Source: Desulfuromonas sp. TF (lineage in GTDB: Bacteria > Desulfobacterota > Desulfuromonadia > Desulfuromonadales > ATBO01). Taken from it: a stretch of DNA of 64,000 bases. Below the pieces are notes generated by a model. That model had not been told where the DNA came from and did no database searches. It saw only the letters and a list, made by a program, of their open reading frames with translations. Position numbers and translations under genes: made by a program. The stretch is taken from the NCBI RefSeq assembly GCF_000472285.1, contig NZ_KI421421.1:2119-66118 (forward strand), read 5' to 3'. Every line of letters begins with the position of its first letter. Position 1 is the stretch's first letter. Shown here in pieces: positions 1 to 64,000 of this stretch.

Positions 1-1231
1 TGTGCATGATGGAGAGATAGGCGTTGCGCATGAAATCCCCAGAGCCGCCGACGCCGTTGAGCAGACGCGAACCGTTGACCATCGACGAGTTGACGTGGGC
101 ATAAATGTCGAACTCGACGGGAGTGTTCATGGAAATCAGTCCCAGCCGCCGCACAGGTTCGGCGTGATTGGTGATCTGGATCGGCCGCAGCAAGGTCCGA
201 CTGGTGTATTTTCCCCAGTTGGCCAGCAGGCGCTTGATACCCTGGTCGGAGAGGGAAAAGGAGGCGGTCGTCACAAAATCGAGCTTGCCGGAATCAAACA
301 GATCGAGGAGGTTGTCCTGGAAAACCTCGGTCCACACGCTCAGGTTGGTGAAGGGGCTGTCCTGGATGCCGCCGATGACGGCATTGGCGATGGACCCCAC
401 GCCCGATTGCAGCGGCAGAAGATTCTTGGGCAGGCGCCCCTGTTTCACTTCGAATTGCAGAAAATCGATGAGGTGCGCCGCGATCTCTTTGGACCTCTCG
501 TCGGGAGGCCCCAGGGGACGTCCGACCGGATCCTTGTAGGATTCGACAATGGCCACGATCTTGTCGGGATCGCAGGGGATGCTGGTGGTGCCTATCCGGT
601 CTCGCACGTTGTGGATGTTGTAGGCTTTCTTGTTCGGCGGCAGTTCCACCCCGACGCAGTCGTGGAGTCCTTCGAGAGAGGGGATCTTGGTGTTGATTTC
701 GATGATGATCTTTTCCGCCCGTGCCACGATTTCCGATACGATGCCGATGGCGAGGGTTGGGACGATCCCCCCTTCTTCGGTCAGGCAGCTCGCTTCGATG
801 ATGCCGATATCGATCTTCCCGCCGTTTTCCATGGTGTAGAAGCCGTAGCCGAAATCTTGCGCGTACAGGGACAGATAGCGGTCCCCATAAGCGACTTCGC
901 CGGCATTGATGGCCTTGCGAATGGCGGTGCCCTGCTGATGCGGCCAGCGCTTGCCTAGCATGCCGAGTTTCGCCCAGCGGTCATCGACGTCCGTCCCGAT
1001 GGAGGCGCCGGTATACACATGGAAACGCATTTTCCCCATAAGATGGTTGTTCTCGATATGATCTGCCAGAGCCGCCGGCACCGTTTTCGGGTGCCCCTCG
1101 GCAAAGCCTGAAAAACCCAGATACATCCCGTCTTTGAAAAAAGGGATGGTCTGCGCGGCCCGCATTATTTTTCGATGAAGGTCGGGCCTGCGAATCCTGC
1201 TTAACAATCGATCGCTTGTTGTTGCGGACAT
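1..1231 (-). CDS. Acetyl-CoA hydrolase/transferase family CoA-transferase, 3' end outside window
   Basis: About 410 codons are present; the family is usually near 500 residues, so the C-terminus lies beyond the left edge. The family moves CoA between acyl-CoAs and acetate or succinate (AarC/SpeI/Ach1 type). A glycine-rich stretch GVGSIANAVIGG is followed by WTEVFQDN, whose glutamate (about residue 302) matches the family's catalytic Glu. The ATG at 1231 follows a good Shine-Dalgarno sequence, AAGGGAGAG. A sigma-54 promoter lies about 105 bases upstream. The substrate cannot be read from sequence; the neighbouring molybdopterin enzyme and shared control suggest it activates a product of that enzyme (inference). 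Confidence 0.88.
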   Translation of the reverse strand, partial: MSATTSDRLLSRIRRPDLHRKIMRAAQTIPFFKDGMYLGFSGFAEGHPKTVPAALADHIENNHLMGKMRFHVYTGASIGTDVDDRWAKLGMLGKRWPHQQGTAIRKAINAGEVAYGDRYLSLYAQDFGYGFYTMENGGKIDIGIIEASCLTEEGGIVPTLAIGIVSEIVARAEKIIIEINTKIPSLEGLHDCVGVELPPNKKAYNIHNVRDRIGTTSIPCDPDKIVAIVESYKDPVGRPLGPPDERSKEIAAHLIDFLQFEVKQGRLPKNLLPLQSGVGSIANAVIGGIQDSPFTNLSVWTEVFQDNLLDLFDSGKLDFVTTASFSLSDQGIKRLLANWGKYTSRTLLRPIQITNHAEPVRRLGLISMNTPVEFDIYAHVNSSMVNGSRLLNGVGGSGDFMRNAYLSIMH

Positions 1232-1335
1232 GTGTTGCTCTCCCTTTGTTCGCTTCGAGCTGTCGCCGCTCCATGGGAAAATGATTGAACGAGGCATGGC
1301 TTTTCGTTTTCTGTTGACGTTGTAAAACATTGTTT

Positions 1336-1351
1336 TGCATGGACTGTGCCA
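1336..1351 (-). promoter_or_regulatory. Sigma-54 (-24/-12) promoter of the CoA-transferase gene
   Basis: On the minus strand the site reads TGGCACAGTCCATGCA. GG and GC are separated by exactly 10 bases, as in the consensus TGGCAC-N5-TTGCA. It lies about 105 bases before the CoA-transferase start and about 200 bases downstream of paired repeats that also occur before the molybdopterin-enzyme promoter. Confidence 0.75.
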
Positions 1352-1449
1352 TACAGTCTGGGTCCCTTTTTGCCTGATCTAAGCCTTTAATATCGTGTGT
1401 TTTATTAATATTAAAGTGTTTTAAATCAATTTTATTAAACGTGCTTTAT

Positions 1450-1584
1450 CCGAAATATCGGAGACATTGGCAGGCTGGTGAATCAAGAGATTGTATTATT
1501 GCATTCCAAGTGCCTAGAATTATTATTATTTTCGCAAATAGCATTTTATACGATATTTCGTATGATGTACTATATTTCGGATGA
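1450..1584. promoter_or_regulatory. Putative enhancer (UAS) for the sigma-54 activator, site 1
   Basis: The 369-base gap 1232-1600 holds no gene. It contains a direct repeat ATATTTCGTATGA (1553-1565) and ATATTTCGGATGA (1572-1584), offset by 19 bases, plus a related element CCGAAATATCGG (1450-1461). The same pair with the same 19-base offset occurs at 4751-4779, at nearly the same distance (about 200 bases) from its own sigma-54 promoter. This is the expected position and symmetry for binding sites of an enhancer-binding protein; the gene at 4765-6735 is the natural candidate. Confidence 0.65.
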
Positions 1585-1600
1585 AACAGGGAGCTGCGTT

Positions 1601-1942
1601 TTACTTTGGTGCCCAGAGCACCATGCGCGGCTTTCTTTCCATCTCTTTCGCCAGCTCTTCGATTGGGCCGTATTTGATGGCGCCGGCCAAGCAGTGGTGC
1701 ACACACGAGGGCTTCTGCCCCTTTCGGGTGCGCCCGGCGCACAACACGCAGGACTCGGTGGGGAAGGTGATGAAATTCAGGTAAGCCTTATCCTTCGGCA
1801 GCCGCTGGATTACCTCGATCACCCGCATGCCGCCCATGCCCGGAGGCCAGCCATACTCCTGGGCACAGGCCACCTCGCAGGCGTGACATCCGGTGCAGTA
1901 TTCGTAGTCGATGAGGAGACCGAATCTTTGCTTCTTCGTCAT
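1601..1942 (-). CDS. Small two-cluster ferredoxin-like subunit of a molybdopterin enzyme
   Basis: 113 residues with two cysteine groups: CTGCHACEVAC near residue 16 and CVLCAGRTRKGQKPSC followed by C near residues 66-85. This matches a shortened DmsB/PsrB-type electron-transfer subunit carrying up to two [4Fe-4S] clusters. Its start overlaps the end of the molybdopterin-enzyme gene (ATG at 1942, stop of the upstream gene at 1939), so the two are probably translationally coupled and form one complex. There is no signal peptide, so a cytoplasmic location is likely. It is much shorter than usual beta subunits, which carry four clusters in about 200 residues. Confidence 0.85.
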   Translation of the reverse strand: MTKKQRFGLLIDYEYCTGCHACEVACAQEYGWPPGMGGMRVIEVIQRLPKDKAYLNFITFPTESCVLCAGRTRKGQKPSCVHHCLAGAIKYGPIEELAKEMERKPRMVLWAPK

Positions 1943-4383
1943 TGTTGCACCTCCGCCGGGGTTGCTTTATAGACCTTGCACAGTCCGTGCTTGATCGGGG
2001 CACCCTGGCCGTCTTTCCCCTGGTAGCCCATGGGGAGAAGCTGATTGATATTGGATTTGAATGCGCCATGCAGGGACGGTTCGGCCCCGTCCTTCTCCGG
2101 AAACCACCAGCCATGGGCGGCCATTACCATGTAGCGCGGCACCTCCAGGGTGACCTTGGCCTTAAGCTGACACTTGCCGAACCAGTTCTCTACCCACACC
2201 CACTCGCCGCTGCCGATTCCCAGGGAAGAGGCGGTGTCCGGGTGGATCTCCACGATCGGATCCGGGTCGAGAGCCCGGAGCCAGGGAATATTGCGGTGCT
2301 CGGTGTGGTAGAGGACCGGCGAGCGGCGACCGGTGGAGAGAACGAGGGGATATTCCTTGAACCGCTCGGGCTGGCTCACCGGCGTAAAGGGGGGCTCTTC
2401 ATGCAGCGGCAGGGGTTCCAGCCCCCACTCCTCGCGCAATGTCGAATAGAGTTCCACCCTACCCGACGGGGTGCAGAAACCAGGCTTCCCGTCGGGACGC
2501 AAAAGTCCTTTCTCGTGGCGCCGGTAAGGCGCCGTCGGGTGTCCTTCCGGCGGGAATGCCCATCCCTTCTCCTGGAGCTCGGCGAAGCTCATGCCCGAGG
2601 GCTTCAAAATGTCATCGAATAGTTCGTGAGTCGTGTTCCACTTGAATTCCGGGTCGAAGCGCCGCCCCAGCTCTATCGCAATCTCCGCATCGGACTTGCA
2701 CTCGCCGACGCTCATGGCCTTATTGATGGTCTGCAGGGGGACCCACCAGGAACGGACGCTGTCCTTTTCGAGGAAACTTACCGCCGGCAGGACCACATCG
2801 GCCAGCTGAGTGCTCGGTGTGTGGAAGAGATCCACCGCCACCACGAAGTCAAGTGATTTGATCGCCTCCACCCAGCGCCGGGGATCGAGACCGAGCCCAC
2901 CGATCAGGTTGGAGGCCGCCATCCACATGGCTTTTATCGGGTACGGCTTGCCGGTAAAGATCTGCTCGAAGGTGACGTCGGTCTGGGACCGCAGGCTGAA
3001 ATTCTTGAACATGGGGTAACGGTCGGTGGCGATCCGTTTTTCTTCCTGTTCCACGGATGGAGCGAAAACGCTCTTAGTGCCGGGGAGGGCGTAGGAAACG
3101 GCGTTGAAAGCGAAGCGGGAGATGACGTTCCCACCGGGGACGTCGAGGTTTCCCGTGATGCACCAGAGATCATTGATCGCCTGGGCGGTGGGAGTCATGT
3201 TCGGGGTCATATCGATCGGCACCCCCCATTGGATGGCGGCCGGCTTTGCCCTGGCGTAGAAGCGGGCCGCCTCGGCGATGTCCTTTGCCGGCACCATGGT
3301 GATCTCGGTTACCCGCTCGAGCGGATACTTATCGATTTCCCGGCGGAAGACAGACCACACCGTCTCGCAGCGGACCCTGGACCCGTCGGCGAGACGGACT
3401 TCACGCTCTCCTTCAAGGAGCGGAGCAACCTCGTCCGAGCCCGGACGATAGGCCTGTTGGCGGGTGTCCCATACGGCCGGAGCATTCCTCCGCTCGTCCC
3501 AGACGACGAAGCTCCCGGGATCACCTCCGGCAGTCAGTTCGCTCTCCCGAAGGATCTTCCCCGTGTCGGTGCGAATAAGGTGTTGGGCGTTGGTCCACTT
3601 TTCTACAAATTCCCGGTCGTAGAGCCCCTCGTTCACGATGACGTTCAGAAACCCCATGGCCAGCGCCGCATCGGAGCCGGGTCGGACCTGCAGCCACTTC
3701 TCCGAACGCGAGGCAAACCACGACAGGCGCGGGTCGATGGTGATGAGCTTGGTGCCACGCTTCATCAGATCAATGATCCAGTGCCCGAAGAGGTTGTCCG
3801 GGCATGAGGCGGGGATATTGTAGCCCCAGATGACGATACACTCGGGAACCTGGTAGCGGGGATCGTCGTAACGGTCCGGCAACCACTGCCCGGCATCGAA
3901 CACGCAGTAATCCCCCTGCACGACTTTCGTGGCGGAGATCCTTGTGGCGTAGCAGGCGTTGCCGCTCAGGGCAAAAGTGACGTTGGGACTGCCGTAGGCA
4001 TAGGCGAGAACGGAAATCCAGGCGCCGATATCTCGGCCGGTTCCCATTGCGAAAATCGCGCTTTCGGCGCCGAACTCGCTACGGATCTTCTTCATCCGGG
4101 TCTCGATCAGGTCGTACGCTTCGTCCCAGGAGATCGCCTCCCATTTTCCCTCCCCGCGCTCCCCTACTCGTTTCAGCGGTCGGGTGAGACGGTCGGGGTG
4201 GTTGACGTACTGGGTCATGGCCAAAGCCCTGGCACAGAGACGGCCATGGTTCCATGGGTGTTCCGGATCGCCCTCGACTTTGAGGAGTTTGCCGTCCTTA
4301 ATATGGGCGATAACTCCGCATCCGCCGTGGCAGCCCGGTCCGGCCGACCAACTCGTTGTACGCACTTTCATTATTTCGCTCAC
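1939..4383 (-). CDS. Molybdopterin oxidoreductase, acetylene-hydratase-like branch of the DMSO reductase family
   Basis: 814 residues from a GTG at 4383, chosen because GGGAGG lies 8 bases upstream; the open frame further upstream has no family similarity. The N-terminal Fe-S domain reads GPGCHGGCG then LCARA, giving Cys-x3-Cys and a distal Cys. The first cysteine of the usual CxxCxxxC is glycine, and the residue that is Asp13 in acetylene hydratase is His. The remainder (KRVGERGEGKWEAISWDEA, ITIDPR, PSTQLADVVLP, TPSGRVELY) follows the molybdopterin/tungstopterin bis-MGD fold, and the closest remembered relative is Pelobacter acetylene hydratase. No Tat signal is seen, so it is cytoplasmic. 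The substrate is unknown; FdhD encoded at 7816-8631 may mature its cofactor. Confidence 0.85.
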   Translation of the reverse strand: MSEIMKVRTTSWSAGPGCHGGCGVIAHIKDGKLLKVEGDPEHPWNHGRLCARALAMTQYVNHPDRLTRPLKRVGERGEGKWEAISWDEAYDLIETRMKKIRSEFGAESAIFAMGTGRDIGAWISVLAYAYGSPNVTFALSGNACYATRISATKVVQGDYCVFDAGQWLPDRYDDPRYQVPECIVIWGYNIPASCPDNLFGHWIIDLMKRGTKLITIDPRLSWFASRSEKWLQVRPGSDAALAMGFLNVIVNEGLYDREFVEKWTNAQHLIRTDTGKILRESELTAGGDPGSFVVWDERRNAPAVWDTRQQAYRPGSDEVAPLLEGEREVRLADGSRVRCETVWSVFRREIDKYPLERVTEITMVPAKDIAEAARFYARAKPAAIQWGVPIDMTPNMTPTAQAINDLWCITGNLDVPGGNVISRFAFNAVSYALPGTKSVFAPSVEQEEKRIATDRYPMFKNFSLRSQTDVTFEQIFTGKPYPIKAMWMAASNLIGGLGLDPRRWVEAIKSLDFVVAVDLFHTPSTQLADVVLPAVSFLEKDSVRSWWVPLQTINKAMSVGECKSDAEIAIELGRRFDPEFKWNTTHELFDDILKPSGMSFAELQEKGWAFPPEGHPTAPYRRHEKGLLRPDGKPGFCTPSGRVELYSTLREEWGLEPLPLHEEPPFTPVSQPERFKEYPLVLSTGRRSPVLYHTEHRNIPWLRALDPDPIVEIHPDTASSLGIGSGEWVWVENWFGKCQLKAKVTLEVPRYMVMAAHGWWFPEKDGAEPSLHGAFKSNINQLLPMGYQGKDGQGAPIKHGLCKVYKATPAEVQQ

Positions 4384-4541
4384 GCCATGTACCTCCCAAA
4401 ATCGAAAAATGAAAACCGCCCCCCCCCCGGAATTGCATCGGGAATCCGCCAAGCCATGATGACTCAGCGCATGCCGTGGGGCACGCCTGCACCGGCAGCT
4501 TAGAAGGGGGTATCCTTGGTATTGCCAGATAAAACAATGTT

Positions 4542-4557
4542 TGCACTTCGGGTGCCA
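4542..4557 (-). promoter_or_regulatory. Sigma-54 promoter of the molybdopterin-enzyme operon
   Basis: On the minus strand the site reads TGGCACCCGAAGTGCA, with GG and GC exactly 10 bases apart as in -24/-12 promoters. It lies about 160 bases before the GTG start at 4383. The gap 4384-4764 holds no gene; it contains this promoter, a long leader and the enhancer-like repeats near 4751. Confidence 0.75.
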
Positions 4558-4750
4558 AAAGAGAAAGATTGTCTTAAGGTGCTGATGTGAAAGCGGTTTT
4601 TTTCTGGGATATGTTTTAAGCAGGAGTGGGTGGAGCACAAAATCTATGATATAGCGGACCGACGGATTGGGGAACATTCTTTGCCGGCGGGGCTGTTCGC
4701 TTTTAAGTATTTGGAAGTGTTGGAAAAATTGGCGAGTGGTGGAATGAGCG

Positions 4751-4779
4751 ATATTTCGGAGGACCTATGATATTTCGTA
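4751..4779. promoter_or_regulatory. Putative enhancer (UAS) for the sigma-54 activator, site 2
   Basis: ATATTTCGGA (4751-4760) and ATATTTCGTA (4770-4779) form a direct repeat offset by 19 bases, the same arrangement as at 1553 and 1572. The right copy overlaps the last codons of the regulator gene. The distance to the -24/-12 promoter is about 195 bases. Confidence 0.65.
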
Positions 4780-6735
4780 GCGTCCGACTGTGCGTTTAAT
4801 CCCCAATTTCTTCATTTTCGAATCAAGGGTGGTGGGTTTAAGGTCCAGAATTTCCGCCGCGCCGTTTTTCCCCCGGACCCGCCAGCCTGTTCTCTCCATG
4901 ATGGAGACGATATGCATCCGCTCCATTTCTTCGAGCGACATGTTCTGTGATGTCGAGGTGGGAGAGTTGTCCGGCAGGTCGACTACCAGGGTTGAGGAAT
5001 TGCTGAGAATCATGGCCCTCTCGATCATGTTGCGCAGTTCCCTGATGTTACCCGGCCACAGGTAGCACTCCAGTGCCTCCATGTTTTTCTTCGGAATGCG
5101 CTCGATGGTTTTCCCGAAAACAGAGCCGAACTCCCTGACGATGGCCCATACCAGCAGGGGGATGTCTTCTCGGCGGTCCCTCAACGGCGGGACCGAAATG
5201 GGAAAAACATTCAAACGGTAGTAGAGGTCTTCCCGAAATCGGCCTTCTTTGACCGCCTTGCTCAGGTCGCGGTTGGTCGCGGCGATGATCCGGACATCCA
5301 CCTCGATGGGCTGCGGGCTTCCCAGGCGTTCCAATTGACCTTCTTGGAGGACCCGGAGCAACTTGGCCTGCAGATCCAAAGGGATTTCGCCGATCTCGTC
5401 GAGAAAAATGGTCGAGCCGTTGGCGGCTTCAAACCGGCCGATCTGGGTAGCCATGGCTCCGGTATAAGCCCCTTTTTCGCGTCCGAACAGTTCAGCTTCG
5501 ATCAGCGTCGACGGCAAGGCCGCACAATTCAGCTTGATCATGGCGCGGGCCCTGCGCCCGCTCAGATTATGAATGGCGCGGGCCAGCAACTCCTTGCCGG
5601 TACCGGTCTCCCCGAGAAGGAGCACCGTGGCATCCGTATTGGCCACCTGCTCCACTTGCAGAAGGACTTTTCGTATGGCAACGGACTGTCCGATAATCTC
5701 CTCGTGTTTCTGCTCGATGTCAATCTGGTCGCGAAGATAGAGATTCTCGGCTTCCAGGCGGTTTTTCAGTTGCTCGATTTCAGCAAGAGCAGTTTGCATT
5801 CTCTGATCGGCCCGTTTTCGTTCCAGGGCATTGCCAAAAATCTCCCACAAGAGCCGAAGTCGTTGAATAAGCACATCGGGCCAGGTTCTTTTGACTCGGT
5901 AAGAGGCAAAGGAGAGGAGACCGAAAACAGTTCCACCTATGTTCAGCGGGATAAACAGAAAGGACTTGATGCCGCCTTGCTCCCGGCAGTATTTTTTCTC
6001 CCGCCACAGCTTGTCCGGCAGTTGGTCCACGTCTGCAACCTTGAACATCTCTCCCCGGCGCACCATGTTGGTCCAAACGGGTACCTGCTCATCAACAACA
6101 GGGGGGGGCAGGCTGATTCCCGGAAGGGCATAAGAATGGGTCATGCGCAGCGGCCCGTCTTCCGGTGAAAACTGCCAGATGCTGCACCGGTCGAACTCCA
6201 GAAATTCGGCGATCTTTTCCAGCCCCTGCTCGATCTTCCTGTCCACTTCGCCGACAGGGACATTGATGAACGCGGCCGAGAGGTCCGAGAGCAGCGCTTC
6301 GAACTTCAGGCGCTCATTCTGAATGGAATCCTTTAATTTCTGCTCGGTGATATTCCGGACGACGGCACCGACCCCAACCACTGTCCCATCCTCGCTCTTG
6401 AGCGGGTAGCAGCTGATGAGCCAGTAATGGATATCGGGAGCATCGGCCGCAGGCGACCTGGACACTTCGGACTCAAGGTTCAGCAGCGGCTTTCCCTCTT
6501 CCATGGCATGCCGGAGCAAAGGCTCCACCGCTGAAGCGACTCCCGGGTCGATTTCCCTGATGGTTCTCCCCCTGTGCTGTTCGACAGGTTTTCCATTGAG
6601 GGCCGCCATTGGCTCGTTGACCTGCACATAGCGTAAATCCCGATCCAGGACGGCAAGCGCATAGGGGGTTTCCTGACACGACTGCGCCAGCTTGTCGAAC
6701 TCTTCCTGAAAAAAAATCGCGCTGGGTAAAATCAT
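4765..6735 (-). CDS. Sigma-54-dependent transcriptional activator (PAS-GAF-AAA-Fis)
   Basis: 656 residues. Order: PAS-like sensor domain (about 10-130), GAF domain (about 150-320), a short coiled linker, AAA+ domain (about 345-575) with Walker A GETGTGKE and the sigma-54 contact loop GAYTGA (a Tyr variant of GAFTGA), and a C-terminal Fis-type helix-turn-helix ([23 protein letters not shown]). This FhlA-like layout belongs to activators sensing a small molecule through PAS or GAF. Two sigma-54 promoters with paired upstream repeats flank the downstream genes, so it most likely activates the molybdopterin-enzyme operon and the CoA-transferase gene. The ligand is unknown. Confidence 0.92.
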
Positions 6736-6853
6736 AGACTTGCCTCTGTAGTCTTGAGGACTTCTGTGCTGACTTTGGCATTAATGATTGATTATACAGG
6801 GGACAAACTTGAAAAGCTTGAATTTTTTCGGCCATTAGACCCGGAGACCGGCA

Positions 6854-7780
6854 CTACAGGGCTCGGTAGGATTCGGGGCGCAGCGGTGTTTTACCTTCTA
6901 TGGCGGCGTCGATCAGCTCCAGGGCCCGGGCCTTGCCTGCGGGCATCTCCACCTTGAGCGGCAGGTAGTTGGAAGCGTGATTGGCCATGAAAAGACCTGC
7001 GCTCAGGTGGGTGTGAGCCAGCATCTGCCGCAGTTCCCGGAGAAGCTCCTGGGGGTTGGACACCGAATGCTCTCCCCCGTACACGCGCCTGGCCAGTTCG
7101 GTCCCTTCGCATACGATAACCGACAGGGCCCCGACGTAATCCGGATCCATGGCCGTAAGCAGACGCCCGGTCTCCCGGGCATGAGCGGGGCTGCGCCCCG
7201 GAGGAGCAATCCCGAGAAGGACGGTGATCGATACCGAAATTTCCGCGGCTTTAAGCTTTTGCCCCGCCTCCATCAGCTGTTCGGCCGTTGAGTCCTTCCT
7301 TATGGTGGCCAGCGTCTCGGGGTCGCCGCTTTCGACCCCGAGATAGACGATATTGAGGCCGTTGTCGTGCAGCCAGCGCAGGTCATCTGCGCTCTTTTTC
7401 CGGACGGCGATTCCCGTGGCGTAGGTTCCAACCCGCTCGACCCATGGCAGGTACTTACGGATGGCGGGAAGCAGCCAGCGCCATTCGCCCATCGGCATGA
7501 TCAGCGCGTCCCCGTCGGCTACGAAGAGCCGCTTCACCCCCCGGTAGAGCCGGGCGGCCTTTTTCAGGTCCGCCTCGAGGGTTGTGCGGTCTTTGATTCT
7601 GAACCGTTTGTCCTTGTAGCTGGCGCAGAAGGTACAGCGGTTGTGGGCGCAGCCGACGGTGGCCTGCAGGATGATCGACCGGGCTTCGCTGGGCGGCCGG
7701 TAAATGGCGCCTTCGTAATCGAGGTTTTCAGAAGTCCACACGTGTTCGATTCCTCGATGATAGGCAGCGGGTGCAGGCAC
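6854..7780 (-). CDS. Radical SAM protein, uncharacterised family
   Basis: 308 residues. The cluster motif near residue 44 is CAHNRCTFC, i.e. Cys-x4-Cys-x2-Cys rather than the common Cys-x3-Cys-x2-Cys; I recall this spacing in relatives with GC.HN.CTFC...KDKRF, so it is probably a family trait. VYLGVESGDPETLATIRK is the usual radical SAM segment contacting SAM. No extra Fe-S domain is visible at the C-terminus. It starts 35 bases after the FdhD stop and is probably the last gene of the unit running from bamB. Function unknown; a cofactor or maturation role beside FdhD is only a guess. Confidence 0.82.
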   Translation of the reverse strand: MPAPAAYHRGIEHVWTSENLDYEGAIYRPPSEARSIILQATVGCAHNRCTFCASYKDKRFRIKDRTTLEADLKKAARLYRGVKRLFVADGDALIMPMGEWRWLLPAIRKYLPWVERVGTYATGIAVRKKSADDLRWLHDNGLNIVYLGVESGDPETLATIRKDSTAEQLMEAGQKLKAAEISVSITVLLGIAPPGRSPAHARETGRLLTAMDPDYVGALSVIVCEGTELARRVYGGEHSVSNPQELLRELRQMLAHTHLSAGLFMANHASNYLPLKVEMPAGKARALELIDAAIEGKTPLRPESYRAL

Positions 7781-7815
7781 TGCGGCATTGTCCGCTGCGG
7801 GAAGGACTCAGGAGA

Positions 7816-8631
7816 TCAGGGGATTTCAGGCTGGGCGGCCATAGCGAGGGCTTGCGCATGACTGTAAACCTCGAAGGCGTCTCCGCGCACATAGCCGACC
7901 AGGGTGATGCCGGCCTGCTCGGCCATCTTGATGACCATGTCGGTGGGGGAGGTGCGCGAGGCGATCAGGACGATGCCGAGCCGTATCGCCTTGGCGACCA
8001 TCTCGGTGGAGACCCGCCCCGAGGTGACGAGAAGCTTCCCGTGCAGGTCGAGGTTTTTAAAGAGCGCCTCACCGGCGATGCGATCAAGGGTGTTGTGACG
8101 GCCGAGATCTTCGGAGTAGATCAGCAGCTGCTGTCCGTCGCCCACTGCCGCCGAGTGGATGCCCCCATGGGCCCGATAGTTCTCGGCTCTTTCGGCCAGC
8201 TCCCGCATCAGGGCGAAGATCTGTTGTGGGGTGAAGCGGACGCGGGTTTCACCGGAGTCCGCTCTTTTATCTGGCGGGGTGGGGAGCTGAAAAGTGATTC
8301 CGCTTCCGCAGCCCGAGGTGAGGGTGAGACCAAGTCGCTCGGGGACCTCGCCGCGGATGCGTACCTTGGCCGTCCCGAAGTCGTCGCAGACGCCAAGGCT
8401 CAGGATATCATCCAGGCTCCGGATGAATCCCTGCAGGCGCAGGAACCCGACAACCAGAAAGTTGAGTTGATGGGGGGAGGCGATCAGGGTGGCGAGATCC
8501 CGGCCGTTGACTTCGAGGCGCAGCGGATATTCCTGGACAACCTGGCGTTCTACATGGGTCAGAGAGCCCTGCTTGTAGCGCAGAACCAAGTGGCGGCGAT
8601 TCTGTTCCATGCCTTGGGCCTTCTTCGTCAC
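7816..8631 (-). CDS. fdhD: FdhD-family sulfurtransferase for Mo/W-enzyme maturation
   Basis: 271 residues from a GTG whose GTGA overlaps the stop of the upstream gene; an ATG 21 bases further in is an alternative. FdhD passes sulfur from a cysteine desulfurase to the bis-MGD cofactor of formate dehydrogenase-type enzymes. Family blocks LGRHNTLDRIAGEAL and LLVTSGRVSTEMVAKA are present. The E. coli protein has a CxxC sulfur-transfer motif; here the segment is TSGCGSGITF, so only the first Cys remains. Its clients may be the molybdopterin enzyme at 1939-4383 or an unseen formate dehydrogenase. Confidence 0.88.
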   Translation of the reverse strand: MTKKAQGMEQNRRHLVLRYKQGSLTHVERQVVQEYPLRLEVNGRDLATLIASPHQLNFLVVGFLRLQGFIRSLDDILSLGVCDDFGTAKVRIRGEVPERLGLTLTSGCGSGITFQLPTPPDKRADSGETRVRFTPQQIFALMRELAERAENYRAHGGIHSAAVGDGQQLLIYSEDLGRHNTLDRIAGEALFKNLDLHGKLLVTSGRVSTEMVAKAIRLGIVLIASRTSPTDMVIKMAEQAGITLVGYVRGDAFEVYSHAQALAMAAQPEIP

Positions 8632-9608
8632 TTGCAGGTCTTGATCAGAACCAGTCTCTGTGATGGCGCAAATCCCTTCGCAAACAGAAACTTCTGGAGG
8701 TCAAAGTTCTTCCACGAAACCTGGGTCCGCACCGAATCGACCTTCAGGTTCGACAGATTGATCAGCAGCTGGGAGAGCAGGGCATGCCCCACGCCGGTTC
8801 CTTTGAAGACCGGGTGGACGCCGATGGCATCGATGACCGCCGCCTGATCCGCCTTGCCATATTCGCCGTAATCGAGCCGTGCCATGATGAATCCGGCCAC
8901 GTTGTTGGAATCCTCGGCCACCAGGGATACCCGGATCCCCGTTTCGACCAGCATCTCCCTGAACTTGAGCTCATAATAGGAGGAATTGTCCCTCCCCGTA
9001 AGTTTGCTGTCGATGCGAACGACGGCGTCCAGATCCTCCTCACGCAGGGAGCGGACCAGGTACCTGTCCCTGGACAGAAGACTGTAATCATCGCCTCCGG
9101 GTCCGTGAACCCGCCAGACGCTGTCCATTTTCACCGGATTCACCTCGGTGATTTTTTCCTCCAGCGGCGACGTGTCGCGCTCAATGATGCGACTGGGCGC
9201 CAGCTTGAACCCTCTGGAGGAGAGAAAGCTGGACATCACGTGATCCGTCCAGGCGGCCTGCGTGCCCAAGGTGTCGATCCCCTTCTTGTCCATCCGCTGT
9301 TCAATGCCGGAGAGCACCGCCTTGCCGATCCCCTTGCGCTGGACATCGGGATCGACGCCGATGATATCCAGAACGGCCACCGGCCGGGTCGCGCCGTACT
9401 CGCCCGCCTGGAGCCGGGCGAAACCGTAGCCGACAATCTTCTCCCCGTCGAGAGCCGCGCAGGTGATGAAGCTCTCCGGAGTCGCCGTCGCCACGGCGAG
9501 ACGCTTTTCGAAGAATGCCTTACGCGGTCGACCGGCTATCCGGCTTTCAATTTCCGAAATCCGGTCCAGATCGTTGGGGCGGAGTGATCGAAGCGTGAGA
9601 GCGGACAT
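8628..9608 (-). CDS. Tandem-GNAT acetyltransferase, bam-linked copy
   Basis: 326 residues made of two GNAT folds, each with an acetyl-CoA-binding loop: VDPDVQRKGIGKAVL (about 90-105) and VHPVFKGTGVGHALL (about 270-285). The start is supported by AAAGGAGACAAAGGA just before the ATG. It follows bamI by 66 bases and is probably co-transcribed with the bam operon. A protein of identical length and clearly similar sequence is encoded at 37420-38400 directly behind bcrD. Substrate unknown; lysine acetylation of acyl-CoA ligases is known in aromatic degraders and is a plausible role (inference). Confidence 0.85.
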   Translation of the reverse strand: MSALTLRSLRPNDLDRISEIESRIAGRPRKAFFEKRLAVATATPESFITCAALDGEKIVGYGFARLQAGEYGATRPVAVLDIIGVDPDVQRKGIGKAVLSGIEQRMDKKGIDTLGTQAAWTDHVMSSFLSSRGFKLAPSRIIERDTSPLEEKITEVNPVKMDSVWRVHGPGGDDYSLLSRDRYLVRSLREEDLDAVVRIDSKLTGRDNSSYYELKFREMLVETGIRVSLVAEDSNNVAGFIMARLDYGEYGKADQAAVIDAIGVHPVFKGTGVGHALLSQLLINLSNLKVDSVRTQVSWKNFDLQKFLFAKGFAPSQRLVLIKTCK

Positions 9609-9674
9609 TCCTTTGTCTCCTTTTTATTAACAGCAGATGGCGCCGATTATTTCAAGGCCGCTGTATACGTCCGA

Positions 9675-10280
9675 CTATTCCCCTGCTTCGGGGTTCGGGG
9701 GAGAGGTCAGCGCCTCGGTCAGCACATATGCCGCCTGAAGAGCCGAAGTGGGGCAGAGCGGAAAGCATTCCTTGCAGTCCCAGCATTCCTTGGCGGCGAT
9801 CTCCGGGATGAAGGCGATCTCCCGCTTCGCTCCCCGGTCAAAAAAGCTGACGGCGAACTTCTTCTTGACCTCGGCGCAATATCTCACGCACAGACCGCAG
9901 AGGATGCAGAACGAGGACTCCTGTTCAAAACGATTCCTGTCCGCGCCATATTCCTGGGCCAGTTCCTGCAATTGTTCAGAATCGGGGGCATGGGCCAGCA
10001 TCTGCTCCACCAGCACCTTGCGAATCTTGTCTATCTTCGCGGTTCTGGTCCTGACCACCAGGCCTTTTTCCACCGGATGCTGACAGGCGGCGATGAGATT
10101 TGTCCTCCCATTGGCATCCGCCTCAACCGTGCAGATCCGGCAGGCCCCATAAGGCGACAATCTCTCATGGTCACAGAGGGTGGGAATCGAGACACCCACG
10201 CTCCGTGCCGCCTCCAGAACGGTCGTTCCTTCCTTGGCGGAAACTTCTTTTCCATCAACCTGCAAGTTGATTTCATTCAT
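9675..10280 (-). CDS. bamI: BamI: NuoG-like Fe-S subunit of class II benzoyl-CoA reductase complex
   Basis: 201 residues. The N-terminal plant-type [2Fe-2S] domain (about 1-80) shows CDHERLSPYGACRIC and a later C in AACQHP. A [4Fe-4S] region follows with CILCGLCVRYC (about 125) and a second with CWDCKECFPLCPTSA (about 165). This equals the N-terminal part of NuoG or of [Fe] hydrogenases without the catalytic domain. It is the last bam gene in the Geobacter order. RBS AAGGTGAT precedes the ATG. It is separated from bamH by a 126-base MITE-like repeat, which is unusual inside this operon. Confidence 0.9.
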   Translation of the reverse strand: MNEINLQVDGKEVSAKEGTTVLEAARSVGVSIPTLCDHERLSPYGACRICTVEADANGRTNLIAACQHPVEKGLVVRTRTAKIDKIRKVLVEQMLAHAPDSEQLQELAQEYGADRNRFEQESSFCILCGLCVRYCAEVKKKFAVSFFDRGAKREIAFIPEIAAKECWDCKECFPLCPTSALQAAYVLTEALTSPPNPEAGE

Positions 10281-10304
10281 GATATCACCTTCTCAGTAAA
10301 CTCA

Positions 10305-10430
10305 GATGGCTAAGCAAAAATTTCGTCCTAAAGGCTTGGTGTTTTTCAGGGGCGAAGGCATATCATCAGGTATGTCGAGGTCCTGAAAAAACGCCGTAAC
10401 GCCGTAGGGCGGACTTTTTGCGACGCCATC
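10305..10430 (-). repeat. MITE-like repeat, copy 1 (between bamH and bamI)
   Basis: About 126 bases that match, in inverted orientation, the sequence at 21392-21505 with only scattered differences and small indels. Ends read GATGGCGTCGCAAAAA and TTTTTGCTTAGCCATC, an imperfect terminal inverted repeat. One end reaches the stop codon of bamH. No open frame. It fills most of the 148-base gap between bamH and bamI. Confidence 0.85.
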
Positions 10431-12339
10431 ATCCTATGATTCTTGCTTCTTCAGGGATGGAAGACGGCACGGGTTCGCCGGAAATTTTTCTCACTGCGCC
10501 GAAGGCTTTGGGGCAGGCTTCGATACAGGCCCCGCACTTGGTGCATTTGTCCTGGTCGATGACGTGGATCCGCTTCTTTCCGCCTTCGATCGCTTCCGCC
10601 GGGCACTTCCTGAAGCAGGCACCGCAGCCCTTGCATTTTTCCACGTCGATGTGAAAGGCGATCAGCTCCTTGCAGGAGAGCGCCGGACACCTCTTCTCGT
10701 TGATATGCGCCTCATACTCATCCCTGAAGTAGTGCAAGGTGCTGAGGACCGGGTTTGGGGCGGTTTTACCCAGGGCGCACATGGAAGATCCCTTGGTGGC
10801 CTCGGCCAGCTCCTCCAAACGTTCGATATCCCCCTCTTTCCCCAACCCCTTGGTCAGGTTGGTCAGGATCTTCAGCATCTGCCGGATGCCTTCGCGACAG
10901 GGAGTGCATTTGCCGCAGGATTCGTCGCTGAGGAAGGCCAGGAAGTATCTGGCGATATCGACCAGACAGGTATCCTCGTCCATGACGATCATCCCGCCTG
11001 AACCCATCATGGCGCCGGCCCGGGTCAGCTCGTCAAAGTCGACCTTGATGTCCAGGAGATTTTCCGGGATGCAGCCTCCCGACGGTCCGCCCGTCTGCAC
11101 CGCCTTGAACTTTTTGCCGCCGGGAACCCCGCCGCCGATCTTAAAGATGATGTCTTTCATGGAGACACCCATGGGCACCTCGACCAGGCCGGTGTTGTTC
11201 ACCTTGCCGACGAGCGAAAAGATCTTGGTTCCCTTGCTTCCTTCCGTGCCGATCGAACTGAAGAAATCGGCTCCTTTATTTATGATCAGAGGAATATTGG
11301 CCCATGTCTCGACATTGTTTATATTGGTCGGCTTCCCCCAGAGTCCCTTGGTCGCAGGGAAGGGCGGTCTCGCATTCGGTTCTCCCGGCTTGCCTTCCAG
11401 AGAATTGAGGAGCGATGTTTCCTCGCCGCAGATAAAGGCTCCGGCCCCCCGATGCACCTTGACGGTGAAATCGAAACCGGAACCAAGGATGTTTTTGCCG
11501 AGAAGACCGTACTCCTCTGCTTTCTTGATGGCGATCGCCAGATTGGATACGGCCAGGGGATATTCCTGGCGAACGTAGACATATCCCTCGTTCGCACCGA
11601 TGGCATAGGCGCCGATCATCAATCCCTCGAGCACGGCAAAGGGGTTGCCCTCCATCACCGAACGGTCCATGTAGGCACCCGGGTCGCCCTCGTCGCAGTT
11701 GACGATGACGTACTTCTGATCGCCCGGAGCGTTACGGGCAAAATCCCACTTCACTCCCGACGGGAAGCCCGCGCCGCCTCGCCCCCGCAGTTTTGCGTTC
11801 TTCACCTCACCGACGACCTGTTCGGACGTCATCTCGAAGAGCGTCTTGACCAGAGCCTGATAACCTTCGACAGCGAGATAATCTTCCAGACTTTTGGGAT
11901 CGATCTTTCGATTGGAACCGAGAACAAGCCTTTCCTGGTTCTTGTAGAAAGGAATATCTTCTTCTTTGATTGCTTTTTCACCGGTGTTCGGATCGACATA
12001 GAGCAGGCGCTCAATAACCCTCTTCTCTTTTATCGTCTCCGAAATTATTTCGGCCATGTCTTCCGGCTGCACCTTGAGGTAACAGATCCCCTCAGGATAG
12101 ATGACAACGATGGGCCCCTGCTCGCAAAAGCCGTGACAGCCGGTCCTTCTGTTGACAACTTCAGCCTCGACGCCTTGCTTTTTGATTTCCTCTTCAAGCG
12201 CCGCGGCAACTTTTCCGGTTCCGGTCGCATGACAGGCACTCCCGGAACAGAGCGTAATGCAAGGCTTGTTCGGATCTCTTTGGGAGAGGATCTCCTTCCG
12301 GAAATCTTCCAATTCGGCAGGTGAATTTATTCTTGGCAT
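10429..12339 (-). CDS. bamH: BamH: NuoF-like NADH/FMN subunit of class II benzoyl-CoA reductase complex
   Basis: 636 residues. Order: thioredoxin-like [2Fe-2S] domain (about 20-110; CSGSACHATG, CHGFCEQGP), NuoF core with the NADH/FMN site (GRGGAGFPSGVKW, GAGAFICGEETSLLNSLEG), SLBB segment, NuoF [4Fe-4S] motif ESCGKCTPCREG (about 480), and two C-terminal ferredoxin motifs (CKGCGACFRKCP, CTKCGACIEACP). This is the diaphorase layout of bifurcating hydrogenases and HdrABC-linked complexes. In Bam(BC)2DEFGHI it is thought to exchange electrons with NAD. AGGGAG precedes the ATG. Confidence 0.93.
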   Translation of the reverse strand: MPRINSPAELEDFRKEILSQRDPNKPCITLCSGSACHATGTGKVAAALEEEIKKQGVEAEVVNRRTGCHGFCEQGPIVVIYPEGICYLKVQPEDMAEIISETIKEKRVIERLLYVDPNTGEKAIKEEDIPFYKNQERLVLGSNRKIDPKSLEDYLAVEGYQALVKTLFEMTSEQVVGEVKNAKLRGRGGAGFPSGVKWDFARNAPGDQKYVIVNCDEGDPGAYMDRSVMEGNPFAVLEGLMIGAYAIGANEGYVYVRQEYPLAVSNLAIAIKKAEEYGLLGKNILGSGFDFTVKVHRGAGAFICGEETSLLNSLEGKPGEPNARPPFPATKGLWGKPTNINNVETWANIPLIINKGADFFSSIGTEGSKGTKIFSLVGKVNNTGLVEVPMGVSMKDIIFKIGGGVPGGKKFKAVQTGGPSGGCIPENLLDIKVDFDELTRAGAMMGSGGMIVMDEDTCLVDIARYFLAFLSDESCGKCTPCREGIRQMLKILTNLTKGLGKEGDIERLEELAEATKGSSMCALGKTAPNPVLSTLHYFRDEYEAHINEKRCPALSCKELIAFHIDVEKCKGCGACFRKCPAEAIEGGKKRIHVIDQDKCTKCGACIEACPKAFGAVRKISGEPVPSSIPEEARIIG

Positions 12340-12348
12340 AATCGCTCC

Positions 12349-12843
12349 CTACTCACACGCACATTTTTTCAAGACATCAGCTGTCCCGGCCTGTTCCAGT
12401 TGCTTCAGGACTTCTGCCGTCTCGGGCTTATCCACGTTGCCATGGATTTCGCCATCCACGACCATCACCGGTCCCAAGGCACAGCAGCCGAGGCAGCTTA
12501 CGGTCTCCACGCTGAAGTTCAAGTCGGAGTCGGTTTCACCGGGTTTGACTCCCGTCACTTCCTCGACCGTCTCGATGATGCCCTGGGCGCCACGAACATG
12601 GCAGGCCGTCCCCACACAGACGTGAATCTCATGCCGACCCTTGGGAGTGAGACTGAAGTGCTTGTAGAATGTGGTGATATGCTGGATGCGGCTCAAGGGA
12701 ACATCCAATTTCTCGCTGACACGCGTCAACGCCTCTTTGGGGAGCCATTTGTTTTCGCTCTGGATGTCCAGCAATATCTGTATCAGCGAACTGGCTTCGC
12801 CGTGATGCTCCTCAATAATCTGATCGACTCTGCCGATATCCAT
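12349..12843 (-). CDS. bamG: BamG: NuoE-like [2Fe-2S] subunit
   Basis: 164 residues with the thioredoxin-fold NuoE pattern: CVGTACHVRG (about 85) and CLGCCALGP (about 125) give the four ligands of one [2Fe-2S] cluster. The N-terminal helical half is also typical. It ends 9 bases before bamH starts and is translated from an ATG with AAGGAC upstream. It would pair with BamH as the NuoEF-like module of the complex. Confidence 0.93.
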   Translation of the reverse strand: MDIGRVDQIIEEHHGEASSLIQILLDIQSENKWLPKEALTRVSEKLDVPLSRIQHITTFYKHFSLTPKGRHEIHVCVGTACHVRGAQGIIETVEEVTGVKPGETDSDLNFSVETVSCLGCCALGPVMVVDGEIHGNVDKPETAEVLKQLEQAGTADVLKKCACE

Positions 12844-12889
12844 GTCGTCGTCCTTATCTCTCTGCTGCGAATAAGTGTAGATCCAACTT

Positions 12890-13660
12890 TTAACTGGCCA
12901 GAGCGTAACGTTTCAGCTCCTCATCGAAGCGGACCAGACCGAGTCTTGAAGACATGCTGAGATGCCTGGATACTTCCGCCGCTTCAAGGCCAAGCCCTTC
13001 GGCAATGTCCCGGGCGGAGAGGGGATCCTTCTGCAAGAGCAGCATGATCTGGCTTATGGCCAATTTATCTGTCACCAGTTCCTTGAAGAGCTGATTGAAC
13101 TTGGCACTGGCGAAATACTCTTTGTACTCTTCCTCGGTCTTGAAACGCACCCGCAACCTCTCCCGCTCCACCAGCTTGGCATAAGGGAGGAGTTTCGATA
13201 CCGCTTCCAGTTTGAGCTTCAATGCGCTGTCGGTTATGCCCTCGCTTTTGCCGAGGGGCCCCAGCTGCTTGAGCTGCTTGCCGAAGTCATTCATGATCTC
13301 GGCATAACGCATCCCTTCGGAGGCGGAAATCCACTCCAGCCTTAAACGATCAGGGTTCACGCCGATGTACTCCAGCAATTTCTTGCCCAGATGCATGTTA
13401 AATAATGCATCGTAGTTTCCTTCGGTCACGTAATGGCATTCGCCAAGCCAGCAACCGCCGATAAACACCCCGTCCGCTCCTTTTGAGAAAGCCCGGAGCA
13501 CGAAGGCGATGTCAACCCTGCCGGTGCACATGACGCGGATGATCTTTGTTTCTGTACTATATTGTTGCCTGGAAACTCCAGACAGGTCCGCAGCCCCGTA
13601 CGCTCACCAAGTGCACAGAAAGCCGATGACGCTGGGCTTGTACTCGAATCCCGCAGCCAT
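12890..13660 (-). CDS. bamF: BamF: MvhD-like subunit with selenocysteine (in-frame TGA)
   Basis: 256 residues if TGA at 13604-13606 is read as selenocysteine. The ATG at 13660 has a strong RBS (GAAAGGAGATC). Codons 12-24 read I-G-F-L-C-T-W-U-A-Y-G-A-A, the MvhD signature CxWCxY with Sec19 in place of the second Cys; CTG and GGC-rich MvhD blocks MCTGRVD and GGCWLGECHY follow in the same frame. A hairpin suited to be a SECIS element lies 19 bases after the TGA. MvhD-type [2Fe-2S] proteins pass electrons to HdrA-like subunits, here BamE. BamF of Geobacter is also known to contain Sec. The C-terminal ~110 residues look like a winged-helix domain. A conventional gene call would start wrongly at 13531. 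Confidence 0.95.
13566..13584 (-). promoter_or_regulatory. SECIS-like hairpin for bamF selenocysteine insertion
   Basis: On the minus strand TGTCTGGAGTTTCCAGGCA folds into a stem of up to 8 pairs (one G-T wobble) closed by a short loop with GTT. It starts 19 bases after the UGA, within the usual window of bacterial SECIS elements, and the GU in the loop fits SelB recognition. It lies inside the bamF coding sequence as expected. Confidence 0.8.
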
Positions 13661-13702
13661 ATTGATCTCCTTTCTAGTCAGTCGTCAAAATCCACTTTCC
13701 GG

Positions 13703-16700
13703 TCAGTGGGTCGTTTTCTCAACCGCATGGTCGATCTGGGCGAAGATCTCTTCGTCCGTATAGTGCTTCAGGTAGATGGCACCGGTCGGACATTTGGCGT
13801 TGCACAGGCCGTCGCCCTTGCACAGTACCGCCTCCACCCGGGCCTTTTTCCCCTGCGGCGTCTCATAGAAGTCGATGGCGCCGTATTTGCAGGCCGTGAT
13901 GCAGGCTCCGCAGGCTACACAGTTATGCTCTTTGACGTCGCAGACAGACCCTGAGGCGGTGACCGAATCCCCCGAGAGGATGCAGACGGCGCGGCCCGCG
14001 GCCCCGTAGGCCTGGCTGATCGTTTCCGATATATGCTTCGGATAATGGGCCGTACCGCACAGGAAGACCCCGTCTGCGGCAAAGTCGACGGGCCGCAGCT
14101 TCACATGGGCCTCCTGGAAGAAGCCGTCCGGATTCATCGAAAGCTTGAACAGACGGCCCACGTCCTGGGTGGTTTCGGCGGGAAGGACCGCGGCGGACAG
14201 CACGACCAGATCGGCCTCCAGTTCAATCCTCTGCCCCAGAACGGGATCGGTCACCGTCACCTGCAGAGCGTCTCCCGCGGCTTCCACCAGCGGCTTGTCC
14301 TGCGGCTCGAAGCGGATGAACTTGATGTCCTTGCTCGCCGCCTCACGGTAAAAGTCCTCCTTGAAGCCGTAGGTTCTCATGTCCCTGAAGAGGATGTGAA
14401 TATCGATTTCGGGATTGATCTCCTTGAGCTTCAGGGCGTTCTTTATGGCATGGCTGCAACAGACGCGGCTGCAGTAATTTCTGTCTTCCTGCCGGCAGCC
14501 GACGCACTGGACCATCACCAGGCTCTGGGCGCCGAGCACTTTTTCGTCCTGGCTGGAGATTCCGCCTTCCAGTTCCAGCTGAGTCAAGACGCGGTCGTCC
14601 TGACCATAAAGGTATTCGGTGGGCCGATACTCCTGAGCGCCGGTGGCGATAATGGCAATCCCATGGAGGATCTTCCGGGGTTTCCTTCCCTTTGTGTCGA
14701 CCGTGGTCGTGAAGTTCCCGACATAACCGCTCACTTTGGTGATGGTGGACTCGGTCGCCACACGGATCAGGGGATGCTGGTAAACCTTGCGGATCAGAGA
14801 GTTCAAATGCTCCTGAACATCCATCCCTTCCAGGGTGGAATGGATTCTCCTGGCCATTCCTCCGAGGTCCGCATCCTTTTCGATCAGGTGAACCTCGAAA
14901 CCCTGCTGCGCCATGTTCAGGGCGCTGGTCATGCCGGCCAGGCCGCCTCCGATCACCAACGCCGTCTTGTCGACCGGCAGCTCGAACTCCTCCAGAGGCT
15001 CCAGGTGGGCGGCGCGGGCAACAGACATCCGGACGATGTCCTTGGCCTTCTGGGTGGCGTTTTCCTTCTCGCGCGAGTGGACCCAGGAGCAATGTTCCCG
15101 GATATTGGCGAACTCGAAGAAATATTGGTTGAGGCCCGCTTCACGACAGGTGTCCCGGAAGAGCGGTTCGTGGGTCCGGGGCGTGCAGGCCGCCAGCACC
15201 ACGCGATTGAGGCCTTTTTCAACGATGGCGTCCGATATCTGCTTGGCGTTTTCCGTGGAGCAGGCGAAAAGGTTCTCACCGGCCCAGGAAACTCCCTTCA
15301 GGGTGGAGGCGTATTCCACCAGGGCAGGGATGTCGACGGTCCGGCCGATGTTGGCGCCGCAGTGGCAGACGACCACCCCGATTTTGAGTTCCTCCTCGGA
15401 GACGTCGCGCTCCTCCGGGTAGACCCTCTCCCTGCTCAACCTGTTGCGTCGATAGTTGAGAAGCTCTCCCACCAGGGCATCGGCGCCGCTGGCGGTGACG
15501 ACGGACTCGGGAATATCCAGAGGTCCTTGGAACGCCCCGCTGACGAAAACCCCCTCGCGGGTGGTCTGGATGGGATTTTTCGGATTGATCTTGCAGAATC
15601 CCTTGTCATTGAGCTCGATGCCGAATTTCCGGGCCAGTCCCTCGAAGTCTTTCGGAGGATTCAAGCCGACCGAGAGCACCACCAGGTCGAATTCCTCTTC
15701 CTTGACTCCGTCATCGAGAGTGGAGTATCGGATGGTGACATTCTTGGATTCTTCGATCTCCCTGCCCACCTGGACGTAGCTGCGTATGAAGCGCACGTCC
15801 GAAAGCTTCTCCGCGCGCTGGTAGAAGCGCTCGAAATCCTTGCTGAAAGCGCGGATATCGTTATGGAAGATGGTGGCGTTGAGGCTGGCGTCATGGTCTT
15901 TGGCCAGGATCACCTGCTTCTGGGTATAGGCGCAGCACACCGCGGAGCAGTAGCTGTTGCCCCCCTCGAGGTTGGCCTGCCGCGAGCCGACGCACTGAAT
16001 CCAGGCGATCTTGTGGGGGTGTTTCTTGTCGGAGGGACGCTTTACCTCGCCCTCATAAGGTCCGGTCGCGCACAGGATCCGTTCGAAATCGAGACTGGTG
16101 ACGACGTTTTCCATGATGCCGTAGCCGAAGTCGTTCCGAAGCTTCGGATCGAAGGTGTCGAAGCCGGGAGAGAGGAGAATCGCTCCGACCTCCACTTCCA
16201 CCTTCTCGGGCTTCTGATGGAAATCAAAGGCCTTTGCCTTGCAGACGTTCACGCAAGCCTGACACTTCCCCTCTTTGAGGTACAGGCAGGTCTCGGGATC
16301 CACGTACGTGACCAGAGGCTCCGCCTGGGAAAAGTGGATGTGGACGGCTTTGCTCGAAGACAGGTTCTGATTGAACGCATCGGGGATCTTGACCGGGCAG
16401 TAGTCCACGCAGATGTTGCAGCCCGTGCACTTCTCCTCGATGATGTACCTGGGCTTTTTTATGAGCGTGACCTTGAAGTCCCCCGCCTCGCCCTCCACTC
16501 TGTCTACTTCGGTATAGGTCAGGATCTCTATATTGGGATTCCTCGCGCACTCGATGAACTTGGGGGACTCGATGCACATGGAGCAGTCACCGGTGGGGAA
16601 GGTTTTGTCCAGCTGGGCCATCTTTCCGCCGAGCGCGGGCGACTTGTCGACCAGGTAAACATAGAAGCCGGAAGCAGCGAGGTCCAAAGCGGCCTGAATG

Positions 16701-16792
16701 CCGCTTATCCCACCACCGACAACCAGCACATCGCCCATGTTTCTGCCCGCGGATTTATCAATCGGTTGTCTTGCGACTGGAGTGTTTTCCAC
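13703..16792 (-). CDS. bamE: BamE: HdrA-like flavoprotein of class II benzoyl-CoA reductase complex
   Basis: 1029 residues from a GTG with GGGAG upstream. Two FAD-binding HdrA-type halves: GGGISGIQAALDLAASG near residue 27 and GGGLAGMTSALNMAQQG near residue 620. Between and within them are ferredoxin motifs (CTGCNICVDYCP; CLYLKEGKCQACVNVC), HdrA cysteine blocks (CVGSRQ, CSAVCC; CVGCRQE, CSRVCC) and CHCGANIGRTVD. The C-terminus has two more [4Fe-4S] sites (CVACGACITACK, CKGDGLCNAKCP). Duplicated HdrA proteins are associated with flavin-based electron bifurcation; in Bam this is the proposed site that drives low-potential electrons to BamBC. Cytoplasmic or membrane-attached. Confidence 0.94.
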   Translation of the reverse strand: MENTPVARQPIDKSAGRNMGDVLVVGGGISGIQAALDLAASGFYVYLVDKSPALGGKMAQLDKTFPTGDCSMCIESPKFIECARNPNIEILTYTEVDRVEGEAGDFKVTLIKKPRYIIEEKCTGCNICVDYCPVKIPDAFNQNLSSSKAVHIHFSQAEPLVTYVDPETCLYLKEGKCQACVNVCKAKAFDFHQKPEKVEVEVGAILLSPGFDTFDPKLRNDFGYGIMENVVTSLDFERILCATGPYEGEVKRPSDKKHPHKIAWIQCVGSRQANLEGGNSYCSAVCCAYTQKQVILAKDHDASLNATIFHNDIRAFSKDFERFYQRAEKLSDVRFIRSYVQVGREIEESKNVTIRYSTLDDGVKEEEFDLVVLSVGLNPPKDFEGLARKFGIELNDKGFCKINPKNPIQTTREGVFVSGAFQGPLDIPESVVTASGADALVGELLNYRRNRLSRERVYPEERDVSEEELKIGVVVCHCGANIGRTVDIPALVEYASTLKGVSWAGENLFACSTENAKQISDAIVEKGLNRVVLAACTPRTHEPLFRDTCREAGLNQYFFEFANIREHCSWVHSREKENATQKAKDIVRMSVARAAHLEPLEEFELPVDKTALVIGGGLAGMTSALNMAQQGFEVHLIEKDADLGGMARRIHSTLEGMDVQEHLNSLIRKVYQHPLIRVATESTITKVSGYVGNFTTTVDTKGRKPRKILHGIAIIATGAQEYRPTEYLYGQDDRVLTQLELEGGISSQDEKVLGAQSLVMVQCVGCRQEDRNYCSRVCCSHAIKNALKLKEINPEIDIHILFRDMRTYGFKEDFYREAASKDIKFIRFEPQDKPLVEAAGDALQVTVTDPVLGQRIELEADLVVLSAAVLPAETTQDVGRLFKLSMNPDGFFQEAHVKLRPVDFAADGVFLCGTAHYPKHISETISQAYGAAGRAVCILSGDSVTASGSVCDVKEHNCVACGACITACKYGAIDFYETPQGKKARVEAVLCKGDGLCNAKCPTGAIYLKHYTDEEIFAQIDHAVEKTTH

Positions 16793-16832
16793 TTTATTCT
16801 CCCTTAATCAGCTCTTCCGGCCAACAACTTCC

Positions 16833-17981
16833 CTAGATCACTGCCTGGATGATTTCAGTGATATCCATGATCTGCAGGGCACCCTCGTCCAGTTCCAGGC
16901 TGCTGTCCGTGAAGTTGGTGATGCAGTAGGGACAGGAAGTCACCAGGACCTCGGCTCCGGCATCGACGGCTTGTCTCACGCGCAGGCCGGAGAACCTCTC
17001 CTCCTTGGGCGTTTCCATCCAGATCCTGCCTCCGCCGCCGCCGCAGCACAGACTCTTCTCGCGCGAATCGGCCATCTCGCTCAGCTCGAGACCGGGAACC
17101 TTGTTCAGAAGTTCGCGGGGTTTGTCGTAGATGCCGTTGTGGCGACCCAGGTAGCACGGATCGTGATAGGTGACTTTCTTTCCGTACTCCCCGGTGAGCT
17201 GCAGCCGCCCTTCGTTGACCAGCTCGGCGATGAATTCGGAGATGAAGACCACCTCGAAGTTCACCATGAACTCGGGATATTCGTTCTTGAAGCTGTGGTA
17301 GCAATGGGGCGAGGAGACGATAACCTTCTTCACGCCGGCATCGACGAACGCCTTGATGTTGTCCTTGGCCAGCCGCTTGAACAGCTCTTCGTTCCCCGTC
17401 TTGCGGATGCTTTCTCCGCAGCAGCTTTCCCTGGAGCCGAGGATCCCGAAATCCACGCCCGCCTTGTTCAGGACCTTGGCGGTGGCGGCGGCCACTTGTC
17501 TCATCCGCGGATCATAGCTCAGGTAGCAGCCTGTGAAGTACAGAACCTCCATGTCCTCGGTGAAGGTTTTTACGGGCAGGCCCTTGGCCCATTCCGCCCG
17601 CTTGTCGCGATCTCCGCCCAGGGAGTTGCCCTCGGAGGTGAGACTGGCCACGACATTACGAATCGGAGCGACGTGACCCGGATAGACATCGTACTCGGCG
17701 GCGAGTTTGCGCAGGGCCACTCCGGCCTCGATCTGATCCACTCCCCGGGGACAATTGGTGGGGCAGGTCCCGCAGGTGGAGCAGCGCCAGATCCCTTCGT
17801 TCTCGATCTCGGTGAGGCCGAAGGTCGCCTGGCGGATGATCTTGCGCATGCTGAACTTAGTGACCCTGTTCCACGGGCAAACGGCATCGCACCTTCCGCA
17901 CTGGTAGCAGTATTTGAACGAGTCGCCGCCGTTCTCTTTGATGACCTCGATTATTTCCTTGAAGGGGGCTACGGTCTCCAC
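16833..17981 (-). CDS. bamD: BamD: HdrC/HdrB-like Fe-S subunit
   Basis: 382 residues from a GTG (AGGTGAT upstream). The N-terminal HdrC part has CGRCDAVCPW and CSTCGTCPTNCPRG (about 27-90), binding two [4Fe-4S] clusters. The C-terminal part has two CCG domains: CYLSYDP...SRESCCG (about 150-195) and CYLGRHNG...SLCCGGGGGRIW (about 275-320), as in HdrB/HdrD. It would link the HdrA-like BamE to the BamBC catalytic unit. Confidence 0.92.
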   Translation of the reverse strand: METVAPFKEIIEVIKENGGDSFKYCYQCGRCDAVCPWNRVTKFSMRKIIRQATFGLTEIENEGIWRCSTCGTCPTNCPRGVDQIEAGVALRKLAAEYDVYPGHVAPIRNVVASLTSEGNSLGGDRDKRAEWAKGLPVKTFTEDMEVLYFTGCYLSYDPRMRQVAAATAKVLNKAGVDFGILGSRESCCGESIRKTGNEELFKRLAKDNIKAFVDAGVKKVIVSSPHCYHSFKNEYPEFMVNFEVVFISEFIAELVNEGRLQLTGEYGKKVTYHDPCYLGRHNGIYDKPRELLNKVPGLELSEMADSREKSLCCGGGGGRIWMETPKEERFSGLRVRQAVDAGAEVLVTSCPYCITNFTDSSLELDEGALQIMDITEIIQAVI

Positions 17982-18005
17982 GATATCACCTATCCTCTTC
18001 TCGAT

Positions 18006-18554
18006 TTAGGGTTTCAAGGTTTTGGACAAATGCGCGACCGTATCGAGGACTTTGTCTATCCCATGCCTCTTGACCAGGGCTTCCAGGCCGATCTCCATCT
18101 CCTCCCGCTTGACCTCTTCGGTTTTCACTTCCACTTCCCGTACCGAGACGGTCAAGGCATCCACCAGGCACCATTTGACGCACAGAGGCTCCTCTTCGCC
18201 TTCACACATGTCGCATTTCAGCGGGAGGCCGGAATCGGGTTCCCTGAACAGGTCCCTGGAAGGGCAGGAGGCCCTGCAGAAGCCGCACTCGTCGTATTCC
18301 TTGCCGTTGATGGTGTACCGGTCCCTGCCGGAACATTCGGCCTCGGCATACTCCCCGGCGTACACGGGAACGTAGACATCCCTGAGCGGATCGCGGATCA
18401 CGCGAACGCGCGAGCGCTCGGGGTTATTGCTGCTGTACCGCGGCGCGGCATGGAAGGCGGAGCAGATCACCTCGCAAGCCCGGCAGCCATTGCACTTGTC
18501 GACATCGATATTGATGGTTTTTACTGTTTTCGTCGTCTTCTTGTTATCTTTCAA
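18006..18554 (-). CDS. bamC: BamC: Fe-S electron-transfer subunit of BamBC
   Basis: 182 residues. The start is a TTG at 18554, chosen because GGAGGG lies 8 bases upstream and no better codon is in frame. Cysteine motifs: CNGCRACEVIC (about 21), CGFCRASC (about 90), and CDMCEGEEEPLCVKWC (about 113), enough for about three [4Fe-4S] clusters. In Geobacter, BamC together with BamB forms the catalytic heterotetramer; BamC brings electrons from the Hdr-like part. The C-terminal ~45 residues are helical and charged. Confidence 0.92.
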   Translation of the reverse strand: MKDNKKTTKTVKTINIDVDKCNGCRACEVICSAFHAAPRYSSNNPERSRVRVIRDPLRDVYVPVYAGEYAEAECSGRDRYTINGKEYDECGFCRASCPSRDLFREPDSGLPLKCDMCEGEEEPLCVKWCLVDALTVSVREVEVKTEEVKREEMEIGLEALVKRHGIDKVLDTVAHLSKTLKP

Positions 18555-18571
18555 GGTTCACGCCCTCCACT

Positions 18572-20578
18572 CTAGTTTTTCTCTTCTGCCGCCAAAGCTA
18601 CTTCGGAAGGGGTTTCACCGCCGTCCGTCAAGATCCCCCTCTTGAGGAAATCTTCGCTCACATAACCCAAGCCCAGCGCCTCGAGGGATTCTTTGGTAGG
18701 AATGCCGTTGTTGTTCCACCCCTTGAGTTTGTAATATGAATCCAGAAGCTGCTCTTCCAGTTCGGGGAACCTTTTCTTCCAGTGGTTCTCCGGCGGCTTC
18801 TCGTCTTCTCTTCTCATCCCCCTGCCGATATTGATGGCCCTGACCAGCGTGCGGTATCTCCTGGCTGCCTGGGTCAGCTTCTCTTTATCCATTTCGATCC
18901 CGGCCCCCGCCGAGATGAATTTCGGATAGTTGTGAATGTGGTAGGGAGGCTTCAGGGGGAAGGAGGACAGCCCGGCGCACTGACCGAGGGCGTCATCGAT
19001 GTAGTGCATCGTCTCCTGCCAGTCGACGATGTCACAGGACATTTCAACCGTCGGGTAGTAGGGGTTCGAGTTCTCCCCGCGGAATTCCCAGTCCAGCAGA
19101 ATCTGCTTGAATTTTTCGTCGGGAACCTGGATCCAGTCCGAGACAAACGCTTCCCGCTCCTCTTTTGTGGCAAACGGCGCCTGGGGAAACTGCCCTTCGA
19201 TCTGGGTGATGTTCATCTTCTCGCCGGTCGCATACATCAGGAAGTAGACGGGGTTCAGCATCGAAAGCTTCAAAGGCAGCTGCTCGTGCTTCTTGATATT
19301 GTTGTGCGCGTAGGCTTCCGCGCCGTTGCCGATCTCCTTGGCCGCCCAGTAGGTCCCCTTGGCCAGCACATCCCCGACCCCTTCGCGCCGGACGATCATG
19401 TCGAGGAGGTAGTAGAATCGGCCTTCGTTGTCTTCGGGCATCCCCGGGAAATCATCGGCAGTCAGAATGCCGTTTTCAAGCAGCTCGAGGGCAAAGGCCA
19501 TGACCTGCGGAGCGGAGAATCCGTCCAGGCCGTACTCGGTGGCCTTCTGGGCGATCCTCAGACCGAAGTCCAGATCCGAATAGGCGCCCATGGTATAGGT
19601 GAGCTTGGTGAAGCATTTCATCATGTAGGTCGGCATCCCCGGCATGGAGATGGTCGCGCCGCATTTCATCGGACAGTTGAAGCAGCTGATCAGCCGGGTC
19701 CGGGCATTCTCAAGGGTCTCGGTCCACTCCTTTTCGATCTCCTCGTTCCAGAAATCCTTCCTCCGGGTGCGGGAGTTGCCCCACATGAAGTTCTCGGTAT
19801 GCCACTTCTCGTCATGGACTTTCATTTCCTGCGGCGACCCGAGCCCGGCCAGAATCGGCATGACCCCCGGAATCGGGTTGTCTTCGCGGACCTTGATGTA
19901 TTTCAGTACGTCGTTGCAGAGCTCCATGAACTCTTCCGGCTTCGCAACGCTAAGATCCTTCGTCCCGCGAACGACGATCGCCTTGAGCCCCTTGTCCCCC
20001 ATGACGGCACCGATGCCGCCTCGGCTGGCACTTGAGCGCCCCTGCTCGATCGAAGCGTAGTAGACCCGGTTTTCCCCGGCGAGTCCGATAGCGGCCACCT
20101 GAGCCTTCGGCTCGTTCAGCTCTTTTTTGATGATCTCCGCGGTCTCGATCGACCCTTTGCCCGCAAGGTGAGAGGCATCACGGATTTCCACCTTATCATT
20201 GTGGATGTACAGATAAACCAGGTTGGGCGACTTGCCGCGGAGCACCACCTTGTCATAACCGGCATACTTCAACTCCGGCGCCCAAAAACCCCCCATCATT
20301 GAAAACGCCAACAGGCCGGTCTGAGGGGAAATCGTGGAGACGATGGTACGATTGCATCCGGTAGCGGGCGTGCCGCACAAAAGACCGGCGCCGAATATCA
20401 GAAGATTGTCAGGGGAAAAGGGCTCGACTTCAGGCGAGACCCTGTCCCAAATTATCTTGGCGTTTGTTCCCAGCCCCCCGAGATAAAGCTCGGTATCCCT
20501 CGGATCGGTTGCTACCTTCTCGATATTTCCTCGGGAGAGATCAATCTCCAAATTAAACCCAGTCTCTGCAAATCTCAT
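18572..20578 (-). CDS. bamB: BamB: tungsten aldehyde-ferredoxin-oxidoreductase-like active-site subunit of class II benzoyl-CoA reductase
   Basis: 668 residues from the ATG at 20578 (AAAAGGGG upstream). The AOR fold is recognisable from YLGGLGTNAKIIWD, GCNRTIVSTISPQTGL and the conserved glycine-rich N-terminal domain. [4Fe-4S] ligands are Cys299, Cys302, Cys306 (CFNCPMKC) and probably Cys534 (GQCAGL), the same spacing plan as in archaeal AOR. BamB carries W-bis-pyranopterin and reduces benzoyl-CoA to cyclohexa-1,5-diene-1-carbonyl-CoA without ATP hydrolysis. It is the first gene of bamBCDEFGHI. Assignment as BamB rather than another AOR rests mainly on the complete gene order. Confidence 0.93.
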   Translation of the reverse strand: MRFAETGFNLEIDLSRGNIEKVATDPRDTELYLGGLGTNAKIIWDRVSPEVEPFSPDNLLIFGAGLLCGTPATGCNRTIVSTISPQTGLLAFSMMGGFWAPELKYAGYDKVVLRGKSPNLVYLYIHNDKVEIRDASHLAGKGSIETAEIIKKELNEPKAQVAAIGLAGENRVYYASIEQGRSSASRGGIGAVMGDKGLKAIVVRGTKDLSVAKPEEFMELCNDVLKYIKVREDNPIPGVMPILAGLGSPQEMKVHDEKWHTENFMWGNSRTRRKDFWNEEIEKEWTETLENARTRLISCFNCPMKCGATISMPGMPTYMMKCFTKLTYTMGAYSDLDFGLRIAQKATEYGLDGFSAPQVMAFALELLENGILTADDFPGMPEDNEGRFYYLLDMIVRREGVGDVLAKGTYWAAKEIGNGAEAYAHNNIKKHEQLPLKLSMLNPVYFLMYATGEKMNITQIEGQFPQAPFATKEEREAFVSDWIQVPDEKFKQILLDWEFRGENSNPYYPTVEMSCDIVDWQETMHYIDDALGQCAGLSSFPLKPPYHIHNYPKFISAGAGIEMDKEKLTQAARRYRTLVRAINIGRGMRREDEKPPENHWKKRFPELEEQLLDSYYKLKGWNNNGIPTKESLEALGLGYVSEDFLKRGILTDGGETPSEVALAAEEKN

Positions 20579-20736
20579 GTTCTGACCCCTTTTAGCAGTT
20601 CGTCGGACCTTTTGCCCGCCAGGTGTGAAAACCACTGGGCATTGAAAAACCCCGTTGAGGCGAAATCGCTGTAATTTTGGATGCCCCGCCTAGTTGACGA
20701 ATAACACTCTCTCTCCTGCCAAATGCTATTTCAAGT

Positions 20737-20768
20737 AAATTGGTACCACAATGCTTTTTGTGTGTCAA
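20737..20768 (-). promoter_or_regulatory. bam operon promoter with putative operator
   Basis: On the minus strand: TTGACA (20768-20763), 17 bases, TACCAA (20745-20740), with the near-palindrome ATTGTGGTACCAATTT (20752-20737) overlapping the -10. The same layout occurs before the SDR, GNAT, bcrC and acyl-CoA dehydrogenase genes. It gives a leader of about 155 bases. The rest of the gap 20579-20973 shows no gene. Confidence 0.75.
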
Positions 20769-20973
20769 GCAAATATTGAGAGGGGTGTTTTGGCGTGCAC
20801 CCATGCGATCTTTGGGCACTTCCCGGGATCTTATTGAAATCACTGGACCGGAGGTGCGGCTGCAACAACCGGGGGAGTGACGGAGGGAAAATGGCTTGTG
20901 TTTCAAATTATTTTTATGGTACAGGGAGGACCGGCGTACAGCAGTGATAGGCAGTGATAGGAGAAAATCTTTG

Positions 20974-21387
20974 ATGCGACCCAAGGGGGAAGTGATCGAA
21001 AAAAAATGTGAGAAAAGCGTAAATATGGGGAGGATTGGCGACCGCCCCTATTGGATTTTCATTCTTTCCATTCCAATGAGAGCGGTACACCAGGTTGGGG
21101 CGGCTGTCTTTCTTGCGGCCTATCTTCTCGATGTCATCCCCGAGCCGCCGCCGGCATACGTTGTTGTTGCGTTTATCAGCGGCGGCCTGCTCCTTCTCGC
21201 CGAGTGGTGGAGGCATCGCCAGGTCTGCCGGGAGCTGTCGGGGGTGGTCACCCTGGCGAAAATCATCCTCCTGGGAGCCGCTTACCATGGCTTTCTGCCG
21301 CTGCAGGAAACGGTGCTGCTGGTTTTCCTCATCGCCTCGGTCGGGGCTCATGCGCCGAAGCAGGTGCGGCACAGGCTTTTGTTTTAA
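20974..21387 (+). CDS. Small hypothetical membrane protein
   Basis: 137 residues from the ATG at 20974, favoured by AGGAGA about 9 bases upstream; the ATG at 21025 (120 residues) is an alternative start with a weaker RBS. Three to four hydrophobic stretches are visible (FILSIPMRAVHQVGAAVFLAAYLL; AYVVVAFISGGLLLLAEW; VTLAKIILLGAA; TVLLVFLIASVGAH), so it is an inner-membrane protein. I do not recognise the family. It is divergent from bamB, and a MITE-like repeat follows immediately. Confidence 0.6.
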   Translation: MRPKGEVIEKKCEKSVNMGRIGDRPYWIFILSIPMRAVHQVGAAVFLAAYLLDVIPEPPPAYVVVAFISGGLLLLAEWWRHRQVCRELSGVVTLAKIILLGAAYHGFLPLQETVLLVFLIASVGAHAPKQVRHRLLF

Positions 21388-21391
21388 TCCT

Positions 21392-21505
21392 GATGGCGTC
21401 GCAAAAAGTCCGCCCTACGGCGTTACGGCGGTTTTTCAGTACCTCGGCATACCTGATGTATGCCTTCGCCCCTGAAAAACCACACGAAATTTTTGCTTAG
21501 CCATC
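21392..21505 (+). repeat. MITE-like repeat, copy 2
   Basis: About 114 bases, inverted copy of 10305-10430. Starts GATGGCGTCGCAAAAAG and ends TTTTTGCTTAGCCATC. Internal GTCCGCCCTACGGCGTTACGGCG and CTTCGCCCCTGAAAAAC-type blocks are shared. The stretch to 21653 after it shows no gene. Confidence 0.85.
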
Positions 21506-21653
21506 CTCTGAGTTTTTGCGAGCGCATCAATCCTGGTTGAGAGTTGTTTCAGGCGCGATCGCGTTAACCATGGGGGCCTTGGCGCGGGTGCGTGAAGCGC
21601 GGGTCGAGACGAATCCAGCCATTTTAGAATAGAAGAACAATATTCATCATTAC

Positions 21654-21688
21654 GGGCCGCTTCCGGAGAAGGAGCGGCCCCTTTTTTT
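21654..21688 (+). terminator. Rho-independent terminator
   Basis: GGGCCGCT and AGCGGCCC form an 8-pair GC-rich stem around an 11-base loop, followed by a run of seven T on the plus strand. It would end rightward transcripts from the small membrane protein gene before they enter the integrase region. Confidence 0.85.
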
Positions 21689-21694
21689 CGGGAA

Positions 21695-22926
21695 TCAGCC
21701 AAGGTCGAGGGGGCTGCGCACGCCGAGGGGGTTCTTGCTGACGACATGGGTATAGATCATGGTGGTGCGCAGGTCGGCATGTCCGAGCAGGTCCTGGATG
21801 GTGCGGATATCCGTGCCGCTTTCCAGCAGGTGCGTGGCAAAGGAGTGGCGCAAGGCATGAACGGTGACCCGCTTGGCAATGGCGGCGGTTTGCGTCGCCT
21901 CGCGAAAGGTGCGCTGAAAGAGGGAGGGATGCTGATAATGACGGCGCACCATGCCGCTGCGCGGGTCTGTCGACACACCGCGTGCGGGAAAAACCCAGAA
22001 CCACCCCCACTCCTTTCCGGCATTGGGATACTTGCGCTCCAACGCCTTGGGAAGATAGACCCCGTTCAGGTTCTGCTGTCGGTCGGAGTCGAAAAGTGCC
22101 CTGACCTCCACCAGGTGCGCGACCAGGTCGTTATGCAGGCTCTCCGGCAAAACCGTGCGCCGGTCCTTATCACCCTTTCCTGAACGAACGATTAGCAGCC
22201 CCCGTTCGAGGTCGAGATCCTTGACCCTGAGGTTCAGGCATTCGCTCAGTCGAAGACCGCATCCATAGGTCAGCATCGCCATCAGTCGCATGGTACTGCG
22301 CATAGCGTCAAAGACCCTTAGCACCTCCCCCTTTGACAGGACGACCGGCAGACGTTGCCGTTTTTTGGCCCGAACGGCATCGATCGCCTCCCCGGTGTCA
22401 ATGTCAAGCACATGCCGGTACATGAGATGGCGTTCAGCGCCTGGTTTTGAGTGGCCGCCGCGACATCACGATCGACGGCCAGATGCGACAAGTAGCGACG
22501 CATATCGTCGAAGGACAACTCCTGCGGCGGCTTCGCACCGAGGAAGGATTGAAACTGGCGGAGCCAGCCGAGGTAAGTCTTCTCAGTGTTCAGGGCCATC
22601 TGCTTGACGCGGAGGACATCTCGGGTTTTGTCGAGGACCGACGTCCAGGCATCGTGATCGGCATTGGCGGGGGTTGAGGTGGGAAGGACGCGAGTGAGAA
22701 AGAAATCGAAACGTCTCAGAGCCTGCTCGGCCTGCTTTACCTGCCACGGTTCGCGGGACTTTTCGAGATTGGACAGAAACAGGCGTGTTTGTTCGTAAGA
22801 CAGGCGTTCGGTCGGAGGGAGTCGAAGAAAACTATAGCAATCTTTAACCCAGCGGATATAATGCGGAAGATGCTTCGGACTCAATGACTTGTCGGTAGAC
22901 AACTCCACTTGGAATTCGTTCAGCAT
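21695..22926 (-). pseudogene. intI: Integron integrase (IntI), frameshifted
   Basis: Tyrosine recombinase in two frames. The N-terminal part (22926 to about 22432) holds the SAM-like core-binding domain and ends in NQALNAI; the next frame resumes at MYRHVL near 22423 and runs to 21695. Catalytic residues are present: R in GLRLSE, H-x-x-R in [12 protein letters not shown] in GHADLRTT and Tyr in TTMIYTHV. The block [17 protein letters not shown] is the IntI-specific insertion and [11 protein letters not shown] the usual end, which identifies an integron integrase rather than XerCD. Compared with typical IntI, about 4 bases (one codon plus one base) appear to be missing around 22425-22432. If the frameshift is real, the array is now immobile in cis. 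Confidence 0.9.
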
Positions 22927-23100
22927 AATTACCCCCCGTTCTTATGTTGACACGCCGCATAAGTATACCGTACGCGGATTATAGTTGCAAAAACCTGTGT
23001 TGCATAGGGCAATTTGCCCATTTGTTGAGCATTTTGGATGCAAAATTCAGGAAAACATCGCGGATTAAAAAATTGACTGCGCAAGTCGCATAATTAAATG

Positions 23101-23107
23101 GTTAAGC
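23101..23107 (+). other. attI/cassette-1 recombination point
   Basis: GTTAAGC fits the core GTTRRRY. It is the exact reverse complement of GCTTAAC at 23834, the outer core box of the first attC, as expected if the first cassette is inserted here (cut after the G). It lies 175 bases from the intI start, on the proper side. A second GTTRRRY match (23024) has no partner. Confidence 0.8.
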
Positions 23108-23127
23108 CTCAAAGATTGGGAAAGAAG

Positions 23128-23895
23128 ATGATTAAGAAGTTCAAGAAGTTTATGAAATATTTCATCAACCTAGAACAGTCCGCCTTGGAACCACTTAAGG
23201 AAGAAGATTATAGAAGAATTTTCCTTGAAATAGATGAAACTGTGGCAAAAGAGGCATTTGAGAAGGCATGGGCAATCCGAAATTTTGAAATCGAAATGTA
23301 TTGGAAGAGGGCGACGTATTTTTGGGCATTCATAGCAAGTACCTTTGTCGGGTATTTTGCTCTTATTAGTTCAGAGCACTACAGCAAATCTGATAAATTT
23401 GGGCATGTAGAAGTTTATTTCCTGATTTGTATTGGTTTTTGCTTGTCAGTCGCCTGGATACTTACAAATAAAGGCAGCAAGGCATGGCAAAGAAATTGGG
23501 AAGCTCACGTTGACTTGCTTGAAGATAAATTTACCGGCCCTCTGTATAAAATAGTAAACCCTGAAATTACATACTCAGTTTCGAAAATAAATGAGATTGT
23601 TAGTTTTGTATTCGCTATTATATGGTTTCTTCTCGGTTTAAAATTTATGGTCCAGCAGGATCTCATTAATTTTACGAATTGGCATGTAAACTGGTTTGTT
23701 CTTTTTTCGACTCTTGGAGTTCTCCTAGCGATAGTTTCCATGGTGTTTGGTTATGGCAGAGGTAGATTCACGGAAAGATCTGTGATAATGCACAAACGAA
23801 AAGTAATCTATGAGAATAAAGAATCAAATGAAGGCTTAACCAGCGCATCCACCGGACAGGGAGATGGCAGTGGTCCCCGAAAGCTGCCTACTTGA
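23128..23895 (+). CDS. Cassette 1: multi-pass membrane protein
   Basis: 255 residues from the ATG at 23128, the first start wholly inside the cassette; the upstream ATG at 23098 belongs to the attI side. About four membrane segments: TYFWAFIASTFVGYFALI (about 70), VYFLICIGFCLSVAWIL (about 110), IVSFVFAIIWFLLGLKF (about 170) and WFVLFSTLGVLLAIVSMVF (about 200). Short charged N- and C-termini. It resembles proteins I recall as RipA-like octameric membrane proteins, but I am unsure. The DNA is AT-rich compared with the genome, typical of a cassette. The last ~20 codons run into attC. Confidence 0.7.
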   Translation: MIKKFKKFMKYFINLEQSALEPLKEEDYRRIFLEIDETVAKEAFEKAWAIRNFEIEMYWKRATYFWAFIASTFVGYFALISSEHYSKSDKFGHVEVYFLICIGFCLSVAWILTNKGSKAWQRNWEAHVDLLEDKFTGPLYKIVNPEITYSVSKINEIVSFVFAIIWFLLGLKFMVQQDLINFTNWHVNWFVLFSTLGVLLAIVSMVFGYGRGRFTERSVIMHKRKVIYENKESNEGLTSASTGQGDGSGPRKLPT

Positions 23896-23935
23896 TTGTT
23901 GGTCGGTGCTCTGCCGGTGATGCTATCCGTTGGGC
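23834..23935 (+). repeat. attC site of cassette 1
   Basis: Outer boxes GCTTAAC (23834-23840) and GTTGGGC (23929-23935). The arms are imperfectly complementary: GCATCCACCGG on the left against CCGGTGATGC on the right, leaving an extrahelical base. Length 102 bases, within the attC range. Confidence 0.85.
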
Positions 23936-23951
23936 ATAACAAGGAAATCAT

Positions 23952-24743
23952 ATGACTGAGCTCTCCACAACAATGGCAAAACTTTCAGGCATCCAAAAAG
24001 CTGTAGAATCTGTCATGAATGAAAATGTTAGTCGCGCCAGGGGAAGAGGTGAAGTTCTAACTCGAGCAAATTTTCAACCAGACCTGGTAGAACACTACTT
24101 CACACAAGCAGCAGCGCTAGTTGATAAATTAAAAAAACTATTGCCAGGTTTATATGGGGATTTTCAAACCATAAACACAGAGCCTGAGACTGAAATGGCC
24201 CCTAGCGGTCCAGAACAAAAAGTTGTATGGCATTATTCTCGCCGTCAGACTGAAAAATTAGTTCGAGATATTGAGCAAATATTTGAGTTACGCGCTAATA
24301 GTGAATTGGAACAACCAAAGATAGAATCACAGCGAAGAGTTTTTATTTCACATGGCCAGTCAGATGAATGGCGAAAGGTTCAGCCTTTTATTGAAAAAGA
24401 CGTGAAACTACAAACCATTGAGCTGGCGCAAGAACCAAACGCTGGACGTACTATTATTGAAAAACTTATCGATAACTCAATCCGTTGCGATAGTGCCGTT
24501 ATTGTAATGACGGGAGATGACTTTACCAAAGAAGAAGAGGCTCGAGTCAGAGAAAACGTCATGCATGAAATTGGCTTTTTTCAAGGCTCTTACGGCAGGA
24601 AGAAAGTTATATTACTCCATGAAGAAGGAGTGAATATACCTTCCAATTTATCTGGGGTAGCATATATCCCATTTCCAAAAGACAATATAGAAGCTGGGTT
24701 TCATGTTCTACAACGAGAGCTAAAGGCTATTTACAATTTATGA
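23952..24743 (+). CDS. Cassette 2: TIR-like domain protein (predicted nucleotide-binding)
   Basis: 263 residues; AAGGAAAT lies before the ATG. The N-terminal ~125 residues are helical and not recognised. The C-terminal half is a TIR-like fold of the predicted nucleotide-binding type: RVFISHGQSDEW (about 132), a middle strand SAVIVMTGDDF, and RENVMHEIGFFQGSYGRKKVILLHEEG (about 198-225), in which the Glu of HEIGFFQG is the likely NAD-cleaving residue of this family. Such domains act in bacterial anti-phage systems and cell-suicide by NAD depletion; here it is alone in a gene cassette. No CD-NTase or partner sensor is adjacent. Confidence 0.82.
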   Translation: MTELSTTMAKLSGIQKAVESVMNENVSRARGRGEVLTRANFQPDLVEHYFTQAAALVDKLKKLLPGLYGDFQTINTEPETEMAPSGPEQKVVWHYSRRQTEKLVRDIEQIFELRANSELEQPKIESQRRVFISHGQSDEWRKVQPFIEKDVKLQTIELAQEPNAGRTIIEKLIDNSIRCDSAVIVMTGDDFTKEEEARVRENVMHEIGFFQGSYGRKKVILLHEEGVNIPSNLSGVAYIPFPKDNIEAGFHVLQRELKAIYNL

Positions 24744-24756
24744 AGCCCAATACATC

Positions 24757-24859
24757 GCCCAACCCATATTTCAAGCGGACAGGTCAACAGCGGTGCTTCC
24801 CGAGCAATTCTCTGATACTCAAAGGTCTCTGCGCTGCCGCTTAAATAAATCCGTTAAAT
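24757..24859 (+). repeat. attC site of cassette 2
   Basis: Outer boxes GCCCAAC (24757-24763) and GTTAAAT (24853-24859). GCCCAAC is the exact complement of the GTTGGGC that begins cassette 2 at 23929. Arms TTTCAAGCGG and CCGCTTAAAT are complementary with a mismatch. Length 103 bases. Confidence 0.87.
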
Positions 24860-24872
24860 GTGAAAAAAATGA

Positions 24873-25193
24873 ATGAAAATGAATGAAAGTCTATACCAAG
24901 CCTTCGTTCTAATTGTCGTCATCCCAACGGTGCTGTCCTTGATCGTTGGATTGGCGAATTATGTATCAATGAAAATCATGTTTTTCAAAGACAAACAAAT
25001 TAAGGGGTGGGACAAGTGGCCCGCCCTCCTGATGGGAATGGAGGTTGAATATGCCAGGGATATTGTTGGCGCCAACCCAAACTCAAAATATGCAAAATCA
25101 CTTAAAAGAGCGAAGGTCTGCGGCATTGTTTTCACGGTAGGTTTTTTAAGCCTTATCGCTCTTGGAATATCTTCAATTTTTCTATTTGAATAA
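24873..25193 (+). CDS. Cassette 3: small two-segment membrane protein
   Basis: 106 residues with hydrophobic stretches near the N-terminus (FVLIVVIPTVLSLIVGLANYV) and the C-terminus (CGIVFTVGFLSLIALGISSIF), separated by about 45 polar residues. Not recognised. AT-rich codons match the other cassettes rather than the flanks. The gene starts 14 bases after the attC of cassette 2 and ends just before the next attC, the normal one-gene cassette layout. Confidence 0.65.
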   Translation: MKMNESLYQAFVLIVVIPTVLSLIVGLANYVSMKIMFFKDKQIKGWDKWPALLMGMEVEYARDIVGANPNSKYAKSLKRAKVCGIVFTVGFLSLIALGISSIFLFE

Positions 25194-25197
25194 GCAC

Positions 25198-25282
25198 ATT
25201 TAACCAGGCGCTGAGCCGGATGGTTGCCACAGTGCAGGTTCACGAAAAATGTCTACTTGATTGTGTCAGCCTGTCCGAGTTC
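25198..25282 (+). repeat. attC site of cassette 3, right core altered
   Basis: ATTTAAC (25198-25204) is the exact complement of GTTAAAT that opens cassette 3 at 24853. The left arm CAGGCGCTGA pairs with TCAGCCTG near 25267 apart from two unpaired bases. The site ends at GTT (25280-25282), but what follows is CCGG instead of RRRY, because the RAYT unit begins there. Confidence 0.7.
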
Positions 25283-26024
25283 CGGGGACAGTATATTAAA
25301 TTATTGACATTCACGCCCGATTTGCCTAACTTCTCCGTCATGGCCAGAATCGCTCGCGTCATTGCTCCAGGTTTCCCCCATCACGTTACCCAGCGCGGCA
25401 ACCGCCGGCAGGAAACTTTTTTCTGTGACGAGGACTACCAGGCCTATCTCGATCTGATGGCGGAATGGTGCAGGAAATGCCGGGTCGATATCTGGGCGTG
25501 GTGTCTGATGCCTAACCACGTTCACCTGATCGCCGTCCCGCAGAGTGAAGAAGGGCTCGCCCGCGCTATCGGTGAGGCCCATCGGCGCTATACTCGCCGA
25601 ATCAACTTCCGGGAGGGTTGGCGGGGGCACCTGTGGCAAGAACGATTCGCTTCTTTTCCGATGGACGAAACCCATCTGCTCGCGGCGGCTCGCTACGTCG
25701 AACTCAATCCTGTCCAAGCTGGGTTGGCAAAAAGTCCGGAGGAGTACCGCTGGAGTAGCGCCCGCGCCCACATTGAGGGTAAAGACGATACGTTGGTGAA
25801 GGTTACTCCACTTCTGGAGATTGCGGGCGACTGGCGGCCGTTTTTGGACGTCCCGAAGGACGTTGATGCTGACCGACTGCGGCAGCATGAACGCAGTGGC
25901 CGACCGCTGGGCAAGGAATCTTTCGTGGAGCGTTTGGAAACGGAATTGAGCCGCACCCTTCGCCCGCAGAAACCCGGCCCGAAAAGAAAGCAGGCTGAAT
26001 AGTTCCGTATACTGTCCCCGTAAC
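25280..26024 (+). mobile_element. RAYT/REP-type transposase unit
   Basis: Flanked by an inverted repeat: GTTCCGGGGACAGTATA (25280-25296) and TATACTGTCCCCGTAAC (26008-26024), 16 of 17 bases complementary. It contains a Y1-type transposase gene. Its left end falls exactly on the GTT of the third attC. Confidence 0.75.
25340..26002 (+). CDS. REP-associated tyrosine transposase (Y1/IS200-like)
   Basis: 220 residues from the ATG at 25340 (MARIARVIAPGFPHHVTQRGNRR), the canonical start of this family; the longer upstream frame is not conserved. The HUH motif is MPNHVHLI (about 56) and the catalytic Tyr is in AARYVELNPVQAGL (about 117). These enzymes nick single-stranded DNA at REP-like hairpins. 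The C-terminus ends in a basic tail (PQKPGPKRKQ). GC-rich codons separate it from the AT-rich cassettes to its left, so it came by a different route. Confidence 0.92.
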   Translation: MARIARVIAPGFPHHVTQRGNRRQETFFCDEDYQAYLDLMAEWCRKCRVDIWAWCLMPNHVHLIAVPQSEEGLARAIGEAHRRYTRRINFREGWRGHLWQERFASFPMDETHLLAAARYVELNPVQAGLAKSPEEYRWSSARAHIEGKDDTLVKVTPLLEIAGDWRPFLDVPKDVDADRLRQHERSGRPLGKESFVERLETELSRTLRPQKPGPKRKQAE

Positions 26025-26086
26025 CAAGCAGGCAATGGTTCTGTATACTGTCCCCGTAACTCTGGCACTGTCCCCGTAACTCTGGC
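26008..26086 (+). repeat. Repeated REP-like ends downstream of the transposase
   Basis: TATACTGTCCCCG occurs at 26008 and 26044, and the 20-base unit beginning ACTGTCCCCGTAAC is tandemly repeated at 26047-26066 and 26067-26086. All are complements of the CGGGGACAGT at the left end of the unit. Confidence 0.85.
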
Positions 26087-26195
26087 AAGGGAATAGCAGA
26101 GAGGTGGGCGCCCCCATCGGGGTGGTCACCCCTGGCGTAGCTTTTGATTTAACACCCTCGCGGATCAAAGGTCTCATGTTGGCCGGATCGCGTCG

Positions 26196-26229
26196 CCCCC
26201 CCCGGCACGCATTCCTGTGGCCGGGGGGA
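26196..26229 (-). terminator. GC-rich hairpin downstream of ric
   Basis: CCCCCCGGC and GCCGGGGGG arms flank a loop of about 14 bases, 20 bases beyond the ric stop codon. There is no T run, so termination is only probable. Confidence 0.4.
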
Positions 26230-26249
26230 GTCTGCGGATCAGGCGGATA

Positions 26250-26987
26250 TCACTCCTCCAGGGCGCGGGGGAAGAGAATGTTGTTTTCCAGGTGAATGTG
26301 CTGGTGAAGCGACTCTTCCAGCCAGGCAAGGCCCTGCCAGAGCGCCCGCCAGGAGTTGCAGGCCTCCTCTGGGACCTGGTAGCCATTGGTCAGTTCCCTC
26401 AGCCGCTTCAGCGCCGCCCCCGCCAATTCATGCTCCTCCTCCATCATCGCGATAGGGCCGTCGGCCATCATTCCCTGCCCCTGCCGGATCATCGGGAAAA
26501 GGATCTCCTCTTCCTTGCCCATGTGGTCTTCCAGGTCGGCCTTCAGGCCGGCATAGACGGAGACCAGCTCGCTGAGCATCTCCGGCTGCTTGTCCCGGTG
26601 GACTTCGAGGACCCTCCGGGACAGGGCTTCCAGGCGCGGCAGCTCCTCATCGAGCGGCCGGTGATAGGCGGCCAGGATGTGGATGATCAGATCCCCCAGA
26701 GGAGCATGGTCCCAGCGCTCTGCCGAGGCGGTTTTTTGAGCCGTTTCCCGGCCGATCTCTTCCAGGATTTCGTCCGCGTTCAGGTCCTGTTCCCGGCAGA
26801 CTTCACGGAGCGGTCTGCCGCCTCCGCAACAGAAGTCGATGCCGTGCCGGGCAAAGACCTTGGTGGCGAGGGGATATTCCGCGGCGAGCCGGCCAATATT
26901 TATTTCGGGATGGAGAGTTATGAGTCTGCTCCTTTCATCTTTGCGGGGGGACATCTTTTGAGAGACCGCCCACGGTCTCCGATGCAA
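26250..26987 (-). CDS. ric: Ric (YtfE/ScdA) di-iron iron-sulfur cluster repair protein
   Basis: 245 residues. The N-terminal ScdA_N domain (about 25-85) has YPLATKVFARHGIDFCCGGG; the rest is a hemerythrin-like four-helix bundle with iron-binding His/Glu in IIHILAAYHRPLDEELPRL (about 115), DHMGKEEEILFPM (about 160), MMEEEHELAG (about 185) and LHQHIHLENNILFP (about 225). It restores Fe-S clusters damaged by nitric oxide or oxidation. In a cell relying on many oxygen-sensitive Fe-S enzymes such as Bam and Bcr this is a fitting function. It stands alone, 60 bases beyond the VWA gene on the same strand. Confidence 0.93.
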   Translation of the reverse strand: MHRRPWAVSQKMSPRKDERSRLITLHPEINIGRLAAEYPLATKVFARHGIDFCCGGGRPLREVCREQDLNADEILEEIGRETAQKTASAERWDHAPLGDLIIHILAAYHRPLDEELPRLEALSRRVLEVHRDKQPEMLSELVSVYAGLKADLEDHMGKEEEILFPMIRQGQGMMADGPIAMMEEEHELAGAALKRLRELTNGYQVPEEACNSWRALWQGLAWLEESLHQHIHLENNILFPRALEE

Positions 26988-27050
26988 CCTGATGAAAGAG
27001 TAGCAGGGAAGGGGAGCTCCCCGCCTTGATGCAGGTCAAGGGGGCTTGAA

Positions 27051-28229
27051 TCACTTGCTGAGCAGCCGGATCCCCTCATCCAGACCTTCAAGGGTCAAGG
27101 GGAACATACGTCCGCCCATGATCTGCCGCACCATCCCGATCGATTGAGTATAAGGCCACAACTCCTGCGGAACGGGGTTGAACCAGACAGCGTGTTTATA
27201 CGCTTCGAGAAGGCGCTGTCCCCAGACATATCCCGCCTCCTTGTTGTAGTGCTCGACGCTCCCGCCCATCTCGGTGATTTCATAGGGGCTCATGGACGCA
27301 TCGCCGACGAAGATCAGCTTGTAGTCGGGCCCATAGGTGTGGATCACGTCCCAGAGGTCGTTGCGCACGGCGCGAAAACGCTGGTTGTCCCGCCAGAGGC
27401 TTTCGTAGACGAAGTTGTGGAAATAAAAATGTTCAAGGTATTTGAATTCACTGCGGGCGGCGGAAAAGAGTTCCTCGCAGATTTTGATGTGATCGTCCAT
27501 GGAGCCGCCGACGTCGAGGAAAAGCAGCACCTTGATTTTGTTGTGGAGCTGGGGAACCATTTTGAGGTCTAGATAGCCGGCATTCCGGGCGGTCGAGCGG
27601 ATGGTGCCGGGCAGATCCAGAACATCGGGCGCCCCTTCGCGGGCGAAGTGCCTCAACCGGCGCAGGGCGACCTTGATGTTGCGGGTGCCCAGTTCCACAG
27701 AACCATCGAGGTTTTTGAACTCGCGGCGGTCCCAGACCTTGACTGCGCGGCGGTGCCGGGAGCGGTCCTGACCGATGCGTACCCCTTCAGGATTGTAGCC
27801 GTAGGCGCCGAAAGGCGAGCGGCCGCCGGTGCCGATCCACTTGCTCCCCCCCTGGTGGCGTTCTTTCTGTTCGGCAAGGCGCTTCTTCAGGGTCTCCATC
27901 AGTTTTTCGAACCCGCCAAGGGCCTCGATCTGGTTTTTCTCCTCTTCGGTCAGGACCAGTTCCGAAAGCCGGCGCAGCCACTCCTCGGGGATGTGCGCCT
28001 TGAGTTCTTCGTCGATCTCGGTCACCCCCTTGAAGTAGTGGGCGAAGACCCGGTCGAACTTGTCGAAATGGCTCTCATCCTTGACCAGGCAGAGGCGTGC
28101 CAGGTAATAGAAGTCCTCGACGCGTCCCCAGGCGACCTGTTTGTCCATCGCTTCCATCAGGCTCAGGTACTCCCGGATGGTTACGGGGACCTTGGCCTGT
28201 CGCAGCTGCATGAAGAAATCGACCAGCAT
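27051..28229 (-). CDS. VWA domain protein, CoxE-like
   Basis: 392 residues. The C-terminal half is a von Willebrand A domain with MIDAS sequence LLFLDVGGSMDDH (about 225), in which the first Ser of DxSxS is Gly; a DA-S segment (VGDASMSPYE, about 315) follows. The N-terminal half is helical and charged. CoxE-like VWA proteins work with MoxR AAA+ ATPases as chaperones that insert metals or remodel complexes. It begins 2 bases after the MoxR stop, so the two are coupled. The client is unknown. Confidence 0.87.
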   Translation of the reverse strand: MLVDFFMQLRQAKVPVTIREYLSLMEAMDKQVAWGRVEDFYYLARLCLVKDESHFDKFDRVFAHYFKGVTEIDEELKAHIPEEWLRRLSELVLTEEEKNQIEALGGFEKLMETLKKRLAEQKERHQGGSKWIGTGGRSPFGAYGYNPEGVRIGQDRSRHRRAVKVWDRREFKNLDGSVELGTRNIKVALRRLRHFAREGAPDVLDLPGTIRSTARNAGYLDLKMVPQLHNKIKVLLFLDVGGSMDDHIKICEELFSAARSEFKYLEHFYFHNFVYESLWRDNQRFRAVRNDLWDVIHTYGPDYKLIFVGDASMSPYEITEMGGSVEHYNKEAGYVWGQRLLEAYKHAVWFNPVPQELWPYTQSIGMVRQIMGGRMFPLTLEGLDEGIRLLSK

Positions 28230-28231
28230 GC

Positions 28232-29092
28232 TCAGCCCCTGCGGCCGCGGCCGGCCATGCCGACCAACCGGTCGAAAAGATGCAGGTCCTGCTCGTTTTT
28301 CAGCAAAGCCCCGTGCAGGGGGGGGATCGATCGACGGTCGCCGTGAAGAGCCTCGGCGGGGATGTCTTCGGCGACCAGAAGCTTGAGCCAGTCGAGCAGT
28401 TCGGAGGTAGAGGGCTTCTTCTTCAATCCGGCCACATCACGCAAGTCGAAAAAGGTTTCGAGGGCTCCCTTGAGAAGGGATTTTTTGATTCCGGGATAAT
28501 GGACCTCGACGATCTGCTCCATCGTGGCGGCATCCGGAAAGCGGATGTAATGGAAGAAGCAGCGGCGCAAAAAGGCGTCCGGGAGTTCCTTCTCATTGTT
28601 GCTGGTGATGATGATCACCGGCCGGTGCCTGGCGGTTACCAGCTGCCGGGTTTCGTAGACGTAGAACTCCATGCGGTCGAGTTCCTGAAGCAGGTCGTTG
28701 GGGAACTCGATGTCCGCCTTGTCGATCTCGTCGATCAGCAGGACAGCCTTCTTCTCCGACTCGAAGGCCTCCCACATCTTTCCCTTGATGATGTAGTTGG
28801 AAACGTCCTGGACGCGCTCGTCACCGAGTTGAGAGTCCCGCAGGCGCGATACGGCATCGTATTCATAGAGGCCCTGGCAGGCCTTGGTGGTCGATTTGAC
28901 ATGCCATTGAAACAGGGGCATGCCGAGCCCCCGGGCCACTTCCTCGGCCAGCATGGTCTTGCCCGTTCCCGGTTCCCCCTTGATGAGCAGGGGCCGGCCC
29001 AGGGTGACCGCGGCGTTTACCGCAAGGTTCAAATCCTCGGTTGCTATGTAAGAGTCCGTTCCTGTAAATCGCATTTCTGAATACCTTTCCAT
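28232..29092 (-). CDS. MoxR-family AAA+ ATPase
   Basis: 286 residues. Walker A GEPGTGKTML (about 39), Walker B AVLLIDEIDKAD (about 115), sensor 1 IITSNNEKELPDAFLRRC (about 155), and the MoxR C-terminal lid. It pairs with the VWA protein directly downstream. Pairs of this type (CoxD/CoxE, MoxR/VWA) mature metalloenzymes; no obvious client such as a CO dehydrogenase is in view. Confidence 0.9.
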   Translation of the reverse strand: MERYSEMRFTGTDSYIATEDLNLAVNAAVTLGRPLLIKGEPGTGKTMLAEEVARGLGMPLFQWHVKSTTKACQGLYEYDAVSRLRDSQLGDERVQDVSNYIIKGKMWEAFESEKKAVLLIDEIDKADIEFPNDLLQELDRMEFYVYETRQLVTARHRPVIIITSNNEKELPDAFLRRCFFHYIRFPDAATMEQIVEVHYPGIKKSLLKGALETFFDLRDVAGLKKKPSTSELLDWLKLLVAEDIPAEALHGDRRSIPPLHGALLKNEQDLHLFDRLVGMAGRGRRG

Positions 29093-29112
29093 GTGTTTGT
29101 GTTTTCTGATGG

Positions 29113-29154
29113 CTTACAGCTTACAGCTTACAGCTTACAGCTTACAGCTTACAG
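29113..29154. repeat. Heptanucleotide tandem repeat, six copies
   Basis: Six perfect copies of CTTACAG in a row, overlapping the last codons and stop of the MFS gene and running toward moxR. On the MFS strand each unit reads CTGTAAG and carries a TAA. Confidence 0.95.
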
Positions 29155-30458
29155 CTTCCGGTTTCCGGCTTCGGCAGGAAGGCCGCGAGGAGTATGGCGA
29201 GGCCGGTCAGCGCCGCCGAGGCGAGAAAACTTGTGGTAAATGTTCCGCTCGCATCGGCGATGACACCGGCTGTGGCGGGTCCGATCGTCTGGCCGATGGC
29301 GAAGAAAAAGGTGATGAGGGAAAATGCCGCCGCGGCCCGGGACAGCCCCAGGTAGTCGCCGACGGCCGCCGCCATGATGGTCGGAATCGAAAAGACCGCC
29401 AGGCCGTAAAGAGCCACCGAAAAGATCAGGGCGAGGGCGCCCAGTCCGGATCCGGCCAGCAGGTAGGCGGCTGTCTGAATCCCGAACACCACCATCAACC
29501 CTCTTTTGCGGCCGATGCGGTCGGAGAGCGCACCGAATATTACCCCTGAGAAGAGGGCGAAAAATCCCACCCATGACCAGTACATGCCCGCCTTGGTCTC
29601 GGAAAAGCCGAATTCGGCCACCATCGTGGTCACGATGAATGTGCCGTAAATCATGTAGGTGGCTCCGAATATCAGATAAAGCACGCCGAGTCCCAGCAGA
29701 GTCCGTGCGCTCCCCGGCGGGGTACGCGGCATCATCGCCGCCGGCGGCAGAGACGACTTGCGCCCCAGGGGCTCAAGGCCCAGGTCTTCGGGGTCGTTGC
29801 TGATCAGGAGCGCCACTGCAATTGCGCATCCCAACGCGATCAGCCCGATGATCAGCCAACCGACACGCCACGCCTCGAGGCTCATCGCCGGGCCGAGCCG
29901 GGGGATGAGATAACCCGAAACAATGATGCCCAGTGCGCTCCCCATGACCATCAAGCCGGCAGCCCGCCCCCGTCGTTCCGGCCGAAACCAGTGGGATACC
30001 AGGACCATAATGGGGATGTTGGCGAATCCACTCCCCAGGCCGATGCAGGCATACAGAATCCAGACCGTGGCAAACCCCTGACTGTAGCAGATGCCGAGCA
30101 TGCAAACGGCGATCAGCAGCAGGGCGGAAACGATCAGGACGCTGGGGCGAAGCCGCCGGAGGAGCAGAGGGGTCAAAGCGACGGAGATCAGATACCCGGC
30201 AAAATTACCCGTGCTGATGTAGCCCATCTGGTCGTAGCCGAGGGAGAGCCCCGAGCGCATCCCTGGCAACAGCATGCCGAAGGCGAAGCGGGCCAGGCCA
30301 AGGCACGCAAACAGAGTCAGTACGCCGGTAAAGACGATCACCCAACCGTAGTGAAATGGAAGCCGCGCCGAGAGCCCGATCCCTGGTGATGCTCTCAAAT
30401 CTGAAGGTTTTTCCATGGAAACAAGTGGGACCCTTTCTCGCGATGCGGTCCGAGACAT
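29142..30458 (-). CDS. MFS transporter, YbfB-like
   Basis: 438 residues, 12 predicted membrane segments with the cytoplasmic loop between segments 6 and 7 (about residues 215-245). Family traits: LARFAFGMLLPGMRSGLSL in segment 1 and GALSDRIGRKRG between segments 8 and 9. ATG at 30458 has a GAGGG very close by; an ATG at 30416 is an alternative. It is divergent from the SDR gene and shares its intergenic region, where a near-palindrome of the aromatic-gene promoter motif sits, so uptake or export of an aromatic acid is plausible (inference). The C-terminal residues GSCKL come from a heptamer repeat. Confidence 0.87.
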   Translation of the reverse strand: MSRTASRERVPLVSMEKPSDLRASPGIGLSARLPFHYGWVIVFTGVLTLFACLGLARFAFGMLLPGMRSGLSLGYDQMGYISTGNFAGYLISVALTPLLLRRLRPSVLIVSALLLIAVCMLGICYSQGFATVWILYACIGLGSGFANIPIMVLVSHWFRPERRGRAAGLMVMGSALGIIVSGYLIPRLGPAMSLEAWRVGWLIIGLIALGCAIAVALLISNDPEDLGLEPLGRKSSLPPAAMMPRTPPGSARTLLGLGVLYLIFGATYMIYGTFIVTTMVAEFGFSETKAGMYWSWVGFFALFSGVIFGALSDRIGRKRGLMVVFGIQTAAYLLAGSGLGALALIFSVALYGLAVFSIPTIMAAAVGDYLGLSRAAAAFSLITFFFAIGQTIGPATAGVIADASGTFTTSFLASAALTGLAILLAAFLPKPETGSCKL

Positions 30459-30477
30459 CCCTCATTTCAAGGAAATC

Positions 30478-30509
30478 TTGACCGAAAACATGAAATGTGG
30501 TACTACAAT
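30478..30509 (+). promoter_or_regulatory. SDR/MFS intergenic promoter with operator-like palindrome
   Basis: TTGACC (30478-30483), 17 bases, TACTAC (30501-30506); AATGTGGTACTACAAT (30494-30509) matches the proposed operator ATTGTGGTACCACAAT at 14 of 16 positions. Because it is nearly symmetric it could also control the divergent MFS gene. Confidence 0.7.
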
Positions 30510-30621
30510 ACTTAATTGGGCGGAGCATGTAAAGGGTGTCGATGATTTTTCTGCAATCGGATGTTGCAAGAGAAGTCCGCTCCATCGGTAAAACATAAAT
30601 GCAGACAAAAGTGGAGGAGAC

Positions 30622-31341
30622 GTGAAAAATTTTTTGAATTTCGAAGGGCGGTCTGCCGTGGTTACCGGCGGCGCGCGCGGCATCGGAGCGGCAATTGCCC
30701 AGGCCTTGATCGAAAACGGCGCTAAGGTACATGTCTTTGATGTGGCTCCGGGAGAACAGGCCGATCATGCTTTGCACCAGTTCCACAAGGTCGACATTGC
30801 CGACTCCTCGAGTGTTGACGCGGCCGTCGCCAGTCTGCCGGAGGACGTTACGCTGCTGGTCAATAACGCCGGCATTACGCGCGATCGCAGCATCGTCAAG
30901 ATGAGTGACGACGAATGGCAGTCGGTGCTCTCGGTGAACCTGACCGGAGCATTCAACGTCGTGCGCGCCCTGGCGCCGACGATGCGGGAGGCCGGGTACG
31001 GAAGGATCGTCAATATTACCTCGATCAACGGCATCCGCGGCAAGTTCGGCCAGGCCAATTACAGCGCAGCCAAGGCGGGGCTGATCGGGCTGACCAAGAC
31101 CCTGGCGAGGGAACTCGGACCCAGGGGGGTGACCGTCAATGCCGTGGCCCCCGGCATGGTGATGACCGAAATGGCCAAGGCGCTCCCGGAAGAGTTTCTT
31201 GCCAAGGCCAGAGCCGAGAGCGTATTGCCTGAACTGGCGCTCCCCGAAGACATCGCCAATGCTGTATTGTTCCTGCTTTCCGATGGGGCGCGTATGATCA
31301 CCGGGGAAGTGATTCGGGTCGATGCCGGCCAGTACATCTGA
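30622..31341 (+). CDS. Short-chain dehydrogenase/reductase (FabG-like)
   Basis: 239 residues from a GTG with GGAGGAGAC upstream. NAD(P)-binding TGGARGIGAAIAQALIENGA (about 14), NNAG at about 84, catalytic Ser in NITSINGIRG, Tyr-x3-Lys in YSAAKAGLIG (about 150). The C-terminus (DAGQYI) is typical of 3-oxoacyl-ACP/CoA reductases. In this setting a 3-hydroxyacyl-CoA or alicyclic hydroxyacyl-CoA dehydrogenase step of benzoyl-CoA breakdown is likely, but the exact substrate cannot be told. Its promoter resembles those of bamB and bcrC. Confidence 0.88.
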   Translation: MKNFLNFEGRSAVVTGGARGIGAAIAQALIENGAKVHVFDVAPGEQADHALHQFHKVDIADSSSVDAAVASLPEDVTLLVNNAGITRDRSIVKMSDDEWQSVLSVNLTGAFNVVRALAPTMREAGYGRIVNITSINGIRGKFGQANYSAAKAGLIGLTKTLARELGPRGVTVNAVAPGMVMTEMAKALPEEFLAKARAESVLPELALPEDIANAVLFLLSDGARMITGEVIRVDAGQYI

Positions 31342-31436
31342 GCATCGACCGCCGATAGACTACCGTCTGTTGCACTCTGATGTCGGGGTCAGGGCTTGCC
31401 TCCGCGGCCTCCAGGAGAAAAACGACTTCCGAGGGC

Positions 31437-31465
31437 TTGTAATTACGCCACAATTAAGGTATTCT
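31437..31465 (+). promoter_or_regulatory. Promoter of the single-GNAT gene
   Basis: TTGTAA (31437-31442), 17 bases ending AATTAAGG, then TATTCT (31460-31465), followed by GGTACC. The AATTAAGG|TA segment is also found at the bcrC promoter. Confidence 0.55.
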
Positions 31466-31500
31466 GGTACCGAGTTACCAATGAAGGTTGATGAGGGCTG

Positions 31501-31959
31501 ATGAATATCCAAAAGACAGACCAGGTTTCTATCCGCGATGCGATACCCGCCGACCTCGACGAGGTGATCGCTCTGGATGAGGTGGTTACCAGGGAGAGAA
31601 AGACGGCTTATTGGAGCGGGGTCTTCGACCGCTACGTCAATGGTGGGAGAAAAGATCGATATTTTCTGGTCGCCGAAGCCGGGGGCACGATCGCCGGCTT
31701 CATCGTCGGGGAGGTCCGCGCCTGGGAGTTCGGCTCGGCGCCTTGCGGCTGGGTGTTCGCGGTGGAGGTTTCACCGAAGAGGCGCGAGTTGGGTATAGGC
31801 CAGCGAATGTTCGAGGAGATGTGCGCGCGTCTGAAACAGGCCGGCGTCACCACGGTGAGGACGATGATGGATCGTGATGATAAACTGACGTTATCGTTCT
31901 TTCGTACGCAGGGTCTGCGCACCGGCCGGTATATCGAACTGGAGAAACAGATCGAATGA
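31501..31959 (+). CDS. GNAT-family N-acetyltransferase (single domain)
   Basis: 152 residues; one GNAT fold with the acetyl-CoA loop VSPKRRELGIGQRMFEEM (about 97-113) in a RimI-like arrangement. It lies between the SDR and the Rrf2 regulator and has its own promoter of the shared type. Substrate unknown; it is not closely similar to the tandem-GNAT proteins nearby. Confidence 0.85.
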   Translation: MNIQKTDQVSIRDAIPADLDEVIALDEVVTRERKTAYWSGVFDRYVNGGRKDRYFLVAEAGGTIAGFIVGEVRAWEFGSAPCGWVFAVEVSPKRRELGIGQRMFEEMCARLKQAGVTTVRTMMDRDDKLTLSFFRTQGLRTGRYIELEKQIE

Positions 31960-32025
31960 TGGCGTAGCCATCTGACCATCTGAGTGCATCGTACTTAACC
32001 TGCCAATCTTCCGAGGAATCTTGCT

Positions 32026-32457
32026 ATGAAGCTGCAAAAGGCGAGTCTCTTTGCCCTCTATGCCGTTCTTGAGCTGAGCAGTGATCCCGACCGGCAACTC
32101 TCCACCACCGACATCGCTGAAAGATACGGGATCTCCCCCCACCATCTCGCAAAGGTGATGCGTAATCTGGTCCACGCCGGGCTGGTGCAGGCAGTGCGAG
32201 GAGTCGGCGGCGGTTATCGGTTTGCAGGCATCGTCAATCGAACGACGCTGCTCGATGTCATCGAGCTGTTCGAATCCCTGGAGTCGGAGCTCGATATGCC
32301 GACGACGGGGAGTCAGGACGGCGCACCCGTGGTGGAAGAGCTGCAGAGCATCGCCAATGAGATCGACGACCTTACCAAGGCGGTGCTGGACACGATCACG
32401 CTGGAAACCGCTCTCAACAACACTCGGCGCCGCGCCAGGCAGGAGGCGCGGGGCTGA
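32026..32457 (+). CDS. Rrf2-family transcriptional regulator without cysteines
   Basis: 143 residues. Rrf2 winged-helix: N-terminal MKLQKASLFALYAVLEL, recognition region DIAERYGISPHHLAKVMRNLVHAGLV, wing VRGVGGGYRFAG. Iron-sulfur Rrf2 proteins (IscR, NsrR) use three cysteines near residues 90-105; this protein has none anywhere, so it must sense something else, for example an acyl-CoA. It sits just upstream of bcrCBAD and is the best candidate for the motif shared by the bam, SDR, GNAT, bcr and acyl-CoA dehydrogenase promoters. A repressor of benzoate genes (BgeR) is described in Geobacter; I cannot establish orthology. Confidence 0.9.
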   Translation: MKLQKASLFALYAVLELSSDPDRQLSTTDIAERYGISPHHLAKVMRNLVHAGLVQAVRGVGGGYRFAGIVNRTTLLDVIELFESLESELDMPTTGSQDGAPVVEELQSIANEIDDLTKAVLDTITLETALNNTRRRARQEARG

Positions 32458-32536
32458 GAGACTGCCCGTCTGACGACCTAAATAGCCTCAATCATTGAAT
32501 ATTTTAAAAATAATACCAAAGGGGTCACTTTTTTGC

Positions 32537-32565
32537 TTGACCAAATTATAGTATTAAGGTACGAT
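32537..32565 (+). promoter_or_regulatory. bcr operon promoter
   Basis: TTGACC (32537-32542), 17 bases ending AGTATTAAGG, TACGAT (32560-32565), then TATACC, giving GGTA-N6-TACC around the -10. The layout matches the bamB promoter. An AGGGGAGAG ribosome site precedes bcrC at 32686. Confidence 0.72.
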
Positions 32566-32685
32566 TATACCATAAAAATCGAAGAAAAGAGGAGGCCGGT
32601 GGCCGCCTCGCGGTTATAATTATAATAATAGGTACGGACTGTCGACACTCACGTCGACCATAACTATAGGGGAGAGCTACTGATT

Positions 32686-33861
32686 ATGAGTGCTGATTCC
32701 GTCAAAGAGATCGTCGATTTCTGTCAGGGAATCTTCGAGGACCTCGATTTCACAAAGGCGCGTGAATGGAAGGACGCCGAGCCCGGGCGCAAGGTGATCG
32801 GTTACATGCCGGTGTATGTCCCGCGCGAGATTATTCACGCCGCCGGCATGCTGCCCCTGGGTATCCTGGGCGGCGGAGCCGACCTGGAGGTGATCCACGG
32901 TGACGCCTTTTACCAGAGCTACATCTGCCGCATTCCGCGCTCTACCGTCGAGCTGGCGATTACCGGCAAGCTCGACTTCGTAGACGGGATGATGTTCCCC
33001 TCCATCTGCGACGTCATGCGCAACCTCTCCGGTATCTGGCAGCTGCTGTTCAAGGACAAGTACGTGCGCTACTTCGATGTGCCCCAGAACTTCAAGGATG
33101 AGGTCGGCGGGGTCTTCTACGCCAACGAACTTCGGGAGCTCAAGGAAGGTCTCGAGAAACTGGGCGGCCGCGAAATCACCGAAGAGGCTCTGCGCCACTC
33201 CGTGGAGGTGTACAACGAGAACCGCCAGTGGGTGAACAAGGTCTATGACTACCGGTCCGCAACCCCCTGGAAGGCTCCGTCGGTGGAGGTCTACCTGCTG
33301 ATGCGCGCGGGGATGGTGCTGCCGCCCGAGGAACATACCCAGTTGATGAAGGACTATCTGGCCGCCGCCGACAGAGAGGACCGGCCGATGCGCGACAACT
33401 GCCGCATCGCCTTGACCGGAGCCTTCTGCGAGCAGCCGCCGCTCAACCTGATCAAGTCACTGGAGCTTTCGGGCTGCTACATCGTCGATGACGACTTCAT
33501 GCTGGTCACCCGCTGGCTGCTGGAGGATGTGCCCACCGACGGTGATCCCATCGAGAATCTCTCGAAGGCGTTTTTGCACCACAGCGCCGAGACGGCGGCA
33601 AAGTTCGAGGACACCGTCGAAGGCAAGGGGAGCTATCTGCTGGAGACCATCCGCAAGCGCCGCGCCGACGGCGTCATCTTCGCCGCCCCGAGTTTCTGCG
33701 ATCCGGCGCTGCTGGACCAGCCGATGCTTGTCAGCCGTCTCGAGGCACACAAGATCCCCTATATCACCATGCAGTATGCCGAGAACTCGGGACAGATGCA
33801 GCCGATTCGCGAACAATCCGGCACCTTTGCCGATTCCATCAAACTATGGAGTGTAGCATGA
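32686..33861 (+). CDS. bcrC: BcrC: class I benzoyl-CoA reductase-type subunit (2-hydroxyacyl-CoA dehydratase family)
   Basis: 391 residues, close to Thauera BcrC. Three cysteines in the family positions for a [4Fe-4S] cluster: SYICRIP (about 85), FPSICDVM (about 105) and SFCDPALLD (about 345). With BcrB it forms the module that binds the aryl-CoA and performs Birch-like ring reduction with electrons from BcrAD. First gene of bcrC-B-A-D, the same order as in Thauera aromatica. The 2-hydroxyacyl-CoA dehydratases are homologous, so substrate assignment depends on context. Confidence 0.88.
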   Translation: MSADSVKEIVDFCQGIFEDLDFTKAREWKDAEPGRKVIGYMPVYVPREIIHAAGMLPLGILGGGADLEVIHGDAFYQSYICRIPRSTVELAITGKLDFVDGMMFPSICDVMRNLSGIWQLLFKDKYVRYFDVPQNFKDEVGGVFYANELRELKEGLEKLGGREITEEALRHSVEVYNENRQWVNKVYDYRSATPWKAPSVEVYLLMRAGMVLPPEEHTQLMKDYLAAADREDRPMRDNCRIALTGAFCEQPPLNLIKSLELSGCYIVDDDFMLVTRWLLEDVPTDGDPIENLSKAFLHHSAETAAKFEDTVEGKGSYLLETIRKRRADGVIFAAPSFCDPALLDQPMLVSRLEAHKIPYITMQYAENSGQMQPIREQSGTFADSIKLWSVA

Positions 33862-35147
33862 GCCAACAAGACGTCATAAAATCTCGTTCGATGCTCTTAC
33901 AGAAAGAGATGATCGCCCGCAACTACGACAAGATCACCAGCGGAGAGGTCAAGGTTTCGTCGACATTCGTTCCGGGCAACCTCAACGAACTTCTCATGTG
34001 CTTCGATATCGCCAACAACCTGCCGGAGATCAACGCCATCCAGAACGCCATGCGCAAGAAGTCGGGCGAGATGATCATGGAGGCCGAGCGCAGCGGTCAC
34101 TCGGAGGATGTGTGCACCTACGTCAAGGCGGACATCGGCATGATGGCCAAGGGGAACATCGCCCCCAACGGCAAGCCCTTCCCCGATCCTGACGTGCTGC
34201 TTCTGTCCTACACCGGGTGCTTCACCTTCCTGAAGTGGTTTGAACTCCTGCGCGAGCAGTACAAGTGTCCTACGGTGATGCTGCAGGTTCCCTATTCCGC
34301 CGATGGGCAGCCGACGAAGAACCATCGCGACTACATCGTCAAGCAGCTCAAGGAAGAAGTCATTCCGACCCTGGAGAAGATCTCGGGGATCAAGTTCGAC
34401 ATCGACCGCCTGAGGGAGTATCTGCGCAAATCGGCCAAGGCCGAGGACGACCTGGTCTGGATGCTTGAGCAGTCCAAGCGTAAGCCCTCTCCCATCGACT
34501 GCTACTTCGGCGGTGTATACTATATGGGACCGATCTTCACGGCTTTTCGCGGTACAGACGAGGCTATCACGTACTATCAGATGCTGCGCGAAGAGATCCA
34601 GGAGCGCATCGACAAGGGTCTTGGCGTGCAAACCCCGGAAGGGGAGATGGGCGAGGAGAAATATCGCCTGGTGGTCGAAGGTCCCCCCAACTGGACCTCG
34701 TTCCGCGAATTCTGGAAGATGTTCCACGAGGCGGGGGCGGTGGTCGTCGCCAGCTCCTACACGAAGGTCGGCGGAGTCTACGATTACGACAACTTCCGTC
34801 ACGACCCCGACCATCCGCTGGAGAGCCTGGCTGACTACTGCCTGGGCGTCTACACCAACCGGAACCTGCCGACGCGAGTCGATATGCTGGCGCGCAATAT
34901 CAAGGAGTACGAGGCCGACGGCCTGCTCATCAATTCCATCAAGAGCTGCAACAGCTTTTCCGCCGGACAGCTGGTACTGATGCGCGAAGTCGAGAAGCTC
35001 ACCGGCAAGCCGGGCGCCTTTGTCGAGACCGACCTGGTGGATCCGCGTTACTTCTCCGCGGCCAACGTCAAGAACCGTCTGGAGAGCTATTTCCAGATGA
35101 TCGATCAGAAGCGCCGGGCCGGTGGTTCAGCCACCACCCTCGCTTAA
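33858..35147 (+). CDS. bcrB: BcrB: class I benzoyl-CoA reductase-type subunit
   Basis: 429 residues from the ATG at 33858, which overlaps the bcrC stop (ATGA). Cluster-binding cysteines are expected in [14 protein letters not shown] (about 120), YKCPTVML and [10 protein letters not shown] (about 370). Length agrees with Thauera-type BcrB (about 436). It partners BcrC in the catalytic half. Confidence 0.88.
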
Positions 35148-35160
35148 GGGAGAGAGCCTC

Positions 35161-36459
35161 ATGCGTACATTTATCGGAATAGACCTGGGATCAACCACCA
35201 CCAAGGCGGTTCTCATGGATGAGAATCAAGCCGTCCTCGGCCGGGGTATCACCAACTCCCGCTCCAATTATGACGTGGCCGCGGCGGTGTGTAAGCAGGA
35301 AGCCAAGATCGGCGCCCGCTTCACGCTTTTCAAGAATGCGCTCGGCTCCGGCGGCGGCGCCGAGATCCTGCTCGAAGACCTCGAGCGCAACTTTCGCCTT
35401 GAGCAGTTTCTCTCCGAACTCAACCAGCTCGAGCAGACCTGCGAGAACTACCTTGACCATCCGCGCTTCAAGGACATGAAAAGCGCCCTCAGAGAAGCCC
35501 TTGGCGCGGTATTCCGGCAGATCGAAACCGAAGCGCCCGCGATCTACGCCCCCGAGGCCGACCGCAAGTCGGACTTCTTTCGCGACATCGCCGGCTCGCG
35601 CTTCATGGACATCGCCGAGCGCATCGGGCGTGAGTCCGGGATCAGCTTCGAGTCCCTGCTCAACATCTACGACAAGTCGATCATCGACGTCGAGAGCCTG
35701 GTGCACTCCGACGAGGTCGTCTCCCGCCAACTTATGAACGGGCTCTCTCGCGCGCTCAAGGAGCTTGAGGGTGTCGAGGTCAGCGAAGCCGACGCCCAGG
35801 CGGCACTCAAAAAAGTGATCGATCTCGAACTCGAGGAAACCTACGTCGTCGGCACCGGCTACGGCCGGGTGCGACTGCCGTTTCCCAAGGAACACATCCG
35901 CTCCGAGATCCTCTGCCACGGGTTAGGGGCCCATATGATGTTCCCGGGCACCCGTACCGTGCTCGACATCGGCGGCCAGGATACCAAGGGCATTCAGGTC
36001 GACGAAAACGGCATCGTCGTCAACTTTCAGATGAATGACCGCTGCGCCGCCGGTTGCGGCCGCTATCTCGGCTACATCGCCGACGAGATGAAAATCGGCC
36101 TGCACGAGCTCGGCCCCATAGCCATGAAGGCCACCAAGACTACTCGCATCAACTCCACATGCACCGTGTTCGCCGGCGCCGAGCTGCGCGACCGGCTCGC
36201 GCTGGGCGAGAACCGCGCCGATATTCTGGCCGGGCTGCACCGCGCAATCATGCTGCGCGCCATGTCGATCCTCTCCCGCAGCGGCGGGGTTACCGATCAG
36301 TTCACTTTCACCGGCGGGGTAGCAAAAAACGAATCCGCTGTCAATGAGCTTCGTAAGCTGATCCGGGAGAACTACGGCGAGCTCACCATCAACATCAGCG
36401 ACGAATCGATCTACACCGGCGCCCTCGGTGGAGCAGCTTTCGCGTACCGGGCGGTTTAA
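35161..36459 (+). CDS. bcrA: BcrA: ATPase/activator subunit of class I benzoyl-CoA reductase type
   Basis: 432 residues from the ATG at 35161 (GGGAGAGAG upstream). ASKHA ATPase fold: [13 protein letters not shown] at the N-terminus and [13 protein letters not shown] (about 265). Cys295 ([12 protein letters not shown]) and Cys334 ([11 protein letters not shown]) are the conserved ligands of the [4Fe-4S] cluster shared between the two ATPase subunits. The extra ~150 residues between the two ATP-binding lobes are typical of Thauera-type BcrA and absent from the shorter BzdQ/HgdC activators. It couples ATP hydrolysis to electron transfer into BcrBC. Confidence 0.9.
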
Positions 36460-36547
36460 CGCCTGAGCACAGCCACCGAAGGCGATGTGGAAAGATGTTC
36501 AATCCCAGGCTTTGACTAGCACCTTGCAGGCTAAAAGGAGAAAGTTC

Positions 36548-37387
36548 ATGACCCTATCCATCGGCATCGACGTCGGCAGCGGCGTCATCAAGACCGCACT
36601 CTTTCGAGAAGAAGAGGGGAACAGCGAATGGCTGGCCCGCTACGATGCCCGCATCCGTCAGCGCGACGCCTATCAGCTCGTCGAAGAATCCATTGACGAG
36701 GTCACAAGGCAGGCCGGACTCAAGCGCGGCGACATCCACTACATCGCCACCACCGGCGAGGGCGAGAACGTCAAGAGCGCTACCGGGCACTTCTACTCCA
36801 TGACCACCCACGCCCGCGGCGCACTCTACCTCAACCCCGAGGCCCGGGCCGTGCTCGACATCGGCGCTCTGAACGGCCGAGCCATCAACATGGACGAGAG
36901 AGGCAAGGTGCTCAACTACCGCATGACCAGCCAGTGCGCCTCGGGCTCCGGACAATTCCTCGAGAACATCGCCCGCTATCTGGGGATCTCTCAGGATGAG
37001 ATCGGTGAGCTCTCGCAGCAATCGACCAACCCCGAGCCGGTCAGCAGCATTTGCGCCGTCCTGGCCGAAACCGACGTCATCAACATGGTCTCGCGTTCGA
37101 TACCGCCCAGCGACATCCTGCGCGGCATCCACGAATCGATGGCCGACCGCCTTGCCAAGCTGCTCAAGGCCATCGGCGCCCAAGGGGTGGTGATGATGAC
37201 CGGAGGACTGGCGCTCGACACCGGCCTGGTCAAAGCCATGCAGGACAGTCTGGCCAAGCACAAAATGGCGGCTACCATTGCCTCCCACCCGGATTCTCTG
37301 TTCGCCGGCGCCATCGGCGCGGCCCTGTGGGGAGGCTTCCGGTATGAGAAGTTGAAGGAGCGCGGCCTGCTGCCGAAAGCGTCTTAA
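36548..37387 (+). CDS. bcrD: BcrD: ATPase/activator subunit of class I benzoyl-CoA reductase type
   Basis: 279 residues from the ATG at 36548 (AAGGAGAAAG upstream). ASKHA fold with GIDVGSGVIKTAL and AVLDIGALNGRAI (the second phosphate loop is less canonical than in BcrA). Cys130 (TSQCASGSGQFL) and Cys169 (SSICAVLAE) complete the shared [4Fe-4S] cluster. Length equals Thauera BcrD (about 282). Last gene of bcrCBAD; the tandem-GNAT gene follows after 32 bases. Confidence 0.9.
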   Translation: MTLSIGIDVGSGVIKTALFREEEGNSEWLARYDARIRQRDAYQLVEESIDEVTRQAGLKRGDIHYIATTGEGENVKSATGHFYSMTTHARGALYLNPEARAVLDIGALNGRAINMDERGKVLNYRMTSQCASGSGQFLENIARYLGISQDEIGELSQQSTNPEPVSSICAVLAETDVINMVSRSIPPSDILRGIHESMADRLAKLLKAIGAQGVVMMTGGLALDTGLVKAMQDSLAKHKMAATIASHPDSLFAGAIGAALWGGFRYEKLKERGLLPKAS

Positions 37388-37419
37388 CCCTCTCGCCCGA
37401 CCAGAACGGAGAAAAAGCA

Positions 37420-38400
37420 ATGCCAGAGATTACGATTCGATCACTCCGTCCCGATGATTTTGACCGGGTTGCCGAAATTGAAAGCCGGATAACCGGCCGT
37501 CCGAGAAAAGTCTTTCTGGAAAAACGCCTCGCCATGGCCACGGGAACGCCGGAGTACTTCATTGCGTGTGCGGCGGTGGAAGGCGAAAAACTGATGGGAT
37601 ACGGCATCGCCCGGCTCTATGAAGGAGACTTCGGCAATCCCTCCGCGGTCGCGGTTCTTGATACCGTCGGGGTGGATCCTGACGCACAGGGAAGGGGGAT
37701 CGGCAAGGCCATCCTGTCCGGAATTGAACAGCGGATGAAAAGGAAGAACATTCATACCCTGAGAACTCAGGCCGTCTGGAGTAATCAGAGGGTGACCGGT
37801 TTCTTTTCTTCCGCCGGCTTGAAGCTGGCGCCCATTCAGATTATCGAGCGCGACACTTCACCGCTGAGAGAGAAGATAGCTGAAGTGAAATCAGTGAAAA
37901 TGGACGGCATGTGGCGGGTCCACCGAGGGACGGGAAACGATTATGAGAGTCTGAGCAGGGACCGCATGGTGATCCGCTCCCTCAAGGAGAACGACCTTTC
38001 GGCCGTTGTCCGCATCGATGAAAAACTCATCGGCTTTGACCGTTCGGCGTATTACGGCGCCAAGTTCCAGGAAATGCTGACTGAATCAGGAATCCGCGTA
38101 TCGCTGGTAGCCGAGGATGACGGAATGGTCTCCGGGTTCATCATGGCGCGGGTCGATTTCGGTGAATTCGGCAAGGTCGAAAAAGCTGCGGTGATCGACG
38201 CGATAGGCGTCCATCCCGCTTACTGGGGGACCGGCATCGGACATGCCCTTCTGTCCCAACTGTTGGTCAACCTCGCGACACTTCAAGTCGAAACCGTGAG
38301 TACATTGGTCCGGTGGGAGGATTTCGTCCTTCAACGGTTTCTGCTGGCGTGCGGGTTCGGACCGTCACAACGGCTTGTTCTAAGCAAAAACATCGATTGA
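37420..38400 (+). CDS. Tandem-GNAT acetyltransferase, bcr-linked copy
   Basis: 326 residues, same length as the protein at 8628-9608 and similar along its whole length (for example RSLRP.D.DR, EIESRI.GRPRK, KLAP..IIERDTSPL, DAIGVHP). The acetyl-CoA loops are VDPDAQGRGIGKAIL and VHPAYWGTGIGHALL. It follows bcrD closely and is probably in the bcr operon. Each of the two benzoyl-CoA reductase clusters is thus followed by one of these paralogues, suggesting a role tied to aromatic-acid metabolism. Confidence 0.85.
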   Translation: MPEITIRSLRPDDFDRVAEIESRITGRPRKVFLEKRLAMATGTPEYFIACAAVEGEKLMGYGIARLYEGDFGNPSAVAVLDTVGVDPDAQGRGIGKAILSGIEQRMKRKNIHTLRTQAVWSNQRVTGFFSSAGLKLAPIQIIERDTSPLREKIAEVKSVKMDGMWRVHRGTGNDYESLSRDRMVIRSLKENDLSAVVRIDEKLIGFDRSAYYGAKFQEMLTESGIRVSLVAEDDGMVSGFIMARVDFGEFGKVEKAAVIDAIGVHPAYWGTGIGHALLSQLLVNLATLQVETVSTLVRWEDFVLQRFLLACGFGPSQRLVLSKNID

Positions 38401-38482
38401 TTTCCCAGATATCTTCTGAATTTTTTGGTGGGGTATCGTCCTTCAGGCTCGGGAGAACAAACAGCCTCCGGTGAATTTTACC

Positions 38483-38511
38483 TTGACAGAAAAATGGTAT
38501 TGTGGTACTTA
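38483..38511 (+). promoter_or_regulatory. Acyl-CoA dehydrogenase promoter
   Basis: TTGACA (38483-38488), 17 bases ending GGTATTGTGG, TACTTA (38506-38511), followed by TTTACT. ATTGTGGTAC and the trailing ATTTACT match the bamB promoter. Confidence 0.72.
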
Positions 38512-38626
38512 TTTACTCCCGAGAGCGGCTGGGCAGTGGGATGCCGAGCTTGACTCCGCTGCAAAAAAAACAGTGTTTGAAAGCGCAAAATACTATATAA
38601 AAAACAGAGCGCATTGGAGGCTGCAG

Positions 38627-39784
38627 ATGCAATTCGGACTGACCGACGAACAGAAGATGATGCAGGAAATGGCCAAGGATTTCGCCCAGAAGGAAATCCT
38701 CCCCACCCTCAAGGAGGATGAGGCCAATCATAATTACCGCCCCGAGCGGGTCAAGAAGATGGCCGATCTGGGCTTTTTCGGCTGCGCCCTGCCCGAGGAG
38801 TACGGCGGCAACGGCTTCGGTTTCCTCGAGTCGGTCCTTCTGGCCGAGCAGATCGCCAAGGTCAGCGGCTCCTGGCGTCTGCCCTTCAACATGCAGAACA
38901 TCGGGCCCGCCTGCACGGTCAACAAGTTCGGCACCGAGGAGCAGAAGCGCCGCTTCATTCCCGACTGGATCAGCGCCGACTCCTTCGGCTTCTTCGCCAT
39001 CACCGAGCCCAACTCCGGCTCCGACGTGGCCGGCATGAGGACCACGGCGACCGATTGCGGCGACCACTGGGAACTCAACGGCCAGAAGATGTGGATCTCC
39101 AATGCCCATGTCGGCGACTGGGGGCTGGTCTACGCCTATACGGACAAGAGCCAGAAGTACAAGGGGATGACCTGCTTCATCGTCAACCTCAAGGACAACG
39201 AGGGGATCGCCACCGCCCCGATCCATACCAAGCTCGGACTGCACTGCGCCCCCACGGGGGAGATCGCCTTCAACCATGCCCGGATCCCCAAGGATTCGGT
39301 TTTGGGCGAGATCGGCCAGGGTTTCCAGATCTGCATGTGGCAGCTCAACAACACCCGCATCAGCTGCTCGGCCGGGGCCCTCGGCATCGCCGGCGGCGCC
39401 ATTGAGGCCGCCATCGGCTACGCCAACGAGCGGACCCAGTTCGGCAAGAAGATCGGCTCCTTCCAGATGGTTCAGGCCCAGATCGCCGAGATGGTCGCCG
39501 AGCACGAGGCGGCCCAGCTTCTCGTCTACCGGGCCGCCTGGCTCAAGGATCAGGGGCTGCCCAACCAGCACCAGACCTCGATGGCCAAGCTCTTCGCCTC
39601 CGAGGCCGCCGTGCACGCCGCCAGCGAAACGATGAAGATCTTCGGCAGCTACGGCTACAGCACCGAGTATCCGGCCGAGCGCTTCCTGCGCGATGCCCAC
39701 TCCCTGCGGGTCGTCGAAGGGACCAGCAACATCCAGAAGACCATCATCGCCGGCTTCAGCCTCGGGGACGTGCCCAACCGCTGA
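38627..39784 (+). CDS. Acyl-CoA dehydrogenase, possibly glutaryl-CoA dehydrogenase
   Basis: 385 residues from the ATG at 38627 (TTGGAGG upstream), the normal length. FAD/acyl-CoA signatures FAITEPNSGSDVAGMRTTA (about 125) and FGSYGYSTEYPAERFLRDA (about 335); the catalytic base is Glu in RVVEGTSNIQ (about 365). Genes for a sodium-pumping decarboxylase follow. Non-decarboxylating glutaryl-CoA dehydrogenase next to a membrane glutaconyl-CoA decarboxylase is known from Desulfococcus multivorans, so conversion of glutaryl-CoA to glutaconyl-CoA is the leading idea (inference). Another dicarboxylyl or alicyclic acyl-CoA is possible. Confidence 0.88.
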   Translation: MQFGLTDEQKMMQEMAKDFAQKEILPTLKEDEANHNYRPERVKKMADLGFFGCALPEEYGGNGFGFLESVLLAEQIAKVSGSWRLPFNMQNIGPACTVNKFGTEEQKRRFIPDWISADSFGFFAITEPNSGSDVAGMRTTATDCGDHWELNGQKMWISNAHVGDWGLVYAYTDKSQKYKGMTCFIVNLKDNEGIATAPIHTKLGLHCAPTGEIAFNHARIPKDSVLGEIGQGFQICMWQLNNTRISCSAGALGIAGGAIEAAIGYANERTQFGKKIGSFQMVQAQIAEMVAEHEAAQLLVYRAAWLKDQGLPNQHQTSMAKLFASEAAVHAASETMKIFGSYGYSTEYPAERFLRDAHSLRVVEGTSNIQKTIIAGFSLGDVPNR

Positions 39785-39803
39785 GGTCTCGCAAGGGTAA
39801 TTT

Positions 39804-39894
39804 TACAGGGATAAAGGGGATGAAGGGGATAGTAAGAACCAAGTGCTCGAGATTTAAGCTTTATCCCTTTTATCCCCTTCATCCCTGTTTGCAT
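39804..39894. repeat. Intergenic inverted repeat
   Basis: ACAGGGATAAAGGGGATGA on the left and TTATCCCCTTCATCCCTGT on the right form long, imperfect complementary arms around a loop of roughly 35 bases. It may fold in RNA and reduce read-through between the dehydrogenase and the decarboxylase genes, but there is no T run. Confidence 0.7.
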
Positions 39895-39935
39895 GGTTTT
39901 CATGACGAACTTGTCAACGCATAGGAGTAGAGGAA

Positions 39936-40127
39936 ATGGCCATCGACTGGTCCAAGGTTTTTGAAGTTTTCGGCAGCGGCGTGATCGGCGTCTTCACGGT
40001 CATGTTCCTGCTGATGCTCCTGACCCAGCTCAGCACCAAGATCATCGACCTGATCGAAAAAAACTGGAACAAGGATGAGCAGCCGGAACCGAAGTCGCAA
40101 GCCGCGCTAGCCAAAGAAAAGCCCTGA
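39936..40127 (+). CDS. Small membrane subunit of sodium-pumping decarboxylase (OadG/GcdD-like)
   Basis: 63 residues: one membrane helix (GVIGVFTVMFLLMLLTQLSTKI) followed by a charged tail rich in E, K, P and Q. This is the OadG/GcdD pattern; such subunits hold the carboxyltransferase to the membrane beta subunit. RBS AGGAG precedes the ATG, and the beta subunit gene begins 10 bases after the stop. Confidence 0.78.
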   Translation: MAIDWSKVFEVFGSGVIGVFTVMFLLMLLTQLSTKIIDLIEKNWNKDEQPEPKSQAALAKEKP

Positions 40128-40137
40128 GGGAGCCCCC

Positions 40138-41256
40138 ATGTTCGACATACTCAACGACCTTATTTTTTCAAGCGGCCTGCTCAGTCTGACCGGAGGGAAC
40201 CTGGTCATGTGGCTGGTCGCCTTCGTTCTGCTCTATCTGGCCATCAAAAAGCAGTACGAACCGCTGCTGCTTTTGCCGATCGCCTTCGGGATCCTGGTGG
40301 TCAACCTGCCGCTCACCTTCCTGATGGAGCCCGAACACGGGCTGATCTGGTTCTTCTACCGCTACGGCATCGAACTCGACATCATCCCGCCGCTGATCTT
40401 CCTGGGGCTCGGGGCGATGATCGACTTCGGCCCCCTGATCGCCAACCCCAAGACGCTGCTGCTCGGCGCCGGTGCCCAGGTCGGCCTCTACGTCACTTTC
40501 TTCGCCGCCATCCTCTTCGGCTTCGACCTGAAGGAGGCCGGCTCCATCGCCATCATCGGCGGAGCCGACGGCCCCACCACCATCTATCTGACGTCCAAGC
40601 TCGCTCCGCAGCTGCTCGGCGCCACGGCGGTCTCGGCGTACGCCTACATGGCCCTGGTCCCGATCATTCAGCCGCCGATGATGAAGCTGCTCACCACCGG
40701 CGATGAGCGCAAGATCGTCATGGGCAAGATGCGTCCGGTCAGCAGGCTGCAGAAGATCTGCTTCCCCATCATCACCGCCATGACCATCATGCTGGTGGTG
40801 CCGCCCGCGGCGCCGCTGATCTCCATGCTCATGCTGGGCAACCTGTTCAAGGAGTCGGGCGTGGTCGAGCGCCTCACCAAGGCCTCCTCCAACGAGCTGA
40901 TGAACATCGTCACCATCTTCCTCGGGCTCTCCGTGGGGGCCACGATGACCGCCTCGACCTTCCTCGATCCCAAGGTGCTGTTCATCTTCTTCCTGGGGCT
41001 GTTCGCCTTCGTCGTCAGCACCGCCTCGGGGCTGCTCATGGCCCGGATCATGAACCTGTTCCTCAAGGAGAAGATCAACCCGCTCATCGGCGCCGCCGGC
41101 GTCTCCGCCGTGCCGATGGCGGCGCGCTGCGTGCACAAGGTCGGCTCCGAGGCCAACCGGCGCAACTACCTACTCATGCACGCCATGGGCCCCAACGTCG
41201 CCGGCGTCATCGGCACCGTGGTGGCCGCGGCCATCCTGCTGAAGAACCTGGGGTGA
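40138..41256 (+). CDS. gcdB: Sodium-translocating decarboxylase beta subunit (GcdB/OadB)
   Basis: 372 residues with about ten membrane segments. Family signatures: LGLGAMIDFGPLIANP (about 100), GGADGPTTIYLTSKLAPQLLG (about 145, containing the essential Asp of OadB), and GAAGVSAVPMAARCVHKVG (about 325). The beta subunit decarboxylates carboxybiotin and exports sodium ions. With the small subunit and a biotin carrier nearby this is most of a glutaconyl-CoA or similar decarboxylase, but the carboxyltransferase alpha subunit is not in the window. Confidence 0.92.
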   Translation: MFDILNDLIFSSGLLSLTGGNLVMWLVAFVLLYLAIKKQYEPLLLLPIAFGILVVNLPLTFLMEPEHGLIWFFYRYGIELDIIPPLIFLGLGAMIDFGPLIANPKTLLLGAGAQVGLYVTFFAAILFGFDLKEAGSIAIIGGADGPTTIYLTSKLAPQLLGATAVSAYAYMALVPIIQPPMMKLLTTGDERKIVMGKMRPVSRLQKICFPIITAMTIMLVVPPAAPLISMLMLGNLFKESGVVERLTKASSNELMNIVTIFLGLSVGATMTASTFLDPKVLFIFFLGLFAFVVSTASGLLMARIMNLFLKEKINPLIGAAGVSAVPMAARCVHKVGSEANRRNYLLMHAMGPNVAGVIGTVVAAAILLKNLG

Positions 41257-41284
41257 AATTCGAAGCAAAGTCATTCACCGCAAA

Positions 41285-41347
41285 GGCGCAGAGGACGCAA
41301 AGAAAAGCTCTATTCGATTGCGGTTTTTTCTATGCGAGCTTTGCGCC
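41285..41347. repeat. Intergenic inverted repeat
   Basis: GGCGCAGAGGACGCAAAG...AAGCTC and GAGCTTTGCGCC are complementary arms; the sequence belongs to a widespread kind of intergenic repeat with ACCGCAAAGGCGCAGAGG. The gap 41257-41453 otherwise has only the RBS of the biotin carrier gene. Confidence 0.65.
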
Positions 41348-41453
41348 TTGAGTGAGCGAAAGCGAACGGGCGGTGGAAAAGAATTTTCGCAATGCAAAAC
41401 TTCATTCATATGATAATTTCTTTCAATCGATTCTTTCAAACAGGAGATGCGCC

Positions 41454-41666
41454 ATGGCAGAGCTGATTTCACCGATCGCAGGAAACGTCTGGAAAATCCA
41501 TGTGGCCGTCGGCGACAAGGTCGAGATGGACGATGAAGTGATCATCCTCGAGGCCCTGAAGATGGAAACCCCCATCTTCAGCGACGACAGCGGCACCATC
41601 ACCGAACTGCGGGTCAAGGAAGGCGACGCGGTCAATGAAGGAGATGTCCTCGCCATCATTGGCTGA
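41454..41666 (+). CDS. Biotin carboxyl carrier protein (GcdC-like)
   Basis: 70 residues from the ATG at 41454 (AGGAGATGC upstream). A bare biotinyl domain; the biotin-accepting Lys36 is in EALKMET. There is no Ala/Pro-rich linker and no N-terminal extension, as opposed to usual GcdC or AccB. It would carry the carboxyl group from acyl-CoA to GcdB. Confidence 0.93.
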   Translation: MAELISPIAGNVWKIHVAVGDKVEMDDEVIILEALKMETPIFSDDSGTITELRVKEGDAVNEGDVLAIIG

Positions 41667-41764
41667 TACCCGGTAGCGACATGCGTGACCCATTATTCCG
41701 CTGCACCAGATGCTTCCGCCCCGCCATTATCACGGGATAACCATTCACCCTCGCCAGGACAGTC

Positions 41765-42559
41765 ATGAATTCTGAAAACAACATGGATCTTCAGCAGAAG
41801 AACGCAAGTCTCGTCACTGCCCTGGCACGAGGGCTTGAGATGTTGAGCTGCTTCCATGCCGGCGATCGTTTCCTCGGCAACAATCAGCTTGCCGAACGAA
41901 CCGGCCTGCCGAAGTCGACCGTATCCAGACTGACCTATACCCTCACTGAAATGGGATACTTGCACTATTCGCCGAGTCTCAATAAATATCGTCTGGGGAC
42001 GGCCGTTCTCAGTCTCAGCTATTCCCTGCTGGGGCAGATGGATGTTCGCCGCATCGCCCGCCCATTGATGCAGGCCCTGGCCGAACATACCCAGGCTGCC
42101 GTCAACTTCGGCGTCCGGGACCGGTTGAGCATGGTTTACATAGATACCTATCGTAACGCCTCGACCTATTCGGTACAGCTGGACGTCGGCTCCCAGATTT
42201 CGATTGCGACCTCTTCCATGGGCAGGGCCTACCTGGCCGCCATTCCCGAGGAGGAGAGAGCGGCGTTAATGGAGCAGATCCGTGAGAGCGACGTGCAGAA
42301 CTGGCCCCAGGTCAAGGAGGGGATCGATCGGGCAGTTGCCGAATACCACGAAAAGGGGTATTGCCTCTCCCTGGGAGACTGGCGCAAAGAGGTTCACGCC
42401 ATCGCCGTGCCACTGGTTCCCGAAGACGGGGCGGAAGTCATGGTCTTCAGTTGCAGCGGCGCTTCCTTCCAGCTGCGGCAGCAGGTCATGGAGGAGGATA
42501 TCGGGCCGAGGCTGCTCAATCTGGTCGGGAATGTCAGAACGGCTCTCAGTCACATATAA
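41765..42559 (+). CDS. IclR-family transcriptional regulator
   Basis: 264 residues. Winged helix-turn-helix (about 20-80; NNQLAERTGLPKSTVSRLTYTLTEMGYL) and the C-terminal ligand domain (about 90-255; SSMGRAYLAAIPEEER, with the later block EKGYCLSLGDWRKEVHAIAVPL). IclR proteins with this architecture often sense aromatic or dicarboxylic acids. It lies between the decarboxylase genes and the permease/crotonase pair and may control either. Confidence 0.92.
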   Translation: MNSENNMDLQQKNASLVTALARGLEMLSCFHAGDRFLGNNQLAERTGLPKSTVSRLTYTLTEMGYLHYSPSLNKYRLGTAVLSLSYSLLGQMDVRRIARPLMQALAEHTQAAVNFGVRDRLSMVYIDTYRNASTYSVQLDVGSQISIATSSMGRAYLAAIPEEERAALMEQIRESDVQNWPQVKEGIDRAVAEYHEKGYCLSLGDWRKEVHAIAVPLVPEDGAEVMVFSCSGASFQLRQQVMEEDIGPRLLNLVGNVRTALSHI

Positions 42560-42565
42560 AAATCG

Positions 42566-43876
42566 GTGATAAGCGGGAAAGAAGTGTCAAAGGGACGCTT
42601 ACGAGAGACAGCCGAGGTCCTGGCCGGATGGCTGCTCTTCGCCTCCATCGTGGCCGCCCTGGGAACCGGTTTTTTTGGCTTTCCCCCCCTGGTCGCAGGT
42701 TGCCTCCAATGGATGGCGGCTCTGCTGCTCTGGCGGCGGGTGGCGCCGAGGCTTCTGCGCCAGAGCGTCATTCTGGCGTGTGCCGGATCATTGGCGCTAC
42801 TGGCCGCGGGGGCCGATTACGGGATATGGCTCGAGGCCCTGGCCCAGAACCAGGGGATGATCGCCATGCTGGCGGCGGTCGGGTTCCTGCGGCTAGCCGC
42901 TGTTTCTCCCGGGGCCGTTCCGCCCCTTAAAAACGGCCGCGGCGTCTGGCAGACCCTGTTTGGTGTGCACTGGTTCGGATCGGTGACCAACGTATCGGCT
43001 ATCGTCCTGTTCGGTGACCAGATGGCGTCCGGGGCGATTCGTCCCCTCTCCCCCCTGCAGTCTCTGACGCTGGCGCGGGGCTTCGCTTTGGCCGCCCTGT
43101 GGTCCCCGTTTTTCGTCGCCATGGGAGTCGCACTCACCCTCGTGCCGGGGGCTCATGTCAACACCCTGGTGCTCTGGGGACTCCCCCTCAGTCAGCTGAT
43201 GCTGGCCGCCGTCGCCTGGTTCATGACCCGGTCGGCCTCCTGTCTGGGGGAGGGATTTACGGGGTATCCTTTCACTCCCGCCACCCTCATCGGACCGGTG
43301 TTTCTGGCCGCAAGCGTCTTCACCGCCCATACCCTTTCCCCAGTCGTTCCCGTGGTGACTTTTGTCACCTTAGCCGCCCCCCTTTATGGTCTGCTCGCCC
43401 GCAGCCCTCATCGGATTCCGTCGCGCCTCATCGGGTACGTGCAACAGGACCTTACGCGCATGGGTCCCGAGCTGGTTCTCTTTCTTGCCGCCGGCATGAC
43501 CGGCGCAGGCTGCTCGGCCATGATCCGCAAGGGGCTGATCCCCTTGCCCGCCGGCGCTTCCGAGGTGACTGCCGTGGCTCTCGGATTAGCCTTTATCATC
43601 CTGCTTGCCAGCACCGGCATCCACCCCGTGGCCGGGGCGACGGCTGTCGCAGCCATGCTCAATCCCTTGCCAATCCGTCCCGACCTCCTGGCCATGAGTT
43701 TGCTCATGGGGTGGGGACTGGGGGTTCTCATCAGCCCTATCTCGGGCATTCATCTGCTGCTCGCCGGGCGCTACAGCTTCCCCATCGGCCGGGTCTGGCG
43801 CTGGAACGCGCTGCCGGTCGCCGGGGGCTACCTGGCCTGCTGCGGATGGCTCGCACTATTCGGCCGCTTCGCTTGA
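42566..43876 (+). CDS. Multi-pass membrane protein, possible transporter
   Basis: 436 residues from a GTG at 42566, 6 bases after the IclR stop; a GTG at 42584 is an alternative. About 11-12 hydrophobic segments. The general style (paired re-entrant-like GVHWFGSVTNVSAIVLFG and STGIHPVAGATAVAAML blocks, SPISGIHLL) recalls anion/dicarboxylate permeases of the SLC13/ArsB superfamily, but I cannot name the family. Position behind an IclR gene suggests uptake of a compound used by the pathway. Confidence 0.7.
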   Translation: MISGKEVSKGRLRETAEVLAGWLLFASIVAALGTGFFGFPPLVAGCLQWMAALLLWRRVAPRLLRQSVILACAGSLALLAAGADYGIWLEALAQNQGMIAMLAAVGFLRLAAVSPGAVPPLKNGRGVWQTLFGVHWFGSVTNVSAIVLFGDQMASGAIRPLSPLQSLTLARGFALAALWSPFFVAMGVALTLVPGAHVNTLVLWGLPLSQLMLAAVAWFMTRSASCLGEGFTGYPFTPATLIGPVFLAASVFTAHTLSPVVPVVTFVTLAAPLYGLLARSPHRIPSRLIGYVQQDLTRMGPELVLFLAAGMTGAGCSAMIRKGLIPLPAGASEVTAVALGLAFIILLASTGIHPVAGATAVAAMLNPLPIRPDLLAMSLLMGWGLGVLISPISGIHLLLAGRYSFPIGRVWRWNALPVAGGYLACCGWLALFGRFA

Positions 43877-43895
43877 TTTCGACGATTTTTCCATT

Positions 43896-44723
43896 ATGAA
43901 TTTAGGTATGGATATATCTTTCCCCAAGCTGATCGACTCCACCCTGAAACTCAACGACCGCGTCGGCCTGCTCACCTTCTGCCGGGATGACGTGCGCAAC
44001 GCTCTCACCGGCACGGCCCTGGTGGAGGACATCGTGGCCGCCGTCGAGTGGGCGAACAGCAGTGCCGACATTTCGGTCTTGATCCTCACCGGAGAGGGGA
44101 AAGCCTTTTCGTCTGGCGGGAACATCAAGGAGATGAAGGAACGTACGGGTATCTTCGAAGGGTCGGCGGTGGAGGTGCAGGACAAATACCGCCGCGGCAT
44201 CCAGAGCATGGCCCTCGCGCTTCATCGCGCCGAACTGCCGATCATCGCCGCCGTCAACGGTCCGGCGATCGGGGCCGGGTTCAACCTGGCCTGCTTGTGC
44301 GATGTGCGCTTCGGCTCGACCAGCGCCATGCTTGGCGAAACCTTCCTCAACCTCGGCATCGTCCCCGGGGCGGGAGGCGCCTGGTTTCTGCAGCGCACCG
44401 TCGGATACCAACGGGCCTGCGAACTCGCTTTCACCGGTCGGTTATTGCGCGCTGACGAGGCGCTCGAACTCGGCATCTTCCTCGACGTGGTCGCCCCCGG
44501 GGAACTGCTCCACCGGGTCCGTAGCTTCGCCCTGCAGATCGCCGCCAAGCCCCCCCAGGCTCTGCGCCTGACCAAGAGGCTGATGAAGGCCGCCCAGCGC
44601 ATGGATGTGCCCGACCTCCTCGACCTGACCGCCTCCTTCCAGGCCCTGGCCCACGAAACTAGGGAGCATGCCGAGGCTCTTGATGCCTTTCTCAACCAGA
44701 TGAATGCTGGAAAAAAGGATTAA
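43896..44723 (+). CDS. Crotonase-fold protein lacking both hydratase glutamates
   Basis: 275 residues. The oxyanion-hole segments are present (GEGKAFSSGGNIKEM near 66-80; NGPAIGAGFN near 121-130). In enoyl-CoA hydratase the bases are Glu144 and Glu164; here the aligned residues are Asn130 (GAGFNLACLCD) and Phe150 (GETFLNLGIVPGAGG), with the same 20-residue spacing. Ordinary water addition is therefore unlikely; isomerase, decarboxylase or thioesterase-like chemistry is possible, and Glu148 might serve. No clear RBS before the ATG at 43896; ATG 43908 is an alternative start. Confidence 0.83.
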   Translation: MNLGMDISFPKLIDSTLKLNDRVGLLTFCRDDVRNALTGTALVEDIVAAVEWANSSADISVLILTGEGKAFSSGGNIKEMKERTGIFEGSAVEVQDKYRRGIQSMALALHRAELPIIAAVNGPAIGAGFNLACLCDVRFGSTSAMLGETFLNLGIVPGAGGAWFLQRTVGYQRACELAFTGRLLRADEALELGIFLDVVAPGELLHRVRSFALQIAAKPPQALRLTKRLMKAAQRMDVPDLLDLTASFQALAHETREHAEALDAFLNQMNAGKKD

Positions 44724-44962
44724 GAGCAGAAAATCGACGCCTCACCTAACGGGCGCGTGCTGTTCGCCCCTCCCTCTCCGATCATTTTCTCCAGAGAAAT
44801 TCGCCCCTTTTCATGTGCTTGCCCCCCACATTTTGATGTATCTGGCAAAACGGAGGAGCTTAGCTCAGGCCGCTTCCCAGGTCAAAAGGATTGAGCTTCC
44901 CGGGTAAATACACCCGATTGGAATCATCAATCCGTTCCTTGCAATTTATCGGAATTTCAAAT

Positions 44963-44991
44963 TTGACTCATCGGCTCCACCTATCTATCAT
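44963..44991 (+). promoter_or_regulatory. Sigma-70 promoter of the corrinoid cluster
   Basis: TTGACT (44963-44968), 17 bases, TATCAT (44986-44991), about 60 bases before the corrinoid-protein start; TTGAGGAG supplies the RBS. The rest of the gap 44724-45049 shows no convincing gene or riboswitch. Confidence 0.7.
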
Positions 44992-45049
44992 GGATCAGTC
45001 TTTTTATCCTGACAATTTGCTTTTATTTATCTTGAGGAGAAGTTCGTAA

Positions 45050-45712
45050 ATGGCGAGAGACAGGGAAGATATTCTGCAGGACTTGGCGGACGGTGTTCTC
45101 AATTTAGACGAGGACCTTGCCGTCTCTGCGGCTCGGGAGGCGATAGATGCCGGATTGGATGCCTTTGACGCCATCACCAACGGCCTGGTCGTAGGTATGA
45201 ACAAAGCAGGTAATCTCTATGACGAGGAAGAATATTTCGTTCCCGAGCTGCTCATCTGTTCCGACGCCCTGTATGCCGCTCTGGACATTCTCAAGCCGCA
45301 CATCAAGCTCCAGAAAGACGAGGAAAAGATCGGATGCGTGATAGGTGTCGTCGAAGGGGACACACACGATATCGGCAAAAATCTGGTCAAGATCATGCTG
45401 GACGTCGCCGGGTTCGAGATTCATGACCTCGGTCGGAACGTCCCCCTTGCCGATTTTGTCGAGAAGGCCAAGGAGGTTGGTGCGCAGATGATCTGTCTTT
45501 CGACCCTGATGACGACAACCATGGACGGGATGTCCACGGTTGTCGAAATGCTCAAGGAAGAGGGCATCCGGGATAGGTTCAAGGTGCTGGTCGGAGGCGG
45601 GCCGATTTCACAGGCCTTTGCCGATCGGATCGGGGCGGACGGTTATGCCGACAACGCCGCCAATGCCGTGCGGGTCGCCAAACAGCTTTGCGTCGGTTCC
45701 AAGGCCGCTTGA
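45050..45712 (+). CDS. Corrinoid (methyl-B12) carrier protein, MtbC/MttC-like
   Basis: 220 residues. N-terminal four-helix cap (about 1-90; VVGMNKAGNLYDEEEYFVPELL) and C-terminal Rossmann B12 domain (about 95-215) with the lower-ligand motif DTHDIGKNLV (His in DxHxxG, about 105) and the SxL and GG motifs (CLSTLMTTTM, VGGGPIS). It carries the methyl group on cobalt between two methyltransferases in a demethylation system. First gene of the unit 45050-53084. Confidence 0.93.
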   Translation: MARDREDILQDLADGVLNLDEDLAVSAAREAIDAGLDAFDAITNGLVVGMNKAGNLYDEEEYFVPELLICSDALYAALDILKPHIKLQKDEEKIGCVIGVVEGDTHDIGKNLVKIMLDVAGFEIHDLGRNVPLADFVEKAKEVGAQMICLSTLMTTTMDGMSTVVEMLKEEGIRDRFKVLVGGGPISQAFADRIGADGYADNAANAVRVAKQLCVGSKAA

Positions 45713-45723
45713 GGAGAAGCTCG

Positions 45724-46788
45724 ATGATTAAAACGCAAGTTCCCGAGGACACTCAGACCTCCCTGGAGCGGGTATTGTGCTATCTGCAAGGAGTCAAACC
45801 ACAGCGGATTGCCTGTTTCCCCCTGATCCTCAATCATGCGGCCCGGGCCATCGATGTCCCGGTGGCCCAGTGCATTCAGAACGCCGAGCTGTTCGGCCAG
45901 GCCCACGTTGCCGCCTATCGCCGTTACGGAAACGACCTGATCACCTTTTTGTCCACCACCTCCACCCTTGCCGAGGCGATGGGGCAGAAAATGAACTTCA
46001 TCGAGGAAGACGCCCCGCAGCTCGCCGAGCCGCTGCTTCAGCAACTCGATGACCTCAAGCGGGTGCACATCCCCGATTTCAGCCGGGACGGTCGGCTTAC
46101 GATCTACCTGCAGGCGACCGAGTACGCAGTGGCGGAGGTCGGCAAGGAGGTCTGCGTCAGCACCGTTTTTGCCGGACCCTTCACCACCGCCGCGGCCCTG
46201 CGCGGCGCCGACGTCTTCGTCAAGGACCTCTACAAGAACAAGGAATGGGTGCATGAACTGCTGGAGCTCTGCTGTCAGGCAGGGCTGAAATTTATCGACG
46301 AGATCCTGAAGAGGAACTCTCTTCCCATCGTGGTCGAGCCCATCGGTTCGGGGAGCCTGGTGGGTCCGCGGATGTTCAAGGAATTCGTCGCCCCCTATCT
46401 GAAACGGCTGGCCGACCACATCCATGCCAGCGGCGGTGGGCTTCCGGCGGTTCTGCACATCTGCGGCAAGACCAAGCCGAACTGGGGGCCGATGCGCGAT
46501 GCAGACTGGGATATCTGGAGCCTGGACGGCGTCGACATGGCCGAAGCGAAGGCCTTCGCCGGAGACCGGGTGACCCTCGTCGGCAACCTGGTCCCGGCCA
46601 ATCTGCTGAAAAACACCCCGGAGCAGATCGATGCCGAGGCGAAGCTGATCTGCGAGAAGGCCATGGGAAGTCCCCGGGGCTTTATCCTCGGCTCGGGCTG
46701 CGAGGTGCCGATCAACACTCCCCCGGAGAACGTCGATGCCCTGATCAACGCCGCCCGCCGATACGGACGGTTCGATCAGCAGGGATGA
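45724..46788 (+). CDS. UroD-family (MtaA/MtbA-like) methyltransferase 1
   Basis: 354 residues from the ATG at 45724 (TTGAGGAGAAG upstream). Uroporphyrinogen decarboxylase fold without the haem-pathway context. The zinc site of MtaA/MtbA is intact: HxC in LHICGKTKP (about 238) and the distal Cys in GSGCEVPINTPPENV (about 320). These enzymes move methyl groups between the corrinoid protein and a thiol or folate. Whether this is the substrate-side or acceptor-side enzyme is not clear. Confidence 0.87.
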   Translation: MIKTQVPEDTQTSLERVLCYLQGVKPQRIACFPLILNHAARAIDVPVAQCIQNAELFGQAHVAAYRRYGNDLITFLSTTSTLAEAMGQKMNFIEEDAPQLAEPLLQQLDDLKRVHIPDFSRDGRLTIYLQATEYAVAEVGKEVCVSTVFAGPFTTAAALRGADVFVKDLYKNKEWVHELLELCCQAGLKFIDEILKRNSLPIVVEPIGSGSLVGPRMFKEFVAPYLKRLADHIHASGGGLPAVLHICGKTKPNWGPMRDADWDIWSLDGVDMAEAKAFAGDRVTLVGNLVPANLLKNTPEQIDAEAKLICEKAMGSPRGFILGSGCEVPINTPPENVDALINAARRYGRFDQQG

Positions 46789-47720
46789 TTCCTCCGATGA
46801 CCGAAACCGCATCACCACCTCTGAATACCCTCCTGGTCTGCGGTTTTCTCGGAGCGGGCAAGACGACCTTCATCCTCGAACAGCTCAAGAGCGCCCGGGG
46901 CAGAACCGCGGTCCTGGTCAACGAGTTCGGCACCCTCGGCATCGACGGATCGCTGATCCGCTGCGCCGAGGGGATCGATGTTGTAGAACTGCCCGGCGGC
47001 TGCATCTGCTGCAGCCGGAAGGACGGGCTTCAGGAGAGCATCAGGACGATCAGGGAAGAAATTCGCCCGGACCGGCTGCTCATCGAGCCGAGCGGCATTG
47101 CCGAGGTCTCGGAAGTTCTCAAGGTGCTGGCGGACGAAACCCTGGCGGGGGTCATCCGCCTCGATGCCGTCGTCACCATCCTCGATGCCTCGACCTTTCT
47201 CGATTTTTCCGACCCGGAGGCCTTCGGCACTTTCTTTCTCGACCAGGTGATCAACGCCGATCTGGTCGTCGTCAACAAGGCCGACATCGTTTCTCCGGCG
47301 GAACTTGAGCAGGTGACCAAACGCCTTTTCGAGCTGAACCCGGCCGCCCTGGAGGTACAGACCGCTTTTTGCCGGATGGAAGAGCCCCTCCCTTCGGGCA
47401 GGGATCGGGAACTCCGCTCTTTCGGCCGGACCGGACCGACGATGGAGTGCGTCAGCGTGGTTCCCGGGATGCCCCTTTCCGAGCAGCAACTGAATAACCT
47501 CACCTCCGCGCTCTCCGAAGGGAGATTCGGTCGGGTCTTTCGCGGCAAAGGATTTCTGCCGCTGCCGGGCGGGGGTTGGATCAATCTTCAGATCGTCGGC
47601 CGGACCCTGACCGTGACCCCTCTTCACGACGAGGTTCAGTCGCGGCTCACCCTGATCGGCTGCGATCTGGACGGCAACCGGGTGCGAGAATTTTTCGGCT
47701 CGAACGGGGGAACGGCATGA
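46785..47720 (+). CDS. G3E-family GTPase (CobW/P47K-like)
   Basis: 311 residues; ATGA overlap with the preceding stop. Walker A GFLGAGKTTF (about 22), the metal-binding GGCICCS motif (CxCC, about 70), GxEPSG-like LLIEPSGIAEV, and NKAD (about 166), followed by the CobW C-terminal domain. CobW-like GTPases deliver zinc or other metals; here placed between two zinc-dependent UroD-type methyltransferases and the corrinoid activator, so a metallochaperone for this system is likely. Confidence 0.9.
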   Translation: MIPPMTETASPPLNTLLVCGFLGAGKTTFILEQLKSARGRTAVLVNEFGTLGIDGSLIRCAEGIDVVELPGGCICCSRKDGLQESIRTIREEIRPDRLLIEPSGIAEVSEVLKVLADETLAGVIRLDAVVTILDASTFLDFSDPEAFGTFFLDQVINADLVVVNKADIVSPAELEQVTKRLFELNPAALEVQTAFCRMEEPLPSGRDRELRSFGRTGPTMECVSVVPGMPLSEQQLNNLTSALSEGRFGRVFRGKGFLPLPGGGWINLQIVGRTLTVTPLHDEVQSRLTLIGCDLDGNRVREFFGSNGGTA

Positions 47721-48742
47721 CCGAGAAAGAACGCCTGCTGAAGGCACTAGCCGGAAAAGCGGTCGACCGCCCTCCCTTCATCTGCCCGGGAGGGATGATG
47801 ACCATGATCGTGACCGAGGTCATGGACGCCGTGGAGTGTTTCTGGCCCCAGGCCCATGCCGATGCTAGAAAAATGGCCGAACTCACCCTCGGGGCCAACC
47901 GTTTGACCGGCATCGAAAACCTCGGCCTTCCCTTCTGCATGACGGTGGAAGCCGAAGCCATGGGAGCCGAGGTGGGGCTCGGCAGCAGGGAGAGCGAGCC
48001 TCACGTGACCGCCTATGCCATGGAAAGCCTGGCGGATATCGACCGACTGACTTCGATCGACGTGACCAAAGGGCGAGCCAGGGTCTGCACCGATGCCGTC
48101 CGCATTCTCAAGGAGCAGGCACCCGAGGTGCCGATCATCGCCAACCTCAGCGGGCCGGTCAGCCTGGCCACATCCCTGGTCGACCCTCTCCTGTATTACC
48201 GAGCACTGCACCGGGGCAAGGAGGCCGCCCACAGGTTGAACAGGCTTTCGATGAAAAACGCTCTGGCCTTCGGGGATGCCCTGGTTGAAGCCGGTGCGGA
48301 CGTGATCTGCATCGCCGACCCGAGCGCCACCGGAGAATTGATCGGGCGCAGGGCCTTCGAGGAATTCGTCCTTCCCTACCTCAACGAGATGACGGAACAT
48401 TTCCGGCAGCGTCATGGAAAGCCGTCCATCGTCCATATCTGCGGGGACGTGAAGAGTCTGGGAACCGTTTTGGAGCAACTGACCGCCGAGTCGGTCAGCG
48501 TCGATGCGGTCGTGGGCATTCCCCTGTTAAAAGCCCTGGCCTCCGGAAAGGTGACCATGGGGAACATCAGCACTTATCTCCTTGAGCTGGGCGACCCCGA
48601 GAAGCTGGCCAGGGTCAGTGAGCAGTGCCTGAGCCAAGGGGTCGACATCCTGGCCCCGGCCTGCGGCATCAGCCCCAGGACACCGATCAACAACATCCTG
48701 GCCGTCTCCGAGACGGCCTGCCGTTACCGGACGATGGCGTAG
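47717..48742 (+). CDS. UroD-family (MtaA/MtbA-like) methyltransferase 2
   Basis: 341 residues; ATGA overlap with the GTPase stop. Same fold as the protein at 45724-46788 but only distantly similar. The zinc motif is HxC in VHICGDVK (about 238) and Cys in LAPACGISPRTPINN (about 314). Two divergent UroD-type enzymes in one operon suggest one demethylates the substrate and the other passes the methyl group on. Confidence 0.87.
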   Translation: MTEKERLLKALAGKAVDRPPFICPGGMMTMIVTEVMDAVECFWPQAHADARKMAELTLGANRLTGIENLGLPFCMTVEAEAMGAEVGLGSRESEPHVTAYAMESLADIDRLTSIDVTKGRARVCTDAVRILKEQAPEVPIIANLSGPVSLATSLVDPLLYYRALHRGKEAAHRLNRLSMKNALAFGDALVEAGADVICIADPSATGELIGRRAFEEFVLPYLNEMTEHFRQRHGKPSIVHICGDVKSLGTVLEQLTAESVSVDAVVGIPLLKALASGKVTMGNISTYLLELGDPEKLARVSEQCLSQGVDILAPACGISPRTPINNILAVSETACRYRTMA

Positions 48743-48746
48743 AGTC

Positions 48747-50420
48747 ATGGCCGTCGTCCATTTCTTCCCCGACCTCCGGTCGATCGAAGTCGCCCAGGGC
48801 ACCACCATCCTTCAAGCGGCCCGCCTGGCGGGAGTCATGCTCGAATCTCCCTGCAACTGTGTGGGCACCTGTTTTAAATGCACCGTGCGGCTGGATTTCG
48901 AGTCCCTGAAGAATATCTCCTTGAAGGGGAGCCGGTCTCACCTGCCGGAAGATTTGAAAGCGGCAAAGGTCCTCTCCTGCCAGGCCGAAATTCGGGGGGA
49001 CATCGTCGTGGAGCTCCCTGCCGCCGAGCAGACCGACACCCTTCAGGTTCTGAGTCATGGCGAAAGGGGCGTCCTCGACCTGGATCCGTGCATCAGCAAG
49101 ACCTATTCGGAAGCGGAAGATGTAACGGGCGTTTTCGCTTTGGGTCGGCTTCTGGCCAAAGAGCCGGGAGACACCCGGAGTACAAACTTCGGCATCGTGG
49201 TCGATATCGGCACCACGACCCTGGTGGCTTCTCTGGTCGATCTCTCCACGGGGCGGGAGATCGCTGCGGCCTCAGCCCTCAACCCTCAGAGCCGGTATGC
49301 GCAGGATGTCCTTTCCCGAATCCGCTTTGCTTCCGAAGCGGCCGGGCTGAACACCCTGCATGGGGAACTGATCGGGGAGATCAACCGGCTGACCGGCGAG
49401 CTTGTCGGAGAGTCGGGCATCGCCGCCGGTTCCATCTACGAGGTGGTGCTGAGCGGCAACACCTGCATGCTGCACCTGGCCACCGGCCGGAACCCCGTCT
49501 CGCTGGGCAGATATCCCTATACATCCGCCCTGTCCGGGGGCAATCACTTCTCCGCGGCCCTGCACGGCCTGGCGATCGCAGGCTCCGGACTCGTCTATCT
49601 GCCGCCTGTCATCTCCGGGTACGTCGGTGCGGACATCACCTCCGGCATCCTGGCCACGGCACTTCACCGTCATAACGGCACCACCCTGCTGGTCGACATC
49701 GGCACCAACGGCGAAATGGTCCTGGGCCGAAGCGGTCGCCTCCGGGCGACCTCTACCGCCGCCGGCCCCGCCTTCGAAGGGATGAACATCTCCTGCGGCA
49801 TGCGGGCCAGCCGTGGTGCGGTGGAATTTTTCGATATCGCCGAAGACGGGGCAATATCGGTCAAAACCATCGGCGGCGCTCCGGCGGCAGGTATCTGCGG
49901 CAGCGGTCTGCTCGATATCGTCGGAGAACTTGTCGATCACGGCGTGATCGGCGGCAACGGCCGGTTCGTCGATGCCGAAAAATCGGTTCTGCCGTCCCTC
50001 CTGAAAGAAAGGCTGGTCAAGCACGAAGGAAAGACGGCCTTTGGGGTGACGGAGGATCTGTTCCTTTCGCAGAAGGATATCCGCCAGGTGCAGCTGGCCA
50101 AGGGGGCGATTCGCGCCGGCATCGAATTCCTGCTTCAGGATTCCGGCATCGGGGCCGGCGAGGTGGACAAGGTCCTGATCGCCGGAGCCTTCGGTTACCA
50201 CTTGCAGGAAAAAAGCCTCCTCAGTCTCGGACTCCTCCCGCGCGAATTTGCCGGGAAAGTCGATTTCGTCGGCAATACGTCCAAATCGGGGGGACAGACC
50301 TTTCTCCTCAACCGCGGCTTACGCGACGAAATGGCCGCGGTCGTCAAAAACGTCGAGGTCATCGAACTGGCGAACTTCCCGGACTTCGACAGAGTCTTCG
50401 TCCGTTGCCTCGGCTTCTGA
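48747..50420 (+). CDS. RACE-type corrinoid activation protein (2Fe-2S plus ASKHA domain)
   Basis: 557 residues. N-terminal [2Fe-2S] ferredoxin domain (about 1-90) with CNCVGTCFKC and Cys in LSCQAEI; linker; C-terminal ASKHA ATPase-like domain (DUF4445; IVVDIGTTTLVASLVDL near 152, LLVDIGTNGEMVLG near 314, AGAFGYHLQEKSLLSLG). RACE proteins reduce inactive Co(II) corrinoid back to Co(I) using ATP. It starts 4 bases after the methyltransferase stop. This supports a real corrinoid methyltransfer system rather than haem biosynthesis for the UroD genes. Confidence 0.92.
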   Translation: MAVVHFFPDLRSIEVAQGTTILQAARLAGVMLESPCNCVGTCFKCTVRLDFESLKNISLKGSRSHLPEDLKAAKVLSCQAEIRGDIVVELPAAEQTDTLQVLSHGERGVLDLDPCISKTYSEAEDVTGVFALGRLLAKEPGDTRSTNFGIVVDIGTTTLVASLVDLSTGREIAAASALNPQSRYAQDVLSRIRFASEAAGLNTLHGELIGEINRLTGELVGESGIAAGSIYEVVLSGNTCMLHLATGRNPVSLGRYPYTSALSGGNHFSAALHGLAIAGSGLVYLPPVISGYVGADITSGILATALHRHNGTTLLVDIGTNGEMVLGRSGRLRATSTAAGPAFEGMNISCGMRASRGAVEFFDIAEDGAISVKTIGGAPAAGICGSGLLDIVGELVDHGVIGGNGRFVDAEKSVLPSLLKERLVKHEGKTAFGVTEDLFLSQKDIRQVQLAKGAIRAGIEFLLQDSGIGAGEVDKVLIAGAFGYHLQEKSLLSLGLLPREFAGKVDFVGNTSKSGGQTFLLNRGLRDEMAAVVKNVEVIELANFPDFDRVFVRCLGF

Positions 50421-50448
50421 ACCCCTCCTACCGATCAGGGCGATCTCC

Positions 50449-52404
50449 ATGGACCTCGGCATAGGCATCGATACGGGCGGCACCTTCACCGACGCCGTCA
50501 TCATCGATATGGCGTCCGGCCGGATACTCGCCAAGGCCAAGTCCGCCACCACCCGGCAGGATCTCAGGCAGGGGATCGGCAATGCGCTTCAGGGCCTCGA
50601 GCGGTCTCTCTTCTCCCGGGTCAGACTCGTGTCCCTTTCCACCACCCTGGCCACCAACAACATCGTCGAGGGGAAAGGGGCCCGGGTGGGCTTGATCGCC
50701 GCCGTCCCCAACCCCGGCAGTTTTTCCCTTCCGGCTGGCATCCCGGCCGAGGAGGCGGTCGTGATCGCCGGCGCCCACGACCGCCGGGGCAGAGTTACCA
50801 CGGATCTCGATGCCGACGCCGCAGGGGAGGCCATCGCCCGGTTGGCGGAGAAGGTGGACGCCTTCGCGGTTTCCGGCTATTTCAGCATCTACAATGCCCG
50901 GCACGAACTCCATCTGAAGGAGATGATCTCTCAGCGGTGCTCCCTGCCCGTGGTGTGCGGTCATGAACTCTCGGGGTCGGTCGGCATGGTTGAGCGGGCG
51001 GTCACCGCGGCCCTCAATGCGCGGCTTATGCCCGTCGTTCGCGATCTTCTCTGTGCCGTGCGGCGGATGCTGGAAGAAAACAGCATCCATGCCCCCCTCA
51101 TGGTCGTCAGGGGGGACGGCTCGCTGATCAGTGCCGCGACCGCCGAAGATCGGCCGGTGGAGACGGTCCTCTCCGGCCCTGCGGCCAGCATTGCCGGGGC
51201 CTGCCGATTGAGCGGCCATCGGGATGCCGTTGTCGTCGACATGGGTGGGACCACGACCGATATCGCCGTCGTTACAGGCGGCGGGACCCCTGTCGATATG
51301 GATGGGGCGGTGGTCGGCGGTTGGAAGACCCGGGTTCGCGCAGTGAATATGTGGACCGTGGGATTGGGGGGAGACAGCCGGATCGTGGTGCAGGGAGACG
51401 GCCTGATACGCCTCGGACCGCGGCGAGCGATCCCGCTCTGCGCGGCGGCGACGGCCTCGCCCCCGTTTCTCCGGAGGATCAGGGAACTCGATGAGCCCCA
51501 TGGGGCAAAAAAACCGATGGCTCTCGATTTTTTCACCCTGGTCAAAAGGCCCGGATACTCCCTGTCCCGCCATGAGAGAGCGCTATTCGAGGCCCTCGAC
51601 GGAAACTTTCAGCACCGCGACCGGATTGCCGAAGAGATCGGACCGTTCATCGACCTCGACCGACTGGCCGCCCTCGGCATTCTCGCCGAAGTCGCCTTTA
51701 CCCCGACGGATATCCTCCATGCCCGGGGGACTCTCGATCTCTGGGATAAAGAAGCCTCCACTCTGGGAGCGGACTTTCTGGCGAAATGCGCGGGCATGGA
51801 GTGTGAAGAGTTGCTCGATCGGATGCTGGGTGAAATCATCGCGACCCTTTGCCTGCAGATGACGGCCAAGGCGCTTCATGAACATGATCCCCTGGCCCGC
51901 TGCTGGTCTTCCGGCAATCTTGATTTTCTCGACAGGTTGCTGCGGCTGCCGGCTGGCTCGGGGATCGGCATGGGGGTTCGCCTGGACCGCCCGGTAATCG
52001 GCGTCGGGGCGCCGGCCAAGGATTTTCTGCCCGAAGCTGCCGCCCGACTGGGGACACGATTGATCGTCCCCGAACACGCCGAGGTCGCCAACGCCTTCGG
52101 CGCCATCACCGGCCGGGTCGTGGAGCGGGCGGAGGTGACCATCCGCCCCGACAAACCGGAAGGTTTCCTGCTGATTTCCGCGGATGAGCGGCGCCGATTC
52201 GAGACCCTGGCCGAAGCCGTGTCTGCCGGCGAGGAACATTCCCGGCAGACGGCCAGAAGGCGAACCGAAGAGAGGGGCGGAAGGCAGATCGAGATCAGCG
52301 TGGAGAAGGAGGAATCGGTGATGCCGCTGGCCAGCGGCTGGGGGGATCGGGTGTTTCTGGAAATCAAGCTGACGGCCACCGCCAGCGGCGTTCCGGCCTA
52401 CTGA
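50449..52404 (+). CDS. Hydantoinase A/oxoprolinase-family protein
   Basis: 651 residues from the ATG at 50449; the open frame upstream overlaps the activator gene and is not conserved. ATP-binding N-terminus GIGIDTGGTFTDAVI and a second phosphate motif VVDMGGTTTDIAVV (about 265). Such proteins hydrolyse cyclic amides with ATP (hydantoin, oxoproline), but members are often found inside corrinoid methyltransferase clusters with unknown role. No HyuB partner is present, so a regulatory or activation role is possible. Confidence 0.86.
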   Translation: MDLGIGIDTGGTFTDAVIIDMASGRILAKAKSATTRQDLRQGIGNALQGLERSLFSRVRLVSLSTTLATNNIVEGKGARVGLIAAVPNPGSFSLPAGIPAEEAVVIAGAHDRRGRVTTDLDADAAGEAIARLAEKVDAFAVSGYFSIYNARHELHLKEMISQRCSLPVVCGHELSGSVGMVERAVTAALNARLMPVVRDLLCAVRRMLEENSIHAPLMVVRGDGSLISAATAEDRPVETVLSGPAASIAGACRLSGHRDAVVVDMGGTTTDIAVVTGGGTPVDMDGAVVGGWKTRVRAVNMWTVGLGGDSRIVVQGDGLIRLGPRRAIPLCAAATASPPFLRRIRELDEPHGAKKPMALDFFTLVKRPGYSLSRHERALFEALDGNFQHRDRIAEEIGPFIDLDRLAALGILAEVAFTPTDILHARGTLDLWDKEASTLGADFLAKCAGMECEELLDRMLGEIIATLCLQMTAKALHEHDPLARCWSSGNLDFLDRLLRLPAGSGIGMGVRLDRPVIGVGAPAKDFLPEAAARLGTRLIVPEHAEVANAFGAITGRVVERAEVTIRPDKPEGFLLISADERRRFETLAEAVSAGEEHSRQTARRRTEERGGRQIEISVEKEESVMPLASGWGDRVFLEIKLTATASGVPAY

Positions 52405-52418
52405 AGGAGAGCGTGCCC

Positions 52419-53084
52419 ATGCGACTGGGAATCATTGCCTGCACTGCCCTGAAACCAGAGCTCGACCATCTTCTGAAGTCGATTCCGGAAGCCGCCGAGG
52501 TGATCTACCTCGACGCCGCCCAGCACTGTTATCCGCAGAAAATGCTGGAGCGGCTGAGGGAGGAGATCCGCCTGCTGGGGGAACGGGTGGACGCCGTCTT
52601 TCTCGGCTACGGCTTCTGCCAATCCCTGCGCGGGATTGACGAGGAGTTCGATTTCCCAGTCATCCTCCCCCAGGTGGATGACTGCATCTCCTTGCTGCTG
52701 ACCCCTGAGCGCTACGCCGAGGAGGTCCGCCGGGAGGTCGGCACCTGGTTCATGCCTCCCGGATGGACGGAAATCGGAGCCCATATGGTGATCAAGGAAC
52801 TCAAGCTGGACAGGGCCATCCGTTACGGCCGCGATCCCATGGAGATGGCCCGCCGTCTTTTCACCCATTACCGGCGGGGGCTCTTCATCGACACCGGCGT
52901 CGGGGATCGAAAGGTCTTCCTGGACAAGGCCTTGGCCTTCTGCAAGGATTTCGGACTCACCCTGGAATGTACCACCGCCGACACCACCCTGCTGGCCGCC
53001 TGGTTGAGAAAGGCTCGGACGGGAACCGAATTAGGGGGAAAACGGCGGCAGGGGAAAACGGTGATAGGAGAAACCCGCGCTTGA
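52419..53084 (+). CDS. DUF1638 protein of the corrinoid cluster
   Basis: 221 residues from the ATG at 52419 (AAGGAG 12 bases upstream); a GTG at 52413 is closer to that site. Blocks such as GIIACTALKPEL, YLDAAQHCYPQKM, FLGYGFCQSL and PQVDDCISLLL contain conserved Cys/His that could bind a metal. The family is associated with methylamine- and other corrinoid-dependent methyltransferases; biochemical role unknown. Its last 54 bases overlap the convergent lipoprotein gene. Confidence 0.82.
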   Translation: MRLGIIACTALKPELDHLLKSIPEAAEVIYLDAAQHCYPQKMLERLREEIRLLGERVDAVFLGYGFCQSLRGIDEEFDFPVILPQVDDCISLLLTPERYAEEVRREVGTWFMPPGWTEIGAHMVIKELKLDRAIRYGRDPMEMARRLFTHYRRGLFIDTGVGDRKVFLDKALAFCKDFGLTLECTTADTTLLAAWLRKARTGTELGGKRRQGKTVIGETRA

Positions 53085-53444
53085 ACCTGCCGGCAGCTCC
53101 AGGTCCAAGGATGCTCGGAAGCGGACCTCCTGCAGGCCGTGGCGATGGGAATTCAGGCCGACCACTTTAATCTGGCGCTCGTCAAGCCGAGAACCGTCGG
53201 ATCGGAGGAAAAGCACATCCACATGACCGGGCATGCGAACCCGGACCGGGCGCTTCAAACTGCCGCTGACCAGCACTTCACCCTCCTGACGGAACGCCTG
53301 AGCCTCGGAAACGACGACCGGGGATGCCGGCCGAATTTCCACCGGGATTTGCTGTTCAGGTTCAACCAGGGGCCGCGAGGCAGCGCACCCTCCCGCAAAA
53401 AAAGAGAGGGCGAGAATCGCGGCGACTTGAATCTTCATCTTCAT
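53031..53444 (-). CDS. Small lipoprotein at the end of the czc operon
   Basis: 137 residues from the ATG at 53444, overlapping the czcA stop (ATGA). Signal peptide MKMKIQVAAILALSFFAGG with a lipobox ending at Cys20, so it is a lipoprotein. The mature part is about 115 residues of beta-type sequence ending HRFPLPPFSP; I do not recognise the family. Its place as the last gene of a metal-efflux operon suggests a periplasmic or outer-membrane accessory. Confidence 0.78.
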   Translation of the reverse strand: MKMKIQVAAILALSFFAGGCAASRPLVEPEQQIPVEIRPASPVVVSEAQAFRQEGEVLVSGSLKRPVRVRMPGHVDVLFLRSDGSRLDERQIKVVGLNSHRHGLQEVRFRASLDLELPAGSSAGFSYHRFPLPPFSP

Positions 53445-56400
53445 GCGTCCTCCAGTGGAATAGGTTGATTTGCATGTTTCGGCGCCACGAGAAGATAAAG
53501 TGCCGGCAGAACGAAAAGTGTGAGGAGTGTCGAGGTCAGAACTCCGCCGATGACCGCCGTCGCCAGGGGGCGCTGCACCTCGGCCCCGACCCCGGAGGAG
53601 AGCGCCATGGGGAGAAAGCCGGCGGCATCGGTGATGGCGGTGGCCAGCACCGGAATCAGGCGGCGGCGGGCGCCGTCGGTGACCGCCGCGAAGAGGTCCT
53701 CCCCCCGCTCCACCCCCTGGCGGATGGCACTTACCAGCACCTGTCCATTGAGGACGGCGATGCCGGAGAGCGCGATGAAGCCGACTGCGGCGCTGACGCT
53801 GAAAGGGATGCCGCGCAACCATAAGGCGAGCACGCCGCCGACGGCGGCGAAGGGGATGCCGGTGTAGATGATCAGGACATGGCGCAGATTTTTGAGGCTG
53901 AGATAGAGGAGCAGAAAGATCAGCGCCAGAGTGATGGGGACGACGGCCGCCAGGCGCTTCTGTGATCGCTCCAGGCTCTCGAACTGACCGCCCCATTCGA
54001 TGAGGTAGCCGTCGGGGAGCCTCACCTCGGCGGCTATCTTTTTCCGCGCCTCGTCGACAAAGGAGGCGATGTCGCGGTCTCGGACGTTGGCCTGCACCTT
54101 GATCAGGCGCCGCCCCCATTCGCGGTTGATGGTCGAGGGGCGGTCCTCCTCTGTGATTTCGGCCAGCGTTCCCAGCGGTACCACCGCGCCGCTGCGGGTC
54201 GGGATGAGGGTTTCCAGCAAGGCCGTCACGTCGGAACGCTGGGCATCGGGAAGCCGAACCACCAGGGGAAAGGAGCGCTCCCCCTCGAAGACCTCTCCGA
54301 CCTTCAGCGAGCCGACGGCGGCGACCATGTCGAGCACCTCGCGGGCGGCGACGCCGTGACGGGCGATGGCCGCCTGATCGATGCGCACCTGCAGCGCCGG
54401 CTGGCCGGTGATCTGTTCGACCGAAACGTCGCTCGCCCCGCGGATGTCGCCGAGCAGGTGCTCGACTTCTCCGCCCAACGCGACCAGATTGCCGAAATCC
54501 TCTCCGTAAACCTTGATCCCCACATCGGCGCGAATGCCCGAGAGCATCTCGTTCGTCCTCAGTTCAATGGGCTGGGTGAGGACGGTGCGGATGCCGGGCA
54601 AGCCTGTCATCGTTTTCTCCACCAGCTTCTCAAGCTCCGTCTGGTTTGCGGCTCTGGTCCATCGGTCGCGCGGATGCAGGGCCATGAAGAGATCGGTCAG
54701 CTCGGTCCCCATCGGGTCGGTGGCCACCTCGGCGCTGCCGATGCGGCTCCACACGTACTTGATTTCGTCAGGGAATTCCTCGCGCAGCAGTTTTTCAAGC
54801 CGCGTGTTGTAGGCGATCGACTCGTCGACGGAGACCCCTGCCAGGCGCACCACGCTGGCGACCAGCGACCCCTCCCCCATGCGAGGCAGGAACTCGCCGC
54901 CGAGGCGCAGGGCGAGCCCTCCGGAGCCGGCGACCAGAATGAGGACGACGGCGAAGAGCGCCCCCTTGCGTCGCAGCACCGGCAGCAGCAGCGCCCCATA
55001 ACTCTTTTGCAGCGCCCCTTCAACACGCCCTTCCCGCTCGCGCAGGCGTTTCGGTAAAAAACGCTCGGACAGAATCGGAGTGAGAAAAATAGCCACCAGC
55101 ATCGCCCCTATCAGGGCGAAGATGAAAGCCCAGGCCATCGGCTTGAACATCTTCCCCTCGACCCCCTGAAGGGTCAGCACCGGCAGGAAAACGAGGAGAA
55201 TGATCAGCATGCCGAAGAAGATGGGGCGCACCACCTCCTTGCTCGCCTGGGCGATGCAGGCCGTCCGTTCGGCGGCCGTCAGCGATCGGCCGAGTTCGGT
55301 CTGTCGCTCGGTGAGGCGACGCAGGTTGGCCTCGGTCATGACCACGGACCCGTCGACCAGAATGCCGAAATCGATGGCCCCCAGCGACAACAGGCTGGCG
55401 GCGATCCCCATGCCGTGCATGCCCAGGGCGGCGAAGACCATCGACAGGGGGATTGCGGCGGCGACGATGAGCCCTGCGCGCAGGTTCCCCAGCAGCAGGA
55501 AGAGGATGGCGATGACCAGCAGGGCGCCGAGAAGGAGGTTATGCTTGACCGTGTCGATGACTTGCTCGATCAGATCGGTGCGGTCATAGACGGTTTCCAG
55601 CGTCACGTCGGCGGGCAAGGCCGACCGTACCATCTCCAGCCGCTCCTTGAGGGCGGTGGTCACGGCTCGGCTGTTCTCCCCCATGAGCATGAAACCGAGA
55701 CCGAGAACGACCTCCCCTTCCCCTTGCGCCGTCACCGCGCCAAGGCGCAGTTCGTGTCCGAAGCGAACTTCGGCGACATCCTGGATGCGCACCGGCGCGC
55801 CGCCGAAAGCGGCGATGACGATGTTGCCGACTTCGGCAAGACCCGTCACCTGCCCCAGGCCTTGCACCAGCATCGTCTGGCCGCCGGAGGTGACCTGCCC
55901 ACCACCGACATTGGCGTTGTTTTCCTCCAGGGCGGAAAAAACATCCTTGAGAGTGAGGCCGTACTTGACCAGCAGTTCGGGGGAGACAATCACCTGATAC
56001 TGACGCTCCAATCCACCCCATGAATTGACTTCGGCCACGCCGGCGGCCTTTCGCATCTCGGGCTTGACGACCCAGTCGTGCAGGGTGCGCAGTTCATCGA
56101 GAGAGCGGTCCTTCGAGCGCAGGACATAATGAAAAACCTCTCCGAGCCCGGTGGAAATCGGCCCCATCTCCGGCCGGTCAATCCCCGGCGGCAGCGTGAC
56201 GCTCGCCAGCCGCTCCATGATGAGCTGACGCGAATCGTAGACCGGCATGGCGTCGGAGAAGGTGGCGACCACCTGGGAGAGACCGAACTTGGAAATCGAT
56301 CGAACGCTCTGCAGCTCCGGCAGACCGGCGATGGCGAGTTCGACGCCCAAGGTGATCTGGCGCTCGATTTCCTCGGGTCCCAGGTTGGGCGCGACGGTAT

Positions 56401-56548
56401 TGATCTGCACCTGCACGGGAGTCGTGTCCGGGAAGGCGTCCACCGGCAGGTTAGCCAGTGCCCAGGTGCCGAAGCTCAGGGCGAAAGCAAAGAGGAGAAC
56501 CGTCAGCAGGCGGTTCCTCAGCACAACATCGATCAGGCGTTCAAGCAT
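53441..56548 (-). CDS. czcA: CzcA-type RND heavy-metal efflux pump
   Basis: 1035 residues, 12 membrane segments with two large periplasmic loops. Start LPVDAFPDTTPVQVQINT is typical of CzcA/CusA. The segment-4 motif DFGILVDGSVVMTEAN matches the DFG-x3-DG form of divalent-metal pumps rather than the Cu/Ag type. The proton-driven pump works with the CzcB adaptor and CzcC outer-membrane channel encoded upstream. Confidence 0.93.
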   Translation of the reverse strand: MLERLIDVVLRNRLLTVLLFAFALSFGTWALANLPVDAFPDTTPVQVQINTVAPNLGPEEIERQITLGVELAIAGLPELQSVRSISKFGLSQVVATFSDAMPVYDSRQLIMERLASVTLPPGIDRPEMGPISTGLGEVFHYVLRSKDRSLDELRTLHDWVVKPEMRKAAGVAEVNSWGGLERQYQVIVSPELLVKYGLTLKDVFSALEENNANVGGGQVTSGGQTMLVQGLGQVTGLAEVGNIVIAAFGGAPVRIQDVAEVRFGHELRLGAVTAQGEGEVVLGLGFMLMGENSRAVTTALKERLEMVRSALPADVTLETVYDRTDLIEQVIDTVKHNLLLGALLVIAILFLLLGNLRAGLIVAAAIPLSMVFAALGMHGMGIAASLLSLGAIDFGILVDGSVVMTEANLRRLTERQTELGRSLTAAERTACIAQASKEVVRPIFFGMLIILLVFLPVLTLQGVEGKMFKPMAWAFIFALIGAMLVAIFLTPILSERFLPKRLREREGRVEGALQKSYGALLLPVLRRKGALFAVVLILVAGSGGLALRLGGEFLPRMGEGSLVASVVRLAGVSVDESIAYNTRLEKLLREEFPDEIKYVWSRIGSAEVATDPMGTELTDLFMALHPRDRWTRAANQTELEKLVEKTMTGLPGIRTVLTQPIELRTNEMLSGIRADVGIKVYGEDFGNLVALGGEVEHLLGDIRGASDVSVEQITGQPALQVRIDQAAIARHGVAAREVLDMVAAVGSLKVGEVFEGERSFPLVVRLPDAQRSDVTALLETLIPTRSGAVVPLGTLAEITEEDRPSTINREWGRRLIKVQANVRDRDIASFVDEARKKIAAEVRLPDGYLIEWGGQFESLERSQKRLAAVVPITLALIFLLLYLSLKNLRHVLIIYTGIPFAAVGGVLALWLRGIPFSVSAAVGFIALSGIAVLNGQVLVSAIRQGVERGEDLFAAVTDGARRRLIPVLATAITDAAGFLPMALSSGVGAEVQRPLATAVIGGVLTSTLLTLFVLPALYLLVAPKHANQPIPLEDA

Positions 56549-56608
56549 GGCAAATCCTTCTTCCCAAGGGTTTTTACAGGACCGACGGCTCTACGGAGCG
56601 GCCCGGGA

Positions 56609-58111
56609 TCAATGGTCCGCGCATGACGCCCCCAGACGTGCCCTCAGCACCTCCGACTTAAGAGAGAAGGATTGGCTCATGGCGACCCGGTCATCGGCCT
56701 GGAGACCCGATTGAATCGTCACCGCCCCCCGAATCCGACGCCCGGTCGTCACCCGGCGCAACTCGAAGAGATCTTCCTCCAGGCGCACGAAGACAAAGGG
56801 ATTGCCGTCCACCGTCTGTACGGCATCGGCGGGGACGGCGAGGGTTCCGCCGGCCGTCTTCGCCGCCGGACGCACCTGGCCGAAAAGGCCGCTGCGCAGC
56901 AGCCCCTCGCCGTTGTCCACCTGCGCCAGGACTTTGAGCATGCGCGTCTGCTCATCGAGGGCGGGGGCGACCCAGAAGATCTCTCCCGTGAATGCCCGTC
57001 CGGGAAGCCCGGAGAAGGAGGCGACGATCTCCATGCCGGGGCGAACGGAAAGCTGCTCCTCCTCGGGGACCGAGGTCTCGACCCACACGGTACTGAGGTC
57101 GGCTAGGACGAAGAGCGGCGTCCCCGGGGCAACCGTCTCACCGACGACCGCCGTTCTCTCGATGACGGTGCCGGCGAAGGGGGCGCGGATCGGCAGCCCC
57201 GCCCCCCTGGCCCCGTCGACAAGGCCGAAATCGTGCATCTGTCGCCGAATCCGGACGACAGCGCTTTCGGCCTGATGGAATTCGGCTTCAGCCTGCTGGA
57301 ATTCGTGCCGGGAGGTGATCCCCTTCTCCAGCAGGTCCTTTTCGCGCCGGTAGACCGCTTCGGCGAGGCCCCGGCGGCTTTCCGCGGCCGACAACTCGGC
57401 CCGCAGTCCCGCCGCTTCGGGAGCGGCGATCTCGGCCAGGGCCTGCCCTTCGGCGACCCTCTCCCCCAGCCCTGCATGCACCTTCCGCACGGCGCCGCCG
57501 GCCAGCGCCGAGAGGCGGGCCAGGCGGTCGCGATTGAAGGCGACCTGCCCCGGCCAGGCGGCGCCTTCTTCGCCGACGGGGAGTGGCGCGGCGGTGGTGA
57601 TGCCAATCCGGCCGGCCGTTTCAGGGGCCGCCAGGCGAACCTTCAGCCCCTCGCCGGGTTGAAGATGTGAGACCAGGTCGGGCTGGCACAGAGCATCCTC
57701 CGCTTCGGCGATATTGTGCTCGGGACAGATTTCATCCCCGGCGTCTCCATGGCCGTGGCCGGCGTGGGGATCATTTGTCCGCGGGGCGGTTGCCCGGGAG
57801 GAAGGGTGATCCGAGTGATCCTCTCCGTGATGGTCGTCGTCCTCCTCGTGGTGGGCTTCCCGAGAGGGGGCATCTGCACTGAACAGCCCTTCCAGTTCTT
57901 CCTCGGCCTCATCCCCGTGATCGTCGTGCGCGGCGTGCGCATCGGCATGCCCATGGGGATCTCCCTTTAATTGCTCTTCTTCGTGGCCATGCCCTGCATG
58001 CTCCCCCTCAGCGGAGGAGGAAGGGCCGGCAAGTGTGTAAGTCCCCCATCCAAAACCGCCCGCAAGGACAAGGACGAGCAGAGAAATGAACAGATTTTTC
58101 GTCTTTTTCAT
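56609..58111 (-). CDS. czcB: CzcB-type membrane fusion protein with long His-rich N-terminus
   Basis: 500 residues. N-terminal membrane anchor (LFISLLVLVLAGGFGWGTYTLA), then a His/Asp/Glu-rich stretch of about 110 residues (about 35-145; HAGHGHEEE, DPHGHADAHAAHDDHGD, HHEEDDDHHGEDH, CPEHN) that can bind divalent metals, then the usual lipoyl, beta-barrel and coiled-coil domains of RND adaptors. The metal-binding region is longer than in most CzcB. Next to czcC (5 bases) and czcA. Confidence 0.92.
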   Translation of the reverse strand: MKKTKNLFISLLVLVLAGGFGWGTYTLAGPSSSAEGEHAGHGHEEEQLKGDPHGHADAHAAHDDHGDEAEEELEGLFSADAPSREAHHEEDDDHHGEDHSDHPSSRATAPRTNDPHAGHGHGDAGDEICPEHNIAEAEDALCQPDLVSHLQPGEGLKVRLAAPETAGRIGITTAAPLPVGEEGAAWPGQVAFNRDRLARLSALAGGAVRKVHAGLGERVAEGQALAEIAAPEAAGLRAELSAAESRRGLAEAVYRREKDLLEKGITSRHEFQQAEAEFHQAESAVVRIRRQMHDFGLVDGARGAGLPIRAPFAGTVIERTAVVGETVAPGTPLFVLADLSTVWVETSVPEEEQLSVRPGMEIVASFSGLPGRAFTGEIFWVAPALDEQTRMLKVLAQVDNGEGLLRSGLFGQVRPAAKTAGGTLAVPADAVQTVDGNPFVFVRLEEDLFELRRVTTGRRIRGAVTIQSGLQADDRVAMSQSFSLKSEVLRARLGASCADH

Positions 58112-58116
58112 GGGCG

Positions 58117-59466
58117 TTACTCCTTGGCTGTGGCGGAGAGCGTGAGGGATGATCGACCGGGGTCGAGCGAGCTTCCCAGCAGACGCTCCAGTTCGGCGGC
58201 GGCGCGGTGAAAAGCGATCAGCGACTCCAGATGACGCTCCCTCGCTTCCACCCAGGTGCGCTGGGCATCGAGCACATCCAGGACGCCGAACTTGCCGGCT
58301 CGATATCCGTATTCGGCCGCTTCCAGTGCCCGCCGGGAAGCGGGAATGATATCGTCCCGCAACCCCTCGGCTTCCTCCCGTGCGGCGCTCATCTCCTGCC
58401 AGGTCACAGACAGGGCTTCCCTTACCTGCAGCAGGGCTCTGCGCTCCTCGGCCCGGGCCTTTGCCTGCCGACTCCGGGCGGCGGCTATCGCCCCCTGGTT
58501 GCGATCGAAAATGGGGAGAGGGAGTGAAAGGTCGAAAACCAGCGCGGTGTCGTCACTCTCCCTGAAATGACGGGTGCCGACACCGACATCCAGATCCGGA
58601 ATCAGCCGGGCCTGCTCCAGACTTACCGCCCGGCGGCTGAGCTCACTCTCCGTGACATGGAGGGCGATCCGCGGGCTCCCGGTCGCCAGTTTCTCCAGTT
58701 GGGCCGGATCGGGCAGAGGGAAGAGGGAAGACATCTCTCCGACTGCATGATCGAACTCGGCCCGATCCCGCCCCATCAGGGTGGCCAGGCCGCTGCGGAC
58801 GGCGGCAAGATGACGGCGGGCCTTGTTGCGGGCAATCTCACCCTCCCGAAGCTGGATGCGAAATCGGATGGCTTCCGTCTCGGCGGCTCTTCCGGCGGCG
58901 ACGCGCTCCTCAACAGTGTCCAGCACCCGCTTCGTGAGGTCGGTCAATTCCTCGGCCAGACGCAAGCGCTCCTGGGCGGCGAGGACGGCGAAAAACCCGT
59001 CGGTGGCCCTGGCCAGAAGATTGGCTTTAGCGAGTTCGAAGTTGCTTTGCGCGATGCTCGTCTCCGCCTCGGCCAGATGACGGCGAAGATCGCGCTTGTT
59101 TCCCAATTCGAACGTCTGATGAAGGGCAAGGGTGCCTTCGGCGGCATCGGTTCCGGAAAACGGGCCGCTGCCGAAGACGTTCTCGGCTTCGAAGGAAAGA
59201 ACGGGATTTGGCCGCAAGCCGGCCTGCAGTCCTTCGGCCTCGCGAGCGCGTATTTCCTGGGAATAGACATCCAGCTCGGGATTGTTGAGCAACGCCTGAG
59301 CAAGGACCTCCCGCAAAGTCAGCGCACCTTTTTCAACGTCGGAAGCTGGTTTTGACAACATCGATTCTTCGGCATGCGTCGATGCGACAGCGCAAGTTCC
59401 CGCAAGCAGGAGCAAGGCGGACAATCGGAATACGACCGTTGATACACGACGGAATACGTCCGGCAT
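58117..59466 (-). CDS. czcC: CzcC-type outer-membrane efflux channel
   Basis: 449 residues. Signal peptide (LSALLLLAGTCAVASTHA), then two TolC/OEP repeats of about 190 residues (LREVLAQALLNNPELDVYSQEIRAREAEGLQAG...; later SRRAVSLEQARLIPDLDVGVGTRHF). Forms the outer-membrane duct for the CzcBA pump. Confidence 0.92.
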   Translation of the reverse strand: MPDVFRRVSTVVFRLSALLLLAGTCAVASTHAEESMLSKPASDVEKGALTLREVLAQALLNNPELDVYSQEIRAREAEGLQAGLRPNPVLSFEAENVFGSGPFSGTDAAEGTLALHQTFELGNKRDLRRHLAEAETSIAQSNFELAKANLLARATDGFFAVLAAQERLRLAEELTDLTKRVLDTVEERVAAGRAAETEAIRFRIQLREGEIARNKARRHLAAVRSGLATLMGRDRAEFDHAVGEMSSLFPLPDPAQLEKLATGSPRIALHVTESELSRRAVSLEQARLIPDLDVGVGTRHFRESDDTALVFDLSLPLPIFDRNQGAIAAARSRQAKARAEERRALLQVREALSVTWQEMSAAREEAEGLRDDIIPASRRALEAAEYGYRAGKFGVLDVLDAQRTWVEARERHLESLIAFHRAAAELERLLGSSLDPGRSSLTLSATAKE

Positions 59467-59568
59467 GGCGAAAACCTCCGGAAAAAATCAGATTTGGACG
59501 TAAATGTGAGGAATCCCGGCGGACCTGGGCCGCGGGACGGTGGGTGAATCAGGGGCTGGACGGAAGGA

Positions 59569-59997
59569 TCAATTCAGCAGGACGACGGTACGGAGAGCGC
59601 AGAGGGCTTGGTAGGGGCGAGGCGGGGGCAGAGAAGAAAGGTTAACCGTCAGGTCGCGGATGAAAACGGGAGGTGCAATCGAGATGATGGCAGGCGGGAG
59701 TGCTGATAAGGAAAGGTCGTAATCCTGCCAGCGGCCATGCACGAAGTCGAGGTCGGTGGAGATATCCTGGCAGGGCCGGCAATGGTGATGGGTGCAAAGT
59801 TCTTCCGCGGCGCAGGACGTCGATTCAACGGCCGCACATTTGCCGGAGACCGCCTGCTCGATGGCGGAGTGACCGTTCTCTCCGAGGCACAGGACAAAAC
59901 TCGAAGCCAACGCCTGCCCGGCCATCAGGAGGACCAGGAGGCTGACGAGTAAAATAAGAAATGGGGAGGAGGTTTTTTTCACTTCATGTCCCGTCAT
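59569..59997 (-). CDS. Periplasmic Cys/His-rich protein leading the czc operon
   Basis: 142 residues. Signal peptide (FLILLVSLLVLLMAGQALA), then a short mature part with CLGENGH, CAAVESTSCAAEELCTHHHCRPC (about 55-75), a dense Cys/His metal-binding cluster, and a hydrophobic Pro-rich end. I know similar small proteins as the first gene of czc operons but not their biochemical role. It would face the periplasm and could sense or buffer metal. Confidence 0.75.
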   Translation of the reverse strand: MTGHEVKKTSSPFLILLVSLLVLLMAGQALASSFVLCLGENGHSAIEQAVSGKCAAVESTSCAAEELCTHHHCRPCQDISTDLDFVHGRWQDYDLSLSALPPAIISIAPPVFIRDLTVNLSSLPPPRPYQALCALRTVVLLN

Positions 59998-60092
59998 GAA
60001 TGCAATGCTTGAAACAATACCAAAAATGGGAGACTTTTACAAGAGCGATCAACCTGGCCGCCGGTATCCAAGGCAAACCTGCGGCCCGCCTC

Positions 60093-61217
60093 CTACTTGC
60101 GATCTCCGCCCTCGCGCAGGAGGCGAAGCACCTCCTCCAGTTCCTCCCAGGTGGTGGTGCGGCCAAGGCTGAACCGGATGGCTCCCATCCCTTCCTCCAG
60201 GGAGACGCCCATGGCGGCAAGGACTGGGGAGAGGGTCACCGAACCGGTGTGACAGGCCGAGCCGGTGGAAGCGGCGACCTGCGGCATCCGGCCCAGGATC
60301 TCCGCACCGATGCGACCGGTGAAGTTGACGTTGAGGGTGTTGGGGAGCCGTTCCGTCGGATGCCCATTCAGCGTGACCCGGTCCCCGAATGTCTCCCGCA
60401 GGGCGGCCCAGAAACGATCGCGCAGCATCTGCACCTTCGGCCCGTCGACCCAGCCGCGGGCCGCTTCGCAGGCAGCGCCGAGCGCCGACGCCAGCAGCAC
60501 GCTCTCTGTCCCCGCCCTTCTTCCCTTCTCGTGCCCGGCGCCGTGGACGAACGGCTCGATACGCGTCCCCTCCCTTATGTACAGGGCGCCGATCCCCTTC
60601 GGCGCGTAGACCTTGTGCCCGGCCACTGAAAGGAGATCCACCCCGAGGGAATCGACCCCGGCGGGGATCTTGCCGACGCTCTGGGCGGCGTCGGTGTGGA
60701 GCAGGACCCCGGCATTGCGGGCGACGGTGGCGATCTCTGCGATCGGCTGAATCGTTCCGACCTCGTTGTTGGCGTGCATCACCGTGATCAGGATTGTGCG
60801 CGGGGTTATCGCCTGACGCACCTCGTCCGGATCGACCCGGCCGAAGCGGTCGACTGGAAGGACGGTGACCTTCGCCCCCAGACTCTCCAGGAAGCGGCAT
60901 GGAGCAAGGGTGGCCGGATGCTCCACCGCCGTAGTGATGATATGGTTCCCGCGCTCCCGATGGGCGAAGAAGACCCCCTTGATGGCATGGTTGTTCGATT
61001 CGCTGCCGCCGCTGGTGAAAACGACCTCGGCGGGATCGCAGTCGAGCAGGGCGGCGACCTGCCCCCGCGCCTGCTCCACCGCGTCCTTCGCCGGTACGCC
61101 GGCCCAGTGGAGGCTGGACGGATTGCCGTAGTGCTGCGTGAGAAAGGGGCGCATCGCCTCGACCGCTTCCGGGGCGATGGGAGTGCTGGCATTGTAATCG
61201 AGGTAGATTTCTTTCAT
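60093..61217 (-). CDS. Cysteine desulfurase (NifS/IscS family)
   Basis: 374 residues. PLP lysine Lys202 in SVAGHKVYAPKG and active-site Cys322 in STGSACHTG. The short active-site loop and the N-terminus MKEIYLDYNASTPIAPEA fit NifS-like group I enzymes. It removes sulfur from cysteine for Fe-S clusters, thio-cofactors or FdhD. It stands alone with no iscU or regulator next to it. Confidence 0.92.
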   Translation of the reverse strand: MKEIYLDYNASTPIAPEAVEAMRPFLTQHYGNPSSLHWAGVPAKDAVEQARGQVAALLDCDPAEVVFTSGGSESNNHAIKGVFFAHRERGNHIITTAVEHPATLAPCRFLESLGAKVTVLPVDRFGRVDPDEVRQAITPRTILITVMHANNEVGTIQPIAEIATVARNAGVLLHTDAAQSVGKIPAGVDSLGVDLLSVAGHKVYAPKGIGALYIREGTRIEPFVHGAGHEKGRRAGTESVLLASALGAACEAARGWVDGPKVQMLRDRFWAALRETFGDRVTLNGHPTERLPNTLNVNFTGRIGAEILGRMPQVAASTGSACHTGSVTLSPVLAAMGVSLEEGMGAIRFSLGRTTTWEELEEVLRLLREGGDRK

Positions 61218-61709
61218 GTCGTTCTAAGTCCTGTGCGGGTTTGCTGGAAAGCAGCCCGAAATGGAAGGCCGCCAGATCAAACCTCTTTACCTCATCTAAC
61301 TTTTTTCCCCCTGCAGATGCAAGGATTTTTTGGACCTGGGGGACGTTCACCCCTCCCCTTTCCCATGCATTCCTGCCGGCAGAGGAAGGCCTGTTGCACT
61401 TTTTTCCCGGCTGGGATATTGTTTAACGGAATCCAATCCGCAGGAGAACATGATTAAGAAACATAACCATACTATCGCAGCCTGCCTCGCCTTCAGCAAA
61501 ATCCCTCTGCCATAGTTTCCCGGCACTCTCGCATCCATGGCAAACAAAAAGCATTTGATGTTTCTCGCTCCGCACTGCTCGAAGAGGCCTGCCCAGGGGA
61601 CATCATCGGCCTGCACAACCACGGCTGACCCAACAGCCGAGGGGCGCGCGGCAGTGGCCGGAGGTGAAATTCCTGAAAACCCCGGAGCACGAGTAAAGGA
61701 AGGTTATTT
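61218..61709. other. Intergenic stretch without recognised features
   Basis: 492 bases between cysteine desulfurase and the Hen1-like gene. I see no convincing gene, RNA or strong hairpin; short open frames here lack ribosome sites and family similarity. Confidence 0.6.
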
Positions 61710-61712
61710 TTG

Positions 61713-62348
61713 ATGAAAAGGTATACCGACGGGCGGTCTGAAATGGTGACTTCCCTGCATGATGAACGCCTGGAAAGGGTAATCCATGCCTTATTGGAGG
61801 CCAACGCCAAGAGTGTTCTCGATATGGGCTGTGGTCCTGGTGAGTTGATGGCTCGCCTGGCCGCCGAGAGACGATTCATCCGGATCGCCGGAATCGACAC
61901 CTCGCTGGAGGCACTGGCCGAAGCGCGGCATCTGCTGACCGCGGAAGACTGTGTCTGGGACGACACGCGCCTTTCTCTACATCACGCCTCCTTTACGACT
62001 TTTATTGAAGATCTCGCGGGCTTCGATGCCGCGGTCATGGTGGAAACCATCGAACACGTCGATCCCCATCGGCTTTCCGCCGTGGAGCAGACGGTATTTG
62101 CAGGCTACCGACCACAGACCGTGCTCGTCACCACCCCGAACAGCGAATACAATGTGCTCCATGGAATACCGGACGGCACTTTCAGGCATCGTGACCACCG
62201 CTTCGAATGGACCCGCAGCAAGTTCCGGAAGTGGGCCGAGGGGGTGGCCGGGCGACATGGATACCGAACCGTCTTTGATGAAATCGGCCCGGTCGATCCG
62301 GCACTCGGAAGTTCGACGCAGATGGCGATCTTTTCTTCCCGCCTTTGA
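61713..62348 (+). CDS. Hen1-type RNA 3'-terminal 2'-O-methyltransferase domain, stand-alone
   Basis: 211 residues from the ATG at 61713 (AAGGAAGG upstream). SAM site VLDMGCGPGELM (about 38). The Hen1 metal/active-site pattern is present: MVETIEHVD (Glu, Glu, His; about 110) and HRDHRFEWTRSKFRKWA (second His; about 165). Bacterial Hen1 normally carries an extra N-terminal domain (about 450 residues) and pairs with Pnkp to repair RNA cut by ribotoxins. Here only the catalytic half exists and no pnkp is adjacent, so function may differ. Confidence 0.8.
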   Translation: MKRYTDGRSEMVTSLHDERLERVIHALLEANAKSVLDMGCGPGELMARLAAERRFIRIAGIDTSLEALAEARHLLTAEDCVWDDTRLSLHHASFTTFIEDLAGFDAAVMVETIEHVDPHRLSAVEQTVFAGYRPQTVLVTTPNSEYNVLHGIPDGTFRHRDHRFEWTRSKFRKWAEGVAGRHGYRTVFDEIGPVDPALGSSTQMAIFSSRL

Positions 62349-62471
62349 CAACACCTCATTGTGCGGTAGGTTTATTAGTTAATAGTTATTCGTAACAGTG
62401 CAGGGGCTTTAACCCCTGAGGATCTACACCATCTACACGCCGCCCGAGATCCACTGTCCCTTCAAAGATAG

Positions 62472-64000
<1,529 letters not shown>

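Follow-up and report, generated by a model that had tools for sequence, protein, structure and literature searches.

The bamF gene of the class II (tungsten-type) benzoyl-CoA reductase operon in the window (the whole 64-kb stretch of DNA analysed here) very probably encodes a selenoprotein, an MvhD-type electron carrier in which selenocysteine at residue 19 (Sec19) would be inserted with the help of SelB and a hairpin downstream of the codon. The stop codon inside bamF is almost certainly read as selenocysteine. This reading is well supported, and it makes the gene an expected further case of a selenoprotein previously described from a relative in Geobacter. The evidence that goes beyond chance is the count of TGA and Cys codons at the same residue, together with the synonymous codons frozen at the hairpin.

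Reading frame, domains and operon of bamF

The gene starts at ATG 13660-13658 on the minus strand, with AAGGAG upstream, and when the TGA is translated as U the frame yields 256 aa with a single U at residue 19, ending in TAA at 12892-12890 (Table 1). This bears out the sequence-only reading, in which the frame was said to run from the ATG at 13660, with its strong ribosome-binding site, across the TGA to 12890. The residues around the TGA are FLC-T-W-U-A-Y-G-A-A-D, and in the CxxC/U motif, which is invariant, the TGA takes the second position. A standard ORF call, made without readthrough, begins at ATG 13531, the next start codon downstream of the TGA, and gives 213 aa; it misses 43 bamF codons and the CxxU motif, just as the sequence-only reading had warned.

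Table 1 Features of the bam operon and of bamF in the window.
Feature	Positions	Strand	Basis
bamB, AOR-family tungsten-type catalytic subunit	18572..20635	-	domains, synteny
bamC, ferredoxin-like electron-transfer subunit	18006..18554	-	domains, synteny
bamD, HdrBC-like subunit (CCG domains, 4Fe-4S)	16833..17981	-	domains, synteny
bamE, HdrA-like flavoprotein	13703..16792	-	domains, synteny
Shine-Dalgarno AAGGAG of bamF	13667..13672	-	6 nt between GGAG and ATG 13660
bamF CDS, 256 aa, one in-frame TGA (Sec19)	12890..13660	-	reading frame, domain match
In-frame TGA, predicted selenocysteine, residue 19 of CxxU	13604..13606	-	translation and relatives
Bacterial SECIS hairpin (predicted), 8 bp, GUU apical loop	13566..13584	-	fold, relatives, bSECIS consensus (PMC13188914)
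bamG, NuoE-like	12349..12843	-	domains, synteny
bamH, NuoF-like	10429..12339	-	domains, synteny
bamI, NuoG-like Fe-S subunit	9675..10280	-	domains, synteny

The PF02662 (FlpD/MvhD) domain covers BamF residues 11-134, across the TGA (6e-47, 159 bits vs a curated cut-off of 22.3, full-length match over positions 1-123), and residues 204-243 match an ArsR-type HTH (27.2 bits, cut-off 22). Among proteins of solved structure the closest are the MvhD subunits of Hdr complexes (5odc_D, 2.7e-42), which have Cys where BamF has Sec. Cys or Sec is invariant at residues 16, 19, 45, 70 and 75, which makes five residues for four [2Fe-2S] ligand sites; since four suffice, Sec19 may either bind the cluster or be a free selenol with redox activity. 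The MvhD motif named in the sequence-only reading is present, while the cluster-ligand position that it assigned to Sec is plausible and no firmer, given the fifth invariant residue. No paper that names the residues ligating the [2Fe-2S] cluster of MvhD turned up in the literature searched.

A complete bamBCDEFGHI cluster surrounds the gene, with bamF between bamE and bamG, and the cluster order is kept in most of 62 fetched relatives (tblastn). Frame, domain and operon are direct observations. An FdhD/NarQ-family gene (window 7816-8631, minus strand) lies at the operon end, and FdhD homologues also stand beside bam genes in the relatives L019, L021, L022, L039 and L059. This arrangement suggests that FdhD serves in cofactor sulfuration for tungsten BamB. 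On the other side, next to bamB, a tyrosine recombinase gene (21695-22926, minus strand) has its N- and C-terminal domains in overlapping frames (22318-22926 and 21695-22423, respectively) and looks like a frameshifted integrase.

Selenocysteine machinery and conservation across relatives

The source genome (17 contigs, estimated 100% complete) was searched for the sel genes, the check that the sequence-only reading had proposed, with absence of selB or selC to count against it. All four were found: selA (617 bits), selB (381 bits, cut-off 242), selD (359 bits) and selC, a tRNA-Sec with anticodon TCA (UCA) scoring 80.9 bits vs a gathering cut-off of 47. On contig 17 selD, selB and selA are adjacent and selC lies ~6.5 kb beyond selA. 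The best selD match has an in-frame TGA of its own (G000:C17:239876-240793), which makes SelD, too, a probable selenoprotein.

A scan of 84,980 species genomes yielded 62 loci with relatives of BamF, or 63 copies with the window; the fetched relatives are at most 85% identical to the window BamF over the full length. The codon at the Sec19 position is TGA in 37 copies and TGC or TGT in 26. Residue 20 changes in step with it, being Ala or Gly after Sec in all TGA copies and Cys (18) or Ser (8) after Cys. Among the fetched loci, selA was found in 27/27 tested genomes with a TGA copy vs 12/22 Cys-only genomes (Fisher 8e-5), a p-value that, like the one below, overstates independence, since the sequences are related and 2 changes on the tree are enough to account for the Sec/Cys label; the split is largely phylogenetic and represents few independent events, not 63. 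In the window's own class (277 genomes), 50 of the 54 full-length matches have exactly one TGA and 4 have none (our tally).

These relatives bear on two other accounts of the codon. A sequencing error, or a TGA that arose recently from a Cys codon (TGC/TGT) by point mutation, would fit the Cys that other family members have here, but the same codon is TGA in independent assemblies from many laboratories and the hairpin follows it in the copies inspected; the relatives effectively refute this account already, and we give it next to no credence. Decoding of the UGA as Trp or Cys, through suppression or a change of code, has nothing specific in its favour and faces a complete Sec machinery, a selD that itself contains a TGA, the presence of selA in each of the 27 TGA genomes tested and a SECIS conservation restricted to TGA copies; it is equally hard to credit.

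Behind the TGA the sequence TGTCTGGAGTTTCCAGGCA (13584-13566) can form a hairpin of eight pairs (one G.U) with a 3-nt GUU loop at -9.6 kcal/mol, starting 19 nt after the TGA and with the loop starting 27 nt after the UGA. The published bSECIS consensus asks for a loop of 3-9 nt, a stem of 4-16 bp, a G in the first two loop bases, a distance of 16-37 nt from the UGA and an MFE <= -7.5 (PMC13188914), and the bamF hairpin (8 bp, GUU, 27 nt, -9.6 kcal/mol) satisfies all of these constraints. Nevertheless, the 61 nt after the TGA fold no more stably than shuffled sequences (z = -0.58), so thermodynamics was set aside as evidence for a SECIS. SECIS-shaped perfect stems of at least 8 bp also stand behind 3.4% of the 1961 TGA triplets in the whole 64-kb window, and an Rfam scan of 12800-13800 gave no relevant match. 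The hairpin of 7-8 pairs, 19 bases after the TGA, that the sequence-only reading had described is therefore present, with eight pairs, but the shuffling result and the frequency of such stems make it weak evidence when taken alone.

The comparison of copies is more informative, with the Cys copies serving as a within-family control for amino-acid constraint. The CTGG/CCAG pairs of the hairpin core are invariant in 37/37 TGA copies, so covariation is not demonstrable, and in the 26 Cys copies the pairs matching the core are mostly broken. In the 3' arm one Arg is encoded by AGA or AGG in 37/37 TGA copies vs 1/26 Cys copies (Fisher 1e-16, treating related copies as independent), and by CGN in the other 25 of the 26. 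Synonymous identity was scored as the excess over codon-usage expectation: at codons +8 to +12 it reaches 0.63 in the TGA copies (rest 0.09, sd 0.12), the top 5-codon window of the 150-codon stretch examined, whereas the Cys copies show 0.11 at the same codons (rest 0.13). The Sec machinery, the interchange of Sec and Cys and the nucleotide conservation of the hairpin are thus direct observations. They support the selenoprotein reading of bamF that had been made from the window's letters, for which an alignment of homologues across the TGA had been proposed as a check.

The same data weigh against the UGA being a true stop, with translation restarting at ATG 13531 to give a functional 213-aa BamF that lacks CxxU, or with the gene in decay. 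The downstream start codon and the 213-aa product of ordinary ORF calling agree with a restart, but nearly all relatives preserve the bamF frame and its amino acids ahead of the TGA, residue 16 is an invariant Cys and residue 19 an invariant Cys or Sec, the 50 full-length copies of the class keep TGA and never have TAA or TAG there, and synonymous codons are frozen just past the TGA. We regard a true stop as very improbable, and selenocysteine insertion as the best explanation.

Cysteine-type copies and known systems

The only four full-length Cys copies in the class (277 genomes) are extra solitary genes, in genomes (G305, G229, G281 and G196) that also hold a TGA copy. Among the fetched loci, solitary Cys-type bamF genes lie outside bam clusters in L048 (7970-9768), L052 (7338-9765), L054 (9001-9768) and L055 (7096-7866), and the genomes of these loci also have a Sec-type bamF within the bam cluster. 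A LysR-type gene stands upstream of the Cys-type bamF in the opposite direction in L048 and L052, the two regulators being 46% identical; no LysR gene was present among the neighbours checked in L054 and L055. In Methanococcus, selenium-limitation isoforms of the hydrogenases (vhu/vhc) are switched by the LysR regulator HrsM. That Sec in BamF is functionally locked in the class, with the solitary Cys copies acting as selenium-limitation isoforms under a LysR switch, might by the same pattern be proposed, but we consider it unlikely. For the source genome we reject such a switch between Sec and Cys isoforms, since it has a single PF02662 gene.

Sec-type BamF also occurs, mostly in bam-like clusters, on contigs labelled Actinomycetota, Planctomycetota, Gemmatimonadota and Rokubacteria (L045, L046, L063, L065, L068-L073 and L077), and selA was found in all these genomes. 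A Thermoleophilia genome carries two Sec-type bamF-like genes in tandem (L047:8000-9762).

The bamF gene of G. metallireducens, Gmet_2083, carries the annotation 'hydrogenase, delta subunit; HTH motif' (PMC1924859), and a 2006 selenoproteome survey listed one FrhD-family selenoprotein in this species (PMC1794560), which we infer from the shared family to be BamF. The G. metallireducens protein has the same operon position and domain make-up as the window BamF and differs in nothing of kind. The purified benzoyl-CoA reductase complex contains two selenocysteines. In Desulfococcus multivorans an electron-transfer subunit of the bam system likewise has Sec, but it is annotated in BamE, not BamF (PMC5109826), and in Geotalea daltonii selenite is reported to affect growth on benzoate and the expression of bamF1 (PMC13119186).

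Proteins of PF02662 that carry CxxU are catalogued as a selenoprotein family (PMC13188914). MvhD-type subunits share with BamF the domain, the CxxU/CxxC position and the part of a [2Fe-2S] carrier docking on an HdrA-type flavoprotein. BamF differs from them in serving an aromatic-ring-reducing complex rather than a hydrogenase or formate dehydrogenase, in its extra C-terminal HTH-like region and in its bacterial in-frame SECIS, where the MvhD-type counterpart has an archaeal SECIS in the 3'UTR.

Proposed mechanism and consequences

We infer from this evidence that the codon is decoded as Sec in the cell, that BamF is a member of the Bam complex and that selenium has a role there. SelB, with GTP and Sec-tRNA(Sec) bearing the UCA anticodon, would bind the hairpin whose GUU loop lies 27 nt after the UGA, and would direct insertion of Sec19 in place of termination. 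The predicted product is a 256-residue MvhD-type [2Fe-2S] electron-transfer protein, which may dock on the HdrA-like BamE, by analogy with MvhD/ElpC on HdrA (PMC12350162), and hand electrons on within the Bam complex during benzoyl-CoA reduction. This complex is roughly 1 MDa in size (PMC11971306).

The genome search found one PF02662 domain only, that of BamF, and hence no Cys substitute for it; on this ground a selenium requirement is predicted for the Bam complex. The synonymous freezing confined to TGA copies offers a clean and reusable test where a hairpin alone proves little. A key part of the complex that reduces aromatic rings anaerobically would be selenium-dependent and yet clipped by standard annotation, with loss of its CxxU motif, and with no Cys paralogue found, benzoate degradation in the source organism should need selenium.
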